A stretch of DNA of 64,000 nt, taken from an uncultured Fidelibacterota bacterium (GTDB lineage Bacteria; Fidelibacterota; Marinisomatia; Marinisomatales; Marinisomataceae). How positions within the stretch are numbered: position 1 is the first letter of the stretch; the number at the start of each line of letters is the position of its first letter. Positions 1-64,000 of the stretch are shown here, piece after piece. The DNA lies in assembly GCA_902525615.1 (NCBI GenBank), contig CABZHT010000001.1, positions 176,813 to 240,812 of the forward strand, in the 5' to 3' direction. The notes below the pieces were generated by a model. It worked only from the letters and a program-made list of their open reading frames with translations. It was not told the origin of the DNA and did not search any database. Made by a program: the position numbers and the translations under genes.

Positions 1-1250
1 ATAATATTTATTTTATTATTATCTGATTCAACGCCCAATCTAGAAGCATATCGATTGAAAATAATTTTTGATAAGTCATCAGCTGTTAATTCACCATATC
101 CAGGAATTAATGGATTATTATGCTCATCAATTTTACCGATAATAAGTGGCTTATTAGAATAATTGTATACTTCTTCTTTAATCAACATCTCAATAAATGA
201 TCTTTTTTCTTCAATAACAAAAACTTCATTTAAGTTTTCAGTGAATTGCTTTATGATATTATTATCAACTGGGAAAGTTGCTCCAAGTTTTAATATTCTT
301 ATCCCTTTTTCATTCAAAAATGCTTCATTCCATCCAAGAGAATCTAAAGCTTCAACGATATCATAATAAGTCTTTCCAGCAGTAATAATTCCTATTGAAT
401 CATTATCTGATTTAACTGTGATTTTGTTGATTTTATTTGATGCCAAGAAATGTTTAGCAGCTTCAATTCTTCCTAAGTGGATTTCTTTTTCAGTTGGTAA
501 ACTATGATGTCCAACTAATTTAGCATTTTGAGTATGTTTCCATGGCTGACCATTATATTGGAAATCAGGAATGTTAATGTTAATTCTTTCAGGATGAACA
601 ATAGCGCTTCCAAAAGCATCGGCGATATCAGTTACAATTTTAAAACCAGACCACAAACCAGAATACCTGGACATCTCATATGCATATCTACCTAAATCTA
701 AAATTTCTTGAACATTACCAGGATAAAAAATTGGCATCATAGCATCGAATAATGCTGGTTCAGACTGTGATGGAAGAGTTGACGATTTACAAGAAGGGTC
801 ATCTCCAGCGACTGCTAATACACCTCCATTTTTACCAACTCCTAAAAAATTTGCATGTCTAAAAATATCTCCAGAACGATCCACTCCAGGTGCTTTTCCA
901 TACCACATACCAAGAACACCGTCATACTTAACGTTTGATACCATTCCGGCCATCTGACTTCCGTAAATAAGTGTCGCACCTAAATCTTCATTTACCCCAG
1001 GAATGAAATTGATATTGTGCTGATCCAATAACTTTTTGTTTCTTACTAAATTGATGTCTAGCACTCCTACAGGAGAACCTCTGTAACCTGAAACTAAAGT
1101 ACCTGTATTTATTCCTTTGATTAAATCAGCTCTATTTTGGTCAAGTAATAAACGTACGAGCGCTTGTATTCCAGATAGGATGATTCTACCTTCGAGTAAT
1201 GTATATTTATCGTTTAATGTGAATTTTTTATTCAATTTTACTTCTGTCAT
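1..1250 (-). CDS. Indolepyruvate ferredoxin oxidoreductase, fused form (3' part outside window)
   Basis: The ORF track misses this gene because it has no stop inside the window. Reading the minus strand from the ATG at 1250 gives an open frame of about 416 codons running off the left edge. The start reads MTEVKLNKKFTLNDKY, followed by TGTLVSGYRGSPVGVLD, then a YDGVLGMWYGKAPGVDRSGD stretch and GDDPSCKSSTLPSQSE. These are typical of the N-terminal pyruvate-ferredoxin-oxidoreductase-like domain of the large fused indolepyruvate (2-oxoacid):ferredoxin oxidoreductases. The family oxidatively decarboxylates aryl-pyruvates from aromatic amino-acid transamination to acyl-CoA, using TPP and Fe-S clusters. 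The TPP-binding and gamma-type domains would lie beyond position 1. It is transcribed divergently from nrdJ. Family assignment is confident; the exact 2-oxoacid substrate is inferred. Confidence 0.85.
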   Translation of the reverse strand, partial: MTEVKLNKKFTLNDKYTLLEGRIILSGIQALVRLLLDQNRADLIKGINTGTLVSGYRGSPVGVLDINLVRNKKLLDQHNINFIPGVNEDLGATLIYGSQMAGMVSNVKYDGVLGMWYGKAPGVDRSGDIFRHANFLGVGKNGGVLAVAGDDPSCKSSTLPSQSEPALFDAMMPIFYPGNVQEILDLGRYAYEMSRYSGLWSGFKIVTDIADAFGSAIVHPERININIPDFQYNGQPWKHTQNAKLVGHHSLPTEKEIHLGRIEAAKHFLASNKINKITVKSDNDSIGIITAGKTYYDIVEALDSLGWNEAFLNEKGIRILKLGATFPVDNNIIKQFTENLNEVFVIEEKRSFIEMLIKEEVYNYSNKPLIIGKIDEHNNPLIPGYGELTADDLSKIIFNRYASRLGVESDNNKINI

Positions 1251-1534
1251 ATATGCGTTGTCGCTACAAATATTAATACAGAAAATGATGCAAAACAAGT
1301 AGGCAAAATTATGTAACTAATGGGCCTTTTTTTGTAATAATCCTGAACTAAATCAAAAAAATATTATTTTTTACATTTTTAAACTTGACTCAAATAAAAA
1401 AAAATAAATAAGTTGCTTAGCCAGCCAATTAGCTTTTCGAAAGCTATGTATTTGCAATAAAAATAATCTCTTTTAGAGAAACAGTGTCGTTTGACGCGTA
1501 AAATATTAACATATAAAGGGCGGAATTAAGAATT
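1251..1534. other. Divergent intergenic region between the IOR gene and nrdJ
   Basis: This 284-bp region is the longest non-coding stretch in the window and must hold the promoters for both divergent genes. The half nearest nrdJ contains three short hairpins, listed separately. A TTGACG at 1491-1496 is followed 15 bp later by TATAAA, a possible but short-spaced promoter. That TATAAA abuts AAAGGG at 1515-1520, which is better placed as the ribosome-binding site for nrdJ. I see no cobalamin riboswitch core and no clear NrdR-box pair by eye. Confidence 0.5.
1431..1497 (+). promoter_or_regulatory. Possible structured leader of nrdJ (three hairpins)
   Basis: Three consecutive inverted repeats are readable: AGCTTT-tcg-AAAGCT (1431-1445), TCTCT-ttt-AGAGA (1467-1479), and GTGTC-gttt-GACGC with one G-T pair (1484-1497). 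They lie 38-104 bp before the nrdJ start. They could be operators or RNA structure; no known riboswitch or NrdR motif is recognised. In such AT-rich sequence, short palindromes also arise by chance. Confidence 0.25.
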
Positions 1535-3910
1535 ATGGCGGAAGCAATTGAAATAAACTTTCCAACAGAATCGGATAAAAATCCAAAGATAGATTCAGAG
1601 TTAAAAAACCAAATCCTTGGCTTTAATGTAAAAGAGTCAATGGATCAAGATAAAGAAAGTTGTCCAGAAGAATACACAATAGATAATTATTATAAAGAAG
1701 ACGATCTTGGTCGAAGCGTTCTTGAAATGAAATACCTAGCACCCGGAGAGAAAAATCCTTGGGAACTATGGAAACGTCAAGCCAAAGCTTTGGCAAGTGT
1801 TGAAAAAACACCAGAACTTCAAGATAAATGGGAAGCTGCTTTTTTTGAAGCACTTAAGAATTTTAAATTTGTACCTGGCGGCAGAATTATGCATGGAGCT
1901 GGACGTGAAGATATCACAACTACCCTAAATAATTGTTACGTCGTTGGAATTAAAGACGACTCTATCAAATCAATATATGATTGCGTAATACAAGAAGCCA
2001 TGACATACAAATATGGTGGTGGTTGTGGACATGACTTATCTGTTCTCAGACCTGGTGGAGATGAAATTCTCGGAACTGGTGGTAATTCATGTGGTCCAGT
2101 TGGTTTCATGAATCTTTTTAGTGAAAATACTAACACCATAGCTCAACATGGTAGAAGAGGTGCAAACATGCAAACATTGCGTGTTGATCACCCTGACATT
2201 GAGAAATTTATTGAAATTAAAACTGGCGACGTTGATATGGTCAAATATTCAAATATTTCGGTCTTATTAACTGATGATTTTATGGATGCAGTTCAGTCTG
2301 ATTCTGATTTTGATTTACAATGGGGTGGAAAAACATATACCACTGTTAAAGCCAAAGAGCTGTGGATGAAAATAATCGAACATGCTCATGCAAGTGCTGA
2401 GCCAGGGCTTCTTTTTTGGGATACAATGACCAAATATCACAATGCAGAATACTGTAGTCCATTAGTATCTACTAACCCGTGCGCAGAACAACCATTGCCG
2501 GATGGTGGATGCTGTAATTTAGGAGCACTAAATTTAGAACGTTTTGTGGATCAAGATGGTAATTTTGACTTCGACGGCTTCAAAGAAACAACTGCAATAG
2601 GTGCAAGATTTCTTGATAATGTTATCGATTACAATCTAGATCGTCACGCACTAGAAGAGCAAAAACAAAATGCCATGAATGACAGAAGAGTTGGACTCGG
2701 AATACTCGGCCTTGGTGATATGCTCGTCAAAATGGGAATCAAGTATGATTCAGATGAAGCATTAGAAACTATTGGTAAAATCATGGAAATTCACAGAAAC
2801 ACTGCTTACGAAACTAGTGTAGATTTAGCCAAAGAAAAAGGTCAGTTCCCTAATTTCGATTGGGATGGATATTCACAAAGTCTATTTGTAAAAGACCTTC
2901 CAAAAAAACTACAAACAAAAATTAAAAACAATGGAATTAGAAATTGTACTCTTACAACTGTTGCACCTACTGGTAGTGGCGCCATCGTAGCGCGAGTTAC
3001 TTCTGGTGTTGAACCAATTTTTGCGACATCTTATAAAAGAAAAGTGAAGAAGAATGATAGTCTAGGTAAAGAGTTTGATACTTTTACTGTTTATCATCCA
3101 GTTGTGCAAGAAATGTTTGGTACAGATGAAAATCTACCAGAATATGTTGTAACAGCACACAATGTTGATCCATATTTTAGAGTTAAGATGCAAGGTATAG
3201 TACAAAGATACATCGATAGCTCTATTTCATCTACTGTAAACCTTGCAGAAGAAACTACTGTAGACACTGTTGCAGACATTTACATGACTGCATACAAAGC
3301 TGACTTAAAGGGTATTACAGTTTACCGTGAAGGATCAAGAGAAGGTATCTTAATTACTGATGAAAAGTCATCAGAGAATAAAGAAGAAACATCTCAAAAC
3401 GTAGAGATGAAAACCGCTCGTAATCGCCCTTCTATTACAGAAGGAAAAACAAGACGTATGCGTACTGGTGATGGAACTCTGTATGTTACAGTAAATGAAG
3501 ATGAAAATGGTCTATGTGAAGTATTTACAGCTATCGGAAAAGCTGGTGGTACAGTTGCTGCTCAAACTGAAGCAATTAGTAGACTTATTTCATTGGCATT
3601 ACGTTCTGGTGTCGATCCAAACAGTATCATCAATCAATTGAAAGGAATTAGTGGTCCAAATCCAACATGGGAAGATGGCCAACTCATTCTATCAACTCCT
3701 GATGCCATTGGAAGAGCACTTGAAGTATTTGTGAATGGTGATTCTCCTTCCCAGGAAAAAAAAAGCCAATTTGAAATAGCTGAAGAAAATCCCCCTCGTG
3801 GCAAAGATCGAGAATATGGTCAACATTGCAGCGAATGTGATGGAAGCGGTATTATTAATGAAGGTGGTTGCCTAGTATGTAAGGATTGTGGCTGGTCTAA
3901 GTGTGAGTAA
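1535..3910 (+). CDS. nrdJ: Class II adenosylcobalamin-dependent ribonucleotide reductase
   Basis: This 791-aa protein reduces ribonucleotides to deoxyribonucleotides, using adenosylcobalamin to generate the active-site thiyl radical, so it needs no oxygen. The active-site NPCAE motif is at residues 314-318. The presumed redox cysteine pair is C134 (NNCYVVGI) and C471 (RNCTLTTVAPTG). A GGGCGHDLSVLRP loop matches the NrdJ family. The C-terminus carries a TSCPD-type domain (about residues 635-735) and ends in a four-cysteine zinc-ribbon-like tail (CSEC...CLVCKDC) that would shuttle reducing equivalents. A ribosome-binding site AAAGGG precedes the ATG at a workable distance. It is one of only three plus-strand genes and ends 12 bp from the convergent frr. 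A cobalamin adenosyltransferase encoded near 45 kb could supply its cofactor. Confidence 0.95.
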   Translation: MAEAIEINFPTESDKNPKIDSELKNQILGFNVKESMDQDKESCPEEYTIDNYYKEDDLGRSVLEMKYLAPGEKNPWELWKRQAKALASVEKTPELQDKWEAAFFEALKNFKFVPGGRIMHGAGREDITTTLNNCYVVGIKDDSIKSIYDCVIQEAMTYKYGGGCGHDLSVLRPGGDEILGTGGNSCGPVGFMNLFSENTNTIAQHGRRGANMQTLRVDHPDIEKFIEIKTGDVDMVKYSNISVLLTDDFMDAVQSDSDFDLQWGGKTYTTVKAKELWMKIIEHAHASAEPGLLFWDTMTKYHNAEYCSPLVSTNPCAEQPLPDGGCCNLGALNLERFVDQDGNFDFDGFKETTAIGARFLDNVIDYNLDRHALEEQKQNAMNDRRVGLGILGLGDMLVKMGIKYDSDEALETIGKIMEIHRNTAYETSVDLAKEKGQFPNFDWDGYSQSLFVKDLPKKLQTKIKNNGIRNCTLTTVAPTGSGAIVARVTSGVEPIFATSYKRKVKKNDSLGKEFDTFTVYHPVVQEMFGTDENLPEYVVTAHNVDPYFRVKMQGIVQRYIDSSISSTVNLAEETTVDTVADIYMTAYKADLKGITVYREGSREGILITDEKSSENKEETSQNVEMKTARNRPSITEGKTRRMRTGDGTLYVTVNEDENGLCEVFTAIGKAGGTVAAQTEAISRLISLALRSGVDPNSIINQLKGISGPNPTWEDGQLILSTPDAIGRALEVFVNGDSPSQEKKSQFEIAEENPPRGKDREYGQHCSECDGSGIINEGGCLVCKDCGWSKCE

Positions 3911-3912
3911 AC

Positions 3913-3929
3913 TAAGTAACTTTTACTTA
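3913..3929. terminator. Short inverted repeat between convergent nrdJ and frr
   Basis: TAAGTAA-ctt-TTACTTA is a perfect 7-bp inverted repeat covering the whole gap between nrdJ and frr and including the frr stop codon. Its position suits a compact bidirectional terminator. However, it is short, nearly all A/T and lacks a clear U-tract, so support is weak. Confidence 0.3.
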
Positions 3930-4480
3930 TCTAGAATTTCTACTTCTTTTTCTTTTTGAAGAGCATTAAGCCTTGTTATAAAAGAATCAGTAACTTCCTG
4001 AATATCATCTAAGAATGTTTTCATGTTATCTTCAGATATATTTTGTTCGTCTTCAATACGTTTAGCAGACTGAATAATCTCCCTCCTAATATTACGAACT
4101 GAAATTCTGCCATCTTCAATGATTTTGGAAGCTACTTTAACTAACTCTTGTCTTCTCTCAGCGGATAATGGTGGAAAAGTAATCATTATACTATTACCAT
4201 TGTTGGAAGGATTAAATCCTAGATCTGACTCGAGAATAGCCTTTTCAATATCATCAATAACAGTTTTATCAAAAGGCTGAATACTAATAGTAATTGCGTC
4301 TAATGCTGCAATATTTGCGACCTGATTGAGCGGAGTTTCATTGTCATAATAATTAACAAGGATGTTATTAAACATTTCTGTGTTAGCTCTACCAGTCCTT
4401 ATTTTACCTATTTCACTTTTGACAAAAGAAATAGTCTGTTCCATTTTTGACTTTGCAGAATCGATACTTTGATTTAACAT
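3923..4480 (-). CDS. frr: Ribosome recycling factor
   Basis: This 185-aa protein works with EF-G to split post-termination ribosomes. The length matches the family, and the hallmark IGKIRTGRANTEMF is at about residues 26-39. The C-terminal RREIIQSAKRIEDEQNISED helix is also characteristic. It is the last gene of the rplM-rpsI-rpsB-tsf-frr run, starting only 3 bp after the tsf stop. The usual pyrH between tsf and frr is absent here. Confidence 0.97.
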   Translation of the reverse strand: MLNQSIDSAKSKMEQTISFVKSEIGKIRTGRANTEMFNNILVNYYDNETPLNQVANIAALDAITISIQPFDKTVIDDIEKAILESDLGFNPSNNGNSIMITFPPLSAERRQELVKVASKIIEDGRISVRNIRREIIQSAKRIEDEQNISEDNMKTFLDDIQEVTDSFITRLNALQKEKEVEILDK

Positions 4481-4483
4481 ATT

Positions 4484-5086
4484 CTAATTTGATTGTTCGC
4501 CTAAAGCAAATCTTACAAATCTATTAATTGTAATATTTTCTCCAAGTTTTGCTACAGCTTCTTGAACTAATTGAGAAATAGTCATATCAGGGTTTTTTAC
4601 AAATGACTGATGAACAAGACAATTATCCTCAATAAATTTATTCAACTTACCTTCGACAATTTTTTCAACAACATTTTCAGGCTTTCCTGATGATTTTGCC
4701 TGATCCATAAAAATTTCTTTCTCTTTTTCGAGTATATCTTGAGAAATTCCAGAGTCATCAACAGCTAATGGATTTGATGCAGCTACCTGCATAGCAATTG
4801 AAGCAGCTAAATCATTAAACCCTTCAGTCTTTGCAACAAAGTCTGTTTCACAACCGAGCTCTACTAATACTCCTAATTTGCTTCCAGGATGAATGTATGA
4901 GAAAATAATGCCTTCATTAGCAGCTCTAGATGATTTTTTTGCTGCTTTGGCAATTCCAGCTTTTCTTAAATGATCTACTGCAGCATCTAGATTACCATTT
5001 GCTTCAACTAAAGCTTTTTTGCAATCCATCATACCCGCACCGGTTCTCTCTCTTAAAGTTTTTACTAGCTTAGCATCGACACTCAT
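4484..5086 (-). CDS. tsf: Translation elongation factor Ts
   Basis: EF-Ts is the nucleotide-exchange factor for EF-Tu. At 200 aa it is a short form compared with enterobacterial EF-Ts (about 280 aa), as in many bacteria with one core subdomain. The N-terminal UBA-like motif LVKTLRERTGAGMMDCKKAL is intact, and the core signature ELGCETDFVAKTEGF is present. It follows rpsB after 4 bp, the classic arrangement that couples S2 and EF-Ts expression. Confidence 0.97.
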   Translation of the reverse strand: MSVDAKLVKTLRERTGAGMMDCKKALVEANGNLDAAVDHLRKAGIAKAAKKSSRAANEGIIFSYIHPGSKLGVLVELGCETDFVAKTEGFNDLAASIAMQVAASNPLAVDDSGISQDILEKEKEIFMDQAKSSGKPENVVEKIVEGKLNKFIEDNCLVHQSFVKNPDMTISQLVQEAVAKLGENITINRFVRFALGEQSN

Positions 5087-5090
5087 TTAA

Positions 5091-5813
5091 TTACCCTTCT
5101 TTTTTATCTGAAGCAGATTCAGATTTATCGTCGTCTTTTTTACTAACAGAGATAATTGTATTTACAATTTCATTTACTATTAATTGAATTGTTCTAATAG
5201 AATCGTCATTTGCAGGAATCGGATAATCACAAAGTGATGGGTCTGTATTAGAGTCAACAATACAAATGATTGGTATTTCAAGCTTTTTAGCTTCTTGAAT
5301 AGCAATTGATTCTGTTTTACCGTCTACGATAACAATTGCATTTGGAAGCTTATTCATATCCTTGATACCTCTATGCTGATCAGATAGTTTAATTTTTTCT
5401 CTGTTTAACATTAAAAGTTCTTTTTTGGTTAAGTCTTCAAAGATTGCTGAACCTTCTTTCTCTAAAGAGTGCAATCTCTTAATACTTTTTTTAATCGTAG
5501 AAAAATTAGTAAGTGTTCCACCAAGCCATCTTTCTACAACGTAGAACATTTCACATCTATCAGCCTCTTGTTGAATAACATCTTTTGCATGCTTTTTAGT
5601 GCCAACAAAAAGAATTTCTCCATTTCTTTGAACAATATTTGAAACGAAATTTAAAGCTTTGTCTAAACCTTCAAGCGTATCATCTAAATTAATGATATCA
5701 ATACCATTCTTTTGTGATACTACGAAATCTTTAAAATTTGGATCTGTTTTACTACTAACATGTCCAAAATGAGCTCCTGAATTGAGTAAATCTTCTTTTG
5801 TAATTTTTTGCAT
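5091..5813 (-). CDS. rpsB: 30S ribosomal protein S2
   Basis: I place the start at the ATG at 5813 (MQKITKEDLLNSGAHFGH), giving 240 aa. The track's longer start at 5891 would overlap rpsI by 74 bp, and the added residues do not resemble S2. Family signatures include SGAHFGHVSSKTDPNF near the N-terminus, VERWLGGTLTNF, and a C-terminal IVDSNTDPSLCDYPIPANDD. The C-terminus has a charged lysine/aspartate-rich tail. It starts 4 bp after rpsI ends. Confidence 0.96.
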   Translation of the reverse strand: MQKITKEDLLNSGAHFGHVSSKTDPNFKDFVVSQKNGIDIINLDDTLEGLDKALNFVSNIVQRNGEILFVGTKKHAKDVIQQEADRCEMFYVVERWLGGTLTNFSTIKKSIKRLHSLEKEGSAIFEDLTKKELLMLNREKIKLSDQHRGIKDMNKLPNAIVIVDGKTESIAIQEAKKLEIPIICIVDSNTDPSLCDYPIPANDDSIRTIQLIVNEIVNTIISVSKKDDDKSESASDKKEG

Positions 5814-5817
5814 ACTT

Positions 5818-6216
5818 TTATCTTTTTGAGAATTGGAACTTCTTTCTAGCTCCTGGTTGACCATATTTTTTTCTTTCAACTTCTCTAGCATCTCTAGTTA
5901 ACAAACCATGTGATTTAAGTTGAGATCTGAATTCTTCATCTATTTTTAATAATGCCCTAGCAATACCTAATTGAATTGCTCCAGCTTGACCAGTTAAACC
6001 ACCACCTTGAACGTTAATTTTAATGTCATATTTTCCTCTTAAATTTAAAACTTCAAGGGGCTTTACTGCATGAATTACCAATGATTCTCTTTTTAAATAA
6101 GAATTAATATCATCTGAAACGTTGTTAATAGAAAACTTTCCTTTTCCATCTGAAAGATAAACTCTAGCAGTTGAATTCTTTCTTCTTCCAACGCCATTAA
6201 AATATTCTTTATTCAT
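5818..6216 (-). CDS. rpsI: 30S ribosomal protein S9
   Basis: S9 (132 aa) shows the family signature GGGLTGQAGAIQLGIARAL. It ends in a basic tail (KKYGQPGARKKFQFSKR) with the terminal KR that reaches toward the P-site tRNA. The start ATG overlaps the rplM stop by one base (TAATG), so translation is probably coupled to L13. Confidence 0.97.
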   Translation of the reverse strand: MNKEYFNGVGRRKNSTARVYLSDGKGKFSINNVSDDINSYLKRESLVIHAVKPLEVLNLRGKYDIKINVQGGGLTGQAGAIQLGIARALLKIDEEFRSQLKSHGLLTRDAREVERKKYGQPGARKKFQFSKR

Positions 6217-6653
6217 TAATTAGAGCTCCATTCTTTAGGTTGCTGTGCTTCGTGACCGTGATTAGTATCTTTGTAAATTCTAATATGCTTAGATATTTCT
6301 CTTCCAAGTTTGTTTTTAGGGAGCATACCTCTAACAGCATTAAGAACTACCTTATCAGAATCATTCTTCATTAGCTCGCTGAAACTAGCATATTTAACAC
6401 CACCAGGATATCCTGAATGTCTAAAATATCTTTTAGTTTCAAACTTGTTTCCAGTAACTCTTATCTTATCGGCATTAACGATAATAACTGCATCTCCCAT
6501 ATAAATATTTGGAGAATAATCAGGACGATGTTTTCCTCTAAGAACTTGAGCTACTTCAGATGCAAATCTTCCAAGCACCTGATTAGATGCGTCAAAAAGC
6601 CACCATTGCTGGTTGACATCTTTTGCTGATATAGTTTTTGTTGTCTTTTTCAT
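6216..6653 (-). CDS. rplM: 50S ribosomal protein L13
   Basis: L13 is read as 145 aa from the ATG at 6653 (MKKTTKTISAKDVNQQWW). The track's start at 6674 adds seven residues not seen in the family. Motifs include QVLGRFASEVAQVLRGKHRP, GDAVIIVNADKIRVTGNK and the C-terminal VRGMLPKNKLGR. It heads the rplM-rpsI-rpsB-tsf-frr run and is 68 bp downstream of pyrC, with a candidate promoter in the gap. Confidence 0.96.
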   Translation of the reverse strand: MKKTTKTISAKDVNQQWWLFDASNQVLGRFASEVAQVLRGKHRPDYSPNIYMGDAVIIVNADKIRVTGNKFETKRYFRHSGYPGGVKYASFSELMKNDSDKVVLNAVRGMLPKNKLGREISKHIRIYKDTNHGHEAQQPKEWSSN

Positions 6654-6674
6654 AATTCTATAAAAATGCCCCAA

Positions 6675-6703
6675 AACTTAATCGATGTGTTCTCATTAGT
6701 CAA
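6675..6703 (-). promoter_or_regulatory. Candidate promoter for the rplM-frr operon
   Basis: On the minus strand, TTGACT (6703-6698) and TAAGTT (6680-6675) are separated by exactly 17 bp, and L13 starts 22 bp downstream. This is the only larger gap between pyrC and the ribosomal-protein genes, so a promoter is expected here. It is a sequence match only. Confidence 0.4.
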
Positions 6704-6721
6704 TGATTAATAAAAGAGATT

Positions 6722-8017
6722 TTATATTGAGAAAAATTGGTTTTTTGAAACAACATATTTCACTCTTCCAATTAGTTCTTTTTGTAAAAATGGGGAATTA
6801 GATGATTTTGATAAAATATGTTCATTGGTAAATACCCATTTTTCATTGGGATCAAAAATAGTGATTTGTGCTTTGCAACCGACAGAAAATAAATCTTGAT
6901 CTAAGTTCATTACTTTTCTAGGGTTTACGGTAAGCTTTTCAATCAAGGATTTTAAACTCATTCCATTTTGTTTTACCAAAACTTTATTTACAGCACCAAA
7001 ACAGGACTCTAGGCCAATCATGCCAAATTCAGCATCATTAAAGGTGGTTTCTTTATCTTCGATTGTATGAGGCGCATGGTCTGTAGCAATACAATCGATA
7101 AGACCTGATTTAATACCCTCAATTAATGCTTTCCTATCATCTTTTCCTCTGACAGGAGGAGCAACTTTTAAACTTGTATCAAACGCATTAACATCTTCAT
7201 CTATAAAAAATAAATGATGTGGAGATACTTCTGAAGTGATAAGTGAATTTTTCTTTTTAAATTGCTTCAATAAATCAACAGTCTGTTTTGTTGAAATATG
7301 TAATAAATGAAGTTTTGAGCTTAATGATTGAGCTAACAATAAATCTCTGTAAACCATTACAGCTTCAGCTAAGCTAGTGTTACCTTTCAGACCTAAATTA
7401 TTTGATGTTGAAGAAGCATTCATAACTCCGTTGTTTCTGAGAAAAATATCTTCAGCATGATTCATAATTGGAACATCAAGCATTTTAGCATACGTTAAAG
7501 CTAATTTCATAAATTGCGCATTTTGTATTGGCATACCATCGTCACTAAAAGCAATGGCACCATTTTTCTGCATCAATAGCATTTCTGTTAAGTCTTCTCC
7601 CTTTAAGTCTTTTGAAACAGCGCCTATAGGAAAGATATCAATTGGAAGCTTTGAACTCTTGCTAACTATATAATGGATGTGTTCAGGAGAATCAATAATT
7701 GGGTCTGTATTAGCCATAGTACAAACTTGAGTAAATCCTCCGCCTAAAGCTGCAAAAGATCCTGATTCTAAAGTTTCCTTATCTTCCCTTCCTGGTTCTC
7801 TAAAATGGGCATGAATATCGCAAAAACCATGAGTAACAACTAGTCCTTTACAATCTATAACTTGATAATCTTTTCCTCTTGATGAAATAGAATCGCTTAT
7901 CTTTGAAATTTTTCCATTTTCAACAAGAATATCGCCATTAAATGTTTTTTTGGTAAATGGATCAATTATTCTGCCAGATTTAAATAAAAGTTTCTTTGCA
8001 ATCTTACCTTCTATCAT
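6722..8017 (-). CDS. pyrC: Dihydroorotase
   Basis: This amidohydrolase cyclises carbamoyl-aspartate to dihydroorotate in de novo pyrimidine synthesis. At 431 aa it is the longer PyrC type. The metal-binding motif DIHAHFREPG is near residue 68. Further metal-site residues lie in MNHAED and LLHIS, and the catalytic aspartate in the CIATDHAPH segment. It starts 2 bp after pyrB ends, so the two pyrimidine genes form an operon. Confidence 0.95.
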   Translation of the reverse strand: MIEGKIAKKLLFKSGRIIDPFTKKTFNGDILVENGKISKISDSISSRGKDYQVIDCKGLVVTHGFCDIHAHFREPGREDKETLESGSFAALGGGFTQVCTMANTDPIIDSPEHIHYIVSKSSKLPIDIFPIGAVSKDLKGEDLTEMLLMQKNGAIAFSDDGMPIQNAQFMKLALTYAKMLDVPIMNHAEDIFLRNNGVMNASSTSNNLGLKGNTSLAEAVMVYRDLLLAQSLSSKLHLLHISTKQTVDLLKQFKKKNSLITSEVSPHHLFFIDEDVNAFDTSLKVAPPVRGKDDRKALIEGIKSGLIDCIATDHAPHTIEDKETTFNDAEFGMIGLESCFGAVNKVLVKQNGMSLKSLIEKLTVNPRKVMNLDQDLFSVGCKAQITIFDPNEKWVFTNEHILSKSSNSPFLQKELIGRVKYVVSKNQFFSI

Positions 8018-8019
8018 AA

Positions 8020-8943
8020 CTACAGACCTCCTTCACCTAAGAGTAAATAAAGAATGGACATTCTGGATGCAACTCCATTTAAAACTTGGTCAAGTATAAC
8101 AGCATTATCAGAGTCAGCAACTCTACTATCAATTTCTACACCTCGATTCATTGGTCCAGGGTGCATTATAACTATATCTTTTTTTAATTTACTTATTCTC
8201 TCGAAAGTAAGACCAAATTCGCTGTGATATTCCCTTTTTGACGGAATCCTTCCTAAGTGCATTCTTTCCAACTGAATACGCAAAGCTATAACAGCATCAC
8301 ACCAATTAATAACTTCATCTAAATTGTATGTAATATTTATTCCGAGTTTTTTTGCATCACTTGGCAATAAAGTACTTGGACCGCAAACTACAACTTCTGC
8401 TCCAAGTTTTTTCAATGCGAAAATATTACTTCTGGCAACCCTACTATTCAAGATATCGCCAACGATTCCAACTTTTAACCCTTTAATTTTTCCAAATTTC
8501 TCTTTAAGTGTCACCATATCAAGAATGGCTTGAGTAGGATGTTCATGAGAACCATCGCCAGCATTAATTACTGCTCCATCAATGTAATCTGTCAATTTTA
8601 ATGCAGATCCTGGATGTCCATGCCTTATTACTGCACCGTCAATCTTCATAGATTCAATATTTTGAACTGTATCTTTTAGAGTTTCACCCTTTTTTACACT
8701 GCTCGTTGAGGCAGAAAAATTAATACTATCAGCACCTAATCTTTTCTCAGCTAATGAAAAACTAATTTTTGTTCTAGTAGAATTTTCAAAGAACATGTTT
8801 ACAACAGTTTTACCCTTAAGAAGAATAGCTTTTCTACTTTCTGACTGAAGTATGTCTTTGAACTTAAAAGAAGTATCGATTATTTTATTCAAATCAGAAA
8901 CTGGAAAATGTTCTAGACCGATAAGATGTTTGCTTTTAAGCAT
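8020..8943 (-). CDS. pyrB: Aspartate carbamoyltransferase catalytic subunit
   Basis: This 307-aa protein makes N-carbamoyl-aspartate from carbamoyl phosphate and aspartate. The carbamoyl-phosphate site FFENSTRTKISFSLAE is at about residues 51-66. GHPGSALKLTD and the C-terminal MHPGPMNRGVEID are PyrB signatures. No regulatory subunit (pyrI) is nearby, so it is probably an unregulated trimer. It is immediately upstream of pyrC. Confidence 0.96.
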   Translation of the reverse strand: MLKSKHLIGLEHFPVSDLNKIIDTSFKFKDILQSESRKAILLKGKTVVNMFFENSTRTKISFSLAEKRLGADSINFSASTSSVKKGETLKDTVQNIESMKIDGAVIRHGHPGSALKLTDYIDGAVINAGDGSHEHPTQAILDMVTLKEKFGKIKGLKVGIVGDILNSRVARSNIFALKKLGAEVVVCGPSTLLPSDAKKLGINITYNLDEVINWCDAVIALRIQLERMHLGRIPSKREYHSEFGLTFERISKLKKDIVIMHPGPMNRGVEIDSRVADSDNAVILDQVLNGVASRMSILYLLLGEGGL

Positions 8944-8968
8944 TTAATTCTCCAATTGTTTGCGAAAA

Positions 8969-9877
8969 TTAGTTTATTTGAATCAATTTATCAACAATAT
9001 CATTTTTAGAAATCTCACCTAAATCAAATGAAATATCATAGGCATTTACATTAAACCACTTTTTTTGTCTTTTCGCATATTGCCTTGTTCTCACAAAAAT
9101 ATTTTCAATGGCCTCATTAATTGAGATTTCCTTGTTTAAAAAAGAAGAAATTTCTTTAAAACCTATATAATCAATATGAGAAATATTTATTTTGTGCTTA
9201 ATTATTTCTTCAACCTCATCAATCATGCCGTCATCAATCATATATTGAATTCTTTTTAAAATTCTAGGATGTAACAAATCATTATGCATTTTTAAATAAA
9301 CAAAATAGAAATCATTAGCATATCTGCTATTTTTAGATGAAGCATCAAAATTTTCTGACATTGGCTTTCCAGTTGTTTCAAAGACTTCAAGAGCTCTTAT
9401 TAATCTTTTTTTATTATTTATATGAACTTTATTTGAGTAATCAGGATCTATTTTTTGAAGTGACCTAAATAATTTTTCTTTATCAATTTCATATTCTTTT
9501 TCAAGCCTGCTTCTTATATCTTCATTTGTATGACTACCTTCAAATATTCCATCTTTCAAAGATTTAAAATATAGACCAGTACCGCCACAAAGAATTGGGG
9601 ACTTATTTTTTTGAATAATCTTATCAATTTTATTATCAATTAATTTTACGTATTCTCCGGCAGATATTTTCTCATTAAGCTTCCTAAATCCTATAAGATG
9701 ATGCGGTACTTCGTTTAATTGACTGGAGTCTGGTTGAGCAGTACCTATTGGAATTCCATTATAAATTTGCCTTGAATCTACACCTATAATTTCACCATCA
9801 ATTTTTTTGGCTAATTCAATTGCTAAATTAGATTTTCCAATTCCAGTAGGACCAAAAATTGAAAAGATTTTTTTCAA
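8969..9877 (-). CDS. miaA: tRNA dimethylallyltransferase
   Basis: MiaA adds a dimethylallyl group to A37 of tRNAs reading UNN codons. The 302-aa protein begins with a P-loop (GPTGIGKSNLAIELAKK) and contains the DSRQIYNGIPIGTAQP motif and the ILCGGTGLYFKSL segment. The apparent start is TTG at 9877, directly after the TAA of the M50 gene (TAATTG). No in-frame ATG lies before the P-loop, so the TTG start is favoured. Confidence 0.94.
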   Translation of the reverse strand: MKKIFSIFGPTGIGKSNLAIELAKKIDGEIIGVDSRQIYNGIPIGTAQPDSSQLNEVPHHLIGFRKLNEKISAGEYVKLIDNKIDKIIQKNKSPILCGGTGLYFKSLKDGIFEGSHTNEDIRSRLEKEYEIDKEKLFRSLQKIDPDYSNKVHINNKKRLIRALEVFETTGKPMSENFDASSKNSRYANDFYFVYLKMHNDLLHPRILKRIQYMIDDGMIDEVEEIIKHKINISHIDYIGFKEISSFLNKEISINEAIENIFVRTRQYAKRQKKWFNVNAYDISFDLGEISKNDIVDKLIQIN

Positions 9878-10498
9878 TTATGCACCTGTTAATAAATAAA
9901 AAATAATAGATACAGGAGTTAAAATTATTGTTGATAAAATAGGAATTCCTATCAAATTTAAAATAATTAATCCAATTAAAATTCTTGGTCCATAAATCTC
10001 AATTTTATAAAGTGTTCTTGGGTTTCTAACTATTAATGGAAGAATTCTTGAACCATCAAGAGGATTTAAAGGTATCAAATTAAAAATAGCTAATACAATG
10101 TTAATTTGAATAAATATTTCTAGAGGGAAAATAACCTCTTCACTAAACTGAAAGTAGAAATTTAGCCGATAAATAATTGATGCTAAACAGGCAAGAAACA
10201 TGTTTGATGCAGGTCCAGCCATTGCAATCATCATCATATCAGATCTTGGATTTTTTAAATTTTGCATAACAACTGGAACGGGCTTTGCCCATCCAAAACC
10301 TAAAAAATAAAGAGCAAAAGTTCCGAAAGGATCTAAATGGTTAAAAGGGTTCAAGTTCATGCGATTTTGGTAATATGAAGTGTAGTCACCAAGAAGATAT
10401 GCTACTCTCGCGTGAGCGTATTCGTGAAAAGTTAGTGCAAATAATATGGTAGGCACTAAAATCAATTGTATTTCTAATGGTAAACTTGCTATTCCCAT
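9878..10498 (-). CDS. Site-2 protease family (M50) membrane metalloprotease
   Basis: This 206-aa polytopic membrane protein has the zinc-binding HEYAH motif (residues about 25-29) inside a membrane segment. The second M50 signature, NLIPLNPLDGSRIL, is near residue 137. It matches the short YwhC-type subgroup, which lacks PDZ domains and so is not RseP. Substrates are unknown. It lies between xer and miaA and is probably co-transcribed with both. Confidence 0.85.
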   Translation of the reverse strand: MGIASLPLEIQLILVPTILFALTFHEYAHARVAYLLGDYTSYYQNRMNLNPFNHLDPFGTFALYFLGFGWAKPVPVVMQNLKNPRSDMMMIAMAGPASNMFLACLASIIYRLNFYFQFSEEVIFPLEIFIQINIVLAIFNLIPLNPLDGSRILPLIVRNPRTLYKIEIYGPRILIGLIILNLIGIPILSTIILTPVSIIFYLLTGA

Positions 10499-10511
10499 GC
10501 GTTAAAGATAA

Positions 10512-11420
10512 TTAATTCTTTTTTTTATCAAAAGCTTTCATGTACTCACTATCAATAAACTCTTTTGATAAATGAACATATATTTCTGTCGTTGAAATAT
10601 CTGAATGACCAAGCAGTTTCTGAATTTCAATTAAGTTCGCCCCTCCATCAACAAGATGCGTAGCAAATGAGTGTCTAAAAGTGTGAGGAGAAACAGTTTT
10701 TGTAATGCCAGCTGCATTAACATACTTTTTGATTGATTGCCATATAGCCGCTCTAGTTAATCTTTTTCCATTATTGCTTAAAAAGACAAATTTTTGCTGA
10801 GATGACTTTCTATTAGACAGTATATGTCTAGATTGATATAAATATTTCTCCAACCATTCCTTAGCATAAAATGTTAAAGGAATTATTCTCTCTTTATTTC
10901 CTTTACCAAAAAAACGGATTACATTAGCATCAAACTGTATATTATTTATTTTTAGTTCGCACAATTCACTAACTCTTAAACCGCAAGAATAAAGCAATTC
11001 GATAATACATCTATCTCTTAAACCTAAGAGCTCATTATCAGTATTCTCTGATTGTTTAAATATTCTTTTAATCTCTTCAATAGATAATACTGTTGGCAAT
11101 TTCTTTGATAATTTTGGTGTATAAATGCCATTAAGTGGATTTTTTTTAATTATTTTTCTATCAATTAAATAAGAAAAATATGAAGATAGAGAAGAATATT
11201 TTCTTTTAATTGATGTTGGAGAAATTTTACTTCGGTTTAAGTATTTGAAATATTTTTGTATTATTTCAGTTTCATTCACAATCTGTTTGAATGGAATTTT
11301 TCTTTTGAATAAATATTTTTCAAAAGATTTGATATCAGATAAATAAGAATCTATTGTATTTGAGGAATGATTTTTTTCAATTTTTAAAACTTGAACGTAG
11401 TGCTCTAAGTTTTTAAGCAT
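10512..11420 (-). CDS. Tyrosine recombinase XerC/XerD family
   Basis: This 302-aa site-specific recombinase probably resolves chromosome dimers. It has an N-terminal SAM-like core-binding domain (residues 1-95). The catalytic residues are all visible: Arg in YSCGLRVSEL, Lys in GKGNKERIIPL, HTFRHSFATHL, the LLGHSDIST histidine, and the nucleophile in TEIYVHLS. I use the ATG at 11420; the track begins at a TTG two codons earlier inside the gcvH stop. C versus D cannot be settled from one copy. The housekeeping context argues against a mobile-element integrase. Confidence 0.88.
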   Translation of the reverse strand: MLKNLEHYVQVLKIEKNHSSNTIDSYLSDIKSFEKYLFKRKIPFKQIVNETEIIQKYFKYLNRSKISPTSIKRKYSSLSSYFSYLIDRKIIKKNPLNGIYTPKLSKKLPTVLSIEEIKRIFKQSENTDNELLGLRDRCIIELLYSCGLRVSELCELKINNIQFDANVIRFFGKGNKERIIPLTFYAKEWLEKYLYQSRHILSNRKSSQQKFVFLSNNGKRLTRAAIWQSIKKYVNAAGITKTVSPHTFRHSFATHLVDGGANLIEIQKLLGHSDISTTEIYVHLSKEFIDSEYMKAFDKKKN

Positions 11421-11422
11421 GA

Positions 11423-11800
11423 TCAACCAATCATTTCAATATAGGATTTGGAATCAAGTAACGAGTCTGTACCACTGTCAGCTGATAATTCAATTTTAAC
11501 CATCCATCCGCTATCATATGGACTGGAGTTAACATTTTCAGGATCATCATTCAATTCCTCATTGACTTCAACTATTTTTCCGGAAACTGGCATAAATAAG
11601 TCTGATACTGTTTTGACCGCTTCAATTGTTCCAAAAACATCTCCTTCATTGAATGATTCATCAACATCTGGAAATTCTAAAAATATTATGTCTCCAAGCT
11701 CACCTTGTGCAAAATCAGTAATACCAACTGTAGCTATATTATTTTCAATTTTAACCCATTCATGTTCTGAAGTGTACATTAAGTTATCAGGATGATTCAT
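11423..11800 (-). CDS. gcvH: Glycine cleavage system H protein
   Basis: This 125-aa lipoyl carrier shuttles the aminomethyl group between the P, T and L proteins of the glycine cleavage system. The lipoylation site is K63 in FGTIEAVKTVSDLFMPVSG. SEHEWVKIENNIATVGITD is the family N-terminus. No other gcv genes are in the window. It overlaps the 3' end of accC by 14 bp, an unusual pairing of two swinging-arm systems. Confidence 0.96.
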   Translation of the reverse strand: MNHPDNLMYTSEHEWVKIENNIATVGITDFAQGELGDIIFLEFPDVDESFNEGDVFGTIEAVKTVSDLFMPVSGKIVEVNEELNDDPENVNSSPYDSGWMVKIELSADSGTDSLLDSKSYIEMIG

Positions 11801-13154
11801 TATTTTTTTCCTTTATATTTTTTAAAAATTTATCTAAAAAATTTATATCAAAATTTCCATTATTAAAGTCTTTATTTTCAAAAATCATTTCTAAAAGTGG
11901 TAAAGTTGTTTTAGGGCCTTCAATAAAAGTTTCCTGGAGTGACCTCTTCATTCTAATTAATGCCTTTTCCCTCGACGATGAATGAACAATCAACTTTCCT
12001 AACATTGAATCATAATTTGTTGGAATTTGATAACCAGCATAAATAAATGAATCAATTCTTACTCCAATTCCTCCAGCAAAGTTAAGTGAGTCAATCTTCT
12101 TTGGTGAAGGTATAAAATCATTAAATGGATCTTCAGCATTAATTCTACATTCTATAGCATGACCACTCATTGTTATATCTTCCTGCTTCATTGATAGTTC
12201 AATACCTGCATAAGTTCTTATCTGTTCTTTAACAAGATCAATCATACATACCATTTCTGTCACGGTATGCTCTACCTGAATTCTTGTATTCATTTCAATA
12301 AAATAAAAATTTTTATCATCGTCAACCAAATACTCAATTGTACCAGCTCCTACATAGTTAACTTTTTTTGCAAGCTGTAGAGATTTTGATGTTAGCTCAT
12401 CTCTTAAATTATGATCTACAAATAGAGAGGGTGATTCTTCAATCAATTTTTGATTACTTCGTTGAATAGAACATTCTCTTTCTCCTAAATGAAAATGATT
12501 TCCAAATTTATCTGACAAAATTTGGACCTCAATATGATGGCCATTTTCAACAAATTTTTCAACATAGATTTCTGAATTATTAAATGCCATTCCTGCTTCA
12601 TTACGAATGATATTAAAACCTTTTTCAGCTTCATTTGTATTCTTAATAACGCGCATTCCTTTACCTCCACCTCCTGCTACAGCTTTCAGCATTACAGGAT
12701 ATCCAATTTGTTCAGCAATTTCTAAAAATTCATCAACTGAGGATAAAGTATTACTTCCAGGAATAATGGGAACGCCAGCATCTTTGGCAGCATTTCTTGC
12801 ATTCACTTTGTCACCCATTAAATCAATTATTTCTGCGTCTGGACCAATGAATGTAAATCCATTTTCTTTACAAATTTTACTAAACTTTGCATTCTCAGCC
12901 AGGAAGCCGTAGCCTGGATGAATGGCATCGGCATTTGTAATTTCTCCTGCAGCAATAATTCTAGGGATATTAAGATAACTTTCTACCGCAGGACCTTCTC
13001 CAATACAAATAGCTTCGTCTGCAAATTTAACATGTAATGAATTTTTATCTGCTTTTGAATATACTGCAACAGTTTTGATGCCCATTTCATTACATGCTCG
13101 AATGATTCTTATAGCAATTTCACCCCTATTAGCAATAAGAATTTTTTTGAACAT
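11787..13154 (-). CDS. accC: Acetyl-CoA carboxylase, biotin carboxylase subunit
   Basis: This 455-aa protein carboxylates the biotin on AccB using ATP and bicarbonate, the first step of fatty-acid synthesis. The N-terminal IANRGEIAIRIIRACNEMG is diagnostic. Other motifs are the ATP-grasp glycine loop KAVAGGGGKGMR, GERECSIQRSNQKLIEE, and the catalytic FIEMNTRIQVEHTVTE. The first 300 residues are very well conserved. It lies 2 bp after accB in the classical efp-accB-accC order. Confidence 0.96.
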   Translation of the reverse strand: MFKKILIANRGEIAIRIIRACNEMGIKTVAVYSKADKNSLHVKFADEAICIGEGPAVESYLNIPRIIAAGEITNADAIHPGYGFLAENAKFSKICKENGFTFIGPDAEIIDLMGDKVNARNAAKDAGVPIIPGSNTLSSVDEFLEIAEQIGYPVMLKAVAGGGGKGMRVIKNTNEAEKGFNIIRNEAGMAFNNSEIYVEKFVENGHHIEVQILSDKFGNHFHLGERECSIQRSNQKLIEESPSLFVDHNLRDELTSKSLQLAKKVNYVGAGTIEYLVDDDKNFYFIEMNTRIQVEHTVTEMVCMIDLVKEQIRTYAGIELSMKQEDITMSGHAIECRINAEDPFNDFIPSPKKIDSLNFAGGIGVRIDSFIYAGYQIPTNYDSMLGKLIVHSSSREKALIRMKRSLQETFIEGPKTTLPLLEMIFENKDFNNGNFDINFLDKFLKNIKEKNNESS

Positions 13155-13156
13155 GG

Positions 13157-13627
13157 TTACTTAGATGGTTTTAATTTAAATAATACCTGATCAAATTCAA
13201 CAGGACTTGAATTATCAACTAAAATTTCTTCAATAACACCAGATTCTTCGGCCTGAATTTCATTCATAATTTTCATAGCCTCAACAATACAAATGGTATC
13301 TCCAGCATTGACCTTATCACCAATATTAACAAATGATGCTGATTCAGGGTCTGGTGCTGAATAAAATGTCCCTGGCATTGGAGATTTTATTTCGACTAGT
13401 ATTGTTTCAGGTATGTCGTTAGAAGCCTCTGAGCTTTGATTGACAGGCTGTTCTTTAACTAAATTTGGAATATTTTGATTGTCGGATGACAATTGTGTTG
13501 AATCAACATTTAAAACAGGAGGCTTTTTGGTTACCTTAATTTTTTTGAACCAAAATCTTACTTCAATTTCATTTACATCGCTATTTTCAAGCATGTAAAT
13601 AATTTCTTTTATCTTATCTTTCCACAT
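13157..13627 (-). CDS. accB: Acetyl-CoA carboxylase biotin carboxyl carrier protein
   Basis: This 156-aa BCCP has an N-terminal partner-binding region (residues 1-35), a Ser/Asn/Pro-rich flexible linker (about 36-80), and a C-terminal biotinyl domain. The biotinylated lysine is about residue 119 in [11 protein letters not shown]. It sits between efp and accC with 4-bp and 2-bp gaps. The carboxyltransferase subunits are not in the window. Confidence 0.95.
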
Positions 13628-13631
13628 TTAA

Positions 13632-14195
13632 CTATTCTTTTACTCTTTCAGAATAAGAACCATCTTTAGTATCAATTTTTACTAAGTCACCTTCATTTAT
13701 GAACAATGGAACTTGAACCTCAAGACCAGTTTCTAAAATAGCTGGCTTTAACGCATTAGTTGCGGTATTTCCTTTATGTCCTGGATCAGTTTGTGTTACT
13801 TTGAGAACTGTTTTTGTGGGTAAGAGTAAACTAATAATTTCATCACCATCAAAAGAAATTTCAATATTATCACCCTCTTTAATATAGAAATAACTATTAT
13901 CCATTAGCAGCTTATCAACTTGAACCTGATCATAAGTATTATTATCCATAAAGATGAAACTATCTCCATCCTTATACAAGTACTGAAATTTTCTAGATGT
14001 AACTCTAATAAATTCAATTTTAGCTCCTGAATTAAAAGTGTGATCAATAATTTTTCCAGATTGAATATCTTTAAGCTTGGTTCTTACAAATGCTGGCCCT
14101 TTGCCAGGTTTTACATGTTGGAATTCTACAATTTTCATTCGAGCATTTTTAAAATTGATTACTGCTCCATTTTTAATATCAGCTGTTGTACTCAT
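13632..14195 (-). CDS. efp: Elongation factor P
   Basis: EF-P (187 aa) relieves ribosome stalling at polyproline stretches. The tip loop reads HVKPGKGPAFVRTKLKD, with lysine 32 at the position modified in other species; no modification gene is seen here. The three-domain beta-barrel length is normal. It heads the efp-accB-accC-gcvH run and follows the BatD-like gene after 27 bp. Confidence 0.96.
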   Translation of the reverse strand: MSTTADIKNGAVINFKNARMKIVEFQHVKPGKGPAFVRTKLKDIQSGKIIDHTFNSGAKIEFIRVTSRKFQYLYKDGDSFIFMDNNTYDQVQVDKLLMDNSYFYIKEGDNIEISFDGDEIISLLLPTKTVLKVTQTDPGHKGNTATNALKPAILETGLEVQVPLFINEGDLVKIDTKDGSYSERVKE

Positions 14196-14222
14196 GAGTG
14201 TAAATTAAATGAATTAATTGCT

Positions 14223-15086
14223 TTATAGAAGTTTTCTTATAACTTTTTTTAATAATTGTAAAATATCTTCTTTTTCAATTTTATTTGGGTTTTTTTTAGC
14301 AAACTTTACTTGATCAATTTCATCCAACAAATTGTTTAAATCTTGATCGTTAAAAAATTCTTTAAGTTCTGCTGAAGTCATTTCAAATGATATGATATAA
14401 AAATTATTTTGAAAATATTTTCTCAAAACTTCAGAAATTTTAACAAAAAATTCAGTGGCATCGGTGTTCAATTCAATTTTTTCAACGTCTTTTAATGCTT
14501 TTGATTTTGGATTAAAATTAAAAAACTTTCTTTTGGAAATTTTTTCTTTGTCTCTAGTTCTAATCAAGTATAAAGTATATAAGATTAATAGGAATAAAAT
14601 CAAAAATGCAAAAAGTCTCAATCTTTCAATTGGAAATTGAATCTCCTTTAAAGGCTTATCAGCTATAACAGTTGTCATTGTAGTATCTAAAACGGAAGAT
14701 ATGTAAACAAAAGATGAATCTGTCTTCAAGATAGAAGCTTCTGATGAATCAGGAAAACTTACAAAAGCATATAATGGGGGTATAGCTACTGAACCCGTAT
14801 CCCAGAATGTAATTTGATAATTCAGTAAAATTGAATTTTTTAAAGTATCAATATTTGATTCTTTAATAAATACTTTTGAAGAATCTGATAACCAAGCTGA
14901 TGAATCTTCCCACACAACATAGTCTAATGTAAATAATTCTCCTAAATCGTTAATTTCTACCTTGTGATTTATTGGAAAACCAATTTTTGCTTTTTCAGGA
15001 ATTGTTTCAAAAGATATATTTGGATTTTTTAAATCAGTATTACAAGCCGATAAAAATATCAAAAGAATCAGAATATAAATCTTCAT
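14223..15086 (-). CDS. BatD-like membrane lipoprotein
   Basis: This 287-aa protein has a lipoprotein signal with lipobox LSAC at residues 12-15. A beta-rich extracytoplasmic domain follows (about 20-150). One transmembrane helix is near 160-175 (LRLFAFLILFLLILYTLYLI), then a basic, helical cytoplasmic tail. The layout and its position directly after the DUF58 gene (TAATG overlap) fit the BatD-like partner of MoxR/DUF58 systems. Sequence identity to BatD is not obvious to me, so the name rests on architecture and context. A lipobox plus a C-proximal membrane helix is an uncommon combination. Confidence 0.55.
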   Translation of the reverse strand: MKIYILILLIFLSACNTDLKNPNISFETIPEKAKIGFPINHKVEINDLGELFTLDYVVWEDSSAWLSDSSKVFIKESNIDTLKNSILLNYQITFWDTGSVAIPPLYAFVSFPDSSEASILKTDSSFVYISSVLDTTMTTVIADKPLKEIQFPIERLRLFAFLILFLLILYTLYLIRTRDKEKISKRKFFNFNPKSKALKDVEKIELNTDATEFFVKISEVLRKYFQNNFYIISFEMTSAELKEFFNDQDLNNLLDEIDQVKFAKKNPNKIEKEDILQLLKKVIRKLL

Positions 15087-15964
15087 TAGCTTCTTTTAGC
15101 TCTTGATCTAAAAAATTGCATAAGAAATTTTATGTAATCATCGTCAGTATTTATTTGCAGTAAATCAAAACCGATATTCTTACATTTTTTAGAAAATTTA
15201 TCAAGTTTCTCATTTGAATTTTTTTGAAATTTATCTCTATTTTTTTTACTGGTTGTATCAATCCATGTATTTTCACCAGTCTCAGAATCATGAATATTTA
15301 TTAAGCCAATATTAGGAAAATTACGCTCATATGAATCATAAATCTGTAATCCAACAACATCATGCTTAAAGTTTAAAAATTTTAACTCATTCCAAAAATT
15401 ATCATCAATAAAATCTGAAATAAGAAAAATGACACTCTTTCTTTTAGATATTTTATTTGCAAAATCAATTGCAGTCTTAATTGAAGTACGCTTGTTACTA
15501 TTTTCAAAATCATGATTTACAATATCTGTTATAAGTCTCAAAACGTGTTTCTTACCTTTTTTTGGTGGAATATATTTTTCAACTTTATCGCTAAACAAGG
15601 CAAGTCCAACTTTGTCATTATTTTTTATTGCCGAAAAACTTAACATAGCTGCAATCTCTACACCCAAATCAATTTTCAAATCCTTTTTTGAACCAAAAAC
15701 ACCAGAACTGCTTACATCTATAAGAATTAAAACGGACAACTCTCGTTCTTCTTCAAAAATTTTAATGTGAGGCTTTCCAGTTCTTGCAGTTACATTCCAA
15801 TCAATAGATCTTACATCATCCCCTGGAACATATTCTCTCACTTCAGAAAAGGTCATACCTCTTCCTTTAAAATTTGAGTGATAATCGCCGCCAAAGAAAT
15901 CATTTACAACATTTTTTGTTCTTATTTCAATTTGACGAACTTTTTTGAGTATTTCTTTTGACAT
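15086..15964 (-). CDS. DUF58 domain protein, VWA-like
   Basis: This 292-aa protein is read from the ATG at 15964 (MSKEILKKVRQIE); the track's longer start overlaps moxR. The DUF58 signature GRGMTFSEVREYVPGDDVRSIDWNVTA (quoted in part) is at about residues 35-60. A von Willebrand-like fold follows, with a MIDAS-type DVSSSG near residue 85. DUF58 proteins are paired with MoxR ATPases and are thought to act in chaperone-like or metal-insertion roles in the envelope. The gap to moxR is 7 bp. Confidence 0.88.
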   Translation of the reverse strand: MSKEILKKVRQIEIRTKNVVNDFFGGDYHSNFKGRGMTFSEVREYVPGDDVRSIDWNVTARTGKPHIKIFEEERELSVLILIDVSSSGVFGSKKDLKIDLGVEIAAMLSFSAIKNNDKVGLALFSDKVEKYIPPKKGKKHVLRLITDIVNHDFENSNKRTSIKTAIDFANKISKRKSVIFLISDFIDDNFWNELKFLNFKHDVVGLQIYDSYERNFPNIGLINIHDSETGENTWIDTTSKKNRDKFQKNSNEKLDKFSKKCKNIGFDLLQINTDDDYIKFLMQFFRSRAKRS

Positions 15965-15971
15965 TACAAAA

Positions 15972-16964
15972 CTAAGGGACTGGTACTTCTTGAAGCAATT
16001 GATCAACTATATCTTCAGAAGTAATTTCTTCAGCCTCAGCCTCATATGAGAGTAAAATTCTGTGTCTTAAAATATCCTTTGCGACATATTTTACGTCTTC
16101 AGGTATAACATATCCTCTTCCATCAATAAATGCTTTGGCTTTTGAAGCTAAAACTAAATTAATTGAAGCTCTTGGAGATGCACCAAAAGAAATTAAATCT
16201 GCTAATTTTGATAAATTAAATTTTTCAGAATCTCTAGTAGCAAAAACTATATTTAAAATATATTCTGAAATTTTAGAATCAATATATATATCATTAACAA
16301 GGTTTTGAGCTTCAAGAATTGTTTTCACTTTTACTACAGATTTAATTTTTTTATCATTTTGAGTGTTGGCTCTATTAATAATCTCTTTTTCTTCATCTAT
16401 TGAAGGATAATCAACAATCACCTTCATCATAAATCTATCAACCTGTGCTTCAGGAAGTGGATAAGTACCTTCTTGCTCAATTGGATTCTGTGTCGCTAAA
16501 ACTAGAAAAGGTTTTTCCAATTTAAAAGTGTCGTCACCAATAGTAACTTGCTTTTCCTGCATAGACTCCAACAATGCACTTTGTACTTTTGACGGAGCAC
16601 GATTAATTTCATCTGCTAAAATTATATTTGAAAAAATTGGACCTTTTTTAGTGTTAAACTCTCCGGTCTTTTGATTATAAATGAGAGTCCCTAATAAATC
16701 TGAGGGTAACATATCTGGAGTGAACTGAATTCTCTTAAATTCTGCATTAATTAAATTAGCTACAGTGTTAATTGTTAAAGTTTTAGCAAGTCCAGGAACT
16801 CCTTCTAAAAGTATATGACCATTAGATATGATTGAAATAAGAATTTTATCAATCAGCTCATTTTGTCCAACAATGACCTCAGAAATGCTTTCTCTTAAAG
16901 ATTCAACGAAAGTGGACTTTTGTTGGATTTTTGAGTTTAGTCTATCTAATTCATTTTTCTTCAT
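15972..16964 (-). CDS. MoxR-family AAA+ ATPase
   Basis: This 330-aa ATPase has Walker A at GVPGLAKT, Walker B at ILADEINRAPSKVQSALLE, and sensor 1 in LATQNPIEQEGTYPLPEAQ. These are hallmark MoxR sequences. The C-terminal lid carries FGASPRASINL and DVKYVAKDILRHRI. It is encoded immediately before the DUF58 and BatD-like genes, which are presumably its clients or partners. Its start overlaps the preceding AsmA/TamB-like gene by 14 bp. Confidence 0.93.
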   Translation of the reverse strand: MKKNELDRLNSKIQQKSTFVESLRESISEVIVGQNELIDKILISIISNGHILLEGVPGLAKTLTINTVANLINAEFKRIQFTPDMLPSDLLGTLIYNQKTGEFNTKKGPIFSNIILADEINRAPSKVQSALLESMQEKQVTIGDDTFKLEKPFLVLATQNPIEQEGTYPLPEAQVDRFMMKVIVDYPSIDEEKEIINRANTQNDKKIKSVVKVKTILEAQNLVNDIYIDSKISEYILNIVFATRDSEKFNLSKLADLISFGASPRASINLVLASKAKAFIDGRGYVIPEDVKYVAKDILRHRILLSYEAEAEEITSEDIVDQLLQEVPVP

Positions 16965-18150
16965 CTATATTTCTTATTCTATGTTTTGTTTCAAATTCTG
17001 TATCTGATAATGGTACTAAGAACCCACTACTTTTTTTAATTTTTAATGAACCTTGTAAATCTAATACATTTTTACCAATTATTGAGACTGTTAAGTCAGT
17101 AACCCCATTTAAGTTTAAATTTTCAAGTTTAGCAAAATATATATCATAACCATTAACTATTAAATTAAGTTCAGGTTTCATAATTTCTTCAAAATTTAAA
17201 GTACCTCCTATTTGAAGATTAGGTTTTGTTTGCTGACCTAAACTTTTTTTAGGATTATACAATGTTCCAATTAAGTTAGCTTGTCCAATATTATCATTTA
17301 TGTTTAAATCTAAATTTAATCTTCTAATTGGCTCTGGCTTTAACTTTACTGGAAATGTTTTTAATCTCATTGTTGTATTTCTAATCTGAACTACACCGTT
17401 AAGCTTTTGAGAAGTATCGTCATCACTAGCATATTCATCTTCTAACGTTATATCAAAAGATATAGTTTCCTTTTTATCTCCAATTCTTTCAATATCTTGA
17501 AAAAATTGAGCAATATAACTTACTGGAAAATTTTGAGATGACTTTAAATGAAACTTGTACTTTTCTAGTGAGGAATTTTCAGAGTACTGATTAATATTTA
17601 GAAAAAAATCAAACTGACCAATTTCAATATCACCATCAATTAAATTTCCGTTTTCAGCCTTTATAGTAACTGGAAAATATATTTCACTTTTATTTATTTC
17701 TTTATCTTGATTTTCAATACTTGCAAGATCTAAAATTGGATTTTTTAACTTGATACTGACTGGATTAATCAAATTCAAGTCTGTATTATTATTTAAAATA
17801 ATTTTAAATACAAATTGCAATGTTTTAGAAAAGTCTAAAGTGGTATTTAAAGTGATATTTTCTGAATTAATTAAAATTTTCCCCGATCGTTTAATTATGG
17901 CATTCTCAAGAGTAATATAGGTATCAATATTTTCTTCTCTTGCCTTAAAATAGATTGACGAATTATTACTGAAGTCTAGTTCAAACCTATTTGTCAAACT
18001 ACTTAAGGTTTGATTTGATTTATTTAAATTGAACTCAACACCGTCTGATAGATAAAAATAAAAAGCTATTATAAAAATGATAGTGAAACTGATAAATGCC
18101 ACACTAACACTAGCAATCGTTTTTAGTATTTTTAAAATAGTGCTGTTCAT
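16951..18150 (-). CDS. Membrane-anchored AsmA/TamB-like hypothetical protein
   Basis: This 399-aa protein has one N-terminal transmembrane helix (about residues 12-32), so most of it is predicted periplasmic. The remainder alternates short beta strands rich in Asn, Ile, Leu and Lys. Toward the end come phrases such as IGQANLIGTLYNPKKS and IGGTLNFEEIMKPELNLIVN, which resemble the repetitive beta-groove domains of AsmA/TamB proteins. It is much shorter than TamB. It sits between dnaK and moxR. The relationship is judged by eye only; it could be an unrelated beta-solenoid. Confidence 0.4.
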   Translation of the reverse strand: MNSTILKILKTIASVSVAFISFTIIFIIAFYFYLSDGVEFNLNKSNQTLSSLTNRFELDFSNNSSIYFKAREENIDTYITLENAIIKRSGKILINSENITLNTTLDFSKTLQFVFKIILNNNTDLNLINPVSIKLKNPILDLASIENQDKEINKSEIYFPVTIKAENGNLIDGDIEIGQFDFFLNINQYSENSSLEKYKFHLKSSQNFPVSYIAQFFQDIERIGDKKETISFDITLEDEYASDDDTSQKLNGVVQIRNTTMRLKTFPVKLKPEPIRRLNLDLNINDNIGQANLIGTLYNPKKSLGQQTKPNLQIGGTLNFEEIMKPELNLIVNGYDIYFAKLENLNLNGVTDLTVSIIGKNVLDLQGSLKIKKSSGFLVPLSDTEFETKHRIRNIDEEK

Positions 18151-18193
18151 AGTTGAAAAGCTAAGTAATTATAGATTAATAAAGAATCTAAAA

Positions 18194-20101
18194 CTAGTCT
18201 TCAACTACTTCAAAATCAGCATCTTTAATCTTTTTATCATTTTTTGCTTCAGCGCCGCCTGGTTCTGATTCTTGAACAGGAGGTTCTTGAGCATTAGCAT
18301 TAGATGCATCATACATTGAAGAAGCTTTTGAACTCCAAACGGAATTTAAATTTTCCATTTCAGATTTAATATCATCAATGACTGAAGATTCATTTGCTTT
18401 TTTAAGCTTTTCTAGTGCATCATTCAGGTCATTTTTATCGTCTTCTGATAACTTGTCATCTAAATCCTTCATTTGTTTTTCAGTTTGAAATACAAGTTGT
18501 TCTGCTTGATTCTTTGTGTCAATCTCTTCTTTCTTTGCCTTATCTTCAGCTTCATGCTTTTTAGCGTCATTTACCATCTTTTCAATTTCTTGATCTGACA
18601 AGCCGCTTTGAGCTTCGATTCTAATACTTTGCTCTTTAGAAGTTGCTTTATCTATAGCTTTTACATTTAAAATTCCATCTGCATCCATATCAAAAGAAAC
18701 TTCAATTTGAGGAGTTCCTCTAGGAGCAGGTGGAATGCCATCTAAATGAAATCTTCCAAGGCTTTTGTTATCCTTTGCTAATGATCTTTCTCCTTGAACA
18801 ACATGAATCTCAACCATAGGTTGATTATCAGCAGCTGTAGAAAAAATTTGAGATTTCTGAGTTGGAATAGTCGTATTTTTTTCAATTAATGGGGTTGCTA
18901 CACCACCCATTGTTTCAATTCCTAATGTTAGCGGAGTAACATCTAATAAGAGTACATCATCAACATCCCCTGCTAGAACTCCACCTTGGATTGCAGCTCC
19001 TAAGGCAACAACTTCGTCAGGATTAACACTCTGATTAGGTTCTTTACCAAAAACTTCTTTTACTTTTTCCTGGATTGCAGGAATTCGAGTTGATCCTCCA
19101 ACGAGTATGACTTCATTAATATCTGATGGTGATAGTTTTGCATCTTTTAAAGCTTGTTTACAAGGCGCAACCACTCTTTCAACTAAATCAGAAACTAATT
19201 GTTCAAAATTCGCTCTTGTTAAGGTCATATTTAGATGTTTAGGACCTGAAGAATCAGCAGTAATAAATGGAAGATTTATTTCTGTTTGTTTTGAAGATGA
19301 TAATTCTTTTTTAGCATTTTCAGCTGATTCCTTCAATCTTTGTAAAGCCATAGGATCTTTTCTTAGATCAATGCCTTCATTTTTCTTAAATTCGTCAGCA
19401 AGCCAATCAACCACTTTTTGGTCAAAGTCATCTCCACCTAATCTTCCATCACCGTTACTCGCATTAACTTCAATACTTTGGCCTTCATCGTTTAATATAT
19501 CAAGAATTGAAATATCAAATGTTCCACCACCAAGGTCGAATACAGCAACTTTTTCATCTTTTTTCTTATCAAAACCATAAGCTAAAGAAGCTGCAGTTGG
19601 TTCATTGATAATTCTTTTAACATTTAAACCTGCAATTTTTCCAGCATCTTTTGTTGCTTTTCTTTGAGCATCATTAAAGTAAGCTGGGACCGTAATCACA
19701 GCATCAGAAACAGTAGTTCCAAGATATTGTTCAGCCATCTGTTTCATTTTTTGCAATACCATTGCACTGATTTCTTGAGGTTGATATTTTTTACCATTAG
19801 CCTCAACATTGATTTTTTTTCCATCAATAGACACTTCATATGGAACTTCATCAATATCTTTTTTTATTTCAGCTGGGGTTCTACCCATAAATCTTTTAAT
19901 TGAATAAATGGTATTCTTTGGATTAGTTACAGCTTGCCTTTTTGCCGGATCACCAACAAGTCTTTCTTCTTTTGTAAAACCAATTACAGAAGGAGTGGTT
20001 CTACCACCTTCGGGACTTGTGATAACAGTTGGCTCTCCACCTTCCATTACAGCAACACAAGAGTTTGTTGTTCCTAAATCAATACCAATAATTTTACCCA
20101 T
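18194..20101 (-). CDS. dnaK: Chaperone DnaK (Hsp70)
   Basis: This 635-aa chaperone starts with the canonical [18 protein letters not shown]. The nucleotide-binding domain shows [14 protein letters not shown] and [16 protein letters not shown]. The substrate-binding domain begins after [17 protein letters not shown]. The Gln/Glu/Ala-rich C-terminal tail ends in [10 protein letters not shown] strong ribosome-binding site (AAGGAG) lies 6 bp before the ATG. No grpE or dnaJ is adjacent. Confidence 0.98.
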
Positions 20102-20201
20102 TATTTTCTCCTTAAAATTAAATTATGCCTTTATAGTTGCAAAGATGATGCCAGAGAATAATTTATGACATAATTGACAAATTATATGCCATTAAGTCAT
20201 G
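20102..20201 (-). promoter_or_regulatory. Upstream region of dnaK
   Basis: This 100-bp gap after lolD probably carries the dnaK promoter. AAGGAG lies just before the start codon. An AT-only inverted repeat ATAATTT-n14-AAATTAT is at 20158-20185. No CIRCE element (TTAGCACTC-n9-GAGTGCTAA) is present, so HrcA-type control is not supported. No convincing -35/-10 pair was picked out. Confidence 0.35.
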
Positions 20202-20864
20202 CTAATGAACTAAATCAAGAGAACCGTCAACTAATTGATATTTTTTGTGACCGATATTAAAGACATCCTCATCGTGCGTTGCGATAATTATTGTAAGTTT
20301 TTTTTCAGTATTCAATTTTTGAAAAAGAGACATCATTTTTAGTGCATTTTCCTTATCAAGATTTCCAGTTGGTTCATCTGCAACAATAATTGATGGATTA
20401 TTAACAACAGCTCGCATCACTGCCACCCTTTGCTTTTCACCACCTGACAAATCATTAGGAAATGAATTCATTCTATCTTTTAGATCAAAGTACTCAAAAA
20501 GCTCAATTAACTCCTCTTTATCTAATTGTTCTTTGGCTATCATTTTTGGAAGACTGACATTCTCTTCTAATGTTAGTTCCGAAATTAGATTATGAAATTG
20601 GAATACAAAACCTATACTCTTATTTCTTAGTTTATCAATATTGATATTTTCCTGAACACTCATTCCATTGATTAAAAGTTCTCCACTATCAGCATTGTCT
20701 AGGGTTCCGATAATACTTAATAATGTTGATTTTCCAGAACCTGAAGGGCCTTTTATTGTTATGATGCTTCCTTTATCTATTTGAAGATTAATATCTTTTA
20801 AAACGTGAAGTTTTGTACTTCCATCTGAAAAAGTTTTTGTTAGTTTTTTTATATCAACTATCAT
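20202..20864 (-). CDS. lolD: Lipoprotein-releasing ABC transporter ATP-binding protein (LolD-like)
   Basis: This 220-aa ABC ATPase has Walker A GPSGSGKSTL, Q-loop FVFQFHNLISELT, signature DLSGGEKQRVAVMRA and Walker B IIVADEPTGNLDKE. The QFHNL phrase after the Q-loop is typical of the LolD/MacB subgroup. It overlaps the second permease by 4 bp (ATGA). The three genes form a LolCDE-type exporter that releases outer-membrane lipoproteins from the inner membrane. Confidence 0.88.
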   Translation of the reverse strand: MIVDIKKLTKTFSDGSTKLHVLKDINLQIDKGSIITIKGPSGSGKSTLLSIIGTLDNADSGELLINGMSVQENINIDKLRNKSIGFVFQFHNLISELTLEENVSLPKMIAKEQLDKEELIELFEYFDLKDRMNSFPNDLSGGEKQRVAVMRAVVNNPSIIVADEPTGNLDKENALKMMSLFQKLNTEKKLTIIIATHDEDVFNIGHKKYQLVDGSLDLVH

Positions 20865-21991
20865 AATTGTTTATTAATTATTTTTACAGGACTCAAACCA
20901 TTTATGAATCTCAAAGGAATATTTGTAAAAATCCCTATTAAAAAAACTGAACCCAATAAAAGTAGTACTATATCAAAAATAAATATCTGCATTGGTAAAG
21001 TATCAACTAAATAAAACTCAGGAGATAATTTTATAAAGGATAATTTATTTTGTAATAAAATTACTAATAAAGCAAAAAGAATACCTCCACATAATGCAGA
21101 AAGACCGATTAAATAACTGTAAATGATAAATATTTTTTTAATATCATTTTTTTTCATACCAATAGATGAAAAAATTGCCAGGTCTCTTATCTTATTTGAT
21201 GAAATCTGCATGATTGATGAAGATAGATTAAATGAGGCAATTAACACAATTAACAGTAAAGTAAAAAAAGTTATTTTCTTCTCTATTTCAGTTGCTTCAA
21301 AAAGCTGAAGATTTCTATCTTTCCAAGATAAGAATGTTGTTGATGAATCTTTAATGCTTCCAATATCTCCATTTATCTCAGCAGAAAAATTCGCATTTTT
21401 GAATATTTCTTTATTAACTCCAAATACTAGAAAATCATTAGCTCTTAAAATTCTATTTGAAAAAATATTTGCAACTCTGAACTCATAAATATCAGGAAGA
21501 CTATAGGAATTAAGTTTAAAATCTTTAGATATTATTTGAATGCTATCTCCAATGTCAATATTCAGTCGATTTGCAAGCAAATTACCAATTATCACATCTT
21601 CGTTGGATAATGCCTTGAAATTATTTTGCAAATTAAGTTCGTAAAAATCATTCAAAGATTCATTCGATACAGATTTAAATTTAATTAGGTTCTGTTTTTT
21701 ATTAGATACAATTAGAAATTCATTTTGCTGGAAAATTGAATAATTTTCATTATCCATATTTAAATCTTTAAAAAAGCCAGTATTGCTTATATCTTCAACC
21801 AAATAATCACCATAAATTTTTTTTGCTTCAGTTTGTAAAATTCCTTGAAAACCATTAAGTACAGAAACAGATAACACTATTGCAGCAGCGCCAATGAAAA
21901 GGCCTATAAATGATATAAAATTTATTGTATTATAGCGAAAATCATTTCTTGGAAATAAAAATCTTTTAGCAATTAATAAATAAATTTTCAT
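20861..21991 (-). CDS. LolC/LolE-like ABC transporter permease (second copy)
   Basis: This 376-aa protein has an N-terminal membrane segment (IGLFIGAAAIVLSVSVLNGFQ), a large periplasmic domain (about 45-235) and three C-terminal helices of the FtsX type. The opening LLIAKRFLFPRND and the SVSVLNGF phrase are LolC/E-like. It overlaps its neighbours on both sides by 4 bp (ATGA). It probably forms a heterodimer with the upstream permease. Confidence 0.83.
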   Translation of the reverse strand: MKIYLLIAKRFLFPRNDFRYNTINFISFIGLFIGAAAIVLSVSVLNGFQGILQTEAKKIYGDYLVEDISNTGFFKDLNMDNENYSIFQQNEFLIVSNKKQNLIKFKSVSNESLNDFYELNLQNNFKALSNEDVIIGNLLANRLNIDIGDSIQIISKDFKLNSYSLPDIYEFRVANIFSNRILRANDFLVFGVNKEIFKNANFSAEINGDIGSIKDSSTTFLSWKDRNLQLFEATEIEKKITFFTLLLIVLIASFNLSSSIMQISSNKIRDLAIFSSIGMKKNDIKKIFIIYSYLIGLSALCGGILFALLVILLQNKLSFIKLSPEFYLVDTLPMQIFIFDIVLLLLGSVFLIGIFTNIPLRFINGLSPVKIINKQL

Positions 21992-23136
21992 TTAGTCCTC
22001 AACACATTCATTGGACTAAAGTAAGCAAATCTTTTTACAGATGAAGCGGATATAATAAAACTTAATATTACACTTATGATAATAATTAAAAGTGAGTTAC
22101 TAAAATTAAATTCCATAGGAAGGTAATCAACAAAATAAATATTCTGTTCAATGCTTATTAATTTAAATTCATTCTGCAGTTGAATAAGAAAATAGGAAAA
22201 TAATATTCCAATTGTTGATCCAATCGATGCAAGAATCATTGATTGAAAAATAAATATCTTTGAAATTGATTTGTGAGATAATCCATATATCTTAAGAATT
22301 GTGAAATCCATTTTCTTTTCATCAAATAAAATACTCAAAGAACTTAAAAGCCCAAAAAATGAAACTACTGCAATCAAACTAAAAATAAATAGAATTGGCC
22401 ATTTTTGAGTATTTATCCATTCAAAAAGACTCGAATACTTATCGTATATAGTCATTTGATAAAATGGATAATCTATAATGTCATCATTTGGATCTATACT
22501 TACCCATCCTGAAATATAATTTTCAATACCATAATACTTTTGAAGATTTTCTAAAGAAGTAAAAATATTTCTCTCTTCAAATTCAGGTATACCAGAATTA
22601 TAAATATGTGCTACAGTAAAGAAGTCATATCTATTTTGGTTAGAAAAATTTTCAAGCTTTTTTGGATTGAAAATAACTACTTGATCTCCAAGTTTAAGGT
22701 TAAGATTGTCTGCTAATCTTTTTCCAATAACAATTGATTCATTTTTTATTTTATTAGTATCAAATGAATTGAATAGTCTAATTTTATTAAAATCATTAAT
22801 TGGATATGCATTTATAATAATGCTCTGGGAATCATTTTTTGATTTTAATAATGCTATCTTTTCTAAATAAGGTACTTTATCTGATATGAACTGTTGATCA
22901 AATTCGTTTTCAATGATTTCATCTTCAAATAAATGATTAATTGTACTATATCCATTCAAATTTGATAATTTTTTTGAAATTTCAGATTCGAAACCATCAA
23001 TAGAACTCATAACAATGTTTAATGATGCTACTCCCAATGAAAGACTAATTATGGTAACAAGGTTTGTAAGGCGAAAAACTAAACTACTATTTTTTGAAAT
23101 AAATAATTTTTTAATTAAAAATAATACGAGTTTCAT
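21988..23136 (-). CDS. LolC/LolE-like ABC transporter permease (first copy)
   Basis: This 382-aa protein has the same plan as the next gene: a helix near residues 28-45, a periplasmic domain and three C-terminal helices (about 245-375). The phrase SLGVASLNIVMSSIDGFE fits the family. It overlaps the lysS stop by 4 bp. The cytoplasmic loop DEKKMDFTILKIYGLSHKSI is a typical FtsX/LolE coupling region. Which copy is C and which is E cannot be told by eye. Confidence 0.83.
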   Translation of the reverse strand: MKLVLFLIKKLFISKNSSLVFRLTNLVTIISLSLGVASLNIVMSSIDGFESEISKKLSNLNGYSTINHLFEDEIIENEFDQQFISDKVPYLEKIALLKSKNDSQSIIINAYPINDFNKIRLFNSFDTNKIKNESIVIGKRLADNLNLKLGDQVVIFNPKKLENFSNQNRYDFFTVAHIYNSGIPEFEERNIFTSLENLQKYYGIENYISGWVSIDPNDDIIDYPFYQMTIYDKYSSLFEWINTQKWPILFIFSLIAVVSFFGLLSSLSILFDEKKMDFTILKIYGLSHKSISKIFIFQSMILASIGSTIGILFSYFLIQLQNEFKLISIEQNIYFVDYLPMEFNFSNSLLIIIISVILSFIISASSVKRFAYFSPMNVLRTK

Positions 23137-24608
23137 TTAAGGGATTTTAATGTAGGGAAAATTATGGCGTCTCTTATCCATCGAGAATCAATTAATAGCA
23201 TAACTAATCTATCAATTCCAATACCTACCCCTGCTGTTGGAGGCATTCCAGTCTCAATCGCTTCAAGAAAGTTTTCATCAATAGGAAATGCTTCTTCATC
23301 TCCGCCATCTTTCTTTCTTGATTGATCTTCAAATCTTTTTCTTTGATCAATTGGATCATTCAACTCTGAAAAACCATTTGCAAACTCCATTCCTGCAATA
23401 AACAATTCAAATCTTTCTGTAAAATCTTTATCTCCACTCCTATTGACTTTAGCTAAAGGTGAAATTTCGACAGGATGATTAATTACATATGTTGGTTGAA
23501 TTAGATTTGGTTCAACTTTTCTTCTCATGATTTCATCTATTAAAGTAGCTAAGCTATCCTTTTTACTAACCTCAAGCTTTAAATCTTTACAAGCTTTATA
23601 AACGGCTGAATGATCAGAGATATCTATATCATTTCCAGTATGATCCTTAATTAGTTCTCCCATAGTTTTTCGTGCAAACTTTTTGCTAAAATCAATTTTA
23701 TGGCCATCCCATGATATTTTTTTCATATCAAGGTCTTTAACAACTTTTTTAAACATTTTTTCAACAAAATCCATCATAAAATTATAGTCAGAATAAGCTT
23801 GATAAAATTCTAGCATGGTGAATTCAGGATTATGGCTTCTATCTATGCCCTCGTTTCTAAAATCTTTAGAAAGTTCATAAACCTTTTCAAATCCACCTAC
23901 AATCAATTGCTTTAAATATAACTCTGTTGCAATACGGAGGTAAAAATCCTGATCTAATGCGTTATGGTGTGTGGTAAATGGCTTGGCATTTGCCCCTCCG
24001 TATATTGGTTGTAATACAGGTGTTTCTACCTCAATATATCCATGATCATTTAAAAATGATCTTATTGAATTGATTATTTTAAATCTTCTTACGTAATTGT
24101 TTTTTGTTTCAGGATTAATAATTAAATCAAGAAACCTTTTTCTATATCTGAACTCTTTATCTGAAACTAAATTATATTTCTCTCCATCTTTTTCTTTTAC
24201 ATCAGGTATTGGCTTTATGTTTTTAGACAAGATTGTTAGATGGGAAACTTTAATAGTTAATGCATCTGTTTTAGTTTTAAAAACTTTACCCTCAATCCCA
24301 ACAAAATCACCTATATCCGTTAGTTTAAATAAATTATAATTATCTTCACCGACGTCGTCTCTTGTAATGTAAAATTGGATACGTCCTTCTTGGTCCTGAA
24401 TATTAGCAAATGATGCTTTACCCATTTTTCTTAGAGACATAACTCTTCCTGCTAAAGAAACCTTAGTATCAATTAACTTTTCATTTATTTCTGATGTGTG
24501 ATGAGAGCTATGATAATCATATGCGTAAGGCTCTACTCCTAATTCACGGATTTTTTTTAACTTCTCAAGTCGATTGTCTATAATTTGTTTTAAACTTTTA
24601 TTTTCCAT
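23133..24608 (-). CDS. lysS: Lysyl-tRNA synthetase, class II
   Basis: This 491-aa synthetase has an N-terminal OB-fold anticodon-binding domain (about residues 45-150). The class II catalytic core follows: motif 2 is FRNEGIDRSHNPEFTMLEFY and motif 3 is GVGIGIDRLVMLL. It lies 9 bp downstream of prfB and overlaps the Lol permease, so translation and envelope genes share a transcript. Confidence 0.97.
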   Translation of the reverse strand: MENKSLKQIIDNRLEKLKKIRELGVEPYAYDYHSSHHTSEINEKLIDTKVSLAGRVMSLRKMGKASFANIQDQEGRIQFYITRDDVGEDNYNLFKLTDIGDFVGIEGKVFKTKTDALTIKVSHLTILSKNIKPIPDVKEKDGEKYNLVSDKEFRYRKRFLDLIINPETKNNYVRRFKIINSIRSFLNDHGYIEVETPVLQPIYGGANAKPFTTHHNALDQDFYLRIATELYLKQLIVGGFEKVYELSKDFRNEGIDRSHNPEFTMLEFYQAYSDYNFMMDFVEKMFKKVVKDLDMKKISWDGHKIDFSKKFARKTMGELIKDHTGNDIDISDHSAVYKACKDLKLEVSKKDSLATLIDEIMRRKVEPNLIQPTYVINHPVEISPLAKVNRSGDKDFTERFELFIAGMEFANGFSELNDPIDQRKRFEDQSRKKDGGDEEAFPIDENFLEAIETGMPPTAGVGIGIDRLVMLLIDSRWIRDAIIFPTLKSLK

Positions 24609-24617
24609 TTCGAAAAC

Positions 24618-25713
24618 TTATTTATTTTTTTCCATTTTATCTAACAAATAACTATATATAAAATCATCAATATTGCCGTCCATAACTGATTTTATACTTC
24701 CTACTTCATGTTTGGTTCTATGATCTTTAATCATGTTGTAAGGATGAAAAACATAGGATCTAATTTGACTACCCCAACCAATATCTTTTTTTTCTCCTTC
24801 AAGCTCTTTTTTATTAAGTAGCTGCTTCTCCATCTCTAATTGAAAAAGTTTTGATTTTAATACTTTTAAAGCTTGTTCTTTATTTTTGTGCTGAGATCTT
24901 TGCGTTTGACATTGAGTAACAATACCTGATGGTATATGAGTTATTCTTATTGCTGAATCTGTTTTATTAACATGCTGACCACCAGCACCGCTTGACCTAA
25001 AAGTATCTATCCTTAAATCTTTTTGATTAATTTCAATATCAATATCCTCATTAACTGCTGGAGAAACTGACACTGAAGCGAATGAAGTATGTCTTCTGCT
25101 ATTAGAGTCAAATGGAGAAATTCTAACTAGTCTATGAATACCAATCTCAGCTTGCAATAAACCATAAGCATAATCACCAGAAATTTCTACGGTACAATCT
25201 TTTAATCCGGCCTCGTCACCGTTTTGGAAGTCAATAACATTAAATTTAAAACCTTTTGATTCAGCCCACATTGAATACATGCGATAAAGCATTTCAGCCC
25301 AATCTTGACTTTCTGTACCTCCTGCACCTGGATGAATTGTAATTATGGCATCGTTACTATCATTATCACCATTTAATATAAGTTTTAATTCAAACTCCTT
25401 AAGAAGATTAGAAAAGGTATTAAGCTCTTTTTTAACTTCTTCTTCTTCAACTTGATTTTCATTTAAAAATTCAAAAAGTACTTCTATATCTTCAGCTTTC
25501 TGAACAAGATTTTTCCTTAAGGAAATATCTTTTTCAAGAAAGGATATTTTTTTCATCACAGTGGTAGATTCAGAGTTGTTTTCCCACATTGTGGGATCAG
25601 AAATTTGCTCTTTTAATTTTTGGAGATCGGAGGTCTTTGATTCAAGGTCAAAGATGCCTCCTGATTTGATTATATTTTTCTAAAGATAATGAATATGCTT
25701 CTTTTAAATCCAT
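24618..25713 (-). CDS. prfB: Peptide chain release factor 2, with programmed +1 frameshift
   Basis: The track lists only 24618-25589, but RF2 starts at the ATG at 25713. Frame 0 reads MDLKEAYSLSLEKYNQIRRHL and meets an in-frame TGA at 25650-25648. A +1 shift at CTT-TGA-C continues as DLESKTSDLQKLKEQISDPT into the listed ORF. The total is about 364 aa, the normal RF2 length. The GGQ motif lies in SGAGGQHVNKTDSAIRITH and the stop-recognition SPF in RISPFDSNSRRHTS. The start overlaps the end of the PNPOx-UbiA gene by 10 bp. RF2 thus controls its own synthesis through UGA read-out. Confidence 0.96.
25647..25662 (-). promoter_or_regulatory. prfB programmed frameshift site
   Basis: The minus strand reads AGGAGG-CAT-CTT-TGA-C. 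The internal Shine-Dalgarno-like AGGAGG sits 3 nt before the slippery CTT, with the UGA stop and following C right after. Spacing matches the well-studied E. coli site (AGGGGG-TAT-CTT-TGA-C). The two reading frames on either side join into one RF2 sequence. Confidence 0.95.
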
Positions 25714-27179
25714 ACACTTAGTAATACTCCAATTGTTAATAGTACTCCAGTTAAAAAGTGAATTCCAATGGTTGATACATTAACAATTAATAGTTCATAA
25801 GGTAATTGCTGAAGATTAGCATCTTCTTTTTCCCATTCAACTAACCAATCAGAACCTTTCTTAGATGCAAAATTGAAAATAAGTAATGGAATCAATGCTA
25901 CTAATGTAAAATAATTTTGTGCATAAACAGATGCTCCAACAATTAAAAGAAATGATATAACCATTAAACTTTTCCAAACTGAAAATGGTTTTCTATAATT
26001 AGCTTTTTCACCTGGACCAGCCAATTTAACAACCCAGCTATTTTTATTTGCAGCCTTATCAGCATTATAATCTTGGAAACAATTTATAAATAGGACTAAG
26101 GCAATAAATATTCCAACTGGAACTGAGTAAAATAATGTAACTATTGGATCAATTGATTGAGTTGGTGCCACTGCTAAGTTTTGCATCAAAGCTGCACCAT
26201 ACACCATTAGAGGACCAAATCCAATAAATACTGCTAAATCTCCGAGACCATTGTATGCAAGTTTAAAAAATCCAGTATACATCACTCCCAAAAATACACC
26301 CAAATATCCTAGATACATTAAGACTGAATCCATTCTTCCTTCGAAGAAGAGGTTGTTTAGATTAAGACCAACTAAGATGGTACATGAAAAAAAGAAAATT
26401 GAAAGCAGGAGCATATTTGTAGGGGTAATTAATCCAGATTGAATAGCTCTTGATCCACCGTTAAATGGACTAGCCAACTTATTCATTTCATCATTTCTGG
26501 ATTTATGATCAAAATAATCATTAATATTATTTGTACCAATTTGAGCACAAACTGCACCTAATAATACCATCCAAAATATCGACCAATCAAAGACCCCAAA
26601 CTGTTTATATGCAATAGCAGAACCAAGCATGATTGGAGCAATGGTAGCTGTTAAAAAAGGTGCTCTTACAACAGTAACCCAATATTTTAAAGTATTTAGT
26701 ATATTATTTTTTACTTCTTTAAATAATCCAATTCTATTTTCAGGAACTTCCATCCATTCAAATTGTTTTTCAGCATAAAAATCAACATATTTTATTGTTG
26801 TTGGTTGAATCTTGTAATACCCTATCACATCATTGGTAATCAAAAAATCGTCATGCATATATTCTGAAAAAGCTTCAGTGACATTAAGAATTGCTTTTTT
26901 GGCTTTTTCAACTTCATCCTCATCTGTTACTTTTGAAGCATATGCATCAATTTGCAGCTCCTTAATACCATCCTCGCCGTCAGGTCTAATAACACATTGA
27001 ACTTTATGATTCATAGAAATTTGTACAGCTTTTCTAGATGGATTGAAAGTGAAAAAAAATATATCTAATCCATCGTTTGCAAAATAAACATTTGCTGCAG
27101 AAGAATTGCCAGCAACACTTGTTGATAAAGTCATAAAATCTGATCGGTTTAATAAATCTAAAATCTTGTCTTTTAACAT
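25704..27179 (-). CDS. Fusion: PNPOx-like flavin-binding domain + UbiA/MenA-type prenyltransferase
   Basis: This 491-aa protein has two parts. Residues 1-145 resemble the split-barrel pyridoxamine-phosphate-oxidase-like fold (FMTLSTSVAGNSSAANVYFA, then a VQCVIRPDG strand). Residues about 165-491 are a polytopic UbiA-family prenyltransferase. Its first Asp-rich motif is NNINDYFDHKSRND, followed by FNGGSRAIQSG as in MenA; the second motif is NCFQDYNADKAANK. UbiA proteins attach polyprenyl chains to aromatic acceptors in quinone, haem or lipid synthesis. A menaquinone role is plausible, but the acceptor is unknown. The soluble domain could bind flavin, haem or F420. Its last bases encode the start of prfB. 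Confidence 0.82.
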   Translation of the reverse strand: MLKDKILDLLNRSDFMTLSTSVAGNSSAANVYFANDGLDIFFFTFNPSRKAVQISMNHKVQCVIRPDGEDGIKELQIDAYASKVTDEDEVEKAKKAILNVTEAFSEYMHDDFLITNDVIGYYKIQPTTIKYVDFYAEKQFEWMEVPENRIGLFKEVKNNILNTLKYWVTVVRAPFLTATIAPIMLGSAIAYKQFGVFDWSIFWMVLLGAVCAQIGTNNINDYFDHKSRNDEMNKLASPFNGGSRAIQSGLITPTNMLLLSIFFFSCTILVGLNLNNLFFEGRMDSVLMYLGYLGVFLGVMYTGFFKLAYNGLGDLAVFIGFGPLMVYGAALMQNLAVAPTQSIDPIVTLFYSVPVGIFIALVLFINCFQDYNADKAANKNSWVVKLAGPGEKANYRKPFSVWKSLMVISFLLIVGASVYAQNYFTLVALIPLLIFNFASKKGSDWLVEWEKEDANLQQLPYELLIVNVSTIGIHFLTGVLLTIGVLLSVWI

Positions 27180-27181
27180 TC

Positions 27182-27961
27182 CTAATTTTCCTCAATAAAT
27201 TCATTCATCTTTTCTTTTAGAATCTTTCCTAATTCATCCAAAGAGAGGCCTGAACTTATAAAATATCCATTCTCAGCAACAGAAATTTTTCCACTTTCTT
27301 CTGAAATAACAACTGCCAAAGCATCACTCTCTTCTGAAATTCCAAGTGCTGCTCGATGCCTAGTTCCCATTTCAGGATTTAAAGTCTTACTCTCCGTCAG
27401 AGGTAAAATACATGCTGCTGCTTCAATTAAATTATTATGAATTACTACAGCTCCGTCATGTAAAGGAGAAGATGGATTAAAAATTGATACTAAAAGCTCA
27501 GGGCTAAATGAAGCATGCATCGGAACAGCATCTGAAACTACATTTTTTAAAGAATTTTCACGTTCAAAAACAAGTAAAGCTCCCCACTTGTTCTTTTTTA
27601 TTTCTTCAATGCTGAAAAGTATATCTTCTTGAATAGCCGTTCTTTCAATTTGAAAAAGCTTTCTTAAAATTCGATTCTGTCCAACAGAAGTTAAAAGTCT
27701 TCTGATTTCAGGTTGGAATAGAATTACAAAAACTACGACCCAAACAGTTTGAAAAAGATTTAAAAGCCAAGATGTAGCCTTAAATCCAAGAATATTAATT
27801 ATAAATCCAGCAAAAAATATAATTAATAAACCAATTAACATTTGACCACCTCGAGTACCTCTAAAGTAAGAATAGGCATAAGAAAAAATGAATGTAACCA
27901 AGATTAAATCAAATAGATCAGTTAGTGTAAACTTTAGAAAACTTATCTCAAAAAGGTTCAT
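27182..27961 (-). CDS. cdaA: Diadenylate cyclase CdaA
   Basis: This 259-aa membrane enzyme makes cyclic di-AMP from two ATP. It has three N-terminal helices (about residues 13-95) and a DAC domain with DGAVVIHNN and the catalytic GTRHRAALGISEES motifs. It lies 8 bp after folP. That neighbourhood is recurrent in FCB-group bacteria. No c-di-AMP phosphodiesterase of the GdpP type is in the window. Confidence 0.93.
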   Translation of the reverse strand: MNLFEISFLKFTLTDLFDLILVTFIFSYAYSYFRGTRGGQMLIGLLIIFFAGFIINILGFKATSWLLNLFQTVWVVVFVILFQPEIRRLLTSVGQNRILRKLFQIERTAIQEDILFSIEEIKKNKWGALLVFERENSLKNVVSDAVPMHASFSPELLVSIFNPSSPLHDGAVVIHNNLIEAAACILPLTESKTLNPEMGTRHRAALGISEESDALAVVISEESGKISVAENGYFISSGLSLDELGKILKEKMNEFIEEN

Positions 27962-27969
27962 ATATTAAT

Positions 27970-28821
27970 TTAGCTAATTAAATGGTTTGAATTAAAAATT
28001 TTATTTGCAATTAAAAGAGCTTTATTAGTTTCAGAAACGTCATGAACCCTGAAAATCTTTACACCTTGTTGTAATCCAATAACGTTAGCTGCTAATGAAC
28101 CTTCTAACCTATCATTTTCAGGAAGACTTAAAGATATTCCAATAAAGGATTTTCTTGATGCGCCTAGCAAAACTGGAAAATTCAATACAACGAAATGATT
28201 TAAATTATTTATGATTTCAAAATTATTTTCTACAGTTTTACCAAAACCAATTCCAGGATCAATTATAATTTTTTTTTGATTTACTCCTTTAGAAATAGCA
28301 AAATCTATCCTCCCAACAAGATAATCTTTGATATCCGGTATTAGAGATTCATACTGGGGATTATCTTGCATATTCTTAGGAGTTCCTTTCATATGCATTA
28401 TAATTAAGGGACAATCAAATTTTACTGCAACATCAGCCATTAACGGATCAATCTCCATAGCACTAATATCATTTATTATTGAAGCACCAACATCAAGAGC
28501 CTTGCTTGCTACAATTGATTTAGTAGTATCAATTGATATACAAACATCAGATTTTTTTCTTATACCTTCAATGACAGGTATCACTCTTGAAATTTCTTCA
28601 TCTAAACTGACTGGATTTGAGAATGGCCTTGTTGATTCACCGCCAATATCAATTATATCTGCACCATTCTTGACCATCTCTAATGCATGCTCAATAGCAG
28701 TATTTTTTTTAAAGTATTGTCCTCCGTCTGAAAAAGAATCGGGAGTGACATTTAAAATTCCCATGATTAATGATTGCTTATCTTCACTTGAAAGCCAATC
28801 ATTGAATTGTTTAATATTCAT
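27970..28821 (-). CDS. folP: Dihydropteroate synthase
   Basis: This 283-aa enzyme condenses dihydropterin pyrophosphate with p-aminobenzoate in folate synthesis. Motifs are IMGILNVTPDSFSDGGQY, NGADIIDIGGESTRPFS, and the C-terminal HDVSETNKAL. ISIDTTKSIVA and IIIDPGIGFGKT complete the TIM-barrel signature. It starts 3 bp after ftsH ends. Confidence 0.96.
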   Translation of the reverse strand: MNIKQFNDWLSSEDKQSLIMGILNVTPDSFSDGGQYFKKNTAIEHALEMVKNGADIIDIGGESTRPFSNPVSLDEEISRVIPVIEGIRKKSDVCISIDTTKSIVASKALDVGASIINDISAMEIDPLMADVAVKFDCPLIIMHMKGTPKNMQDNPQYESLIPDIKDYLVGRIDFAISKGVNQKKIIIDPGIGFGKTVENNFEIINNLNHFVVLNFPVLLGASRKSFIGISLSLPENDRLEGSLAANVIGLQQGVKIFRVHDVSETNKALLIANKIFNSNHLIS

Positions 28822-28824
28822 GTA

Positions 28825-30720
28825 TTATTTTTTTGAGATTTTTTTACCTAATAGCATGACTTTAATATCTGATTCATCTATTGTTTCATGTTCAAGTAAT
28901 TCTTCAGCCATTAAATGCAGTAGATCAATTTTTTCTTCAAGAATTTTTCTTGCAGTATCTTGTGCATTTTTAATAATTGATACAACTTCATGATCAATCA
29001 TCTGAGCAGTTTCTTCACTGTAGTCTCTATGAGATTGTATTTCTCTTCCTAAGAAAATTTCTTCATTCTTTTTTCCAAAAGCCATTGGGCCCATCTTGTC
29101 ACTCATTCCCCACTCACAAACCATTCTTCTAGCAATACTTGTTGCTCTTTCAATATCGTTTGATGCGCCAGTAGTGATTTCATTTAATATTAAATCTTCC
29201 GCAGCTCTTCCTCCCATCATTACAGCTAATCTGCTTAAAATATATGTTTTTGAATAACCATGTTTTTCATCAATTGGCAGCTGCATTGTTACTCCTAATG
29301 CTCTTCCTCTAGGAATAATTGTAACTTTATGGACAGGATCTGCTTCTGGAGAAAACAATGCTACTACTGCATGCCCTGCTTCATGGTAAGCTGTAACTTT
29401 CTTTTCATGATTGGAAAGCACCATGCTTTTTCTTTGGACACCCATTAAAACTTTATCTTGAGCCTCTTGAAAATCAGAATTATCAACTGTTGATTTTCTT
29501 TTTCTAGAAGCAAGTAATGCAGCTTCATTTACAAGATTAGCTAAATCTGCTCCAACCATTCCAGGTGTTCCTTTGGCAATATCTAATAAGTTTACTGATT
29601 TAGGTTTAATTTTAATTTTCTTTGTATGAATCTTTAAAATATCATGCCTACCATTTAGGTCGGGAACATCAACTACAACCTGACGGTCAAATCTTCCAGG
29701 CCTTAACAATGCTGAGTCCAACACATCTGGCCTATTTGTTGCTCCCATAACAATAACACTACTAGAATTATCAAATCCATCAAGTTCAACTAACAGCTGA
29801 TTGAGTGTTTGTTCTCTTTCATCATGGCCACCACCTAATCCAGCACCGCGTTGACGACCTACCGCATCAAGCTCATCAATAAAAACAATTGCAGGTGCAT
29901 TTTTATTTGCCTGTTCAAACAAATCTCTTACTCGAGATGCTCCAACTCCAACAAACATTTCGACAAAATCTGCTCCGCTTATACTAAAAAAAGGAACATT
30001 AGATTCACCAGCTACAGCTCTAGCTAATAATGTCTTTCCAGTTCCTGGAGGACCAACCAATAAAACACCTCTTGGAATTTTTCCTCCAAGCTTTTCAAAT
30101 TTTTTAGGACTTTTTAAATATGCTATAATTTCCTCAAGCTCTTCCTTGGCTTCAACACACCCAGCAACATCATTGAACTTTACTTTCTTCTGGTTACCAG
30201 AAAAAATCTTAGCTTTACTTTTACCAAAGCTAAATACATTATTCATTCCATTCCCAGAACCTTGCATTCTCCTTATTAAAAATAACCAAAAAGCTATTAA
30301 TAACAACCAGGGAGCAAAACCAAGCAGCCAACTAGTCCAATCAATTTTCTCACCTTCAAAATTGTATTCAATTTTTTTTTCATCCCATAAAGCAATTTGA
30401 TCAGAATAATCAGATGGCAAGTAAACAACAAATAAGGTTCTATCTTCAAAGGATGCGCCATGCTTGTTGATTAAAGTTTCAGGATTAAAAAGTTCTCCGT
30501 GAAAAGAATTATCGTTTTCAATAGATGCTTCTTTAATTTTGTTTTCAGCCAATAATTCTTTGTAAGTGTTGTAAGATACTTCAACTTTATTTGCTGACTC
30601 ATCTGGAAGAAAAGCAAAAGAAGCTATTATGAATAAAATTATTGATGCCCAAATGAGCAATGAGCTAGGCCCTGATTGAGTTTTTTTTGGGTTTGGTTTC
30701 TTATTTGTCTGATTTTTCAT
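28825..30720 (-). CDS. ftsH: ATP-dependent zinc metalloprotease FtsH
   Basis: This 631-aa protein is an inner-membrane AAA+ protease. Two N-terminal helices (about residues 22-40 and 132-147) flank a periplasmic domain. Walker A is GPPGTGKT and Walker B is [15 protein letters not shown], followed by the second region of homology. The zinc motif is HEAGH in [15 protein letters not shown]. It degrades misfolded membrane proteins and sets lipopolysaccharide balance in other bacteria. It is 36 bp downstream of tilS, as in many genomes. Confidence 0.97.
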
Positions 30721-30756
30721 TGGAGAAGAATTTAATAAAAATGTATAATAAAAAAA

Positions 30757-32082
30757 CTAATTCCTAGAGAAATTTAGTTTTGCAATTTTAACGGAATTTT
30801 TATGAATTTTATATTTTTCACTTAATTGATAACCGGCAACCCAAATAATTTCATCTTGGTTACATACTACTAACGATTCTTTCCTCTGTAAGAACGATAA
30901 ATTTTTGTCTTTTAAGAATTTTGCAACTTTCTTATTTCCGCTCATTCCCAATGGCAAAAAACTATCATTATCTCTAACTGACCTTATAACTAAGTTGTCA
31001 GTAATCTTTGATGCGTCAATAAATTCAATCTCATTATCACTATTAAAAGTTTTAGGTGCTTTATTAAAATCCCATAAAAAAGTAAAATCTTTTCCTTTGA
31101 ATTCTTTTCCAGCTTCAACATTTATAAAAATGTCATTTTTCATATTTTTATAAATAATTAATGAATTTCTATCAATTAAAATTGTCGTATCATTTACTCT
31201 TTTTGAACTACCTGTAAGATTTTTTCTTAATAAATCTTTTATTTCTCTTACATCAGTTTTTGAAAATGAATTTTTAGTATCAATGCATTGATTTGAGATT
31301 ATTTTTAGCTGAACAAGAAAAGGAAGGTTATAAAAATCCGATTTGTTTATCTCAATATTATTATCATTTTCTCTATAGCTGTCTGAATTACAAAAATTCT
31401 GCACATTAAATGCAATTAAATCATGCACCTCATCAATTCGATCAGCAAAATTATTGAAAGGAATGTGAATATCATTTTTAATTTTTTTTAATTCAGGTAT
31501 CACATTCATCCTCAAAAAATTTCTAGTAAACGTGTTATCAGAATTTGTTGGATCATCAATATATTTAACATTATTTAAAGAAGCATAATCACTAATTTCA
31601 CTTTTTGAAATATTGTACATAGGTCTGATAATATTTTGTTTTAATTTTCTCAATCCTTGAAGTCCATCTAAACCAGAGGAATTCATAATTTTCATCAAAA
31701 TAGTTTCTACTTGATCATCCGCATGATGAGCAGTAAGAATAAAATCAGCTTTAATTTCTTTTCTAATTTCTTCTAATTTACTATATCTCATTTTTCTAAA
31801 ATTTGATTCAATATTTGAATTAACTCCTTTTAAAAAAATATTCTCAATAACTAAATCATGATTCATTTTAGCACATTGATCTTTTACTAAATGTTCCATC
31901 TTTTTAGCATCTGAGTGATAATTATGATTAACATGAGCTACAGAAAACTTATAGGATTCATGGTTTTTCTGAAAAAATTTTAAAAGAACCATTGAATCTA
32001 TACCACCAGATACTGCTAGTAAAAAATGAGGATTTTCATTTTCAATTAATGAATCAAGATTTGATATAATTTTATTTTGCAT
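30757..32082 (-). CDS. tilS: tRNA(Ile)-lysidine synthase
   Basis: TilS converts C34 of the CAU-anticodon isoleucine tRNA to lysidine. The PP-loop is AVSGGIDSMVLLKFF near the N-terminus. VAHVNHNYHSDA and LTAHHADDQVETILM are family motifs. The C-terminal part (about residues 355-441) matches the TilS substrate-binding domain with FLPLGMSGNKKVAKFL. Its start overlaps the end of the MBL-fold gene by 11 bp. Confidence 0.94.
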   Translation of the reverse strand: MQNKIISNLDSLIENENPHFLLAVSGGIDSMVLLKFFQKNHESYKFSVAHVNHNYHSDAKKMEHLVKDQCAKMNHDLVIENIFLKGVNSNIESNFRKMRYSKLEEIRKEIKADFILTAHHADDQVETILMKIMNSSGLDGLQGLRKLKQNIIRPMYNISKSEISDYASLNNVKYIDDPTNSDNTFTRNFLRMNVIPELKKIKNDIHIPFNNFADRIDEVHDLIAFNVQNFCNSDSYRENDNNIEINKSDFYNLPFLVQLKIISNQCIDTKNSFSKTDVREIKDLLRKNLTGSSKRVNDTTILIDRNSLIIYKNMKNDIFINVEAGKEFKGKDFTFLWDFNKAPKTFNSDNEIEFIDASKITDNLVIRSVRDNDSFLPLGMSGNKKVAKFLKDKNLSFLQRKESLVVCNQDEIIWVAGYQLSEKYKIHKNSVKIAKLNFSRN

Positions 32083-32704
32083 ATTTCACTAAAAATGGAT
32101 TTGTTTTTAATTCATAATCTAATGTTGTTATTTCACGATGCCCAGGGAGCAAGGTTGAATTCACATCAAATGAATTTACAAACATTTCTAATGATTTTTC
32201 CATATGAGCTGGATTTGATGTTTGAAGATCAGTTCTACCAATTGATCCCTTAAATATTAAATCTCCACAAAAGATAAGTGAGTCTATTTTAAAGCTCATA
32301 CATCCCGGAGAATGTCCAGGATTGTAATTAACATTAAATTTAAATGAACCGACAGTTAATTTTTTATCTGTCTCTTCAATCCAATGACTGACTTGTGGTT
32401 TTTCTGAATCAACATGCATATATCCCTTCATGACATCATAATGATCAAGCATGATGCTATTTCCTCTACAAATATAAAATGGTATGTTGTAATTTTTTAT
32501 ACAATCACTCGCAGAAGCAATATGATCAATATGAGCATGAGTAGCCAAAACAGCTATTGGGGATAAATTTTCAGATTTAAGATAGCCATCAATTAAATCG
32601 AATCCTAAACCAGGATCAATTATGATAGCTTCTTTATTATCATTTGATAAAATATAGATATTTTGATCAAGCAGTCTTGAAATAATCTTTTTGTAATTCA
32701 ACAT
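32072..32704 (-). CDS. MBL-fold metallo-hydrolase (glyoxalase II-like)
   Basis: This 210-aa protein has the metallo-beta-lactamase signature ATHAHIDHIASASDC (THxHxDH), then GHSPGCMSF, FCGDLIFKGSIGRTD and LLPGHREITTL. The ligand set matches the YcbL/glyoxalase II-like subgroup. It is a thioester or related hydrolase; the substrate is unknown. It is coupled by TAATG to the upstream GAPDH-like gene, so detoxification of a glycolytic by-product is a possible but unproven link. Confidence 0.85.
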   Translation of the reverse strand: MLNYKKIISRLLDQNIYILSNDNKEAIIIDPGLGFDLIDGYLKSENLSPIAVLATHAHIDHIASASDCIKNYNIPFYICRGNSIMLDHYDVMKGYMHVDSEKPQVSHWIEETDKKLTVGSFKFNVNYNPGHSPGCMSFKIDSLIFCGDLIFKGSIGRTDLQTSNPAHMEKSLEMFVNSFDVNSTLLPGHREITTLDYELKTNPFLVKYAK

Positions 32705-33768
32705 TATACTCTGTCAAAGAAAAATCCACCCAAAGAATTAATTTTATCTTGGTAGGAATGTGGATTCAAAAATCTAACAGTTGCAGCAATACTTGAGAGT
32801 ATTGAGTTTCCATCTTGAGGAGTGAAACAAAATCCAGAAACTTCGTGATCATTTCGCACATTAATAGAATTTTCAACAATTACAGTTTGATTTAAAATTC
32901 TTCCATATAATCCTTGGTCTCTTCCAAATGAAAATACCTCATTTGTTGAATGATGCTCTGTTAATGACACTCTATCATTACTAGCAAGCAAATCAATAAC
33001 TTTTTGACTTGTAGTTGGCTCTTTAAGCTTCAAATTAAACCATACAGTATGCATATATTGAGAATTAACCTTCATTGCTGAAGAAAATAAATCAAGATCA
33101 AGGTTCATTGTTTTAAATAATCCTGCTGCATCTTCTGCATGATGAGTACCGTAAACTGGATGCCCATGATCATTTACTGTAGGAGCAGGAACAAAACTCC
33201 CTGTTTGACTTATATCATTACTTCTTCTAATACAAACAAATTTTCCATCAATCAAATTATCTGGAGAGATACTCAATGCTATTGTATTAACTAAGCATGC
33301 AATATTGTGGGTATTGCAAGAAACAACTTGTAAAAATTGATCTTCTGAATTGATAACATGGTCATTAATTCCTCGAGCATATTTTTTTCCAAAACCGTTT
33401 TCACTGCCTTGAGCTAGAAATCCTTTAACTTTATCAGCATATTTATTATAATAATCTAATTTATTTTGGTGACCAAACCCCTTAGGGGTACAATCAATTA
33501 CGACTGAACTTCTAGAAACAGCTTCATCCATTGTAAATTCAGCTTCTAAACCAATTTCTTTAAAACTTTCTAATCTATCCTCATGAACTGCAAGCCTAGC
33601 ACCTTTCGCCATTAAATTTTTAATCTTAGGAGAATCTTTTGTTAAGGGGGATTGTTTATGAAATGTAACCTCATCAATTCCCAAGTTACTTTTTTGTTCA
33701 CAAAGAATACCTATCAGTGGTTCGCCAATAGTTCCAGTTCCTACAACATGTACAATTTTTCTTTCCAT
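32704..33768 (-). CDS. Type II (archaeal-type) glyceraldehyde-3-phosphate dehydrogenase-like protein
   Basis: This 354-aa protein has an N-terminal Rossmann motif (VVGTGTIGEPLIGIL), VVIDCTPKGFGHQNK, and the presumed nucleophile in VVSCNTHNIACLVN (about residue 153). IRRSNDISQTGSFVPAP, GTHHAED and SAMKVNSQYMHT follow the same order as archaeal type II GAPDH (SCNTTG..., VRRGADP..., SHHGPD, MAVIVPTTLMH). It does not look like the usual bacterial GapA. The active-site Thr after CNT is His here, so substrate or cofactor may differ. It follows the ccm genes and precedes the MBL hydrolase. Confidence 0.75.
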   Translation of the reverse strand: MERKIVHVVGTGTIGEPLIGILCEQKSNLGIDEVTFHKQSPLTKDSPKIKNLMAKGARLAVHEDRLESFKEIGLEAEFTMDEAVSRSSVVIDCTPKGFGHQNKLDYYNKYADKVKGFLAQGSENGFGKKYARGINDHVINSEDQFLQVVSCNTHNIACLVNTIALSISPDNLIDGKFVCIRRSNDISQTGSFVPAPTVNDHGHPVYGTHHAEDAAGLFKTMNLDLDLFSSAMKVNSQYMHTVWFNLKLKEPTTSQKVIDLLASNDRVSLTEHHSTNEVFSFGRDQGLYGRILNQTVIVENSINVRNDHEVSGFCFTPQDGNSILSSIAATVRFLNPHSYQDKINSLGGFFFDRV

Positions 33769-33786
33769 AGTTTTAATTACCCCGAA

Positions 33787-33885
33787 TTAATTAATATATT
33801 TTTTTACGTTAATAATAAACCAAGTTAAAATAGTAATAAAAACAACAAAAAGTGCTGACAAAAAATATGATAAATAATTAAACAT
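33787..33885 (-). CDS. ccmD: CcmD-like small membrane protein
   Basis: This 32-aa ORF is too short for the track: MFNYLSYFLSALFVVFITILTWFIINVKKYIN. It has one membrane helix followed by a basic tail. Its ATG overlaps the end of ccmC by 8 bp (ATGTTTAA), and a GAGG ribosome-binding site is 7 nt upstream. Size, topology and position directly after ccmC match CcmD, which helps release haem-loaded CcmE from the CcmABC complex. Confidence 0.72.
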   Translation of the reverse strand: MFNYLSYFLSALFVVFITILTWFIINVKKYIN

Positions 33886-34525
33886 ATCTATCCTCAATAT
33901 CTTTCTTTTTTAAAACTTCTACTTTTAATAATAGCATTAAAATCATCAAAGAAGTAAATGATAACAGTGAAAATAAAAATGGATTTAAAATTCCAGACGG
34001 CTGTTTATTCATTCCTAGCTGAGGATGGGACTGAATTTCAGCTGCCCAAAAATTAACTGATGCAAAAATTATTGGAATGTCTAAAAATGCAATAATTCCA
34101 ATAATGGCGCATACAAGTGCTGCTCTCTGACGATATAACCCAATATTTCTCATAATAAAATATCCTACATAAATCAGAAATAGTACTAGAGTAGTAATTA
34201 ATCTTGGTTCCCATACCCAAGGCTGACCCCAAATTGGTGTTGCCCAAATAGGTCCTGTAATTAAGACTAAAGCAGTAAAAATAGTTCCTATCTCCGCAGA
34301 CGCAAGGCCAATTCTGTCATATTTAAGATTTTTTGTATAGAGATAAAAAATTCCACTTACCATCACAATGAAATAAGCTAAAAATCCAGACCACGCTATT
34401 GGAACATGGAGATAAAATATTTTTTGCGCCCATTCTTGATTGGGAACCATTGGAGTAAAGAAAATCATCCAAACTAAATTTGAGATCATTAAGAAAATGG
34501 TAATAATAAAAAAAGTTAAGTTCAT
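33878..34525 (-). CDS. ccmC: Cytochrome c biogenesis protein CcmC
   Basis: This 215-aa protein has six predicted membrane helices. The tryptophan-rich haem-handling loop is GPIWATPIWGQPWVWEPRL, with presumed haem ligands in HVPIAWSGF (residue about 39) and the conserved second-loop histidine. It moves haem onto CcmE. It is TAATG-coupled to ccmB. Confidence 0.93.
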   Translation of the reverse strand: MNLTFFIITIFLMISNLVWMIFFTPMVPNQEWAQKIFYLHVPIAWSGFLAYFIVMVSGIFYLYTKNLKYDRIGLASAEIGTIFTALVLITGPIWATPIWGQPWVWEPRLITTLVLFLIYVGYFIMRNIGLYRQRAALVCAIIGIIAFLDIPIIFASVNFWAAEIQSHPQLGMNKQPSGILNPFLFSLLSFTSLMILMLLLKVEVLKKKDIEDRYV

Positions 34526-35184
34526 TATTGTTTAATTAGTCTTTCAAATAAATTTATCCCTAAAAGGATTCCAATTAAGGCAAAAGTTAATAATATCAAC
34601 CAAGATTCAATATATAAAGATGACATTTCTCCAATAATAATACCAAAAAGAATATTTGATGCATTTATAAGAATTGGAACTATTAAAGGAAAAAATATAA
34701 CTGGAAATAAAAAGCTTTTAGAAGTATTTGTATTTGTTAATAAAAAAATCAATATACCAAAAGATAATAATCCAAAGTTTGTAACGATACTTAGTAAAAT
34801 AAGATTTGATATAATTTCAAAACTCAAATCAGATAAAATCATATAGCTAAAAAATATTATAAATTGTACCCCTAAAAGAATTAAACTGAGTGATAATATT
34901 TTAGCAAAATAAATCTTTGTCAAATCAATTGAGGATGAATAAATCAGATCAAAAATATTATAATCTTTTTCTCTAGCAAAAGAATTTTCAATAAGCTTGA
35001 TTGTTGAAAGCGAGATAATAATCCAAAAGAATCCAGAAAATACTGTTGTGTCATAAATTTTTGATAAAGGAAAAGAAAAGAGCAAAAACATCAAACATGA
35101 AATTGCAAAGAAGGATATGTATAGCAAATTAAATGATGACTTTCTTTCTAAATAAAACTCATTTCTTATTAGTCTTATAATCAT
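34525..35184 (-). CDS. ccmB: Haem exporter permease CcmB
   Basis: This 219-aa membrane protein has about six helices, and its N-terminus LIRNEFYLERKSSFN resembles CcmB (RDLRLELRRR type). ENSFAREKDYNIFDLIYSS is the conserved cytoplasmic loop (family: E....ER..G.L..L). It pairs with CcmA and overlaps it by 4 bp (ATGA). Confidence 0.85.
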   Translation of the reverse strand: MIIRLIRNEFYLERKSSFNLLYISFFAISCLMFLLFSFPLSKIYDTTVFSGFFWIIISLSTIKLIENSFAREKDYNIFDLIYSSSIDLTKIYFAKILSLSLILLGVQFIIFFSYMILSDLSFEIISNLILLSIVTNFGLLSFGILIFLLTNTNTSKSFLFPVIFFPLIVPILINASNILFGIIIGEMSSLYIESWLILLTFALIGILLGINLFERLIKQ

Positions 35185-35780
35185 TTGTATGCCTTAAAGT
35201 CTTCTATTGAAATTACTTTATCATAAAGTGATTCTTGATTGTCCTGATGTGTGGAATAAATGATAGACTTATTATCTGATTTAAAATTATTAAAAATATC
35301 TATAAAAATTTTAACTCCTTCTTCGTCTAAATTGCTAAATGGTTCATCAATTAGCAAATAGTCCCAATTTAGATTCATTGCTATGCAAAGCTTATTTCGT
35401 TGAATGTTCCCTCTTGATAAGAATTTTAATGGCATATCTTTGAACTGCTCAATATTGAGCATTGTAAGAGAATCATTAAAAACAATCTTATTATAATTTT
35501 GATCATGATAAGTAGAAATTACTTTTAAGTTCTCTTCAATAGTTAAGTCACCAAAAATGTTTAGCTTGTCGCTTAAGAAAAGATGACCATTATTAGAATT
35601 AAATTCTATTGATCCAGTCTCAAAGTTCATTAAGCCTGAAAGACATTTAAGAAGGGTAGTTTTTCCAGAACCATTATTTCCTACAATTGCACAAATTTCT
35701 CCTAACTTCAAAGAAAAATTCACATCATTTAATATTGGTGTATTGGAAAAAGATTTAGAAAGATTTTTTATCTGCAACAT
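35181..35780 (-). CDS. ccmA: Haem exporter ATP-binding protein CcmA
   Basis: This 199-aa ABC ATPase has Walker A GNNGSGKTTLLKCLSGL and Walker B YLLIDEPFSNLDEEG. The signature reads LSRGNIQRNKLC, departing from LSGGQ; CcmA proteins often show LSAGQ. It releases haem-CcmE from CcmC using ATP. It starts at TAATG, overlapping the small ORF upstream. Confidence 0.87.
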   Translation of the reverse strand: MLQIKNLSKSFSNTPILNDVNFSLKLGEICAIVGNNGSGKTTLLKCLSGLMNFETGSIEFNSNNGHLFLSDKLNIFGDLTIEENLKVISTYHDQNYNKIVFNDSLTMLNIEQFKDMPLKFLSRGNIQRNKLCIAMNLNWDYLLIDEPFSNLDEEGVKIFIDIFNNFKSDNKSIIYSTHQDNQESLYDKVISIEDFKAYK

Positions 35781-35869
35781 TACTTCATTTGCTTAATTAT
35801 TGGCCAAAAAACATAGAAAATTACAATCATAAGGAAGAAAAATATAAATAACTGATTAAACATTTCCAT
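35780..35869 (-). CDS. 29-aa single-pass membrane peptide in the ccm operon
   Basis: This ORF is absent from the track: MEMFNQLFIFFFLMIVIFYVFWPIIKQMK. Its ATG follows the ccmF stop directly, and its TAA overlaps the ccmA ATG (TAATG). An AAGGAG is placed 10 nt upstream. One membrane helix and a basic C-terminal tail resemble CcmD in style, but CcmD is accounted for elsewhere. The tight coupling on both sides suggests it is translated. Function unknown; it could be a remnant or miniature of a CcmH/CcmI-type anchor. Confidence 0.55.
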   Translation of the reverse strand: MEMFNQLFIFFFLMIVIFYVFWPIIKQMK

Positions 35870-37840
35870 TTAATTATCTCTCCTTGATGGCCAGAAAGCA
35901 AACAAGGAGCCAATTACCATTAATACTCCACCAATCCATACCCAATTTACTAAGGGGTTAATCATAATTTTAAAGTAACCGATATTCTTCTGAGCATCAT
36001 AGCCAGAAAAAATGGAATAAATATCTTTTTGAATGGTGCTATAGATATCTAACTCGCTATGGGGCTGTCTTTTTTCTGGATCTGAATTCCAATAAAAGTA
36101 GATTCTTTTTTCAGGTTTTAAATTAACAAGTAATTGATTTGTGCTACTGTCTACAACATCAATTTCACTTAAAAAAGCATAATGATTATCTCGAGCTTCA
36201 CTTTTAATACTATTTAACTTAAAAACATAATTAGAAAAATAAATTTGTTCACCCGGAGATAAGCTAAATTCTTTTTCAACCTCAAACGCTCTACCAATAA
36301 AACCAATAAATAATAACACAATTCCAATATGTACTATATAGCCTCCATTTTTATGTCTGTTGCTTAAAAACATTTTACCTATTGAGTGTAAAAAATTTGA
36401 CGCCTTCTTTTGTTTTTTATAAGACTTATAAAATTCACCTAAAATTGAGCTTAGGGTAAAAGAAACACCCATTATAGCAACAAAAACATATATTTGAAAT
36501 AAGCTTGAAAATATCATATATCCTATTCCAGATAAAAAACTTACACTTAATGGCAATTTAAATCTATTAAGTAAAACACTTTGAGAAGTATAGTTCCAAG
36601 AAAGTAATGGACCAATTCCCATTAAAAATAATAATACAAGCCCTATTGGAATATTTAATTGGTTAAAATAAGAAGCACCCACATAAATCTTATTACCATC
36701 CCATGCCTCGGACAAAATTGGAAATAAAGTTCCCCACATTATTGTGAAACACATTAGAATGAGAATTAGATTATTATACAAAAATCCACCTTCTCTTGAT
36801 GTAAAAGAATCAATTTTATCTGGAGTATCTAAATAAGATTTTCTTTTAAAGAACCAGAAAACAGTATAAAATATTAATATGGCTAAAAATGCAAAAAACA
36901 TTGGACCAAGATTTTCAGCTGTAAATGAATGGACAGATGAAATTACTCCACTTCTAGTAATAAATGTTCCAAGAATAACCAATATATAAGTTGAGGTAGC
37001 AAGTAAAAAATTCCATTTCTTTAACATTCCTCTCTTTTCTTGAATCATTGATGAATGAATAAAGGCTGTTAATGTAAGCCAAGGCATTAATGATGAATTT
37101 TCAACTGGATCCCATGCCCAATATCCTCCCCATCCTAGCTCGTTATATGCCCAATATCCTCCAAGGATGATTCCTGCAGATAAGAATGTCCACACGAATA
37201 AAGACCATCTTCTAATAGATTGAACCCATTCAAAAGAAATATCTTTTGAAATAGATGCTGCAAGCGCCATAATAAAAATAATTGCTGAACCAGTAAAACC
37301 AACATATAGAATTGGAGGATGAATCGCCATAAAGAAATTTTGTAATAATGGATTTAGACCGTTTCCATTTTGAACAATAATATCAGAAGAAACAGGTTCA
37401 AATGGATTTGCAATAAAATTTGAAAGGAGAATAAAAAAAGAAAAGATAAAAGCTAAAATTATATAAGAGTGAAATTTTAATGTTTTCAATTTTTTTAAAG
37501 TTGTAAAAGTATATGTAACTGCAAAAAGAGCAGTTATAAAAGACCAAAACAATAATGAACCAGCTTGTCCTGCCCATAGTGCGGTTACCTTATAAAAGAC
37601 AGGAGTTTCATAGCTAGTATATTGAGCTACATATTGTAAATTAAAATTGCTAATTAATAATTCATTTAATAAACAAAAAAATGCTAAAAAAATACAATAC
37701 GAAGTTGCTAGAATTGCTCTTTCAGCAACCTGTAAATATGTTTGATTATTAAATTTTTTGAATAAACCTAAAAATATAAATGAAGAAAAAATTAATCCTC
37801 CAGCCAAGCTGATTGCAATACTACCAATTTGAGAAATCAT
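35870..37840 (-). CDS. ccmF: Cytochrome c-type biogenesis protein CcmF
   Basis: This 656-aa membrane protein has about 14 helices. The WWD haem-handling domain reads GWGGYWAWDPVENSSLMPWL, near residue 235. Flanking histidines are in AIHPPILYVGFTG and ITAFIHSSM-type segments. A periplasmic domain precedes the last helix (about 520-630). CcmF is the haem lyase that joins haem to apocytochrome c. It is TAATG-coupled to ccmE. Confidence 0.95.
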   Translation of the reverse strand: MISQIGSIAISLAGGLIFSSFIFLGLFKKFNNQTYLQVAERAILATSYCIFLAFFCLLNELLISNFNLQYVAQYTSYETPVFYKVTALWAGQAGSLLFWSFITALFAVTYTFTTLKKLKTLKFHSYIILAFIFSFFILLSNFIANPFEPVSSDIIVQNGNGLNPLLQNFFMAIHPPILYVGFTGSAIIFIMALAASISKDISFEWVQSIRRWSLFVWTFLSAGIILGGYWAYNELGWGGYWAWDPVENSSLMPWLTLTAFIHSSMIQEKRGMLKKWNFLLATSTYILVILGTFITRSGVISSVHSFTAENLGPMFFAFLAILIFYTVFWFFKRKSYLDTPDKIDSFTSREGGFLYNNLILILMCFTIMWGTLFPILSEAWDGNKIYVGASYFNQLNIPIGLVLLFLMGIGPLLSWNYTSQSVLLNRFKLPLSVSFLSGIGYMIFSSLFQIYVFVAIMGVSFTLSSILGEFYKSYKKQKKASNFLHSIGKMFLSNRHKNGGYIVHIGIVLLFIGFIGRAFEVEKEFSLSPGEQIYFSNYVFKLNSIKSEARDNHYAFLSEIDVVDSSTNQLLVNLKPEKRIYFYWNSDPEKRQPHSELDIYSTIQKDIYSIFSGYDAQKNIGYFKIMINPLVNWVWIGGVLMVIGSLFAFWPSRRDN

Positions 37841-38247
37841 TATATTTTTTCTATGTTTTTAAGATCGCCCTCATATCTGGAGGCACATTTAGTTTGCAAT
37901 TCTGTAGCTGAAATAAGGCTATTAGCGTATGAACCAGAGACTACAACCTCTGCGTCATCTTTAAAGAGGTCTGGTCTAATTCCATAATAGGTTACCTTTA
38001 CACTATCATTATTTTGATATACGAAAAAAGAAACTTCAAGTTGATCGTATTCTGAGATATCTATTGAATTTGGTTTTATGTAACCACCAACTTTTATTTT
38101 TTGAATATCATTTGATTCACTAGCTAGTTCAGAAATAGAATAATATCTCACAGTTAATGAATCATCTTTCTTAATATTCGTTAGATAAAATACCCAACCA
38201 GCAATTAAGAAAAAAATAATAAGAGTTGATGTAGTGACTTTATTCAT
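37840..38247 (-). CDS. ccmE: Cytochrome c maturation protein CcmE, CxxxY variant
   Basis: This 135-aa haem chaperone has an N-terminal anchor (residues 7-22) and an OB-fold periplasmic domain (KVGGYIKPNSI, VTYYGIRPDLFKDDAEVVVSG). The C-terminal haem-binding motif is normally HxxxY but reads TKCASRYEG here, so Cys replaces the haem-binding His. CxxxY CcmE proteins are known from Desulfovibrio-type systems that work without CcmG and CcmH. None of those is seen in this cluster, in agreement. Confidence 0.9.
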   Translation of the reverse strand: MNKVTTSTLIIFFLIAGWVFYLTNIKKDDSLTVRYYSISELASESNDIQKIKVGGYIKPNSIDISEYDQLEVSFFVYQNNDSVKVTYYGIRPDLFKDDAEVVVSGSYANSLISATELQTKCASRYEGDLKNIEKI

Positions 38248-38250
38248 AAT

Positions 38251-39846
38251 TTATATCCCAAAAGATTCTTCCCATTCACCATAAACTTTTTTCATTACTT
38301 CCACGATTTCGCCGACAGTTCCGCCTTGTTCAGCTACTTCTATCAAAAAAGGAACTAAATTTAAATCTTTTTTACAAGCATCGCTTAGTTTTTTCATCTT
38401 TTCTTGCAATATTTTTTCATCTCGACTTTTTCTAAGAGTTTTTATTTTGTCTTCTTGAGTATCTTGAGCATCTCTTGAAATTTTGAGAATCTCTATATCT
38501 AACTCTTCGTCTTCCTCAACAAAATCATTTACTCCAACAATAATTCTTTCTTTAGAATCAACTGATTCTTGATAAATAGATGCAGATTCAGCTATTTTTT
38601 TTTGAAAATAACCATCCTCTATAGCTTGCACTGTTCCACCCATCTCCTGAATTTCTTCAAAGTACCTAATAGCTTGTTTTTCAAGTTTATCAGTCAATTC
38701 TTCAATATACCATGATCCTCCAAGAGGATCGGCTACATTAGGTACTCCAGTTTCAAAAGCCAGAATTTGCTGGGTTCTAAGCGCTATTTTTGCAGCTTTT
38801 TCTGAAGGCAATGCTAATGTTTCATCCAATGAATTTGTATGCAGAGAATTTGTTCCGCCTAGCACTGCAGACATTGCTTCAAAGGCTGTTCGAACAATAT
38901 TATTTTCTGGCTGTTGAGCTGTTAGTGAACATCCTGCAGTTTGAGTATGAAATTTAAGTTTTAATGAACTTTCATTTTTTGCACCATATTTATCTTTTAG
39001 TCGATTTGCCCAAATTCTACGTGCAGCTCTATACTTAGCAATTTCTTCAAAAAAGTCCATATGAGCATTAAAGAAAAAAGATAATCTATGGGCAAAATCA
39101 TCTATTTTTAGTCCTCTTTTTAAACACTCTTCAATATATGCAAATCCATTATTAAGTGTAAAAGCAAGCTCTTGTGCAGCAGTAGATCCAGCTTCTCTAA
39201 TATGATATCCACTGACGGATACAGGGTTGTATAATGGCATGTTTTCGGAACAATATTCAATAATATCTACAACAAGTTTAACTGATGGTTCAGGCGGAAA
39301 AATCCACTCTTTTTGAGCCATGTATTCTTTTAATGCATCATTTTGTAAGGTTCCTCTCAATTTACTGACATCTATTCCATTTTTCTTAGCAAGTGCTACA
39401 TAAAATGCAAAAAGAATAATTGCAGGACCATTTATTGTCTGTGATACTGAAATTTTTTCAAGGTCTATTCCATCAAAAAGAATTTCCATATCCTGTAAAG
39501 AAGCTACATTTACGCCGCAGACACCAACCTCTCCTGAAGATAACTCATGATCCGGATCATAACCCATTAAAGTTGGCATATCATAAGCTACAGATAAGCC
39601 AGTTTGACCATTTTTAAGTAAATATTTGTATCGTTCATTAGTTTTTTCTGGGGTACTGAATCCTGAAAATTGTCTCATGGTCCATAATTTTCCCCGATAC
39701 ATATTCTTATGAATACCTCTAGTATATGGGAAACTTCCTGGATCAATATTATAGTTTTTTTCATTATTGGATGATGAGTAAAAGTCCTTCAATTCATCAC
39801 CACTAATGCTTTTAAAACTACCTTTTCTTTCAACTTTTTTACTCAT
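38251..39846 (-). CDS. Acyl-CoA mutase large subunit, isobutyryl-CoA mutase-like
   Basis: This 531-aa protein is the TIM-barrel catalytic subunit of a B12-dependent acyl-CoA mutase; the B12-binding domain is absent and must be a separate protein outside the window. It would normally be labelled methylmalonyl-CoA mutase. However, two substrate-selecting positions differ: the mutase Tyr (TIRQYAGF) is Phe60 (TMRQFSGF), and the carboxylate-binding Arg (MVRNTYIFPP) is Gln178 (MAQKEWIFPP). Phe plus Gln is the isobutyryl-CoA mutase pattern, as is HTQTAGCSLTAQQP. It overlaps the dxs end by 8 bp. The class is certain; the substrate is inferred. Confidence 0.85.
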   Translation of the reverse strand: MSKKVERKGSFKSISGDELKDFYSSSNNEKNYNIDPGSFPYTRGIHKNMYRGKLWTMRQFSGFSTPEKTNERYKYLLKNGQTGLSVAYDMPTLMGYDPDHELSSGEVGVCGVNVASLQDMEILFDGIDLEKISVSQTINGPAIILFAFYVALAKKNGIDVSKLRGTLQNDALKEYMAQKEWIFPPEPSVKLVVDIIEYCSENMPLYNPVSVSGYHIREAGSTAAQELAFTLNNGFAYIEECLKRGLKIDDFAHRLSFFFNAHMDFFEEIAKYRAARRIWANRLKDKYGAKNESSLKLKFHTQTAGCSLTAQQPENNIVRTAFEAMSAVLGGTNSLHTNSLDETLALPSEKAAKIALRTQQILAFETGVPNVADPLGGSWYIEELTDKLEKQAIRYFEEIQEMGGTVQAIEDGYFQKKIAESASIYQESVDSKERIIVGVNDFVEEDEELDIEILKISRDAQDTQEDKIKTLRKSRDEKILQEKMKKLSDACKKDLNLVPFLIEVAEQGGTVGEIVEVMKKVYGEWEESFGI

Positions 39847-41710
39847 TTGATTTCCTTGAAAAATTATAAATCTTTTCGAATAAAGTCATTGAATCTAAAC
39901 CTATTTCTTCTAATAAAATATTTCTTGGTCCATGATCTACAAACCTGTTTGGAACACCTAATGTTAAAATAGAATTTTCAATATTCTTTTTATTTGACCA
40001 GTTTATTACTCCTTCACCAAATCCACCATCTGTCACACCTTCTTCAATTGTAACAACTAATTTATATTTTGGTAAAGATTCATTTAAATAATTTTCATCC
40101 ATAGGTTTGATAAATCTACAATTAACTACCTCTGTGGAAATACCTTTTTCCATTAGCATACTATGTATTTCTAAGCTCTTACTTACCATTGATCCAACTG
40201 CTAAAATAAGCACGTCACTTCCTTCTGTTAATACCTCCCATGAGCCTATTTCAATTTTTTGTGGAGATTTTTCTTCAAATTTTACTGACTGTTCTTTAGG
40301 GTATCTTATGGTAAATGGTTTAGTTGTATTTAAAGTTGCAGTATAAAGTAAATCTCTTAACTCATTTCCATCTTTTGGTGCTGAAATAATAATATTTTGA
40401 ATACATCTTAAATAAGAAATATCTAAAACACCGTGATGAGTTGCACCATCCTCACCAACTAAACCAGAACGATCCATACAAAAAATGACAGGTAAATTTT
40501 GTAAAGCAATATCATGAATTATATGATCAAAGGCTCTTTGAAGAAAGGTTGAATAAATTGCAACAACAGGAATTTTCCCTTCTGTTGATAACCCGCCACT
40601 AAAAGTTACTGCATGGCCTTCAGCGATACCAACATCATAGAATCTTTCAGGAAATCTTGAAGAATACTCAACCAATCCAGTCCCTTCCCTCATTGCAGCA
40701 GTTATTGCAACTATATTTTTATTTTCTTCTGCTAAATCACATATCACTTCTCCAAATACATTCTGATATATTGGAGCTTGAACTTTAACAACTGCATCAT
40801 CTTTTTTCTTTTCTTTAACTCCATGATATTTGATTGGATCATCCTCAGCGTAATCAAGACCTTTTCCTTTTTTTGTAATTGTATGCAACACAACAGGACT
40901 GTCATAATCTTTTATATTTTCCAAAATTTCTATCATTTCTTCGATATTATGACCATCAACTGGCCCAAAATATCTAAAACCTAGATCTTCAAAAACCGTT
41001 GTAGGTAAAAAGAATTTTTTAGCACTTGACTCAGTTTTTCTTAAAATAGATTCTATAATTTTCAAACTTTTTGGAAGTTTTTTTATTGTTCTATAAATCC
41101 ATCTTCTCAATCTATTATATTGCTTATTGGTAGCTATTTTAACAAGGTAGTTTCTAAATGCCCCGACATTAGGACTTATAGACATATCATTATCATTAAC
41201 AATAACAAGCATTTGTTTTCTTATATTTCCAGCATTATTGAGGGCTTCAAATGCAAGACCTCCGGATAAGGCTCCATCGCCAATAATACTTACTACTTTA
41301 AAATCATCATTCTCTAAATTTCTACTAACAGCCATTCCTAAGCCAGCTGAAATTGCTGTTGATGCATGACCAGCACCAAAGACATCATATTCACTTTCAG
41401 ATCTCTTTAAAAAACCGCTTAATCCTTTATATCTTCTAATAGTTGGGAATTGACTATATCTACCAGTTAGTACTTTATGAGCATATGCCTGATGACCGGT
41501 ATCCCATACGATTTTATCTCTTGGAGCATCGAAAACATAATGAACAGCAGTTGTCATTTCAACTGCGCCAAGTGTTGGAGCTAAATGTCCTCCAATTTCA
41601 TTAATTGTATCAGTAATATAAGTGCGAAGTTCTTTGCATACTTCTCCTAATTCCTCTTTTGGAATACTTTTTAAATCTTTTGGAGAATTAATCTTATCAA
41701 GATATTTCAT
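39839..41710 (-). CDS. dxs: 1-deoxy-D-xylulose-5-phosphate synthase
   Basis: This 623-aa TPP enzyme condenses pyruvate and glyceraldehyde-3-phosphate, the first step of the MEP isoprenoid pathway; DXP also serves thiamine and PLP synthesis. The TPP-binding motif is GDGALSGGLAFEALNNAG. GHQAYAHKVLTGR and CMDRSGLVGEDGATHHG are DXS signatures. I use the ATG at 41710, which forms an ATGA overlap with pdxT. ispH of the same pathway is three genes away. Confidence 0.96.
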   Translation of the reverse strand: MKYLDKINSPKDLKSIPKEELGEVCKELRTYITDTINEIGGHLAPTLGAVEMTTAVHYVFDAPRDKIVWDTGHQAYAHKVLTGRYSQFPTIRRYKGLSGFLKRSESEYDVFGAGHASTAISAGLGMAVSRNLENDDFKVVSIIGDGALSGGLAFEALNNAGNIRKQMLVIVNDNDMSISPNVGAFRNYLVKIATNKQYNRLRRWIYRTIKKLPKSLKIIESILRKTESSAKKFFLPTTVFEDLGFRYFGPVDGHNIEEMIEILENIKDYDSPVVLHTITKKGKGLDYAEDDPIKYHGVKEKKKDDAVVKVQAPIYQNVFGEVICDLAEENKNIVAITAAMREGTGLVEYSSRFPERFYDVGIAEGHAVTFSGGLSTEGKIPVVAIYSTFLQRAFDHIIHDIALQNLPVIFCMDRSGLVGEDGATHHGVLDISYLRCIQNIIISAPKDGNELRDLLYTATLNTTKPFTIRYPKEQSVKFEEKSPQKIEIGSWEVLTEGSDVLILAVGSMVSKSLEIHSMLMEKGISTEVVNCRFIKPMDENYLNESLPKYKLVVTIEEGVTDGGFGEGVINWSNKKNIENSILTLGVPNRFVDHGPRNILLEEIGLDSMTLFEKIYNFSRKSNE

Positions 41711-42273
41711 GTTTTTCCTTTGAAACAAATTTCATGTATTAAAGTTTCATTCAATAATTCAGGATGACAAGAAATTCCTATATGTATTCCCTGCCTGACT
41801 GCAACAACTTCTTCTTGAAAGGTTGCTAGAACCTCAACATCGTTATTTATTTTATCTATTTTTGGAGCTCTAATAAATAATACATCGATATCAGAACTCA
41901 TTAAACCATTCTTAACATTTATTTTGGCTTCAAAAGAGTGTACTTGTCTTCCATAAGCATTTCTGCATGTTATTACATCTAAAAAAGCGAAGTTATGTAC
42001 TCTTGAGTCGTTTGATTCTTTAGACATTAAAATAAGTCCAGCACATGAACCCAAAATTGGTTTATTTTTTGAAAGCTTATTAATACCATTAATCAAACTT
42101 TGATTCTTTCTCAAAAGATTAGTTATTGTTGTAGATTCTCCTCCTGGAATTATAAGACCATCAACAGAACTTAGATCATCGCTTGTTTTAACTAGCTTAT
42201 GTTTTAAGTTAATTTTTTTAAGAATTTTAATATGAGAATCAAAATTTCCTTGAAGTGCAAGGACACCAATCAC
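41707..42273 (-). CDS. pdxT: Pyridoxal 5'-phosphate synthase glutaminase subunit
   Basis: This 188-aa class I glutamine amidotransferase passes ammonia to PdxS. Motifs are VLALQGNFDSH, IIPGGESTTI, the nucleophile in GSCAGLILM, and the C-terminal His/Glu of ISCHPELL. The start codon is GTG, 2 bp after the pdxS stop. Confidence 0.95.
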   Translation of the reverse strand: MIGVLALQGNFDSHIKILKKINLKHKLVKTSDDLSSVDGLIIPGGESTTITNLLRKNQSLINGINKLSKNKPILGSCAGLILMSKESNDSRVHNFAFLDVITCRNAYGRQVHSFEAKINVKNGLMSSDIDVLFIRAPKIDKINNDVEVLATFQEEVVAVRQGIHIGISCHPELLNETLIHEICFKGKT

Positions 42274-42275
42274 AA

Positions 42276-43148
42276 TTAGTCACCTCTATTTGAAAATTTT
42301 TCATCTTCAGGAATGTCAGACATTAAAATTCCCTTCATGGCATCTTTTAAATCGTACGAAGCAGTTAAAACATCTTTTGCGCTCTTAAAATGTGTAACAG
42401 CTTTAACAATAGCATGAGCTCTTTCTGATGGATCTTGACTTTTAAATATACCAGAACCAACAAAAACTGTTTCAGCACCGAGTTGCATCATTAAAGAAGC
42501 ATCTGCGGGAGTAGCAATTCCTCCAGCAGCAAAATTAGGAACCGTTAGTTTTTGATTTTTAGCTACCTCTTCTACTAAATCTAATGGAACTCTGAATTCT
42601 TCTGCTTTTTTTGATAAATCAGCATCTTTTAGTTCAATAATTTGTGAAGTAATCATTTTCATATGCCTTACAGCTTCAACAATATTTCCACTACCAGCTT
42701 CACCTTTAGTTCTAATCAACGCAGCACCTTCATTTATTCTTCTTAGGGCTTCACCTAAGTCTCTTGCTCCACATACAAATGGAACCTTAAAAGGATGTTT
42801 ATCTACATGTGCATGCTCATCAGCCGTTGTAAGTACTTCACTTTCATCAATGAAGTCAACTTCTAAGGCTTCTAAAATTTGTGCTTCTGCAAAATGACCA
42901 ATTCTACATTTTGCCATCACTGGTATTGAAACATTATCCTGTATTTCTTTTATCATATGAGGGTTGCTCATTCTTGCAACACCGCCATCTTTTCTAATAT
43001 CAGATGGAATTCTCTCTAAAGCCATAACAGAAACTGCTCCTGCATCTTCTGCAATTTTAGCTTGTTCTAAATTAGTAACATCCATAATTACCCCACCTTT
43101 TAGCATTTCTGCTAAACCGACTTTAACTTTGAAAGACTCTTTACTCAT
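42276..43148 (-). CDS. pdxS: Pyridoxal 5'-phosphate synthase subunit PdxS
   Basis: This 290-aa enzyme builds PLP from ribose-5-phosphate, glyceraldehyde-3-phosphate and ammonia. The sequence is highly conserved: [58 protein letters not shown] and [20 protein letters not shown]. It overlaps the ispH end by 8 bp (ATGAGTAA) and precedes pdxT. Confidence 0.98.
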
Positions 43149-44007
43149 GAATTATTTCCTTTTCTTGTGTATTTGTTATTTCTTTGACTTTTTTAATTAC
43201 TGATTCGATTATCCAGTCTGGAGTTGAAGCTCCGGCGGATATTCCTACAGAATTTACATCATCTTTAAACCAAGATGAATCAATTTCTGCAGCACAAGTC
43301 ACCTGAAATGTATTTTCATTCCTTTCTGAGCTCAATTCAGCTAGACGTTTGGAATTAGCGCTTGTAAATGATCCAATAATAATCATTAAGTCAGTTACTT
43401 CAGACAACTCTTTAATTTGTTCTTGATTTCTTTTAGTAGGAAAGCAAATCGTATTAACAAATCTTAAATCAAATACTTTTGTCATTAAAACGTTTATAAT
43501 ATCTTGCACGTTTTCGATTGTTTGGGTTGATTGAGTTACAACTCCAGCTTTCTTTGTTTTTCTCAGTGCTTCAGCTTCTTCTACTGAAGCAACAATCACT
43601 GGATCTGGTATTTGACTAGCAATTCCAATTACTTCATCGTGACCATGGTCTCCAATAATAATAATTTTTCTACCTTCTTTATGTAATACTTTTACTTCAT
43701 GATGTATTTCATGAACTAAAGGGCATGTAGCATCGATAATATTCATTTTTTTATCTTCAGCTTTTTTCCAGACCTCTTTTGCAGTACCGTGAGCTCTGAA
43801 AAGAACAGGTTTGTCTTTTGGAATCTGATCAAGTTTCTCAACAACTTTTACACCTTCTTTTTCTAAATCACTTACGACACTTTCATTATGAACAATATCT
43901 CCCAACATATAGACTTCTCCATATTTTTTGCTCATTTCGTAAGCGCTATTTACAGCATCTCTTACTCCAAAACAATATCCAGCATCTTTAGCTAAAATTA
44001 TCTTCAT
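43141..44007 (-). CDS. ispH: 4-hydroxy-3-methylbut-2-enyl diphosphate reductase
   Basis: This 288-aa 4Fe-4S enzyme makes IPP and DMAPP, the last MEP step. The three cluster cysteines are in [23 protein letters not shown] and [28 protein letters not shown] and the [10 protein letters not shown] end are typical. It overlaps the nrnA-like gene by 20 bp. Confidence 0.96.
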
Positions 44008-44986
44008 TAAATTTGCTTATATATGTTGACATTAAATTTAAAACTGTTGATTTGACATCTGAAAATTCACCTTCTACTAGTGCTGCAGCTGCAAAAGGAT
44101 GTCCACCTCCACCCATTTTTTTAGCGATCTCGCTAACTTTGTACTTTCCCTTTGATCTAAAGCTTAATCTAACTTTTCCTCCAAGGTCATAAAGCATTAA
44201 GGAAACTTCAACTCCCTTAATTCCTCGAAAAAAATCTGTAAACCCGTCAAAATCTTGATTTGAGCCATTGACCTCTTTAATCATGTCATGATTCAAAGAA
44301 AACCAGACTATTTCACCATCGCAATCATAATTTAATTTTTGAATCACGTTTCCTAAGAGCTTCATTCTGCTTATCGAAGAATTTTCATAAATGTTTTGAT
44401 AGACTTTAGAGATATCTAATCCCATTTGAATGGCATCAACGGCAACTTGATGACAAAGATCAGTTGTGTTACTATGTCTAAAAGAACCGGTGTCTGTTAA
44501 GACAGCAACATAAATACCTAACATCATTTCATCTGAAATTTTTTGATCAATCTCTTTAAAAAATGAATATAAAATTTCACCTACGGATGAGGCTTTGACA
44601 TCGATGTATTCATTCTTAAATAGATCATTATCAGATTTTGCGTGATGATCAATGCTTAACGTTTCAATATCATTTTCTTCAACTAAAAATGCCAAATCTC
44701 CCAATCTATAAAAATCTCCTATATCTAATATCAATCCTAGATCTGCTTTTTTAATAAATGATGCTGAATCTCCATCGAGCTCTTGAAAAATATTATCCTC
44801 ATTCAAAAAATTATATACTTCTGGTATTGGAGAGTGATTAACGATAATGCAATCCTTGCCAATTGAATCTAAATATTTGTACATAGTGTAAGCAGAACCT
44901 AAGCTATCTCCATCTGGATTTATATGAGATGAAATAAAGATTTTATCGTGTTTATCAATAATGGATTTTATTAGATGAAAATCCAT
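43988..44986 (-). CDS. nrnA: DHH/DHHA1 phosphoesterase, NrnA-like oligoribonuclease
   Basis: This 332-aa protein has the DHH-family order: SSHINPDGDSLGSAY, ILDIGDFYRLG, SIDHHAKSD, LTDTGSFRHSNT, and the C-terminal DHHA1 GGGGHPFAAAAL. Relatives degrade nano-RNA, pAp and linear cyclic-dinucleotide products such as pApA. With cdaA elsewhere in the window, it may finish c-di-AMP breakdown; that link is inference. It lies 3 bp after the adenosyltransferase. Confidence 0.9.
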   Translation of the reverse strand: MDFHLIKSIIDKHDKIFISSHINPDGDSLGSAYTMYKYLDSIGKDCIIVNHSPIPEVYNFLNEDNIFQELDGDSASFIKKADLGLILDIGDFYRLGDLAFLVEENDIETLSIDHHAKSDNDLFKNEYIDVKASSVGEILYSFFKEIDQKISDEMMLGIYVAVLTDTGSFRHSNTTDLCHQVAVDAIQMGLDISKVYQNIYENSSISRMKLLGNVIQKLNYDCDGEIVWFSLNHDMIKEVNGSNQDFDGFTDFFRGIKGVEVSLMLYDLGGKVRLSFRSKGKYKVSEIAKKMGGGGHPFAAAALVEGEFSDVKSTVLNLMSTYISKFNEDNFS

Positions 44987-44989
44987 ATT

Positions 44990-45529
44990 TTACCTCTGCC
45001 AAGTATTTTCAGGAATATTATTTTGTTTATTATGATATCTTGAAAGAACAAAGAAATAATCTGATAAACGATTTAAATACATTATTACGGGATTATTATC
45101 CAAAGAATTATTGTATAATGTTACAGCCGATCTTTCAGCTCTTCTAGTAATTGCTCTAGCAACATGTAAATTTGATGAAAAATGATCTCCGCTTGGTAAA
45201 ATAAATTCTTTTAGAGGTTCTAAGTCTTGGTTAAGATAATTTATTTGATCGTCTAAATCTGAAATCATGTTTTCATTTATGATAGAATTATCTTCAAGAT
45301 TCATTGAAATATGTCCACCTATATCGAATAAATTATTCTGAATTTTTTTTAAGAACTCTGTTATATCTGAGTTTTGGCTAAATGATAAGCAAACTCCAAT
45401 AATACTACTTAATTCATCTACCTCTCCAAGACAATGAATAATATTATCAGACTTAAGGACTGATTCTCCTTTGGCTAAATTTGTTTTACCGCTATCTCCA
45501 TTTCTTGTAGTAACTTTTGTAATTCTCAT
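44990..45529 (-). CDS. Cob(I)alamin adenosyltransferase, PduO type
   Basis: The ATG at 45529 gives 179 aa starting MRITKVTTRNGDSGKTNLA, the ATP-binding motif of PduO-type enzymes. The track's extra N-terminus is read inside nhaD and is rejected. ARAITRRAERSAVTLYNN and the VIMYLNRLSDYFFVLSRY end are family signatures. It makes adenosylcobalamin, the cofactor of NrdJ and of the acyl-CoA mutase in this window. The start overlaps the nhaD stop by one base (TAATG). Confidence 0.94.
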   Translation of the reverse strand: MRITKVTTRNGDSGKTNLAKGESVLKSDNIIHCLGEVDELSSIIGVCLSFSQNSDITEFLKKIQNNLFDIGGHISMNLEDNSIINENMISDLDDQINYLNQDLEPLKEFILPSGDHFSSNLHVARAITRRAERSAVTLYNNSLDNNPVIMYLNRLSDYFFVLSRYHNKQNNIPENTWQR

Positions 45530-46842
45530 TACATCATACCTGACAGCCATAGATGGGTTAGAATGCTGAATACATATCCAATGAAAATTACTCCAGTCCA
45601 TCTAAGATGACTTGAAAATGTATAAATTCCCTTTGCTTGACCCATCAAAGCAACACCAGGTGCAGAACCAATTGAAAGCAAACTTCCACCAACTCCTGCG
45701 GTAAGAGTAATTAAAAGCCACTGATTTAAGTCCATGGTAGTAGTATCATGCATTTGAATCACAGAAAACATGACAGGTATGTTATCAATTAATGCAGATA
45801 TAATTCCCATCAAAGAGTTTGCAATAGTAAAACCAAGACCATCGTAAAGTGTAGTATTTATCAGTGCCAAATAACCAATTTTTGAAAGTCCAGCTACACA
45901 AAGTATTACTCCATAGAAAAATAATAAGGTATCCCACTCAGCTTGAGCAATTTGCTTAAATACTCCAAATGGTTGATCTGAGCCATCACGAGAAATTTTG
46001 CTCTCTGCAGAATAAGTTCTTTTCAAATAATAACCAAAAAGTTGCAAAAGACTCAATCCAAACATCATACCAAATACTGGAGGAAGCTTAAGGAATTGTT
46101 TAAAGGAAATTGCCATCATAATTGTAACAAGGAATAAACAGCTTATAGTCACAGCACCTCGTTTTAACAACACAGGAGGATTTTCAACTTCATCCGCAGA
46201 ACCATCAATGAAAAAACTCATAATAAATGCCGGAATAATAAAATTTACTAATGAAGGTAAAAAGAGTTTGAAAAATTGCAAAAATTCAACGTAACCAGCC
46301 TGCCAAACCATTAGTGTTGTTATATCTCCAAAAGGACTAAAAGCACCACCAGCATTAGCAGCTACAACAATATTGACACAACTTATACTTGTAAAATTTT
46401 TATTGCCTTTTCCAACAGCTAATACCACTGCACACATTGTAAGTGCAGTTGTTAAGTTATCCGCTATAGGTGATAAGAAAAATGAAATAAACCCAGTAAT
46501 CCAAAATAATTTTTTATAACTAAAATTTTGATTTAGAAGAATAGAACGCAATTTTTCGAAAACATTTCTCTCAGTCATTGAATTTATATAAGTCATCGCC
46601 ACTAAAAGGAAGAGCATCAACTGATTAAATTCATCAAAAGCATGCATCAGTTCTTTTTTGACAGCATAAGAATCTCCTGTTTGCACTCCTACCCAAGCGA
46701 TCATTGCCCAAATAATTCCTGCAGCAAAAAGCACGGGCTTAGACTTCCTTAAGTGCGTAACCTCCTCTGTCATCACAAAAGCATATGCAATGATAAAAAG
46801 GACTATCGATATAATTCCAACTGGATGATTCAATAATTCCAT
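45529..46842 (-). CDS. nhaD: Na+/H+ antiporter NhaD
   Basis: This 437-aa polytopic membrane protein (about 12 helices) exports Na+ in exchange for H+. Polar residues inside membrane segments, FFLSPIADNLTTALTMCAVV and NAGGAFSPFGDITTLMVWQA, match the NhaD/ion-transporter fold. IDNIPVMFSVIQM and SIGSAPGVALMGQA form the second repeat. It stands between the cobalamin adenosyltransferase and the Na+-NQR block, and would recycle the sodium gradient for pH and salt balance. Confidence 0.92.
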   Translation of the reverse strand: MELLNHPVGIISIVLFIIAYAFVMTEEVTHLRKSKPVLFAAGIIWAMIAWVGVQTGDSYAVKKELMHAFDEFNQLMLFLLVAMTYINSMTERNVFEKLRSILLNQNFSYKKLFWITGFISFFLSPIADNLTTALTMCAVVLAVGKGNKNFTSISCVNIVVAANAGGAFSPFGDITTLMVWQAGYVEFLQFFKLFLPSLVNFIIPAFIMSFFIDGSADEVENPPVLLKRGAVTISCLFLVTIMMAISFKQFLKLPPVFGMMFGLSLLQLFGYYLKRTYSAESKISRDGSDQPFGVFKQIAQAEWDTLLFFYGVILCVAGLSKIGYLALINTTLYDGLGFTIANSLMGIISALIDNIPVMFSVIQMHDTTTMDLNQWLLITLTAGVGGSLLSIGSAPGVALMGQAKGIYTFSSHLRWTGVIFIGYVFSILTHLWLSGMM

Positions 46843-46910
46843 AGGCGGTAATTTAAATAAAAAGAAATGAAAAAATTATTAAAATCGTATTAATTATTTT
46901 ATATTTTGAA

Positions 46911-47075
46911 ATGGAAAATTTATTACCTGTTTTACTCATTATTGGGCTATCAATGTTAGCGATGAACTTGGGACTGATTTTTAAAAATAAACCACTCAGA
47001 AAAGCTTGTGGTGATTCACCTGACGGATGTGAAATTTGTGGTGGCGATCAAGATAAATGTGATAGCAACGCTTAA
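46911..47075 (+). CDS. nqrM: NqrM-like Na+-NQR maturation protein
   Basis: This 54-aa plus-strand ORF is absent from the track. The sequence is a membrane helix (residues about 4-25), then IFKNKPLRKACGDSPDGCE, then ICGGDQDKCDSNA. One helix, the basic FKxKPLR stretch and a tail with four cysteines resemble NqrM (DUF539; GVIFKRKPIKGSCGG type). NqrM helps install the Fe centre shared by NqrD and NqrE. The gene runs convergently into apbE and the two stop codons overlap. Its cysteine spacing differs from proteobacterial NqrM, so a variant is likely. Confidence 0.8.
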   Translation: MENLLPVLLIIGLSMLAMNLGLIFKNKPLRKACGDSPDGCEICGGDQDKCDSNA

Positions 47076-48067
47076 TTCTTTGGAAATCCAGTTGAAAAAA
47101 CCTTTGTAAAAGATTTATCCTCATTTAAAAGTATTGAAAAAGATTCAACTCCTTTTAAATTTTCTACAATATCAAAATTATCGATTGTATAAAACATTGT
47201 AGATAGTGCATCGGCATCTAAGCATGATTTGTCAGAAATAATCGAAACTGAACCCAAGTTAGAAGAAATTGGATACCCAGTTTTTGGATTTATTTCATGA
47301 TGATAAAATTTGTCATCAATTATATAAAAATTTCGGTAATTACCTGAAGTTGCAATTGAAAGATTGTTAAGGGAAATAATCAGCTCAATATCATTTTCAA
47401 AATTTGTAATTGATGGAGTATTAATTCCTATTTTCCAATCTTTACTTTTTGATTTGGTCCTGATTTCACCTCCTATTTCTATAAAAAGATCTTCATATTC
47501 AATTAAAGAATTAAAAATTTTATCAACTGCATAACCTTTCGCAATTGAGCTTAAGTCAATTTGAACTCTTGAATCTTTCTTACGTATTTTTTCTTTATCA
47601 ACTTCAATTAAATCTTGACCAATGAAAGCTTTAACACTGTCAATCATTGTTTCTGAAGGTGGAGATTCAAAAATATCAGGACCAAATCCCCATAAATTGA
47701 CTAAAGGCATGATTGTTATATCATATTGACCATTTGATAAATCATAATATTTAAATGAACGTTCTAAAACCTTATAAAAATCTTCAGATATAAAAAACCA
47801 ATCAGTTGATTCAGATTGATTGAAAGTTGAAATTTCACTTGATGGTATATAGGTTGACATTTGTTGATTAATATCTTTTAATATTTTTTCAATAAGTATA
47901 TAATTTTCTTCAATTTCTACTGGGTTATTTGTTTTTGGAAAAAACTTTACAGTATATGTTGTTCCCATAGTATTACCATTGATAGTAACAAGATTTTTTT
48001 CAGGAGAACTACAACTAAGTAACAAAAGAATTATTAATGAAGCTAGTCTATTAGCCAAAGTCATCAT
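47072..48067 (-). CDS. apbE: FAD:protein FMN transferase ApbE
   Basis: This 331-aa lipoprotein (lipobox around LLLSCSS, residues 15-21) covalently attaches FMN to threonines of NqrB and NqrC. Motifs are NTMGTTYTVKFF, DLSSIAKGYAVD, IEIGGEIRTKS and the Mg-binding CLDADALSTMFYT. It overlaps the nqrF end by 17 bp, so it belongs to the nqr transcript. Both target threonines (SGAT) are present in this window. Confidence 0.94.
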   Translation of the reverse strand: MMTLANRLASLIILLLLSCSSPEKNLVTINGNTMGTTYTVKFFPKTNNPVEIEENYILIEKILKDINQQMSTYIPSSEISTFNQSESTDWFFISEDFYKVLERSFKYYDLSNGQYDITIMPLVNLWGFGPDIFESPPSETMIDSVKAFIGQDLIEVDKEKIRKKDSRVQIDLSSIAKGYAVDKIFNSLIEYEDLFIEIGGEIRTKSKSKDWKIGINTPSITNFENDIELIISLNNLSIATSGNYRNFYIIDDKFYHHEINPKTGYPISSNLGSVSIISDKSCLDADALSTMFYTIDNFDIVENLKGVESFSILLNEDKSFTKVFSTGFPKN

Positions 48068-49277
48068 AAGCGATCATATCTTCTTCAACACCTAAGTCCC
48101 AGAGCATTTTTTGAACAGCACTAATCATCATTGGAGGACCACATAAATAATATTCACATTCAGTAGGATCTTCATGATCTCTCAATAGCATGTCATGTGC
48201 AACCTGATGAATGAATCCTGTTGGACCTTCCCAGTTATCTTCCGGTAGTGGATCGGATAGAGCAACATGATAACTAAAATTATCAAATTCTTCTGCTAGA
48301 GCTTTGAATTCATCATCATAAAACATTTCTTTTTCTGATCTAGCACCATACCAAAATGAAATTTTTCGTTTAGATTTTTCAGTTTTAAGTAAATGAAAAA
48401 TATGAGATCTTAATGGAGCCATTCCAGCACCACCTCCGATGTAAACCATTTCACGCTCGGTATCTTTAATAAAGAATTCACCGTAAGGTCCGGATACAGT
48501 TACCTTATCTCCTTCTTTGAGATCAAAAACATATGAAGAAGCTATTCCTGGAGGTGCAGATGGGTTATCTGGTGGAGGACTAGCAATTCTAATATTTAAC
48601 ATAATCATGTTACCCTCTGCAGGATGATTTGCCATTGAATAAGCTCTGAAAACTGGCTCTTTATTTTCTGCAACATATTGCCAAATATCAAATTTATCCC
48701 AGTCACTAGTATACAAGTCTTGAATTTCGAAATCTTTATATTCTAATCCTTTATATTCTGGTACATCAATTTGTATGTAGCCACCAGATTCAAACTGGAT
48801 TGGATCGTCTTCTGGTAGTTCTAAAATTAATTCTTTAATAAAAGTAGCTACATTATCATTTGATTTAACAACAGCATCCCATTTTCGAATGCTAAAGATT
48901 TCATCAGGTACTTTTATTTTCATATCATTTCTAATCTTTACTTGACAGCCTAATCTCCAATTATCTTTTTGGTCTGAACGAGAAATATATGCTTCTTCGG
49001 TAGATAAAATATCTCCTCCACCTTCGGTAACCTGGCATCTACATTGTGCACAAGTTCCTTGTCCTCCACAAGCGGATGGCAAATAAACGTTTTGTGCTGC
49101 TAAAGCCGAAAGGACTGTACCTCCAGTTTGAACGTTAATAGATTTATCTACATCATCATTTATCAGTAACGTAACTTCTCCTTGTGGAAGAAGAATATCT
49201 CCTAAAACATTAAGAATTATAACTAACAAAAGTATTACTGATGAAAAAACAATTACTCCTAATAAAATATCACTCAT
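48051..49277 (-). CDS. nqrF: Na+-translocating NADH:quinone reductase subunit F
   Basis: This 408-aa subunit takes electrons from NADH. It has one N-terminal helix, then a 2Fe-2S ferredoxin domain with ACGGQGTCAQCRCQV, then an FAD domain with RAYSMANHPAEG. Last is an NADH domain with IGGGAGMAPLRSHIFHLL and YLCGPPMMISAVQKML. It is TAATG-coupled to nqrE. Confidence 0.97.
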   Translation of the reverse strand: MSDILLGVIVFSSVILLLVIILNVLGDILLPQGEVTLLINDDVDKSINVQTGGTVLSALAAQNVYLPSACGGQGTCAQCRCQVTEGGGDILSTEEAYISRSDQKDNWRLGCQVKIRNDMKIKVPDEIFSIRKWDAVVKSNDNVATFIKELILELPEDDPIQFESGGYIQIDVPEYKGLEYKDFEIQDLYTSDWDKFDIWQYVAENKEPVFRAYSMANHPAEGNMIMLNIRIASPPPDNPSAPPGIASSYVFDLKEGDKVTVSGPYGEFFIKDTEREMVYIGGGAGMAPLRSHIFHLLKTEKSKRKISFWYGARSEKEMFYDDEFKALAEEFDNFSYHVALSDPLPEDNWEGPTGFIHQVAHDMLLRDHEDPTECEYYLCGPPMMISAVQKMLWDLGVEEDMIAYDDFG

Positions 49278-49900
49278 TATAAATCGATCCCCGAAAATGC
49301 CATAAAGGCCATTGATAATAATCCTGTTAATAACATTGCCATTCCAACTCCTCTCAACCTAGGAGGAATGTTGGAATACCTTATTCTATATCTAATTGAT
49401 GCTAAAGCTACAATTGCTAAGAAGAAACCAACACCTGAACCAAAACCATAAACTACGGTTTCAGAAATAGTATATTCTCTTTCTACCATAAATAATGATC
49501 CACCTAAAATTGAACAATTGACAGCAATCAACGGAAGAAAAATTCCAAGACTATTATACAAAGATTGTGAAAATCTTTCCATAAACATTTCAACTAACTG
49601 AACCATTGCAGCAATAACAGATATAAAAACAATTAATTTTAAAAAACCTAAATCAGTATCTTGAAAATCTGAACTAATCCAAACCAAAGCACCTTTATCA
49701 AGTAAGAATTCCCAAAGAAACCAGTTTATAGGTGCTGTAATTGTTAATACAACTATTACAGCCAATCCTATTCCAACAGATGCGTCAATCTTTTTTGAAA
49801 TAGCTAGAAATGAGCAGAGACCTAAGAAATAAGCTAAAACAATATTTTCAATGAATACCGCTTTTGTAAAAATACTGAGATAATGTTCAATACCAGTCAT
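49277..49900 (-). CDS. nqrE: Na+-NQR subunit E
   Basis: This 207-aa integral membrane protein has six helices. Characteristic segments are FIENIVLAYFLGLCSFLAISKK (quoted in part), with the iron-ligand cysteine region, VNCSILGGSLFMVEREY, and GVGFFLAIVALASIRYR. With NqrD it forms the channel-like core holding the Fe centre. It is coupled to nqrD by TAATG. Confidence 0.96.
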   Translation of the reverse strand: MTGIEHYLSIFTKAVFIENIVLAYFLGLCSFLAISKKIDASVGIGLAVIVVLTITAPINWFLWEFLLDKGALVWISSDFQDTDLGFLKLIVFISVIAAMVQLVEMFMERFSQSLYNSLGIFLPLIAVNCSILGGSLFMVEREYTISETVVYGFGSGVGFFLAIVALASIRYRIRYSNIPPRLRGVGMAMLLTGLLSMAFMAFSGIDL

Positions 49901-50553
49901 TACGCATCCTCCTCAACACCCGCAAATTCTCTTTGAATCCATATTACTAAACCTAAAATGATAAATGCGCCAGGAGACAAGACTAACAAACCAATATTTT
50001 CATATCCAGCTGCATACCATGATTCAGGAATACTCCAAAGTACGTAACCTGCACCACCATCTGGAAGTGTAATTGTTCCAGCTCCAAAAAGCTCTCTAAA
50101 AAAAGAAACAACAATAATTATTAGTCCATAACCCATACTATTTCCTAAACCATCTAAAAACGCTTTGGATGGTCCATGTTTCAGAGCAAAAGCCTCAGCA
50201 CGACCCATAATGATACAATTTGTAATAATTAATCCAACAAAAACTGAAAGTTGCTTACTCATATCATATAAATATGCTTTTAATAATTCATCAACAACTG
50301 AAACCAAAGATGCAATCACTGATAGCATTATAACAATCCTAACACGAGCAGGAATGTAATTTCTAATTAAGGAAAGTATAACGTTTGATGAACATAAAAC
50401 AAAAACAACAGCAAGCGTCATAATTATAGCTTGATCTAGTCTAATTGTAACAGCTAAAGCTGAGCAAATTCCTAGAACCTGTAATGAAATTGGATTATTT
50501 ACATTTATAGGATCGCTAACAATTTTTTTTGATTCAGAATTAAATAGTTCCAT
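49900..50553 (-). CDS. nqrD: Na+-NQR subunit D
   Basis: This 217-aa, six-helix membrane subunit shows the NPISLQVLGICSALAVT start and the ITNCIIMGRAEAFALKHGP motif holding the Fe-ligand cysteine. ELFGAGTITLPDGGAGY is the family loop. Its start overlaps the nqrC end by 14 bp. The four cysteines from D and E bind the iron that NqrM is thought to deliver. Confidence 0.96.
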   Translation of the reverse strand: MELFNSESKKIVSDPINVNNPISLQVLGICSALAVTIRLDQAIIMTLAVVFVLCSSNVILSLIRNYIPARVRIVIMLSVIASLVSVVDELLKAYLYDMSKQLSVFVGLIITNCIIMGRAEAFALKHGPSKAFLDGLGNSMGYGLIIIVVSFFRELFGAGTITLPDGGAGYVLWSIPESWYAAGYENIGLLVLSPGAFIILGLVIWIQREFAGVEEDA

Positions 50554-51295
50554 AATCTCTTATTTTATCTAAAGTTTTCTCATATCTAAGTAAATCTTCT
50601 AGCAAAAAGTCAGTAACACCATCCGCGGTAACTGTAGCCCCGGAAATACCGTCTACTTGATGAATTGAAGAAGTATTTGATTCAGAATAATCAACTCCGC
50701 CTTTAACAACTTTAATACTAACAATTTTCCCAGATTTATCGCGGATTTTTTTTGGTATATACTGTATTTCTCCATTTGGTTGCTTTGAAGGATGATTTAC
50801 AAAATTATCAGTAAACCATTTTTTTTCAACTTCACCACCTAAGCCAGGGGTTTCACCATGTTTATAAAATTGAATACCCAAAACAGAATCTGTATCAGGA
50901 TTTAAAGCGATGTATCCAAAAATTGTAGACCACAGGCCCTTTCCAGCTATTGGAAGAGCAATTCCTTGAACTTCATCGTTGTCTACTCTTATGTAAATTG
51001 GTAAAGTATCTTCATTTTTTTCAATATCAACTTCTTCAATATTGCAATCAACAATCTCACCTTCAACATTTACACATTTAGCATCAATAGAACTCTTGAA
51101 TGTTTCCTCAATACTTTCATTAGTAAGCAATAAACTTTCGTCAAAGTTTAATGATCTTAGAATGGTTTTTTGGACATCAGCTTTAAGATTTTGATCCTGT
51201 AAATCTTTAACACTATCCTTTGTAAATGAAAGCATTGTTCCTAAAACAACAGTGACGATAAAAACGAAAAAAAGAGTATAATTATTACTATACAT
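50540..51295 (-). CDS. nqrC: Na+-NQR subunit C
   Basis: This 251-aa subunit has one N-terminal helix (residues 6-22) and a periplasmic FMN-binding domain. The covalent FMN threonine is about residue 221 in DGISGATVTADGV. YKHGETPGLGGEVEKKWF is the FMN-domain signature. It overlaps nqrB by 8 bp. Confidence 0.96.
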   Translation of the reverse strand: MYSNNYTLFFVFIVTVVLGTMLSFTKDSVKDLQDQNLKADVQKTILRSLNFDESLLLTNESIEETFKSSIDAKCVNVEGEIVDCNIEEVDIEKNEDTLPIYIRVDNDEVQGIALPIAGKGLWSTIFGYIALNPDTDSVLGIQFYKHGETPGLGGEVEKKWFTDNFVNHPSKQPNGEIQYIPKKIRDKSGKIVSIKVVKGGVDYSESNTSSIHQVDGISGATVTADGVTDFLLEDLLRYEKTLDKIRDYGTI

Positions 51296-52493
51296 TTCTT
51301 GCTAACCTCATTTTTATGTTTGCTTGAACTACATAATAATCTATTAATGGAGCAAACATATTCATAATTAATATTGCTAAAAATACACCTTCAGGATATG
51401 CTGGATTTATTGAACGAATTATAACAGTTAATACTCCAATCAAAAAGCCATAAATCCATCTTCCTGTATTGGTATGAGATGAAGTGACAGGCTCAGTAGC
51501 CATAAAAACAGTACCGAAAAAGAAACTACCAACCAAAATGTGCTGTAAAGGAGTAATCGTTAACATTGCATTTGGAAAACCACCAGCTTGTAGGATGCCA
51601 TCAACAGTTAAATAGTTTAATAAATTAAAAAGCAGTGAAGTAAAGACTAAACCCAAAACAGAAGAAACCATAATTCTCCATGAAGCAATTCCGCAATAAA
51701 TGAGGAACAAGGCACCTAATAATATTAATAGCTTATTTGTCTCACCAATAGATCCTGGAATTAAACCCCAAAACATATTTACAGTTGAGTAGTCAAATTG
51801 AGTATTGGCTGCAAAAAGATTTGAAGCAGTATCGTATTCTACTGGATTTGCTGGAATTGCTAGTGCAGTAGCTCCACTATATCCATCTGGACCTACAGCC
51901 CATACTTTATCCCCAGATATCTTTGTAGGAAAAGCAAAATACATAAATGCTCTTGATGTCAAAGCAGGATTAAAAATATTTGTTCCTACTCCACCAAAAA
52001 TTTCCTTACCAATAATTATTCCAAAACTTGTTCCAATAAATACTTGCCATAAAGGAACATCTGGTGGCATAGTAAGAGGTATTAATGCACAACTAACTAA
52101 GAAACCTTCATTGACTTCATGCTTCCTGATTATTGCAAATGTTAACTCGCATATTGCACCTGCAACAAAAGTTGCAATTAAAATTGGAATGACGTAGGTG
52201 AATCCAAAAATAGTATTTCCAACAATACCTCTTTCAATTTCCATTGCGAGAGCATTTAAATAGCCAATATTATAAGCTCCAAATATATAACAAGGAATAA
52301 GAGCTATCACAACAAAGAACATAGTTCTTTTGATATCCATATTATCTCTAATATGAGGACCTTTACTTGTTTGTTTATTAGTGGAAAAGAAAATAGTATC
52401 TGCAGCTTCCCAAACAGGATAAGCCCAAGATAGAGGCTTGCCTTTTTCTACAAGTTTTCCAGTTTCTTCAAATATTTTTCTTAAAAAATTCAT
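51288..52493 (-). CDS. nqrB: Na+-NQR subunit B
   Basis: This 401-aa polytopic subunit carries the sodium pathway and binds riboflavin and covalent FMN. The FMN threonine lies in GYSGATALAIP, near residue 205. IFGGVGTNIFNPALTSRAFM and FMATEPVTSSHTNTGRWIYG are family signatures. It lies 2 bp after nqrA. Confidence 0.96.
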   Translation of the reverse strand: MNFLRKIFEETGKLVEKGKPLSWAYPVWEAADTIFFSTNKQTSKGPHIRDNMDIKRTMFFVVIALIPCYIFGAYNIGYLNALAMEIERGIVGNTIFGFTYVIPILIATFVAGAICELTFAIIRKHEVNEGFLVSCALIPLTMPPDVPLWQVFIGTSFGIIIGKEIFGGVGTNIFNPALTSRAFMYFAFPTKISGDKVWAVGPDGYSGATALAIPANPVEYDTASNLFAANTQFDYSTVNMFWGLIPGSIGETNKLLILLGALFLIYCGIASWRIMVSSVLGLVFTSLLFNLLNYLTVDGILQAGGFPNAMLTITPLQHILVGSFFFGTVFMATEPVTSSHTNTGRWIYGFLIGVLTVIIRSINPAYPEGVFLAILIMNMFAPLIDYYVVQANIKMRLARNV

Positions 52494-52495
52494 AA

Positions 52496-53827
52496 TTACT
52501 TATCAAAATAAATTGTATCTAAACCTTTCCTAATAATTGCACCTACATCAGATTTACTTGGGCATACAAAAGAACATAATGCAACATCTTCTTCATCGCA
52601 CTCATAAATACCGAGCTGCTCCATTTCATCAATATCATTTGCTTCAATACTTCTGGCTAATGCATTAATATAAATATCCATTGGAAAAACTTTCTCCCAT
52701 GCATCAATAGGAACAAATGCTCTATTACTTCCATTTTGCAATGTGGTAAAATCAAAACTTTTTTTATTTGATCCTAGGTAAGCATTGAAAACACTATATT
52801 TAGATTTTCCACCTGGATGTAACCAACCAACAAAAGGTCTTTCGAATGATTCTTCAATGACAGAAAAAGATGAATGATAAAATCCTAAGAAGCCATCAAT
52901 ATCAACTTGTTTCCCTGTCAATACATTGCCAGATATAATTCTAACATTTTCCATCAATAAAGAATCTTTATATAAATCAAATCTAGCGCCAATTCGAGAT
53001 TTGATATACGAAGGCTTTACAGCCGGTCCTCCAATACAAATATTCAAAGAGAAATCGATAACACCTTTAGAAAATAGCTTTCCTAAAACTGGTAAGTGGC
53101 TTCCTTGCACAGTCCAAACAACTTCATTCTGGTTCAAAGGATTTACTCTATTTAAAATAACACCAACATTACCAGATGGATGCGGTCCCTCAACTTGAAT
53201 CAAATTGATAAAATCGTAATCGGACAAAAATGAAAAGTTATCACCCCTCACAGCGACATATAAGTGTCCATCAGTAAGTTTCTTAAGATTAGATAATGCA
53301 GAAATGATAAATTCTTTATTTTCAGCTAATGAAAAAGATAAATCGTTTGCCAATGGCGAAGAATCAGCAAGACTTACTACAATACATTTAGGACTATCAC
53401 TGGGATTAACAACTTTGTTAAAAGGTCTTTGTGTAAAAAAGGGCCAAAAATTATGTTTTTGAATGAACTCCTTTACATTATCTTTTGATGAAAGATTGAT
53501 TTGTTTATCTAATTCAATATTTTTTTCTTTTTCTGCATCTACTTCAATAATGATATCAAGCACTGCTCTTCTTTCTCCATAAACAATTTTAGAAATAGTT
53601 CCAGAAGCAATTGATGGCCATTTAACTTCAGGATTTATCTTGTCAAAAAATAAAGCATCACCTAAAGAAACTTGATCACCTTCTTTAACTAAAAGCTTTG
53701 GCTTGATGTAATTAAAATCTTGAGGAGAAATCGAAACAAGTTTTTGTGTAGACGTGTTAGAAAATTCTCTGGAGGCAAGCCCAGAAATGTTAATATTATG
53801 CCCCTTTTTAATCGCTATTTTTTGCAT
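52496..53827 (-). CDS. nqrA: Na+-NQR subunit A
   Basis: This 443-aa soluble subunit is read from the ATG at 53827; the track begins one codon earlier at a TTG. The start MQKIAIKKGHNINISG, KPKLLVKEGDQVSLGDALFF, and VQGSHLPVLGKLFSKG fit NqrA. It sits at the cytoplasmic side near the quinone site. It is the first gene of nqrABCDEF-apbE; the 89-bp gap upstream should contain the operon promoter, though no clear box stands out. Confidence 0.94.
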   Translation of the reverse strand: MQKIAIKKGHNINISGLASREFSNTSTQKLVSISPQDFNYIKPKLLVKEGDQVSLGDALFFDKINPEVKWPSIASGTISKIVYGERRAVLDIIIEVDAEKEKNIELDKQINLSSKDNVKEFIQKHNFWPFFTQRPFNKVVNPSDSPKCIVVSLADSSPLANDLSFSLAENKEFIISALSNLKKLTDGHLYVAVRGDNFSFLSDYDFINLIQVEGPHPSGNVGVILNRVNPLNQNEVVWTVQGSHLPVLGKLFSKGVIDFSLNICIGGPAVKPSYIKSRIGARFDLYKDSLLMENVRIISGNVLTGKQVDIDGFLGFYHSSFSVIEESFERPFVGWLHPGGKSKYSVFNAYLGSNKKSFDFTTLQNGSNRAFVPIDAWEKVFPMDIYINALARSIEANDIDEMEQLGIYECDEEDVALCSFVCPSKSDVGAIIRKGLDTIYFDK

Positions 53828-53916
53828 CAACTCTTAGGATTGTTTTAAATGCTTTAATTTGACAAGTGAAGGTACTAAAAAAGATTGTTGAGTTCTATAA
53901 AATTATTGCAAAAAAA

Positions 53917-55125
53917 TTATTTTTTTGCTTTCCATTCAAAATAATTTCCATCATAGGAAGATTTTGACTGCCATTCTTTAACTTTTAAATCAATATTATC
54001 AATTACATTTTGATCAATATCATGAATTAAATCGATTGTTAAATCTCCAACAGTTTTAGCGCTGACTCTCGATGCCTTAATATTACCTTTACCAGTAATT
54101 GCATTACCCATTCCGTGCACTTTCTCTAATTCGTCAAACTTTCCAGAGTCTTCATCAACAATATTATAAGTTGATCCATCCATTGGAATTCCTTGAATTG
54201 GTTCAGGCAAACTACCAATTGAACTTATAAAAGTATTTCCATGAAGAATTTTATTGGAATCTTCTTTTGCAATTAATTTGTCATCAATGATTTCATTCTC
54301 AATGACTTCAATTCCATTTAAAATATTATCTTCGTAGGATAGTCCAACTGGCTGAGTGCACTCAGCAACTTTAAATAAAAATTTATCTAATGTATTGTTT
54401 AAAATTTTTCTTCGAGCAAGTTTTCTTTTTTCAACCATTTCCGGAGTAGCATCTTCAGGAATAGTGGTTAAAGGCATATTTTCTATATTTCTTCTATAGA
54501 CTAAGGTCGTTCCATTTATACCTAAATCTTCATACTTCATATCATACTGTTCTAAATATTTTGGTATACCTTTATGCTCCATTTCAATGATATCGAAATT
54601 TTCAATTTTAGATTCAACTTTCTTTCTAACAAGTTCTAATTGAGTAATCTTACAAACATCAATTGATGCTAATCCTCCTCCAATAACGACTGCATCATCT
54701 TCAATATCCACTTTAGGACCGTTATAAGATGACTCATGATAATGGTTGAACCAATAGACAAAAGGATTTTGGTAATAAAAATTATCAAAATCTTCAATTT
54801 CTTTTATAGGAAAAGATCTATCTTTCCATGCTCCATTAGCAAAGTAAATACAGCTCCATCCCATATTATAGATTTCTTCGAAAGATACATCTTCACCAAT
54901 CCTGGTTAGTGGAACGAAATCAACTAATTCATTAGAAATAATATCATCAATCTTAAAGTATTCATTAATACGTTGTTTTTCATGCCATCTAGGAAGACCA
55001 TCTTCAATTTTTCCATATGGCATTCTATTTTGTTCAACAACAACGCATCGAATTCCTTCATCAGTAAGTTTCTTTACCGCAGTTGAACCAGAAACTGCAC
55101 CACCAATTATTAATACTACTTTCAT
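53917..55125 (-). CDS. FAD-dependent pyridine-nucleotide oxidoreductase (FNR/GltD-like)
   Basis: This 402-aa flavoprotein has an N-terminal dinucleotide fold VLIIGGAVSGSTAVKKL and a second one, DDAVVIGGGLASIDVCKI. A C-terminal GMGNAITGKGNIKASRVSA matches the adrenodoxin-reductase/glutamate-synthase small-chain superfamily. No N-terminal ferredoxin domain is present. A ferredoxin-NAD(P) reductase role is plausible, but the partner is unknown. It is divergent from proline dehydrogenase across only 30 bp. Confidence 0.75.
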   Translation of the reverse strand: MKVVLIIGGAVSGSTAVKKLTDEGIRCVVVEQNRMPYGKIEDGLPRWHEKQRINEYFKIDDIISNELVDFVPLTRIGEDVSFEEIYNMGWSCIYFANGAWKDRSFPIKEIEDFDNFYYQNPFVYWFNHYHESSYNGPKVDIEDDAVVIGGGLASIDVCKITQLELVRKKVESKIENFDIIEMEHKGIPKYLEQYDMKYEDLGINGTTLVYRRNIENMPLTTIPEDATPEMVEKRKLARRKILNNTLDKFLFKVAECTQPVGLSYEDNILNGIEVIENEIIDDKLIAKEDSNKILHGNTFISSIGSLPEPIQGIPMDGSTYNIVDEDSGKFDELEKVHGMGNAITGKGNIKASRVSAKTVGDLTIDLIHDIDQNVIDNIDLKVKEWQSKSSYDGNYFEWKAKK

Positions 55126-55155
55126 TATTTTGTTTATTTATTAAATTTATAAAGC

Positions 55156-56070
55156 ATGAAGTTAATAAATAATTTAATAATTCAAATCATTCCTTTTTTA
55201 CCAAAGTTTTTTGTTAAAATTGTAGCCTCTCCTTATATAGCTGGAATTACTGATGAAGAAATGCTAAAAAATGTTCAAAAGTTGAATAACAAAGGTTTTA
55301 AAGTTGCGATAGATATTTTAGGGGAACATGTTGAAACGGAGAAAGAGGCAGATGAAATCACCCAAAGATATATATCCATTTATGATGAGATATCTAAAAG
55401 AAACCTATCTGCAAATATTTCTATAAAACTAACTCACATTGGACAAGATTTAGGTCTGAATATTGTGAAGAATAATCTTACTCAACTTGTACAAGCAGCT
55501 AAGAAGAATAATAATTTTCTTAGACTAGATATGGAAAATATCCCTTATACATCAGAAACAATTCAACTATATAAGGAAATGTTTGAGCATTATAATCAAA
55601 TAGGGATTGTGATTCAGGCCTATCTTCACAGATCTTTTGAGGACATTAAATCACTTAGTGATGAAAAATTTAATGTTCGAATATGTAAAGGCATTTATAT
55701 TGAAGATCCTGAATTAGTATTAAAGGACTATAATGATATTAGAGAAAATTACATCAAACTTGTTAAAGAGGCTTTAAATAAAGGCTCATATGTTGGTATT
55801 GCTACACATGATGAGTTTTTAATTGATAATATTTATTCATGGATAATTAAAAATAATATTTCTAAAGATCAGTATGAATTTCAGGTACTACATGGTGTAC
55901 CAATGCAAAAAAAGTTAGAGATGTTGATGAATGATGGAAACACAGTTAGAGTATATCTTCCATATGGTGATAATTGGTACGATTATTCGGTTAGAAGATT
56001 AAAAGAAAATCCTAAAATGGCAGGATACATAATTAAAAATTTATTTTTATCAATATTAAGAATTAAATAA
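55156..56070 (+). CDS. Proline dehydrogenase
   Basis: This 304-aa monofunctional ProDH oxidises proline to pyrroline-5-carboxylate with FAD and passes electrons to quinone. The barrel motifs are in order: NISIKLTHIGQDLG, RLDMENIPYTSET, GIVIQAYLHRSFED, VRICKGIYIEDPE, EFQVLHGVP and the C-terminal YLPYGDNWYDYSVRRLKENP (substrate arginines). It is a lone plus-strand gene; no P5C dehydrogenase is in the window. It ends overlapping the convergent YdjM-like gene by 8 bp. Confidence 0.93.
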   Translation: MKLINNLIIQIIPFLPKFFVKIVASPYIAGITDEEMLKNVQKLNNKGFKVAIDILGEHVETEKEADEITQRYISIYDEISKRNLSANISIKLTHIGQDLGLNIVKNNLTQLVQAAKKNNNFLRLDMENIPYTSETIQLYKEMFEHYNQIGIVIQAYLHRSFEDIKSLSDEKFNVRICKGIYIEDPELVLKDYNDIRENYIKLVKEALNKGSYVGIATHDEFLIDNIYSWIIKNNISKDQYEFQVLHGVPMQKKLEMLMNDGNTVRVYLPYGDNWYDYSVRRLKENPKMAGYIIKNLFLSILRIK

Positions 56071-56083
56071 TCTTCTTAATTCT
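56059..56083. terminator. Inverted repeat at the ProDH / YdjM-like convergent junction
   Basis: AGAATTAA-n9-TTAATTCT spans the overlapping ends of the two convergent genes, where both stop codons lie. It is placed like a shared terminator, but is A/T only, so the call is tentative. Confidence 0.3.
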
Positions 56084-56551
56084 CAAAATATATAATAATA
56101 TTATCCCAGCAAAATTTGGTATGACAACATATGCAGAAGACCATGAAATACCATCAAAAATAATATCTGAGAATGGCCATAAAAATTGTATAGGAAAAAA
56201 ATCTTTTGTATGAAAAGGAATATCTAATACAATATGGAATGGCCAAGCTAACATTGGCCAAACCAGTTCTTTTTTATAAAAATATACAATCCCTATAATT
56301 AAAAATGCTGTCACAAAACTATGGGATAAGTTATCCATGAAAAAAAGCCAATCAGGATAAGGTTGTAATTGTTTAAGGCTTTCAAGTGTTGGAGGTCCAC
56401 TATAAGTCAAAGAACCGTTGAAAATTTTTACAATAAATAGTATGCCAAATGATATTAAGTCAGGAAATGCACCAAAAAAGATAGCTAACTTCCAATGTCT
56501 TTTATAACCAAAGAGACCATTTCCCCAAAGTGCATGGCTTAAAGTATCCAT
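56063..56551 (-). CDS. YdjM/DUF457-like membrane metal-dependent hydrolase
   Basis: This 162-aa protein has about four helices. The pattern of His and Asp is that of the YdjM-like LexA-regulated membrane hydrolases: DTLSHALWGN at the N-terminus, GAFPDLISF, DNLSHSFVTAF, and WPFHIVLDIPFH. The catalytic activity in this family is not established. It is encoded directly after the bleomycin hydrolase gene (adjacent ends, no gap). Confidence 0.65.
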   Translation of the reverse strand: MDTLSHALWGNGLFGYKRHWKLAIFFGAFPDLISFGILFIVKIFNGSLTYSGPPTLESLKQLQPYPDWLFFMDNLSHSFVTAFLIIGIVYFYKKELVWPMLAWPFHIVLDIPFHTKDFFPIQFLWPFSDIIFDGISWSSAYVVIPNFAGIILLYILRIKKII

Positions 56552-57895
56552 TTATTTTGCTAGGGCGCCCATAGGGTCCCAAGGCTTTAATGGAATAGCC
56601 TCAGCATTTTGAAAGATATCATTTAATTCATCTGATAAATAATCTTTATGAACGACTACTTCATAGTTATACTCATCAAACCAATCATCAGACATAATAT
56701 GGTATCCTTTATTGCCTCCTTTATCTCCCCAACTATTTTCGACTCTCCATTTTATTGATTTTCCATTATTATCTAAGTCTACACCAGTAAATAGCATAGC
56801 ATGGGTCATTTGGCTCTGGCCATATTCTAATCTTTCTGCTTTATTCATTTTGAAGTCAGTGCTATAAAACATCTCATAATCAAATAAATCAGTATCCATA
56901 ACGCCTAAATCTCTATGAAAATGTTTACCAACATCACAACCAAACCATACAGGATTATCATCTTTAATTGATTTTATGCTCGCGTCTTTCATTACGTCAC
57001 TTTCAACATTTAAATATCTGATAGGACTTCCTTCAACGACATTTCCTAAATGTTCTACAGTATAAACTTTATTATACTCTTTATTACTCATTGGACAATT
57101 AATTAAACAAACATAATCATCGAGATTCAATCCAACATGATCTTCATAAAAAGATTGAGGAGTTAAATTATTGTACCTGCTAAATTTTTTATCTTTATCT
57201 CTTACTTGCCAATTAAAACTTTTTGGAGGAGTACCAAGATGCATTGATAGCATTTTAAAAATTTCTTCAATCATAGAATTTTTTAGCTGATTTAATGCTT
57301 CATTTGATGCGCCTTTTGAAAACTCTTTGCGAAGATCATGAGCATTTTCTCTTAGCTTTCTTGCAAGCATTTTATTCATTTCTGCTGATTGACTTGAAGA
57401 AAAAGATTCTGACATTTCTGCCTGCGGAATAACACCATATTTATTAATTAGGTTTTTCCACATATCCCATTGTCCTCCATCTTCTGTTGGAGTTTGAAGT
57501 AAATGCATAACAATTCTACTATCAAAATTCTCTTCAACAGTTGATAAAATTGATTCTAAGAAATAATTAGATTTTTCTAGCTTATCCCAAAACATAAAAT
57601 AGCTTTGAGAAAACTGAAAATCTTTAAGATTATGTTTTCTACCAAGGTAAACCCTAAAAAGATTGAGACCTGCAAATCCCCAGCATCTACCACTTGATTT
57701 TTGATTGGTGACTGGCATTTCTCCTGAAATAACATGAGAAAATGAATGATCTATTTTACGATATTTTTCCCAATCCATTGAAAGTTCATTAGAGTTGGTT
57801 TTAATCATCGCATTTCTAACTACTTTTACATGATTATCAGATGAATATTTTTCTCTTAATTGTTGAATTTGATCTTGTGATATTTTTTTTGACAT
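56552..57895 (-). CDS. Bleomycin hydrolase / aminopeptidase C (peptidase C1B)
   Basis: This 447-aa papain-fold cysteine aminopeptidase has the nucleophile in NQKSSGRCWGFAGLN (about residue 73). The catalytic His is in QMTHAMLFTGVD and the Asn in WRVENSWGDKGGNKGYH. The length and the GRCW context fit the hexameric PepC/bleomycin hydrolase family. No signal peptide is seen, so it is cytoplasmic and probably trims peptides. Confidence 0.94.
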   Translation of the reverse strand: MSKKISQDQIQQLREKYSSDNHVKVVRNAMIKTNSNELSMDWEKYRKIDHSFSHVISGEMPVTNQKSSGRCWGFAGLNLFRVYLGRKHNLKDFQFSQSYFMFWDKLEKSNYFLESILSTVEENFDSRIVMHLLQTPTEDGGQWDMWKNLINKYGVIPQAEMSESFSSSQSAEMNKMLARKLRENAHDLRKEFSKGASNEALNQLKNSMIEEIFKMLSMHLGTPPKSFNWQVRDKDKKFSRYNNLTPQSFYEDHVGLNLDDYVCLINCPMSNKEYNKVYTVEHLGNVVEGSPIRYLNVESDVMKDASIKSIKDDNPVWFGCDVGKHFHRDLGVMDTDLFDYEMFYSTDFKMNKAERLEYGQSQMTHAMLFTGVDLDNNGKSIKWRVENSWGDKGGNKGYHIMSDDWFDEYNYEVVVHKDYLSDELNDIFQNAEAIPLKPWDPMGALAK

Positions 57896-57908
57896 GTGAA
57901 TTCCTTCT

Positions 57909-58772
57909 TTATGAACCTCGTTTACCCCAAATCATTTTATTTTTAAGGGTTTCGTAATAATTATAATCTTCAAAAGTAATAAATTTTAAATGATGATTAG
58001 CTTGAGATAATTTTACTGTTGAACCTTTCGTAAAATTAATAATATTCTGTCCATCAGCAATTAGTTTCAAATCATTTTCAGACTCTTCGCTAAACCTAAA
58101 TTCTACTTCCACGTTTGATGGTAAAACTAATGGTCTCGATGTTAATGAATGGGGAGCAATAGGTGTAACAACTATTGAAAAAACATCTGGTTGAACAATT
58201 GGACCACCTGATGATAATGAGTAAGCAGTTGATCCTGTAGGCGTACTAATGATTATACCATCGGACTTGTAATCACTTACGTGCTGATTATCTATAAATA
58301 ATGATAATGAAGTCACTCTAAATGAAGTTTCGTTCTGTACAACAAAATCATTAACCGCATAATATAAATCTTCATTACTAGAAATTTTTGCGGATAAAAC
58401 TAATCTATCCTGAATCTTAAACTCATTTTTTTTAACAGATTCAAGCTTATCTATTAACACCTCAGGAGTAATTTGGGCTAAAAACCCTAATCCCCCTAAA
58501 TGAACGCCTAAAACTGGAACAGATGGATCTGAAAATATCCTAACTCCGGAAATAAGTGTTCCATCTCCTCCAAAACAAAGAAGAAAATCAACTTCAGGAG
58601 GATTTTGTGAAGAAAAGTATGAGACCTCTGAATCAATATCTATACTTTTTAATCGGTCGGCTAAATAAACTTCAAGATTATTATTATTTGCCCACTTTAG
58701 AGTATTTTGGACCAATGCTGGAACTTGGTCTTTTTCAGCATTAGCCCAGATAGCAAAACTTTTGACTTGCAT
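57909..58772 (-). CDS. nadK: NAD kinase
   Basis: This 287-aa kinase phosphorylates NAD to NADP. The signature LLCFGGDGTLISGVRIF is near residue 65, and SDGIIISTPTGSTAYSLSSG carries the NE/D-type NAD site. It starts 5 bp after the COX24-like small gene. Confidence 0.96.
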   Translation of the reverse strand: MQVKSFAIWANAEKDQVPALVQNTLKWANNNNLEVYLADRLKSIDIDSEVSYFSSQNPPEVDFLLCFGGDGTLISGVRIFSDPSVPVLGVHLGGLGFLAQITPEVLIDKLESVKKNEFKIQDRLVLSAKISSNEDLYYAVNDFVVQNETSFRVTSLSLFIDNQHVSDYKSDGIIISTPTGSTAYSLSSGGPIVQPDVFSIVVTPIAPHSLTSRPLVLPSNVEVEFRFSEESENDLKLIADGQNIINFTKGSTVKLSQANHHLKFITFEDYNYYETLKNKMIWGKRGS

Positions 58773-58777
58773 TGTAT

Positions 58778-58873
58778 TTATTTATTTTTTTTCTTATGTC
58801 TATCTGCTCTTAAACGTTTTTTACGTTTATGAGTATTCATTTTTCTTTTTTTTCTTTTTTTACCGCAAGGCAT
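58778..58873 (-). CDS. AURKAIP1/COX24-domain small basic protein
   Basis: This 31-aa ORF is not in the track: it opens MPCGKKRKKRKMNTHKRKKR and ends LRADRHKKKNK. A clear AAGGAG ribosome-binding site sits 6 nt before the ATG, overlapping the end of the HU gene. The MPCGKKRK...HKRKKRLR...RHKKK pattern is that of the short COX24/AURKAIP1 family common in FCB bacteria; a relative in mycobacteria is ribosomal protein bS22. A ribosomal role is likely but inferred. It lies between HU and nadK. Confidence 0.85.
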   Translation of the reverse strand: MPCGKKRKKRKMNTHKRKKRLRADRHKKKNK

Positions 58874-58883
58874 TTATTACTCC

Positions 58884-59174
58884 TTAATATTCAATTAATT
58901 TTTCATTTACTGTTTTTTTCATCAATTTTGATGGTTTAAAAACAGGTACATATCTTTCAGGTAGAAATATAGGATCTCCGGTTTTTGGATTTCGTGCTTT
59001 TTTTGGTAATCTATGTTTTGCACTAAATGTTCCAAATCCTCTTAATTCTATTTTTTCATTATTGCTCAATGCTCTGATTATTTCACCAAATGACTCATTT
59101 AAAACAGCTTCAACCTCAACCTTTGTTAGGCCAGTGGCATTAGCAACATTATCTACTATATCTTGTTTTATCAT
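58884..59174 (-). CDS. HU/IHF family DNA-binding protein
   Basis: The ATG at 59174 gives 96 aa starting MIKQDIVDNVANATGLTKVE; the track start is a TTG overlapping the LysM gene's stop. The DNA-binding arm ELRGFGTFSAKHRLPKKARNPKTG (quoted in part) and the VPVFKPSKLMKK end are HU/IHF signatures. It bends and compacts DNA. Which subclass it belongs to is not decided. Confidence 0.94.
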   Translation of the reverse strand: MIKQDIVDNVANATGLTKVEVEAVLNESFGEIIRALSNNEKIELRGFGTFSAKHRLPKKARNPKTGDPIFLPERYVPVFKPSKLMKKTVNEKLIEY

Positions 59175-59181
59175 TTTCAAG

Positions 59182-60927
59182 TTACTCAAAATAAATTGTT
59201 AGTTTTTGACCAGGATAAATTGTAGAAGATTTTATACTATTCCAACTCTTTATTTTTGAAACGGTCGTATCATTATTTTTAGCAATCGTACTCAAATTAT
59301 CCCCGACTTTAACAATATAAACATTTTTCTTTGGAGTATCCTTAACTGGTTGACCTTTAACAAATAATGTTAATTTTTGGCCGGGATAAATATTTGAACT
59401 AGATCCCATACTATTCCACTTTCTAATCTCGCTAGCTCTTGTATTGTAGTCTTCTGCAATATGTCCGAGAGTATCACCCTTATTAACAGTATAAATTTTC
59501 TTTTCAGGGTAGTTTGAATACAGACCGCCTTTAACTGGAATTTTAAGTCTTTGACCTACGGATAGTTTATTAATATTTGAAATATTATTTATTGTCTGAA
59601 GGTCTGCAACTAAAACTCTATATTTAGAAGCTATTGAAATCAGGTTCTCCCCTTTTTGAACTCTATGTTCTACTTTTTGAACTGCAAACTTTTCATCATC
59701 TGGAATAGCATTAAATTGTTTAAAAAAAGATTCTTTTTTTCCAAATGGAATATTTAAAGAATAAGAACCATTATTTGGAGTAGCTGGTTGTCTCAGTTCG
59801 GGATTCAGTTTTTTAATTGTACTGACTTTTGTACCTGCTGCTTTTGCTATTACATTTAGATCAGAACTCTTTTCAATTTTGACTTCATCATACTTCAAAG
59901 GATTATTTTTAGGAATTTTAAAACCATATTTTTCAGGATTTTGTAAAATTATGGCTGATGAAAGATAGTATGGGATATAATTCTTTGTATCTTTCGGTAA
60001 GGAGTATAATTGCCAATAATCTGAAGTTTCATGAAGTTTTAAAGCTCTATTTACTCTTCCAGGACCGGTATTATATGCTGCAAGAACTAAATACCAATCT
60101 TCAAACTCTTCATATAAATCTCTAAAATATTTAGCTGCAGCATGAGTTGATTTTATTGGGTCTTGTCTTTCATCAATATACCAATTTCTATTTAATCCAT
60201 ATTGCTTTCCTGTTGAATACATGAATTGCCATAAACCAACAGCTTTAGCCCTGGAAATAGCTTTGGGATCAAAGCCCGATTCAATCATGGAAACAACAAT
60301 TAACTCTTCAGGTAAATCATACTGCTCTAAGATTGGTAACATTAAATCTTTGTACTGTACATATCTTCTGAGCCATATGTTAAATCCTTTTCGGCCTTTA
60401 CCTTGAAAATACCTAATATAACTTTCAACTTGTGAATTTGTAACTAACGGTATATGTCCTTCTCTATCATCAATAATAGTAAATTTTGTCATACCCATTT
60501 CAATTGATTCATTTTCAGATGTCAATTCTGCTATATCTTTTCTTATTAAATCAGCTGTTAATATTTGAGTAGAACTATCAATGGTATTTAATCTAGTTGT
60601 ATAAATTTTAACAAAATCATCTTGAAATTTTTCAAATTCAATTTTATCTAATTCTTCTCTAACACCTATTTGTTCAACATCAGATAATAGATCAAAAACC
60701 TTTTTAATATTATACACAACTTCAACAGTATCTGAATTGACATCAGCGATAATTGCATCTGATAAAAATTGCTTGGCTTCGTCCAAAATAGAAGTAATTC
60801 TATTTGATGTCCCTAAAAAAGAAATTTCATCGGTATTCATGAATGGTTTTCTAGGTTTTTCTGAAAGATTTTGTCCAAAAATTATTGAGGACATAATTAT
60901 GGTAAATATTATTCTATTTTTTATCAT
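59182..60927 (-). CDS. LysM-containing lytic transglycosylase (MltD-like)
   Basis: This 581-aa exported protein has a signal peptide (residues 1-19, ending near FGQ). The SLT domain (about residues 195-310) holds SMIESGFDPKAISRAKAVGL, with the catalytic Glu, and LAAYNTGPGRVNRAL. Three LysM repeats follow at about 427-470, 477-521 and 535-581, each with a YxVxxGDxLxxIA opening, to bind peptidoglycan. The architecture is that of MltD, which cleaves glycan strands during wall remodelling. The N-terminal 190 residues are not recognised. Confidence 0.9.
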   Translation of the reverse strand: MIKNRIIFTIIMSSIIFGQNLSEKPRKPFMNTDEISFLGTSNRITSILDEAKQFLSDAIIADVNSDTVEVVYNIKKVFDLLSDVEQIGVREELDKIEFEKFQDDFVKIYTTRLNTIDSSTQILTADLIRKDIAELTSENESIEMGMTKFTIIDDREGHIPLVTNSQVESYIRYFQGKGRKGFNIWLRRYVQYKDLMLPILEQYDLPEELIVVSMIESGFDPKAISRAKAVGLWQFMYSTGKQYGLNRNWYIDERQDPIKSTHAAAKYFRDLYEEFEDWYLVLAAYNTGPGRVNRALKLHETSDYWQLYSLPKDTKNYIPYYLSSAIILQNPEKYGFKIPKNNPLKYDEVKIEKSSDLNVIAKAAGTKVSTIKKLNPELRQPATPNNGSYSLNIPFGKKESFFKQFNAIPDDEKFAVQKVEHRVQKGENLISIASKYRVLVADLQTINNISNINKLSVGQRLKIPVKGGLYSNYPEKKIYTVNKGDTLGHIAEDYNTRASEIRKWNSMGSSSNIYPGQKLTLFVKGQPVKDTPKKNVYIVKVGDNLSTIAKNNDTTVSKIKSWNSIKSSTIYPGQKLTIYFE

Positions 60928-60966
60928 AAAGTTGTGAAATTATCTGAATTAGTTTGGATAAGCAAG

Positions 60967-61431
60967 CTAGCGTTTTTTTATTTTATTAATATAATTTGTA
61001 CTACTATAGCCATCATAAAAACTTAGGGTTTTTACTTGACCTCCATTTTGCATTACTGTCTGGTAGCCAACAATATCTTCGATATTATAATCTCCTCCTT
61101 TGACAAGAATATCAGGTACAATGTCTTTTATTAAATTTTTTGGAGTTTGCTCCTCAAACATTATAACTAAATCAACTGACTCTATTGCTGATAATAAATT
61201 TGCTCTATCTTCGAAAGAATTTATGGGTCTATCTTCGCCCTTTAGTTCTTTTACTGAACTATCTGAATTAAGACCAATAATCAAAAAATCTCCAAGTTTT
61301 TTTGCTTGAGCTAAATATCTTATGTGACCAACATGCAATAGATCAAAGCAACCATTTGTGAAAACTATTTTCTTTCTTTCAGCCTTAATTATATTAATAA
61401 TTTCAATATTATCTTTGAGAAGAAATTGCAT
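60967..61431 (-). CDS. rfaE2: D-glycero-beta-D-manno-heptose 1-phosphate adenylyltransferase
   Basis: The ATG at 61431 gives 154 aa; the track starts at an upstream TTG inside plsC. The nucleotidyltransferase motif KIVFTNGCFDLLHVGHIRYL is followed by NSDSSVKELKGEDRPI and ILVKGGDYNIEDIVG, as in the C-terminal half of HldE. It activates heptose for lipopolysaccharide core, implying an LPS outer membrane. The kinase half (rfaE1) is not here. Confidence 0.92.
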   Translation of the reverse strand: MQFLLKDNIEIINIIKAERKKIVFTNGCFDLLHVGHIRYLAQAKKLGDFLIIGLNSDSSVKELKGEDRPINSFEDRANLLSAIESVDLVIMFEEQTPKNLIKDIVPDILVKGGDYNIEDIVGYQTVMQNGGQVKTLSFYDGYSSTNYINKIKKR

Positions 61432-61432
61432 T

Positions 61433-62131
61433 TTAATCAATCTTCATATTTTTAATGTTTGCTTTAATTTTTTCAGTCAAATAATCTCTATCATCAAAAG
61501 AATAATTTTCTGTAGTAATTGGTTCTCCAAACTCAAAACTTATGACACTTTTTGATATATCAAATAATTTTTTTTTGGACCAGCTGTAGGTTCCTGATAT
61601 TGCAACAGGTATTACAGGAATATCTGTGTTTATGGCAAAAATAGCTGCACCCTTCTTAAATGGTAAAAGCTCCCCATCGCTAGTTCTCGTTCCTTCTGGA
61701 AAAATAGCAACAGATCTTGGTATCTTTTTTATGTCATCCATTAGATTATTCATTGATTTCACAGCGTTATCATTATTTTTTCTATCAACAAAAATGAAAC
61801 CTGCCATATCTAAAATTGATTTAAAAATAGGTATTTTGCTAAGTTCGCTTTTTGCAATAAATACCGTATATCTGTTTACAGCAATGAATAAAAGGGGAAT
61901 ATCAATTAAGGAAGAGTGATTTGATGCAAAAACATAATTCCTATTTTGCAGATTATGCTTTCCTTTTACAACTAATTTAATGTTAAAAATAAATGATAAA
62001 GTTTTTCCCCAAATTACTCCAAAAAACTTAAAATTTTCTTTCTTACCAGTGAATAAAATTGTGAAGAAAGAACTAAGACCAAATAATAATGTCCAAAAAA
62101 TAAGATTTAAATAAATCCATATAATTCGCAA
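61433..62131 (-). CDS. plsC: 1-acyl-sn-glycerol-3-phosphate acyltransferase
   Basis: This 232-aa membrane-associated acyltransferase makes phosphatidic acid. The catalytic HX4D is in ASNHSSLIDIPLL, and the second motif is IFPEGTRTSDGELLPFKKGA. An N-terminal helix is at residues 6-28. The apparent start is TTG, directly after the serS stop (TAATTG), like miaA; no in-frame ATG precedes the conserved region closely enough. Confidence 0.92.
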   Translation of the reverse strand: MRIIWIYLNLIFWTLLFGLSSFFTILFTGKKENFKFFGVIWGKTLSFIFNIKLVVKGKHNLQNRNYVFASNHSSLIDIPLLFIAVNRYTVFIAKSELSKIPIFKSILDMAGFIFVDRKNNDNAVKSMNNLMDDIKKIPRSVAIFPEGTRTSDGELLPFKKGAAIFAINTDIPVIPVAISGTYSWSKKKLFDISKSVISFEFGEPITTENYSFDDRDYLTEKIKANIKNMKID

Positions 62132-63397
62132 TTATTTTATCTCCGAAATTTCCATGTAAGGCTGGAGACTTTTTGGAATACGAATACTTCCATCTTCTCT
62201 TTGGTGCGTTTCAATTAAAGCAGCAAAAATTCTTGGTGTTGCTAATCCTGATCCATTTAAAGTGTGTAGAAAATCAGTATTTCCATCAGAATTTTTATAC
62301 CTAATATTTCCTCTCCTTGATTGAAAATCTTCAAAATTACTACATGATGACACCTCTAACCATTTTTCTTCTCCAGGAGCCCATACTTCAAGATCAAAAC
62401 ACTTTGCAGCAGCAAAGCTCAAATCGCCAGTGCATAATTCAATTACTCTGTAATCAAGCTCCAACAAATCAAGAATATTTGTTGCTTGCTTTACCAAAGA
62501 ATCAAGTTCATCATAAGATTTTTCTGGTTCTACAAATTTGACTAATTCAACTTTATTGAATTGATGTACTCTTAGAAGTCCTCTGGTGTCTTTTCCATAA
62601 GATCCAGCTTCTCTTCTAAAGCATGCAGAGTATCCAAGGTAATATTTTGGCAAATTATCGATTGATAAAATATCATCTTTATGAATATTTGTTAATGAAA
62701 CCTCTGCAGTTGGGATCAAAAAAAGATCATCTTTTTCAATATGATACATATCCACTGAAAATTTTGGAAGTTGACCAGTAGTTAAAGCTGAATCTGGTTT
62801 TACTAAGAAAGGAGTAAAAAACTCCGTATAGTTAAAGTTTTTAAGATGATAATCAATCATTAAATTAATTAATGCCCTTTCAAGCAATGCCCCTTTACCT
62901 TTATAAAGAGGAAATCCACTGCCTGACATTTTTGCAGCTACTTCAAAATCAAGTATATCTAACTGCTTGCCAATTTCAATATGATTTTTAACATTAAAAT
63001 TAAGTTCTTTATTAGTCTTTTTTTCAACAACAACCACATTATCTTTTTCTGAAGAACCTTCAGGACATGATGAATGGGGTAAATTAGGTATTTCTAATAA
63101 TGCATCTTTTAAGGATGATGACAACTCTCTTTGTTCTTTTTCAAGCTCTTTAATTTTGTCAGAAAGAATCTTTAAATCAGCAAAAATATTTTCAGCAGAT
63201 TCTCCTTTAGATTTCAATATTCCGACTTCTTTAGATTTGCTATTCTGAACTGCTTGCAATTCATTAAGTTTTGTGGTTAGTGCTTTTAGATTATCGTCAA
63301 ATTTTAAAATACTATCGATGGAAATATTTTTATCTTTTTTTGCTAAAGATTTTAAAATTCTATCTGAATTGTTTCTTAATTGTTTTATGTCAAGCAT
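62132..63397 (-). CDS. serS: Seryl-tRNA synthetase
   Basis: This 421-aa class II synthetase has the N-terminal coiled-coil arm for the tRNA long variable arm (about residues 30-105). Motif 2 is CFRREAGSYGKDTRGLLRVH and motif 3 is LNGSGLATPRIFAALIE. TTGQLPKFSVDMYHIE is also characteristic. It is followed directly by plsC. Confidence 0.97.
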   Translation of the reverse strand: MLDIKQLRNNSDRILKSLAKKDKNISIDSILKFDDNLKALTTKLNELQAVQNSKSKEVGILKSKGESAENIFADLKILSDKIKELEKEQRELSSSLKDALLEIPNLPHSSCPEGSSEKDNVVVVEKKTNKELNFNVKNHIEIGKQLDILDFEVAAKMSGSGFPLYKGKGALLERALINLMIDYHLKNFNYTEFFTPFLVKPDSALTTGQLPKFSVDMYHIEKDDLFLIPTAEVSLTNIHKDDILSIDNLPKYYLGYSACFRREAGSYGKDTRGLLRVHQFNKVELVKFVEPEKSYDELDSLVKQATNILDLLELDYRVIELCTGDLSFAAAKCFDLEVWAPGEEKWLEVSSCSNFEDFQSRRGNIRYKNSDGNTDFLHTLNGSGLATPRIFAALIETHQREDGSIRIPKSLQPYMEISEIK

Positions 63398-63413
63398 GAG
63401 ATAATTTACTCAT

Positions 63414-64000
63414 TTAATCATATATATCTACATTTATAGTATCAATTAATTTCTTATTGTTCTGAATATTAAAAACATAACTACCTAAAGTATCAGGCTC
63501 AAACTGACTAAAATAATATCCAGAAATAGGATTATATAATAGCTTAATTTTACTTATTACTTCATCATTCATTAAAATTTCAGCTTGAAGATTTTTGACT
63601 TCAGAATCTACCACATTGGAGTAACCATAAATAAATATAGGTTCGTTAAGCTTACTATATTTATTTGCAATGTGAAATGAGTATTGAATATCAGAATCAA
63701 GTAAAATCCAATCAATTATTTCATTTAATTCTGAAATATAATTTTTTGAAATGTTAAATATATCATTTATAACAATAAATGATGATTTGAATGAGCCATT
63801 TTGGTTTCTAGAAAAATTATTAAAATCATTTAAATTTATATCTTCATCATATTTAATATTAAAGATAGGGAAAAAATCTTTTATGACGTTAGTATCCTGA
63901 TCTGATCGAGAATTCATAACTAAAGAACTGTTCTCAGAAATGATTTTCTTTAAAAATAATTTAAGCCATTTATCTGAAACTGGTTTTGATGGAAAATTAT
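63414..64000 (-). CDS. Unknown protein, C-terminal part (5' end outside window)
   Basis: The track starts this ORF at 63917, but the frame stays open upstream to position 64000 (NFPSKPVSDKWLKLFLKKII precedes the M), so the gene runs in from beyond the right edge. At least 195 residues are visible. The C-terminal half looks beta-rich (IFIYGYSNVVDSEVKNLQAE, then IKLLYNPISGYYFSQFEPD, then a last TINVDIYD strand), like an Ig-type accessory domain. A weak resemblance to C-terminal regions of Bat/VWA-type membrane proteins is possible. It ends 16 bp before serS; no function can be assigned. Confidence 0.5.
   Translation of the reverse strand, partial: NFPSKPVSDKWLKLFLKKIISENSSLVMNSRSDQDTNVIKDFFPIFNIKYDEDINLNDFNNFSRNQNGSFKSSFIVINDIFNISKNYISELNEIIDWILLDSDIQYSFHIANKYSKLNEPIFIYGYSNVVDSEVKNLQAEILMNDEVISKIKLLYNPISGYYFSQFEPDTLGSYVFNIQNNKKLIDTINVDIYD

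Follow-up and report, generated by a model that had tools for sequence, protein, structure and literature searches.

What does a flavin-type split barrel do on an integral membrane prenyltransferase, and from where would such an enzyme obtain the ring that it prenylates? Both questions are raised by one gene in a stretch of 64,000 nucleotides (the window) from a 0.92 Mb genome in five contigs that is 89% complete. Close relatives are found in Candidatus Marinimicrobia (SAR406; now Fidelibacterota). The gene sits within a long row of minus-strand genes, between a CdaA-like gene and prfB, with the following features:

24618..25589, minus strand: PrfB-like release factor, the downstream neighbor (open reading frame, read from sequence)
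25704..27179, minus strand: coding sequence of 491 amino acids, a PNPOx/GS26-like domain joined to a MenA-type UbiA polyprenyltransferase (open reading frame, translation, Pfam, AlphaFold2)
25704..26729, minus strand: UbiA-type membrane prenyltransferase domain, residues 151-491 plus stop (PF01040, NCBIfam, Foldseek)
26058..26072, minus strand: second Asp-rich motif, DYNAD, residues 370-374 (sequence)
26508..26531, minus strand: first Asp-rich motif, NNINDYFD, residues 217-224 (sequence)
26730..27179, minus strand: split-barrel (PNPOx-like) domain, residues 1-150, presumed cytosolic (PF01243, GS26 profile, Foldseek)
27030..27050, minus strand: T44-x3-S48-R49-K50, the FMN-phosphate motif of PNPOx-like proteins (alignment; FMN binding predicted)
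27182..27961, minus strand: CdaA-like diadenylate-cyclase protein, the upstream neighbor after a 2-bp gap (read from sequence rather than by profile)

The open reading frame list and the translation give a single uninterrupted frame of 491 residues at 25704-27179. In this protein Pfam matches only two families, both above their gathering cut-offs: PNPOx_N (PF01243) at residues 2-93 (E 8.5e-7, 29.8 bits against a cut-off of 28.1) and UbiA (PF01040) at residues 181-435 (E 7.3e-24, 84.8 bits). The AlphaFold2 model (mean pLDDT 88.8, pTM 0.85) places a helical membrane domain after a split barrel. In Foldseek each half has its own structural matches, PNPOx-like proteins for the N-terminal half (2i02, TM 0.81 by target; 3db0, 0.84) and UBIAD1 (8djk, 0.77) as well as archaeal UbiA for the membrane half. 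A profile built from 29 related N-domains recovered General Stress Protein 26 (3ec6, E 1.8e-16) and Lin2891 (3db0, 3.9e-12). The sequence-only reading had described a split barrel and a UbiA/MenA prenyltransferase with both Asp-rich motifs in one frame, which the Pfam, profile and AlphaFold2/Foldseek results bear out; its doubt that the N-terminal region might match no split-barrel profile is answered by PF01243, 3ec6 and 3db0. We also considered an assembly chimera or a reading-frame artifact and ruled both out, because 20 of the 24 genomes in the genus hold the same full-length fusion, at a syntenic locus where flanks are present, with the order CdaA-like gene, fusion, prfB conserved throughout the genus (gene names read from sequence). 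Two of the other four genomes have no match and one has a weak match only. The last holds a copy in pieces (L024 5035-6487, G043 C10) with stops and a frame change, either a pseudogene or an assembly error.

By profile and predicted fold, the N-terminal domain of the fusion belongs to the PNPOx-like/GS26 split-barrel superfamily, and the FMN motif is present. It is not a true pyridoxamine phosphate oxidase, as Pfam finds no match in the fusion to the C-terminal PdxH domain that goes with PNPOx_N. Fold and sequence profile are shared with General Stress Protein 26 and similar proteins (3ec6, 3db0, 2i02), as is the T-x3-SRK motif of the wider PNPOx family, which we take to be the site for the phosphate of FMN. 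In those structures the proteins are free-standing and soluble, whereas the split barrel here is tied to a membrane enzyme. The motif, in the form T-x3-[ST]-R-K, is kept in every aligned member of the fusion's own clade; it is lost in families f27-f29 and altered to DPK in Dehalococcoidia. Its retention, together with the GS26/PNPOx fold, is consistent with catalytic coupling, in which the split barrel acts as a flavin reductase that converts an oxidized acceptor (e.g. a scavenged naphthoquinone) to the hydroquinone and passes it directly to the prenyltransferase. Such coupling would suit a cell that imports quinones, and reduced menadione is generally regarded as the substrate of the human homolog UBIAD1.

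The membrane domain carries the expected catalytic signatures. Across 31 fusions, N217 and N220 of the first Asp motif are invariant and D221 and D224 nearly so, while D370 and D374 of the second are invariant. All of the top-scoring NCBIfam models for the protein are MenA, although it falls below the MenA equivalog cut-offs (TIGR00751, 97.4 against 102.15; PRK06080.1-3, 119.8 against 264); one relative (L057) passes TIGR00751 at 111.7. In a prenyltransferase tree made by a quick method, with references including E. coli MenA on long branches, the fused proteins lie outside the canonical clade of E. coli MenA and the MenB-linked MenA of Marinimicrobia (support 100). The fusion thus has the fold, both Asp motifs and the best-scoring family in common with MenA (PRK06080/TIGR00751) and human UBIAD1, and differs from them in its extra N-terminal domain, its sub-equivalog scores, its separate clade and a genome without a men operon or DHNA synthesis. 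The scores and the position in the tree suggest that the acceptor could differ from DHNA. The genome holds only one other UbiA-family gene, the heme-O synthase CtaB, which adjoins CtaA and an SCO-like gene, and the fusion would therefore be the cell's only quinone polyprenyltransferase.

We searched the genome for a source of the ring. With E. coli queries, tblastn found none of MenB, MenC, MenD, MenE, MenH, MenI, UbiA or UbiC in the window's genome, while the same queries do recover MenA, MenB, MenC, MenD and MenH in MenB-bearing Marinimicrobia. A MenD candidate proved to be an IlvB-like protein (best match 67 bits against a profile cut-off of 244), and a MenF candidate was read as TrpE, as it adjoins trpG/trpD-like genes. 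Nor did the profile search find MqnC, the marker that we used for the futalosine pathway. By these genes the window's genome has neither the classical Men nor the futalosine pathway, and although the genomes compared are metagenome-assembled or from single cells, and this one is incomplete, the absence of ring genes holds over 24 genomes. We also rejected a homogentisate route: HPPD was not found in the window's genome, and its occurrence in 1 of the 24 genus genomes (G044) and in many MenB-bearing genomes does not track the fusion.

The genome retains what would be needed once a ring is available. UbiE/MenG is present above the MenG/UbiE subfamily cut-off; the same protein scores 168 bits against an MpqE cut-off of 335, which argues against a methyl-plastoquinone pathway. 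An IspB-like polyprenyl synthase, SdhAB and an aa3-type oxidase were found by tblastn, and an alternative-complex-III-like cluster by reading the sequence. The presence of succinate dehydrogenase, alternative complex III and aa3 oxidase implies that the cell needs a quinone. The combination of a MenA-type enzyme, MenG and a polyprenyl synthase without DHNA genes is the gene set expected of a DHNA-scavenging auxotroph, which would take up external DHNA. Lactic acid bacteria such as Lactiplantibacillus plantarum are auxotrophs of this kind, with tail-end menaquinone genes and no DHNA-making genes (PMC10746273). The window's organism is similar in having the tail-end genes from DHNA onward without DHNA synthesis. 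These auxotrophs are, however, mainly fermentative and use DHNA for extracellular electron transfer (PMC10746273), whereas in the window's organism the MenA is fused and the aerobic chain complete.

The fused gene is not confined to the window's genome, an idea excluded by copies in Marinimicrobia and Dehalococcoidia, the two groups surveyed. Copies of about 50% identity occur in families f3, f8-f11, f13, f14 and f20, and copies of 27-36% identity in f27-f29. In two genomes of Dehalococcoidia (Chloroflexota), 1.1-1.2 Mb in size, the copy is 66-68% identical and nested in the window's clade, suggesting that horizontal transfer between marine phyla is likely; it lies at about 10000-11470 of its locus (L018, L019), in a neighborhood that is unrelated and non-syntenic. 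A further Dehalococcoidia clade has its own version of the PNPOx fusion, 31-36% identical. The sequence-only reading had called the fusion unexpected and asked how often it occurs. The survey finds a recurrent fusion, common in two phyla and old in both; what stands of the surprise is that no description of a PNPOx-UbiA or PAS-UbiA fusion was found in the literature searched, which missed most subscription journals. The fusion is thus not rare, yet we found no characterization of it. Near the divergent fusions of f27-f29, as at L058 5795-8113, there are a second UbiA-family gene and a gene for a flavoprotein of the geranylgeranyl-reductase family, which may serve to saturate the side chain or to carry out an ether-lipid-like step.

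Possession of the fused gene is strongly associated with absence of the classical pathway. Among Marinimicrobia, 95 genomes have a fused gene, and MenB passes the curated cut-off in 1 of them; of the 45 whose gene is unfused, it does so in 37 (nominal Fisher p 8e-25, a value inflated by kinship); the remaining eight unfused genomes likewise lack MenB. The corresponding counts in Dehalococcoidia are 0 of 15 fused and 19 of 41 others, with one fused genome (G352) holding a partial MenB just below the cut-off. MqnC scores above its cut-off in only 3 of 245 Marinimicrobia genomes. The contrast also appears within genera. In g19, g22 and g30, some species have a canonical MenA in addition to a men cluster or operon; these match the query once and weakly, as that MenA would be expected to, while their congeners carry the fused gene; in g59, G193 has a MenB-linked MenA (L095) and G192 a PAS version, described below. 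These pairs make it unlikely that kinship alone causes the split between MenB and the fusion. Together this establishes a real, recurrent fusion, a variant of MenA-type prenyltransferase tied strongly to genomes without known ring synthesis, and the earlier suggestion that it may mark a special quinone pathway gains support from its occurrence in genomes without MenB or MqnC. A single genome, G070, was seen with both a complete men operon (L203 on C178) and a PNPOx-MenA gene (L051 on C192), and it may represent a pathway switch in progress.

Many other Marinimicrobia carry a MenA-type protein of about 430 residues that begins with a PAS domain of 110 residues (PAS_9, E to 1e-11 in the five PAS-MenA proteins scanned; 32 aligned). 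We had taken these frames for truncated PNPOx fusions, a reading that was dropped when they turned out to be PAS fusions. None of the 95 fused-gene Marinimicrobia genomes carries both versions, where the type in unfetched genomes was judged by frame length and match start. At four syntenic loci, one version replaces the other in place (G096/G091 in genus g19, G145/G146 in g36, G148/G147 in g37 and G187/G192 in family f20). The flanking genes of each pair are mostly 55-95% identical, with one short gene at 44%, and their order is unchanged, whereas the UbiA domains are just 29-38% identical and the N-domains unrelated. In the same quick tree, the PAS fusions form one clade (support 95), the Marinimicrobia PNPOx fusions another (100), which includes a few unfused members of f29, and the Dehalococcoidia PNPOx fusions a third (100). 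The PAS proteins therefore resemble the fusion in joining a sensor-type domain to a MenA-type enzyme, in their loci and in their MenB-less genomes, and differ in the N-domain, the UbiA sequence and the clade. That two unrelated domains on one enzyme are swapped at the same loci argues that the N-domain is accessory and the enzymes equivalent, as do the loss of the N-domain in some f29 members of the PNPOx clade and of the FMN motif in f27-f29. In 32 of 32 PAS domains (L065 1104-2384 and 31 other loci), C11 and C101 are invariant and apparently lie on adjacent strands, a possible redox switch.

These observations weigh against catalytic coupling, since PAS, the domain that substitutes in situ, is not known to act as a reductase, and since f29 members of the same clade do without the N-domain and f27-f29 without the FMN motif. 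We consider coupling rather unlikely for these reasons. The exchange of two unrelated folds that serve equally, and the loss of the domain in some relatives, would instead fit N-domains that aid dimerization, folding or membrane placement and neither sense nor catalyze; split barrels and PAS domains commonly dimerize. Such a passenger role is, in our judgment, distinctly improbable. The FMN motif is conserved in the window's clade, and the 32 PAS domains share 26 invariant positions, two of them Cys, both of which suggest a bound ligand or chemistry, and the strong tie of the fusions to MenB-less genomes also speaks against it. The redox or ligand sensing that the sequence-only reading attached to the N-domain is plausible, and we draw it from the PAS domain, unrelated in fold, that takes the place of the split barrel.

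Partner genes bear on the acceptor. MenG lies directly downstream of PNPOx-MenA at five loci (L045, L047-L049, L055). At L046 4361-7836 (G096), where relatives hold PAS-MenA, the order is TetR, MenG, MenI-like, PNPOx-MenA, and the MenG and MenI-like proteins are 88% and 72% identical to their counterparts in the complete men operon of G109. The locus looks like a hybrid operon, with the fused gene attached to the start of a men operon. PAS-MenA in L125 and L126 follows a MenI-like gene. We also observed a conserved TetR-family regulator directly or shortly upstream of PNPOx-MenA at L046, L052 and L053 (families f8, f11). The MenG and MenI-like partners suggest a DHNA-type ring. They stand against prenylation of a benzoquinone-type ring (homogentisate or 4-hydroxybenzoate) in place of a naphthoate, which the position of the fusion outside the canonical MenA clade and the missing DHNA pathway would otherwise favor. 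With HPPD nearly absent from the genus, UbiC and UbiA not found by tblastn, the top models all MenA and a UbiE that fits MenG/UbiE and fails MpqE, we regard a benzoquinone acceptor as very unlikely. A MenI-like thioesterase beside fused genes in the absence of MenB (L046, L125, L126) fits an aryl-CoA made by the cell better than uptake, and it is mainly because this clashes with pure scavenging of free DHNA that we keep a hidden ring route under consideration.

From the sequence and the structural model we hypothesize, with middling confidence, that the fusion is the cell's sole quinone prenyltransferase, gated by a cytosolic redox or ligand domain, and that its DHNA-type ring is scavenged or comes from an unrecognized route. 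The membrane domain would join polyprenyl diphosphate to a DHNA-type naphthoate, obtained by neither the Men nor the futalosine route, and UbiE/MenG, encoded elsewhere in the genome, would then methylate the product. The resulting menaquinone-like quinone would be reduced by succinate dehydrogenase and oxidized by alternative complex III. The N-terminal domain may be an accessory module that adjusts prenylation, for example through a bound flavin. DHNA acts as a feedback inhibitor of MenD in Mycobacterium tuberculosis and Staphylococcus aureus (PMC9835592). With this classical target missing, another point of control would be needed, which offers a rationale for a sensor-like N-domain, and control may have been placed on MenA itself. 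We speculate more broadly, as an idea that we consider less likely than not, that MenA-type enzymes fused to a split barrel or a PAS domain mark a third, undescribed way for bacteria to make a menaquinone-like quinone, in many Marinimicrobia and some marine Chloroflexota. Its ring would come from neither the Men nor the futalosine pathway, and the attached redox or ligand sensor would control flux at the prenyltransferase.

Many lineages had no known quinone pathway in a 2026 survey of 26,264 genomes, which proposed unknown quinones or routes and recorded makers of menaquinone or phylloquinone without known genes, such as Gloeobacter, as an open problem (PMC13386864). The fused MenA is a concrete gene in a marine group that is widespread. 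It is the single enzyme that persists where the pathway disappears, and its attached domain suggests how a prenyltransferase may be controlled. Should the ring be scavenged, some ocean bacteria would rely on their neighbors for a respiratory cofactor; otherwise a missing pathway awaits discovery. A UbiA-family protein is reported in fusion with another enzyme, IspH (PMC4746011). The partner there is an Fe-S reductase of isoprenoid synthesis and neither a split barrel nor a PAS domain.

Several minor observations concern other genes. At L199 1385-4156 (G086), a canonical MenA frame continues into sulfatase-like sequence as one 923-residue frame, either a start/stop artifact or an odd fusion. 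A TENA/PqqC-like gene beside some PAS-MenA genes was considered for a role in quinone synthesis and ruled out, as it scores 299 bits with TIGR04305 (cut-off 200), which places it in the CADD folate family, and so probably serves p-aminobenzoate. The window's own genome encodes a CADD-family protein at C1:2013-2672 (L128; TIGR04305, 299 bits), a putative p-aminobenzoate/folate route, and positions 27970-28821 of the window hold a folP-like gene. The CdaA-like gene 2 bp upstream of the fusion in all syntenic genus genomes points to possible c-di-AMP signaling in SAR406.
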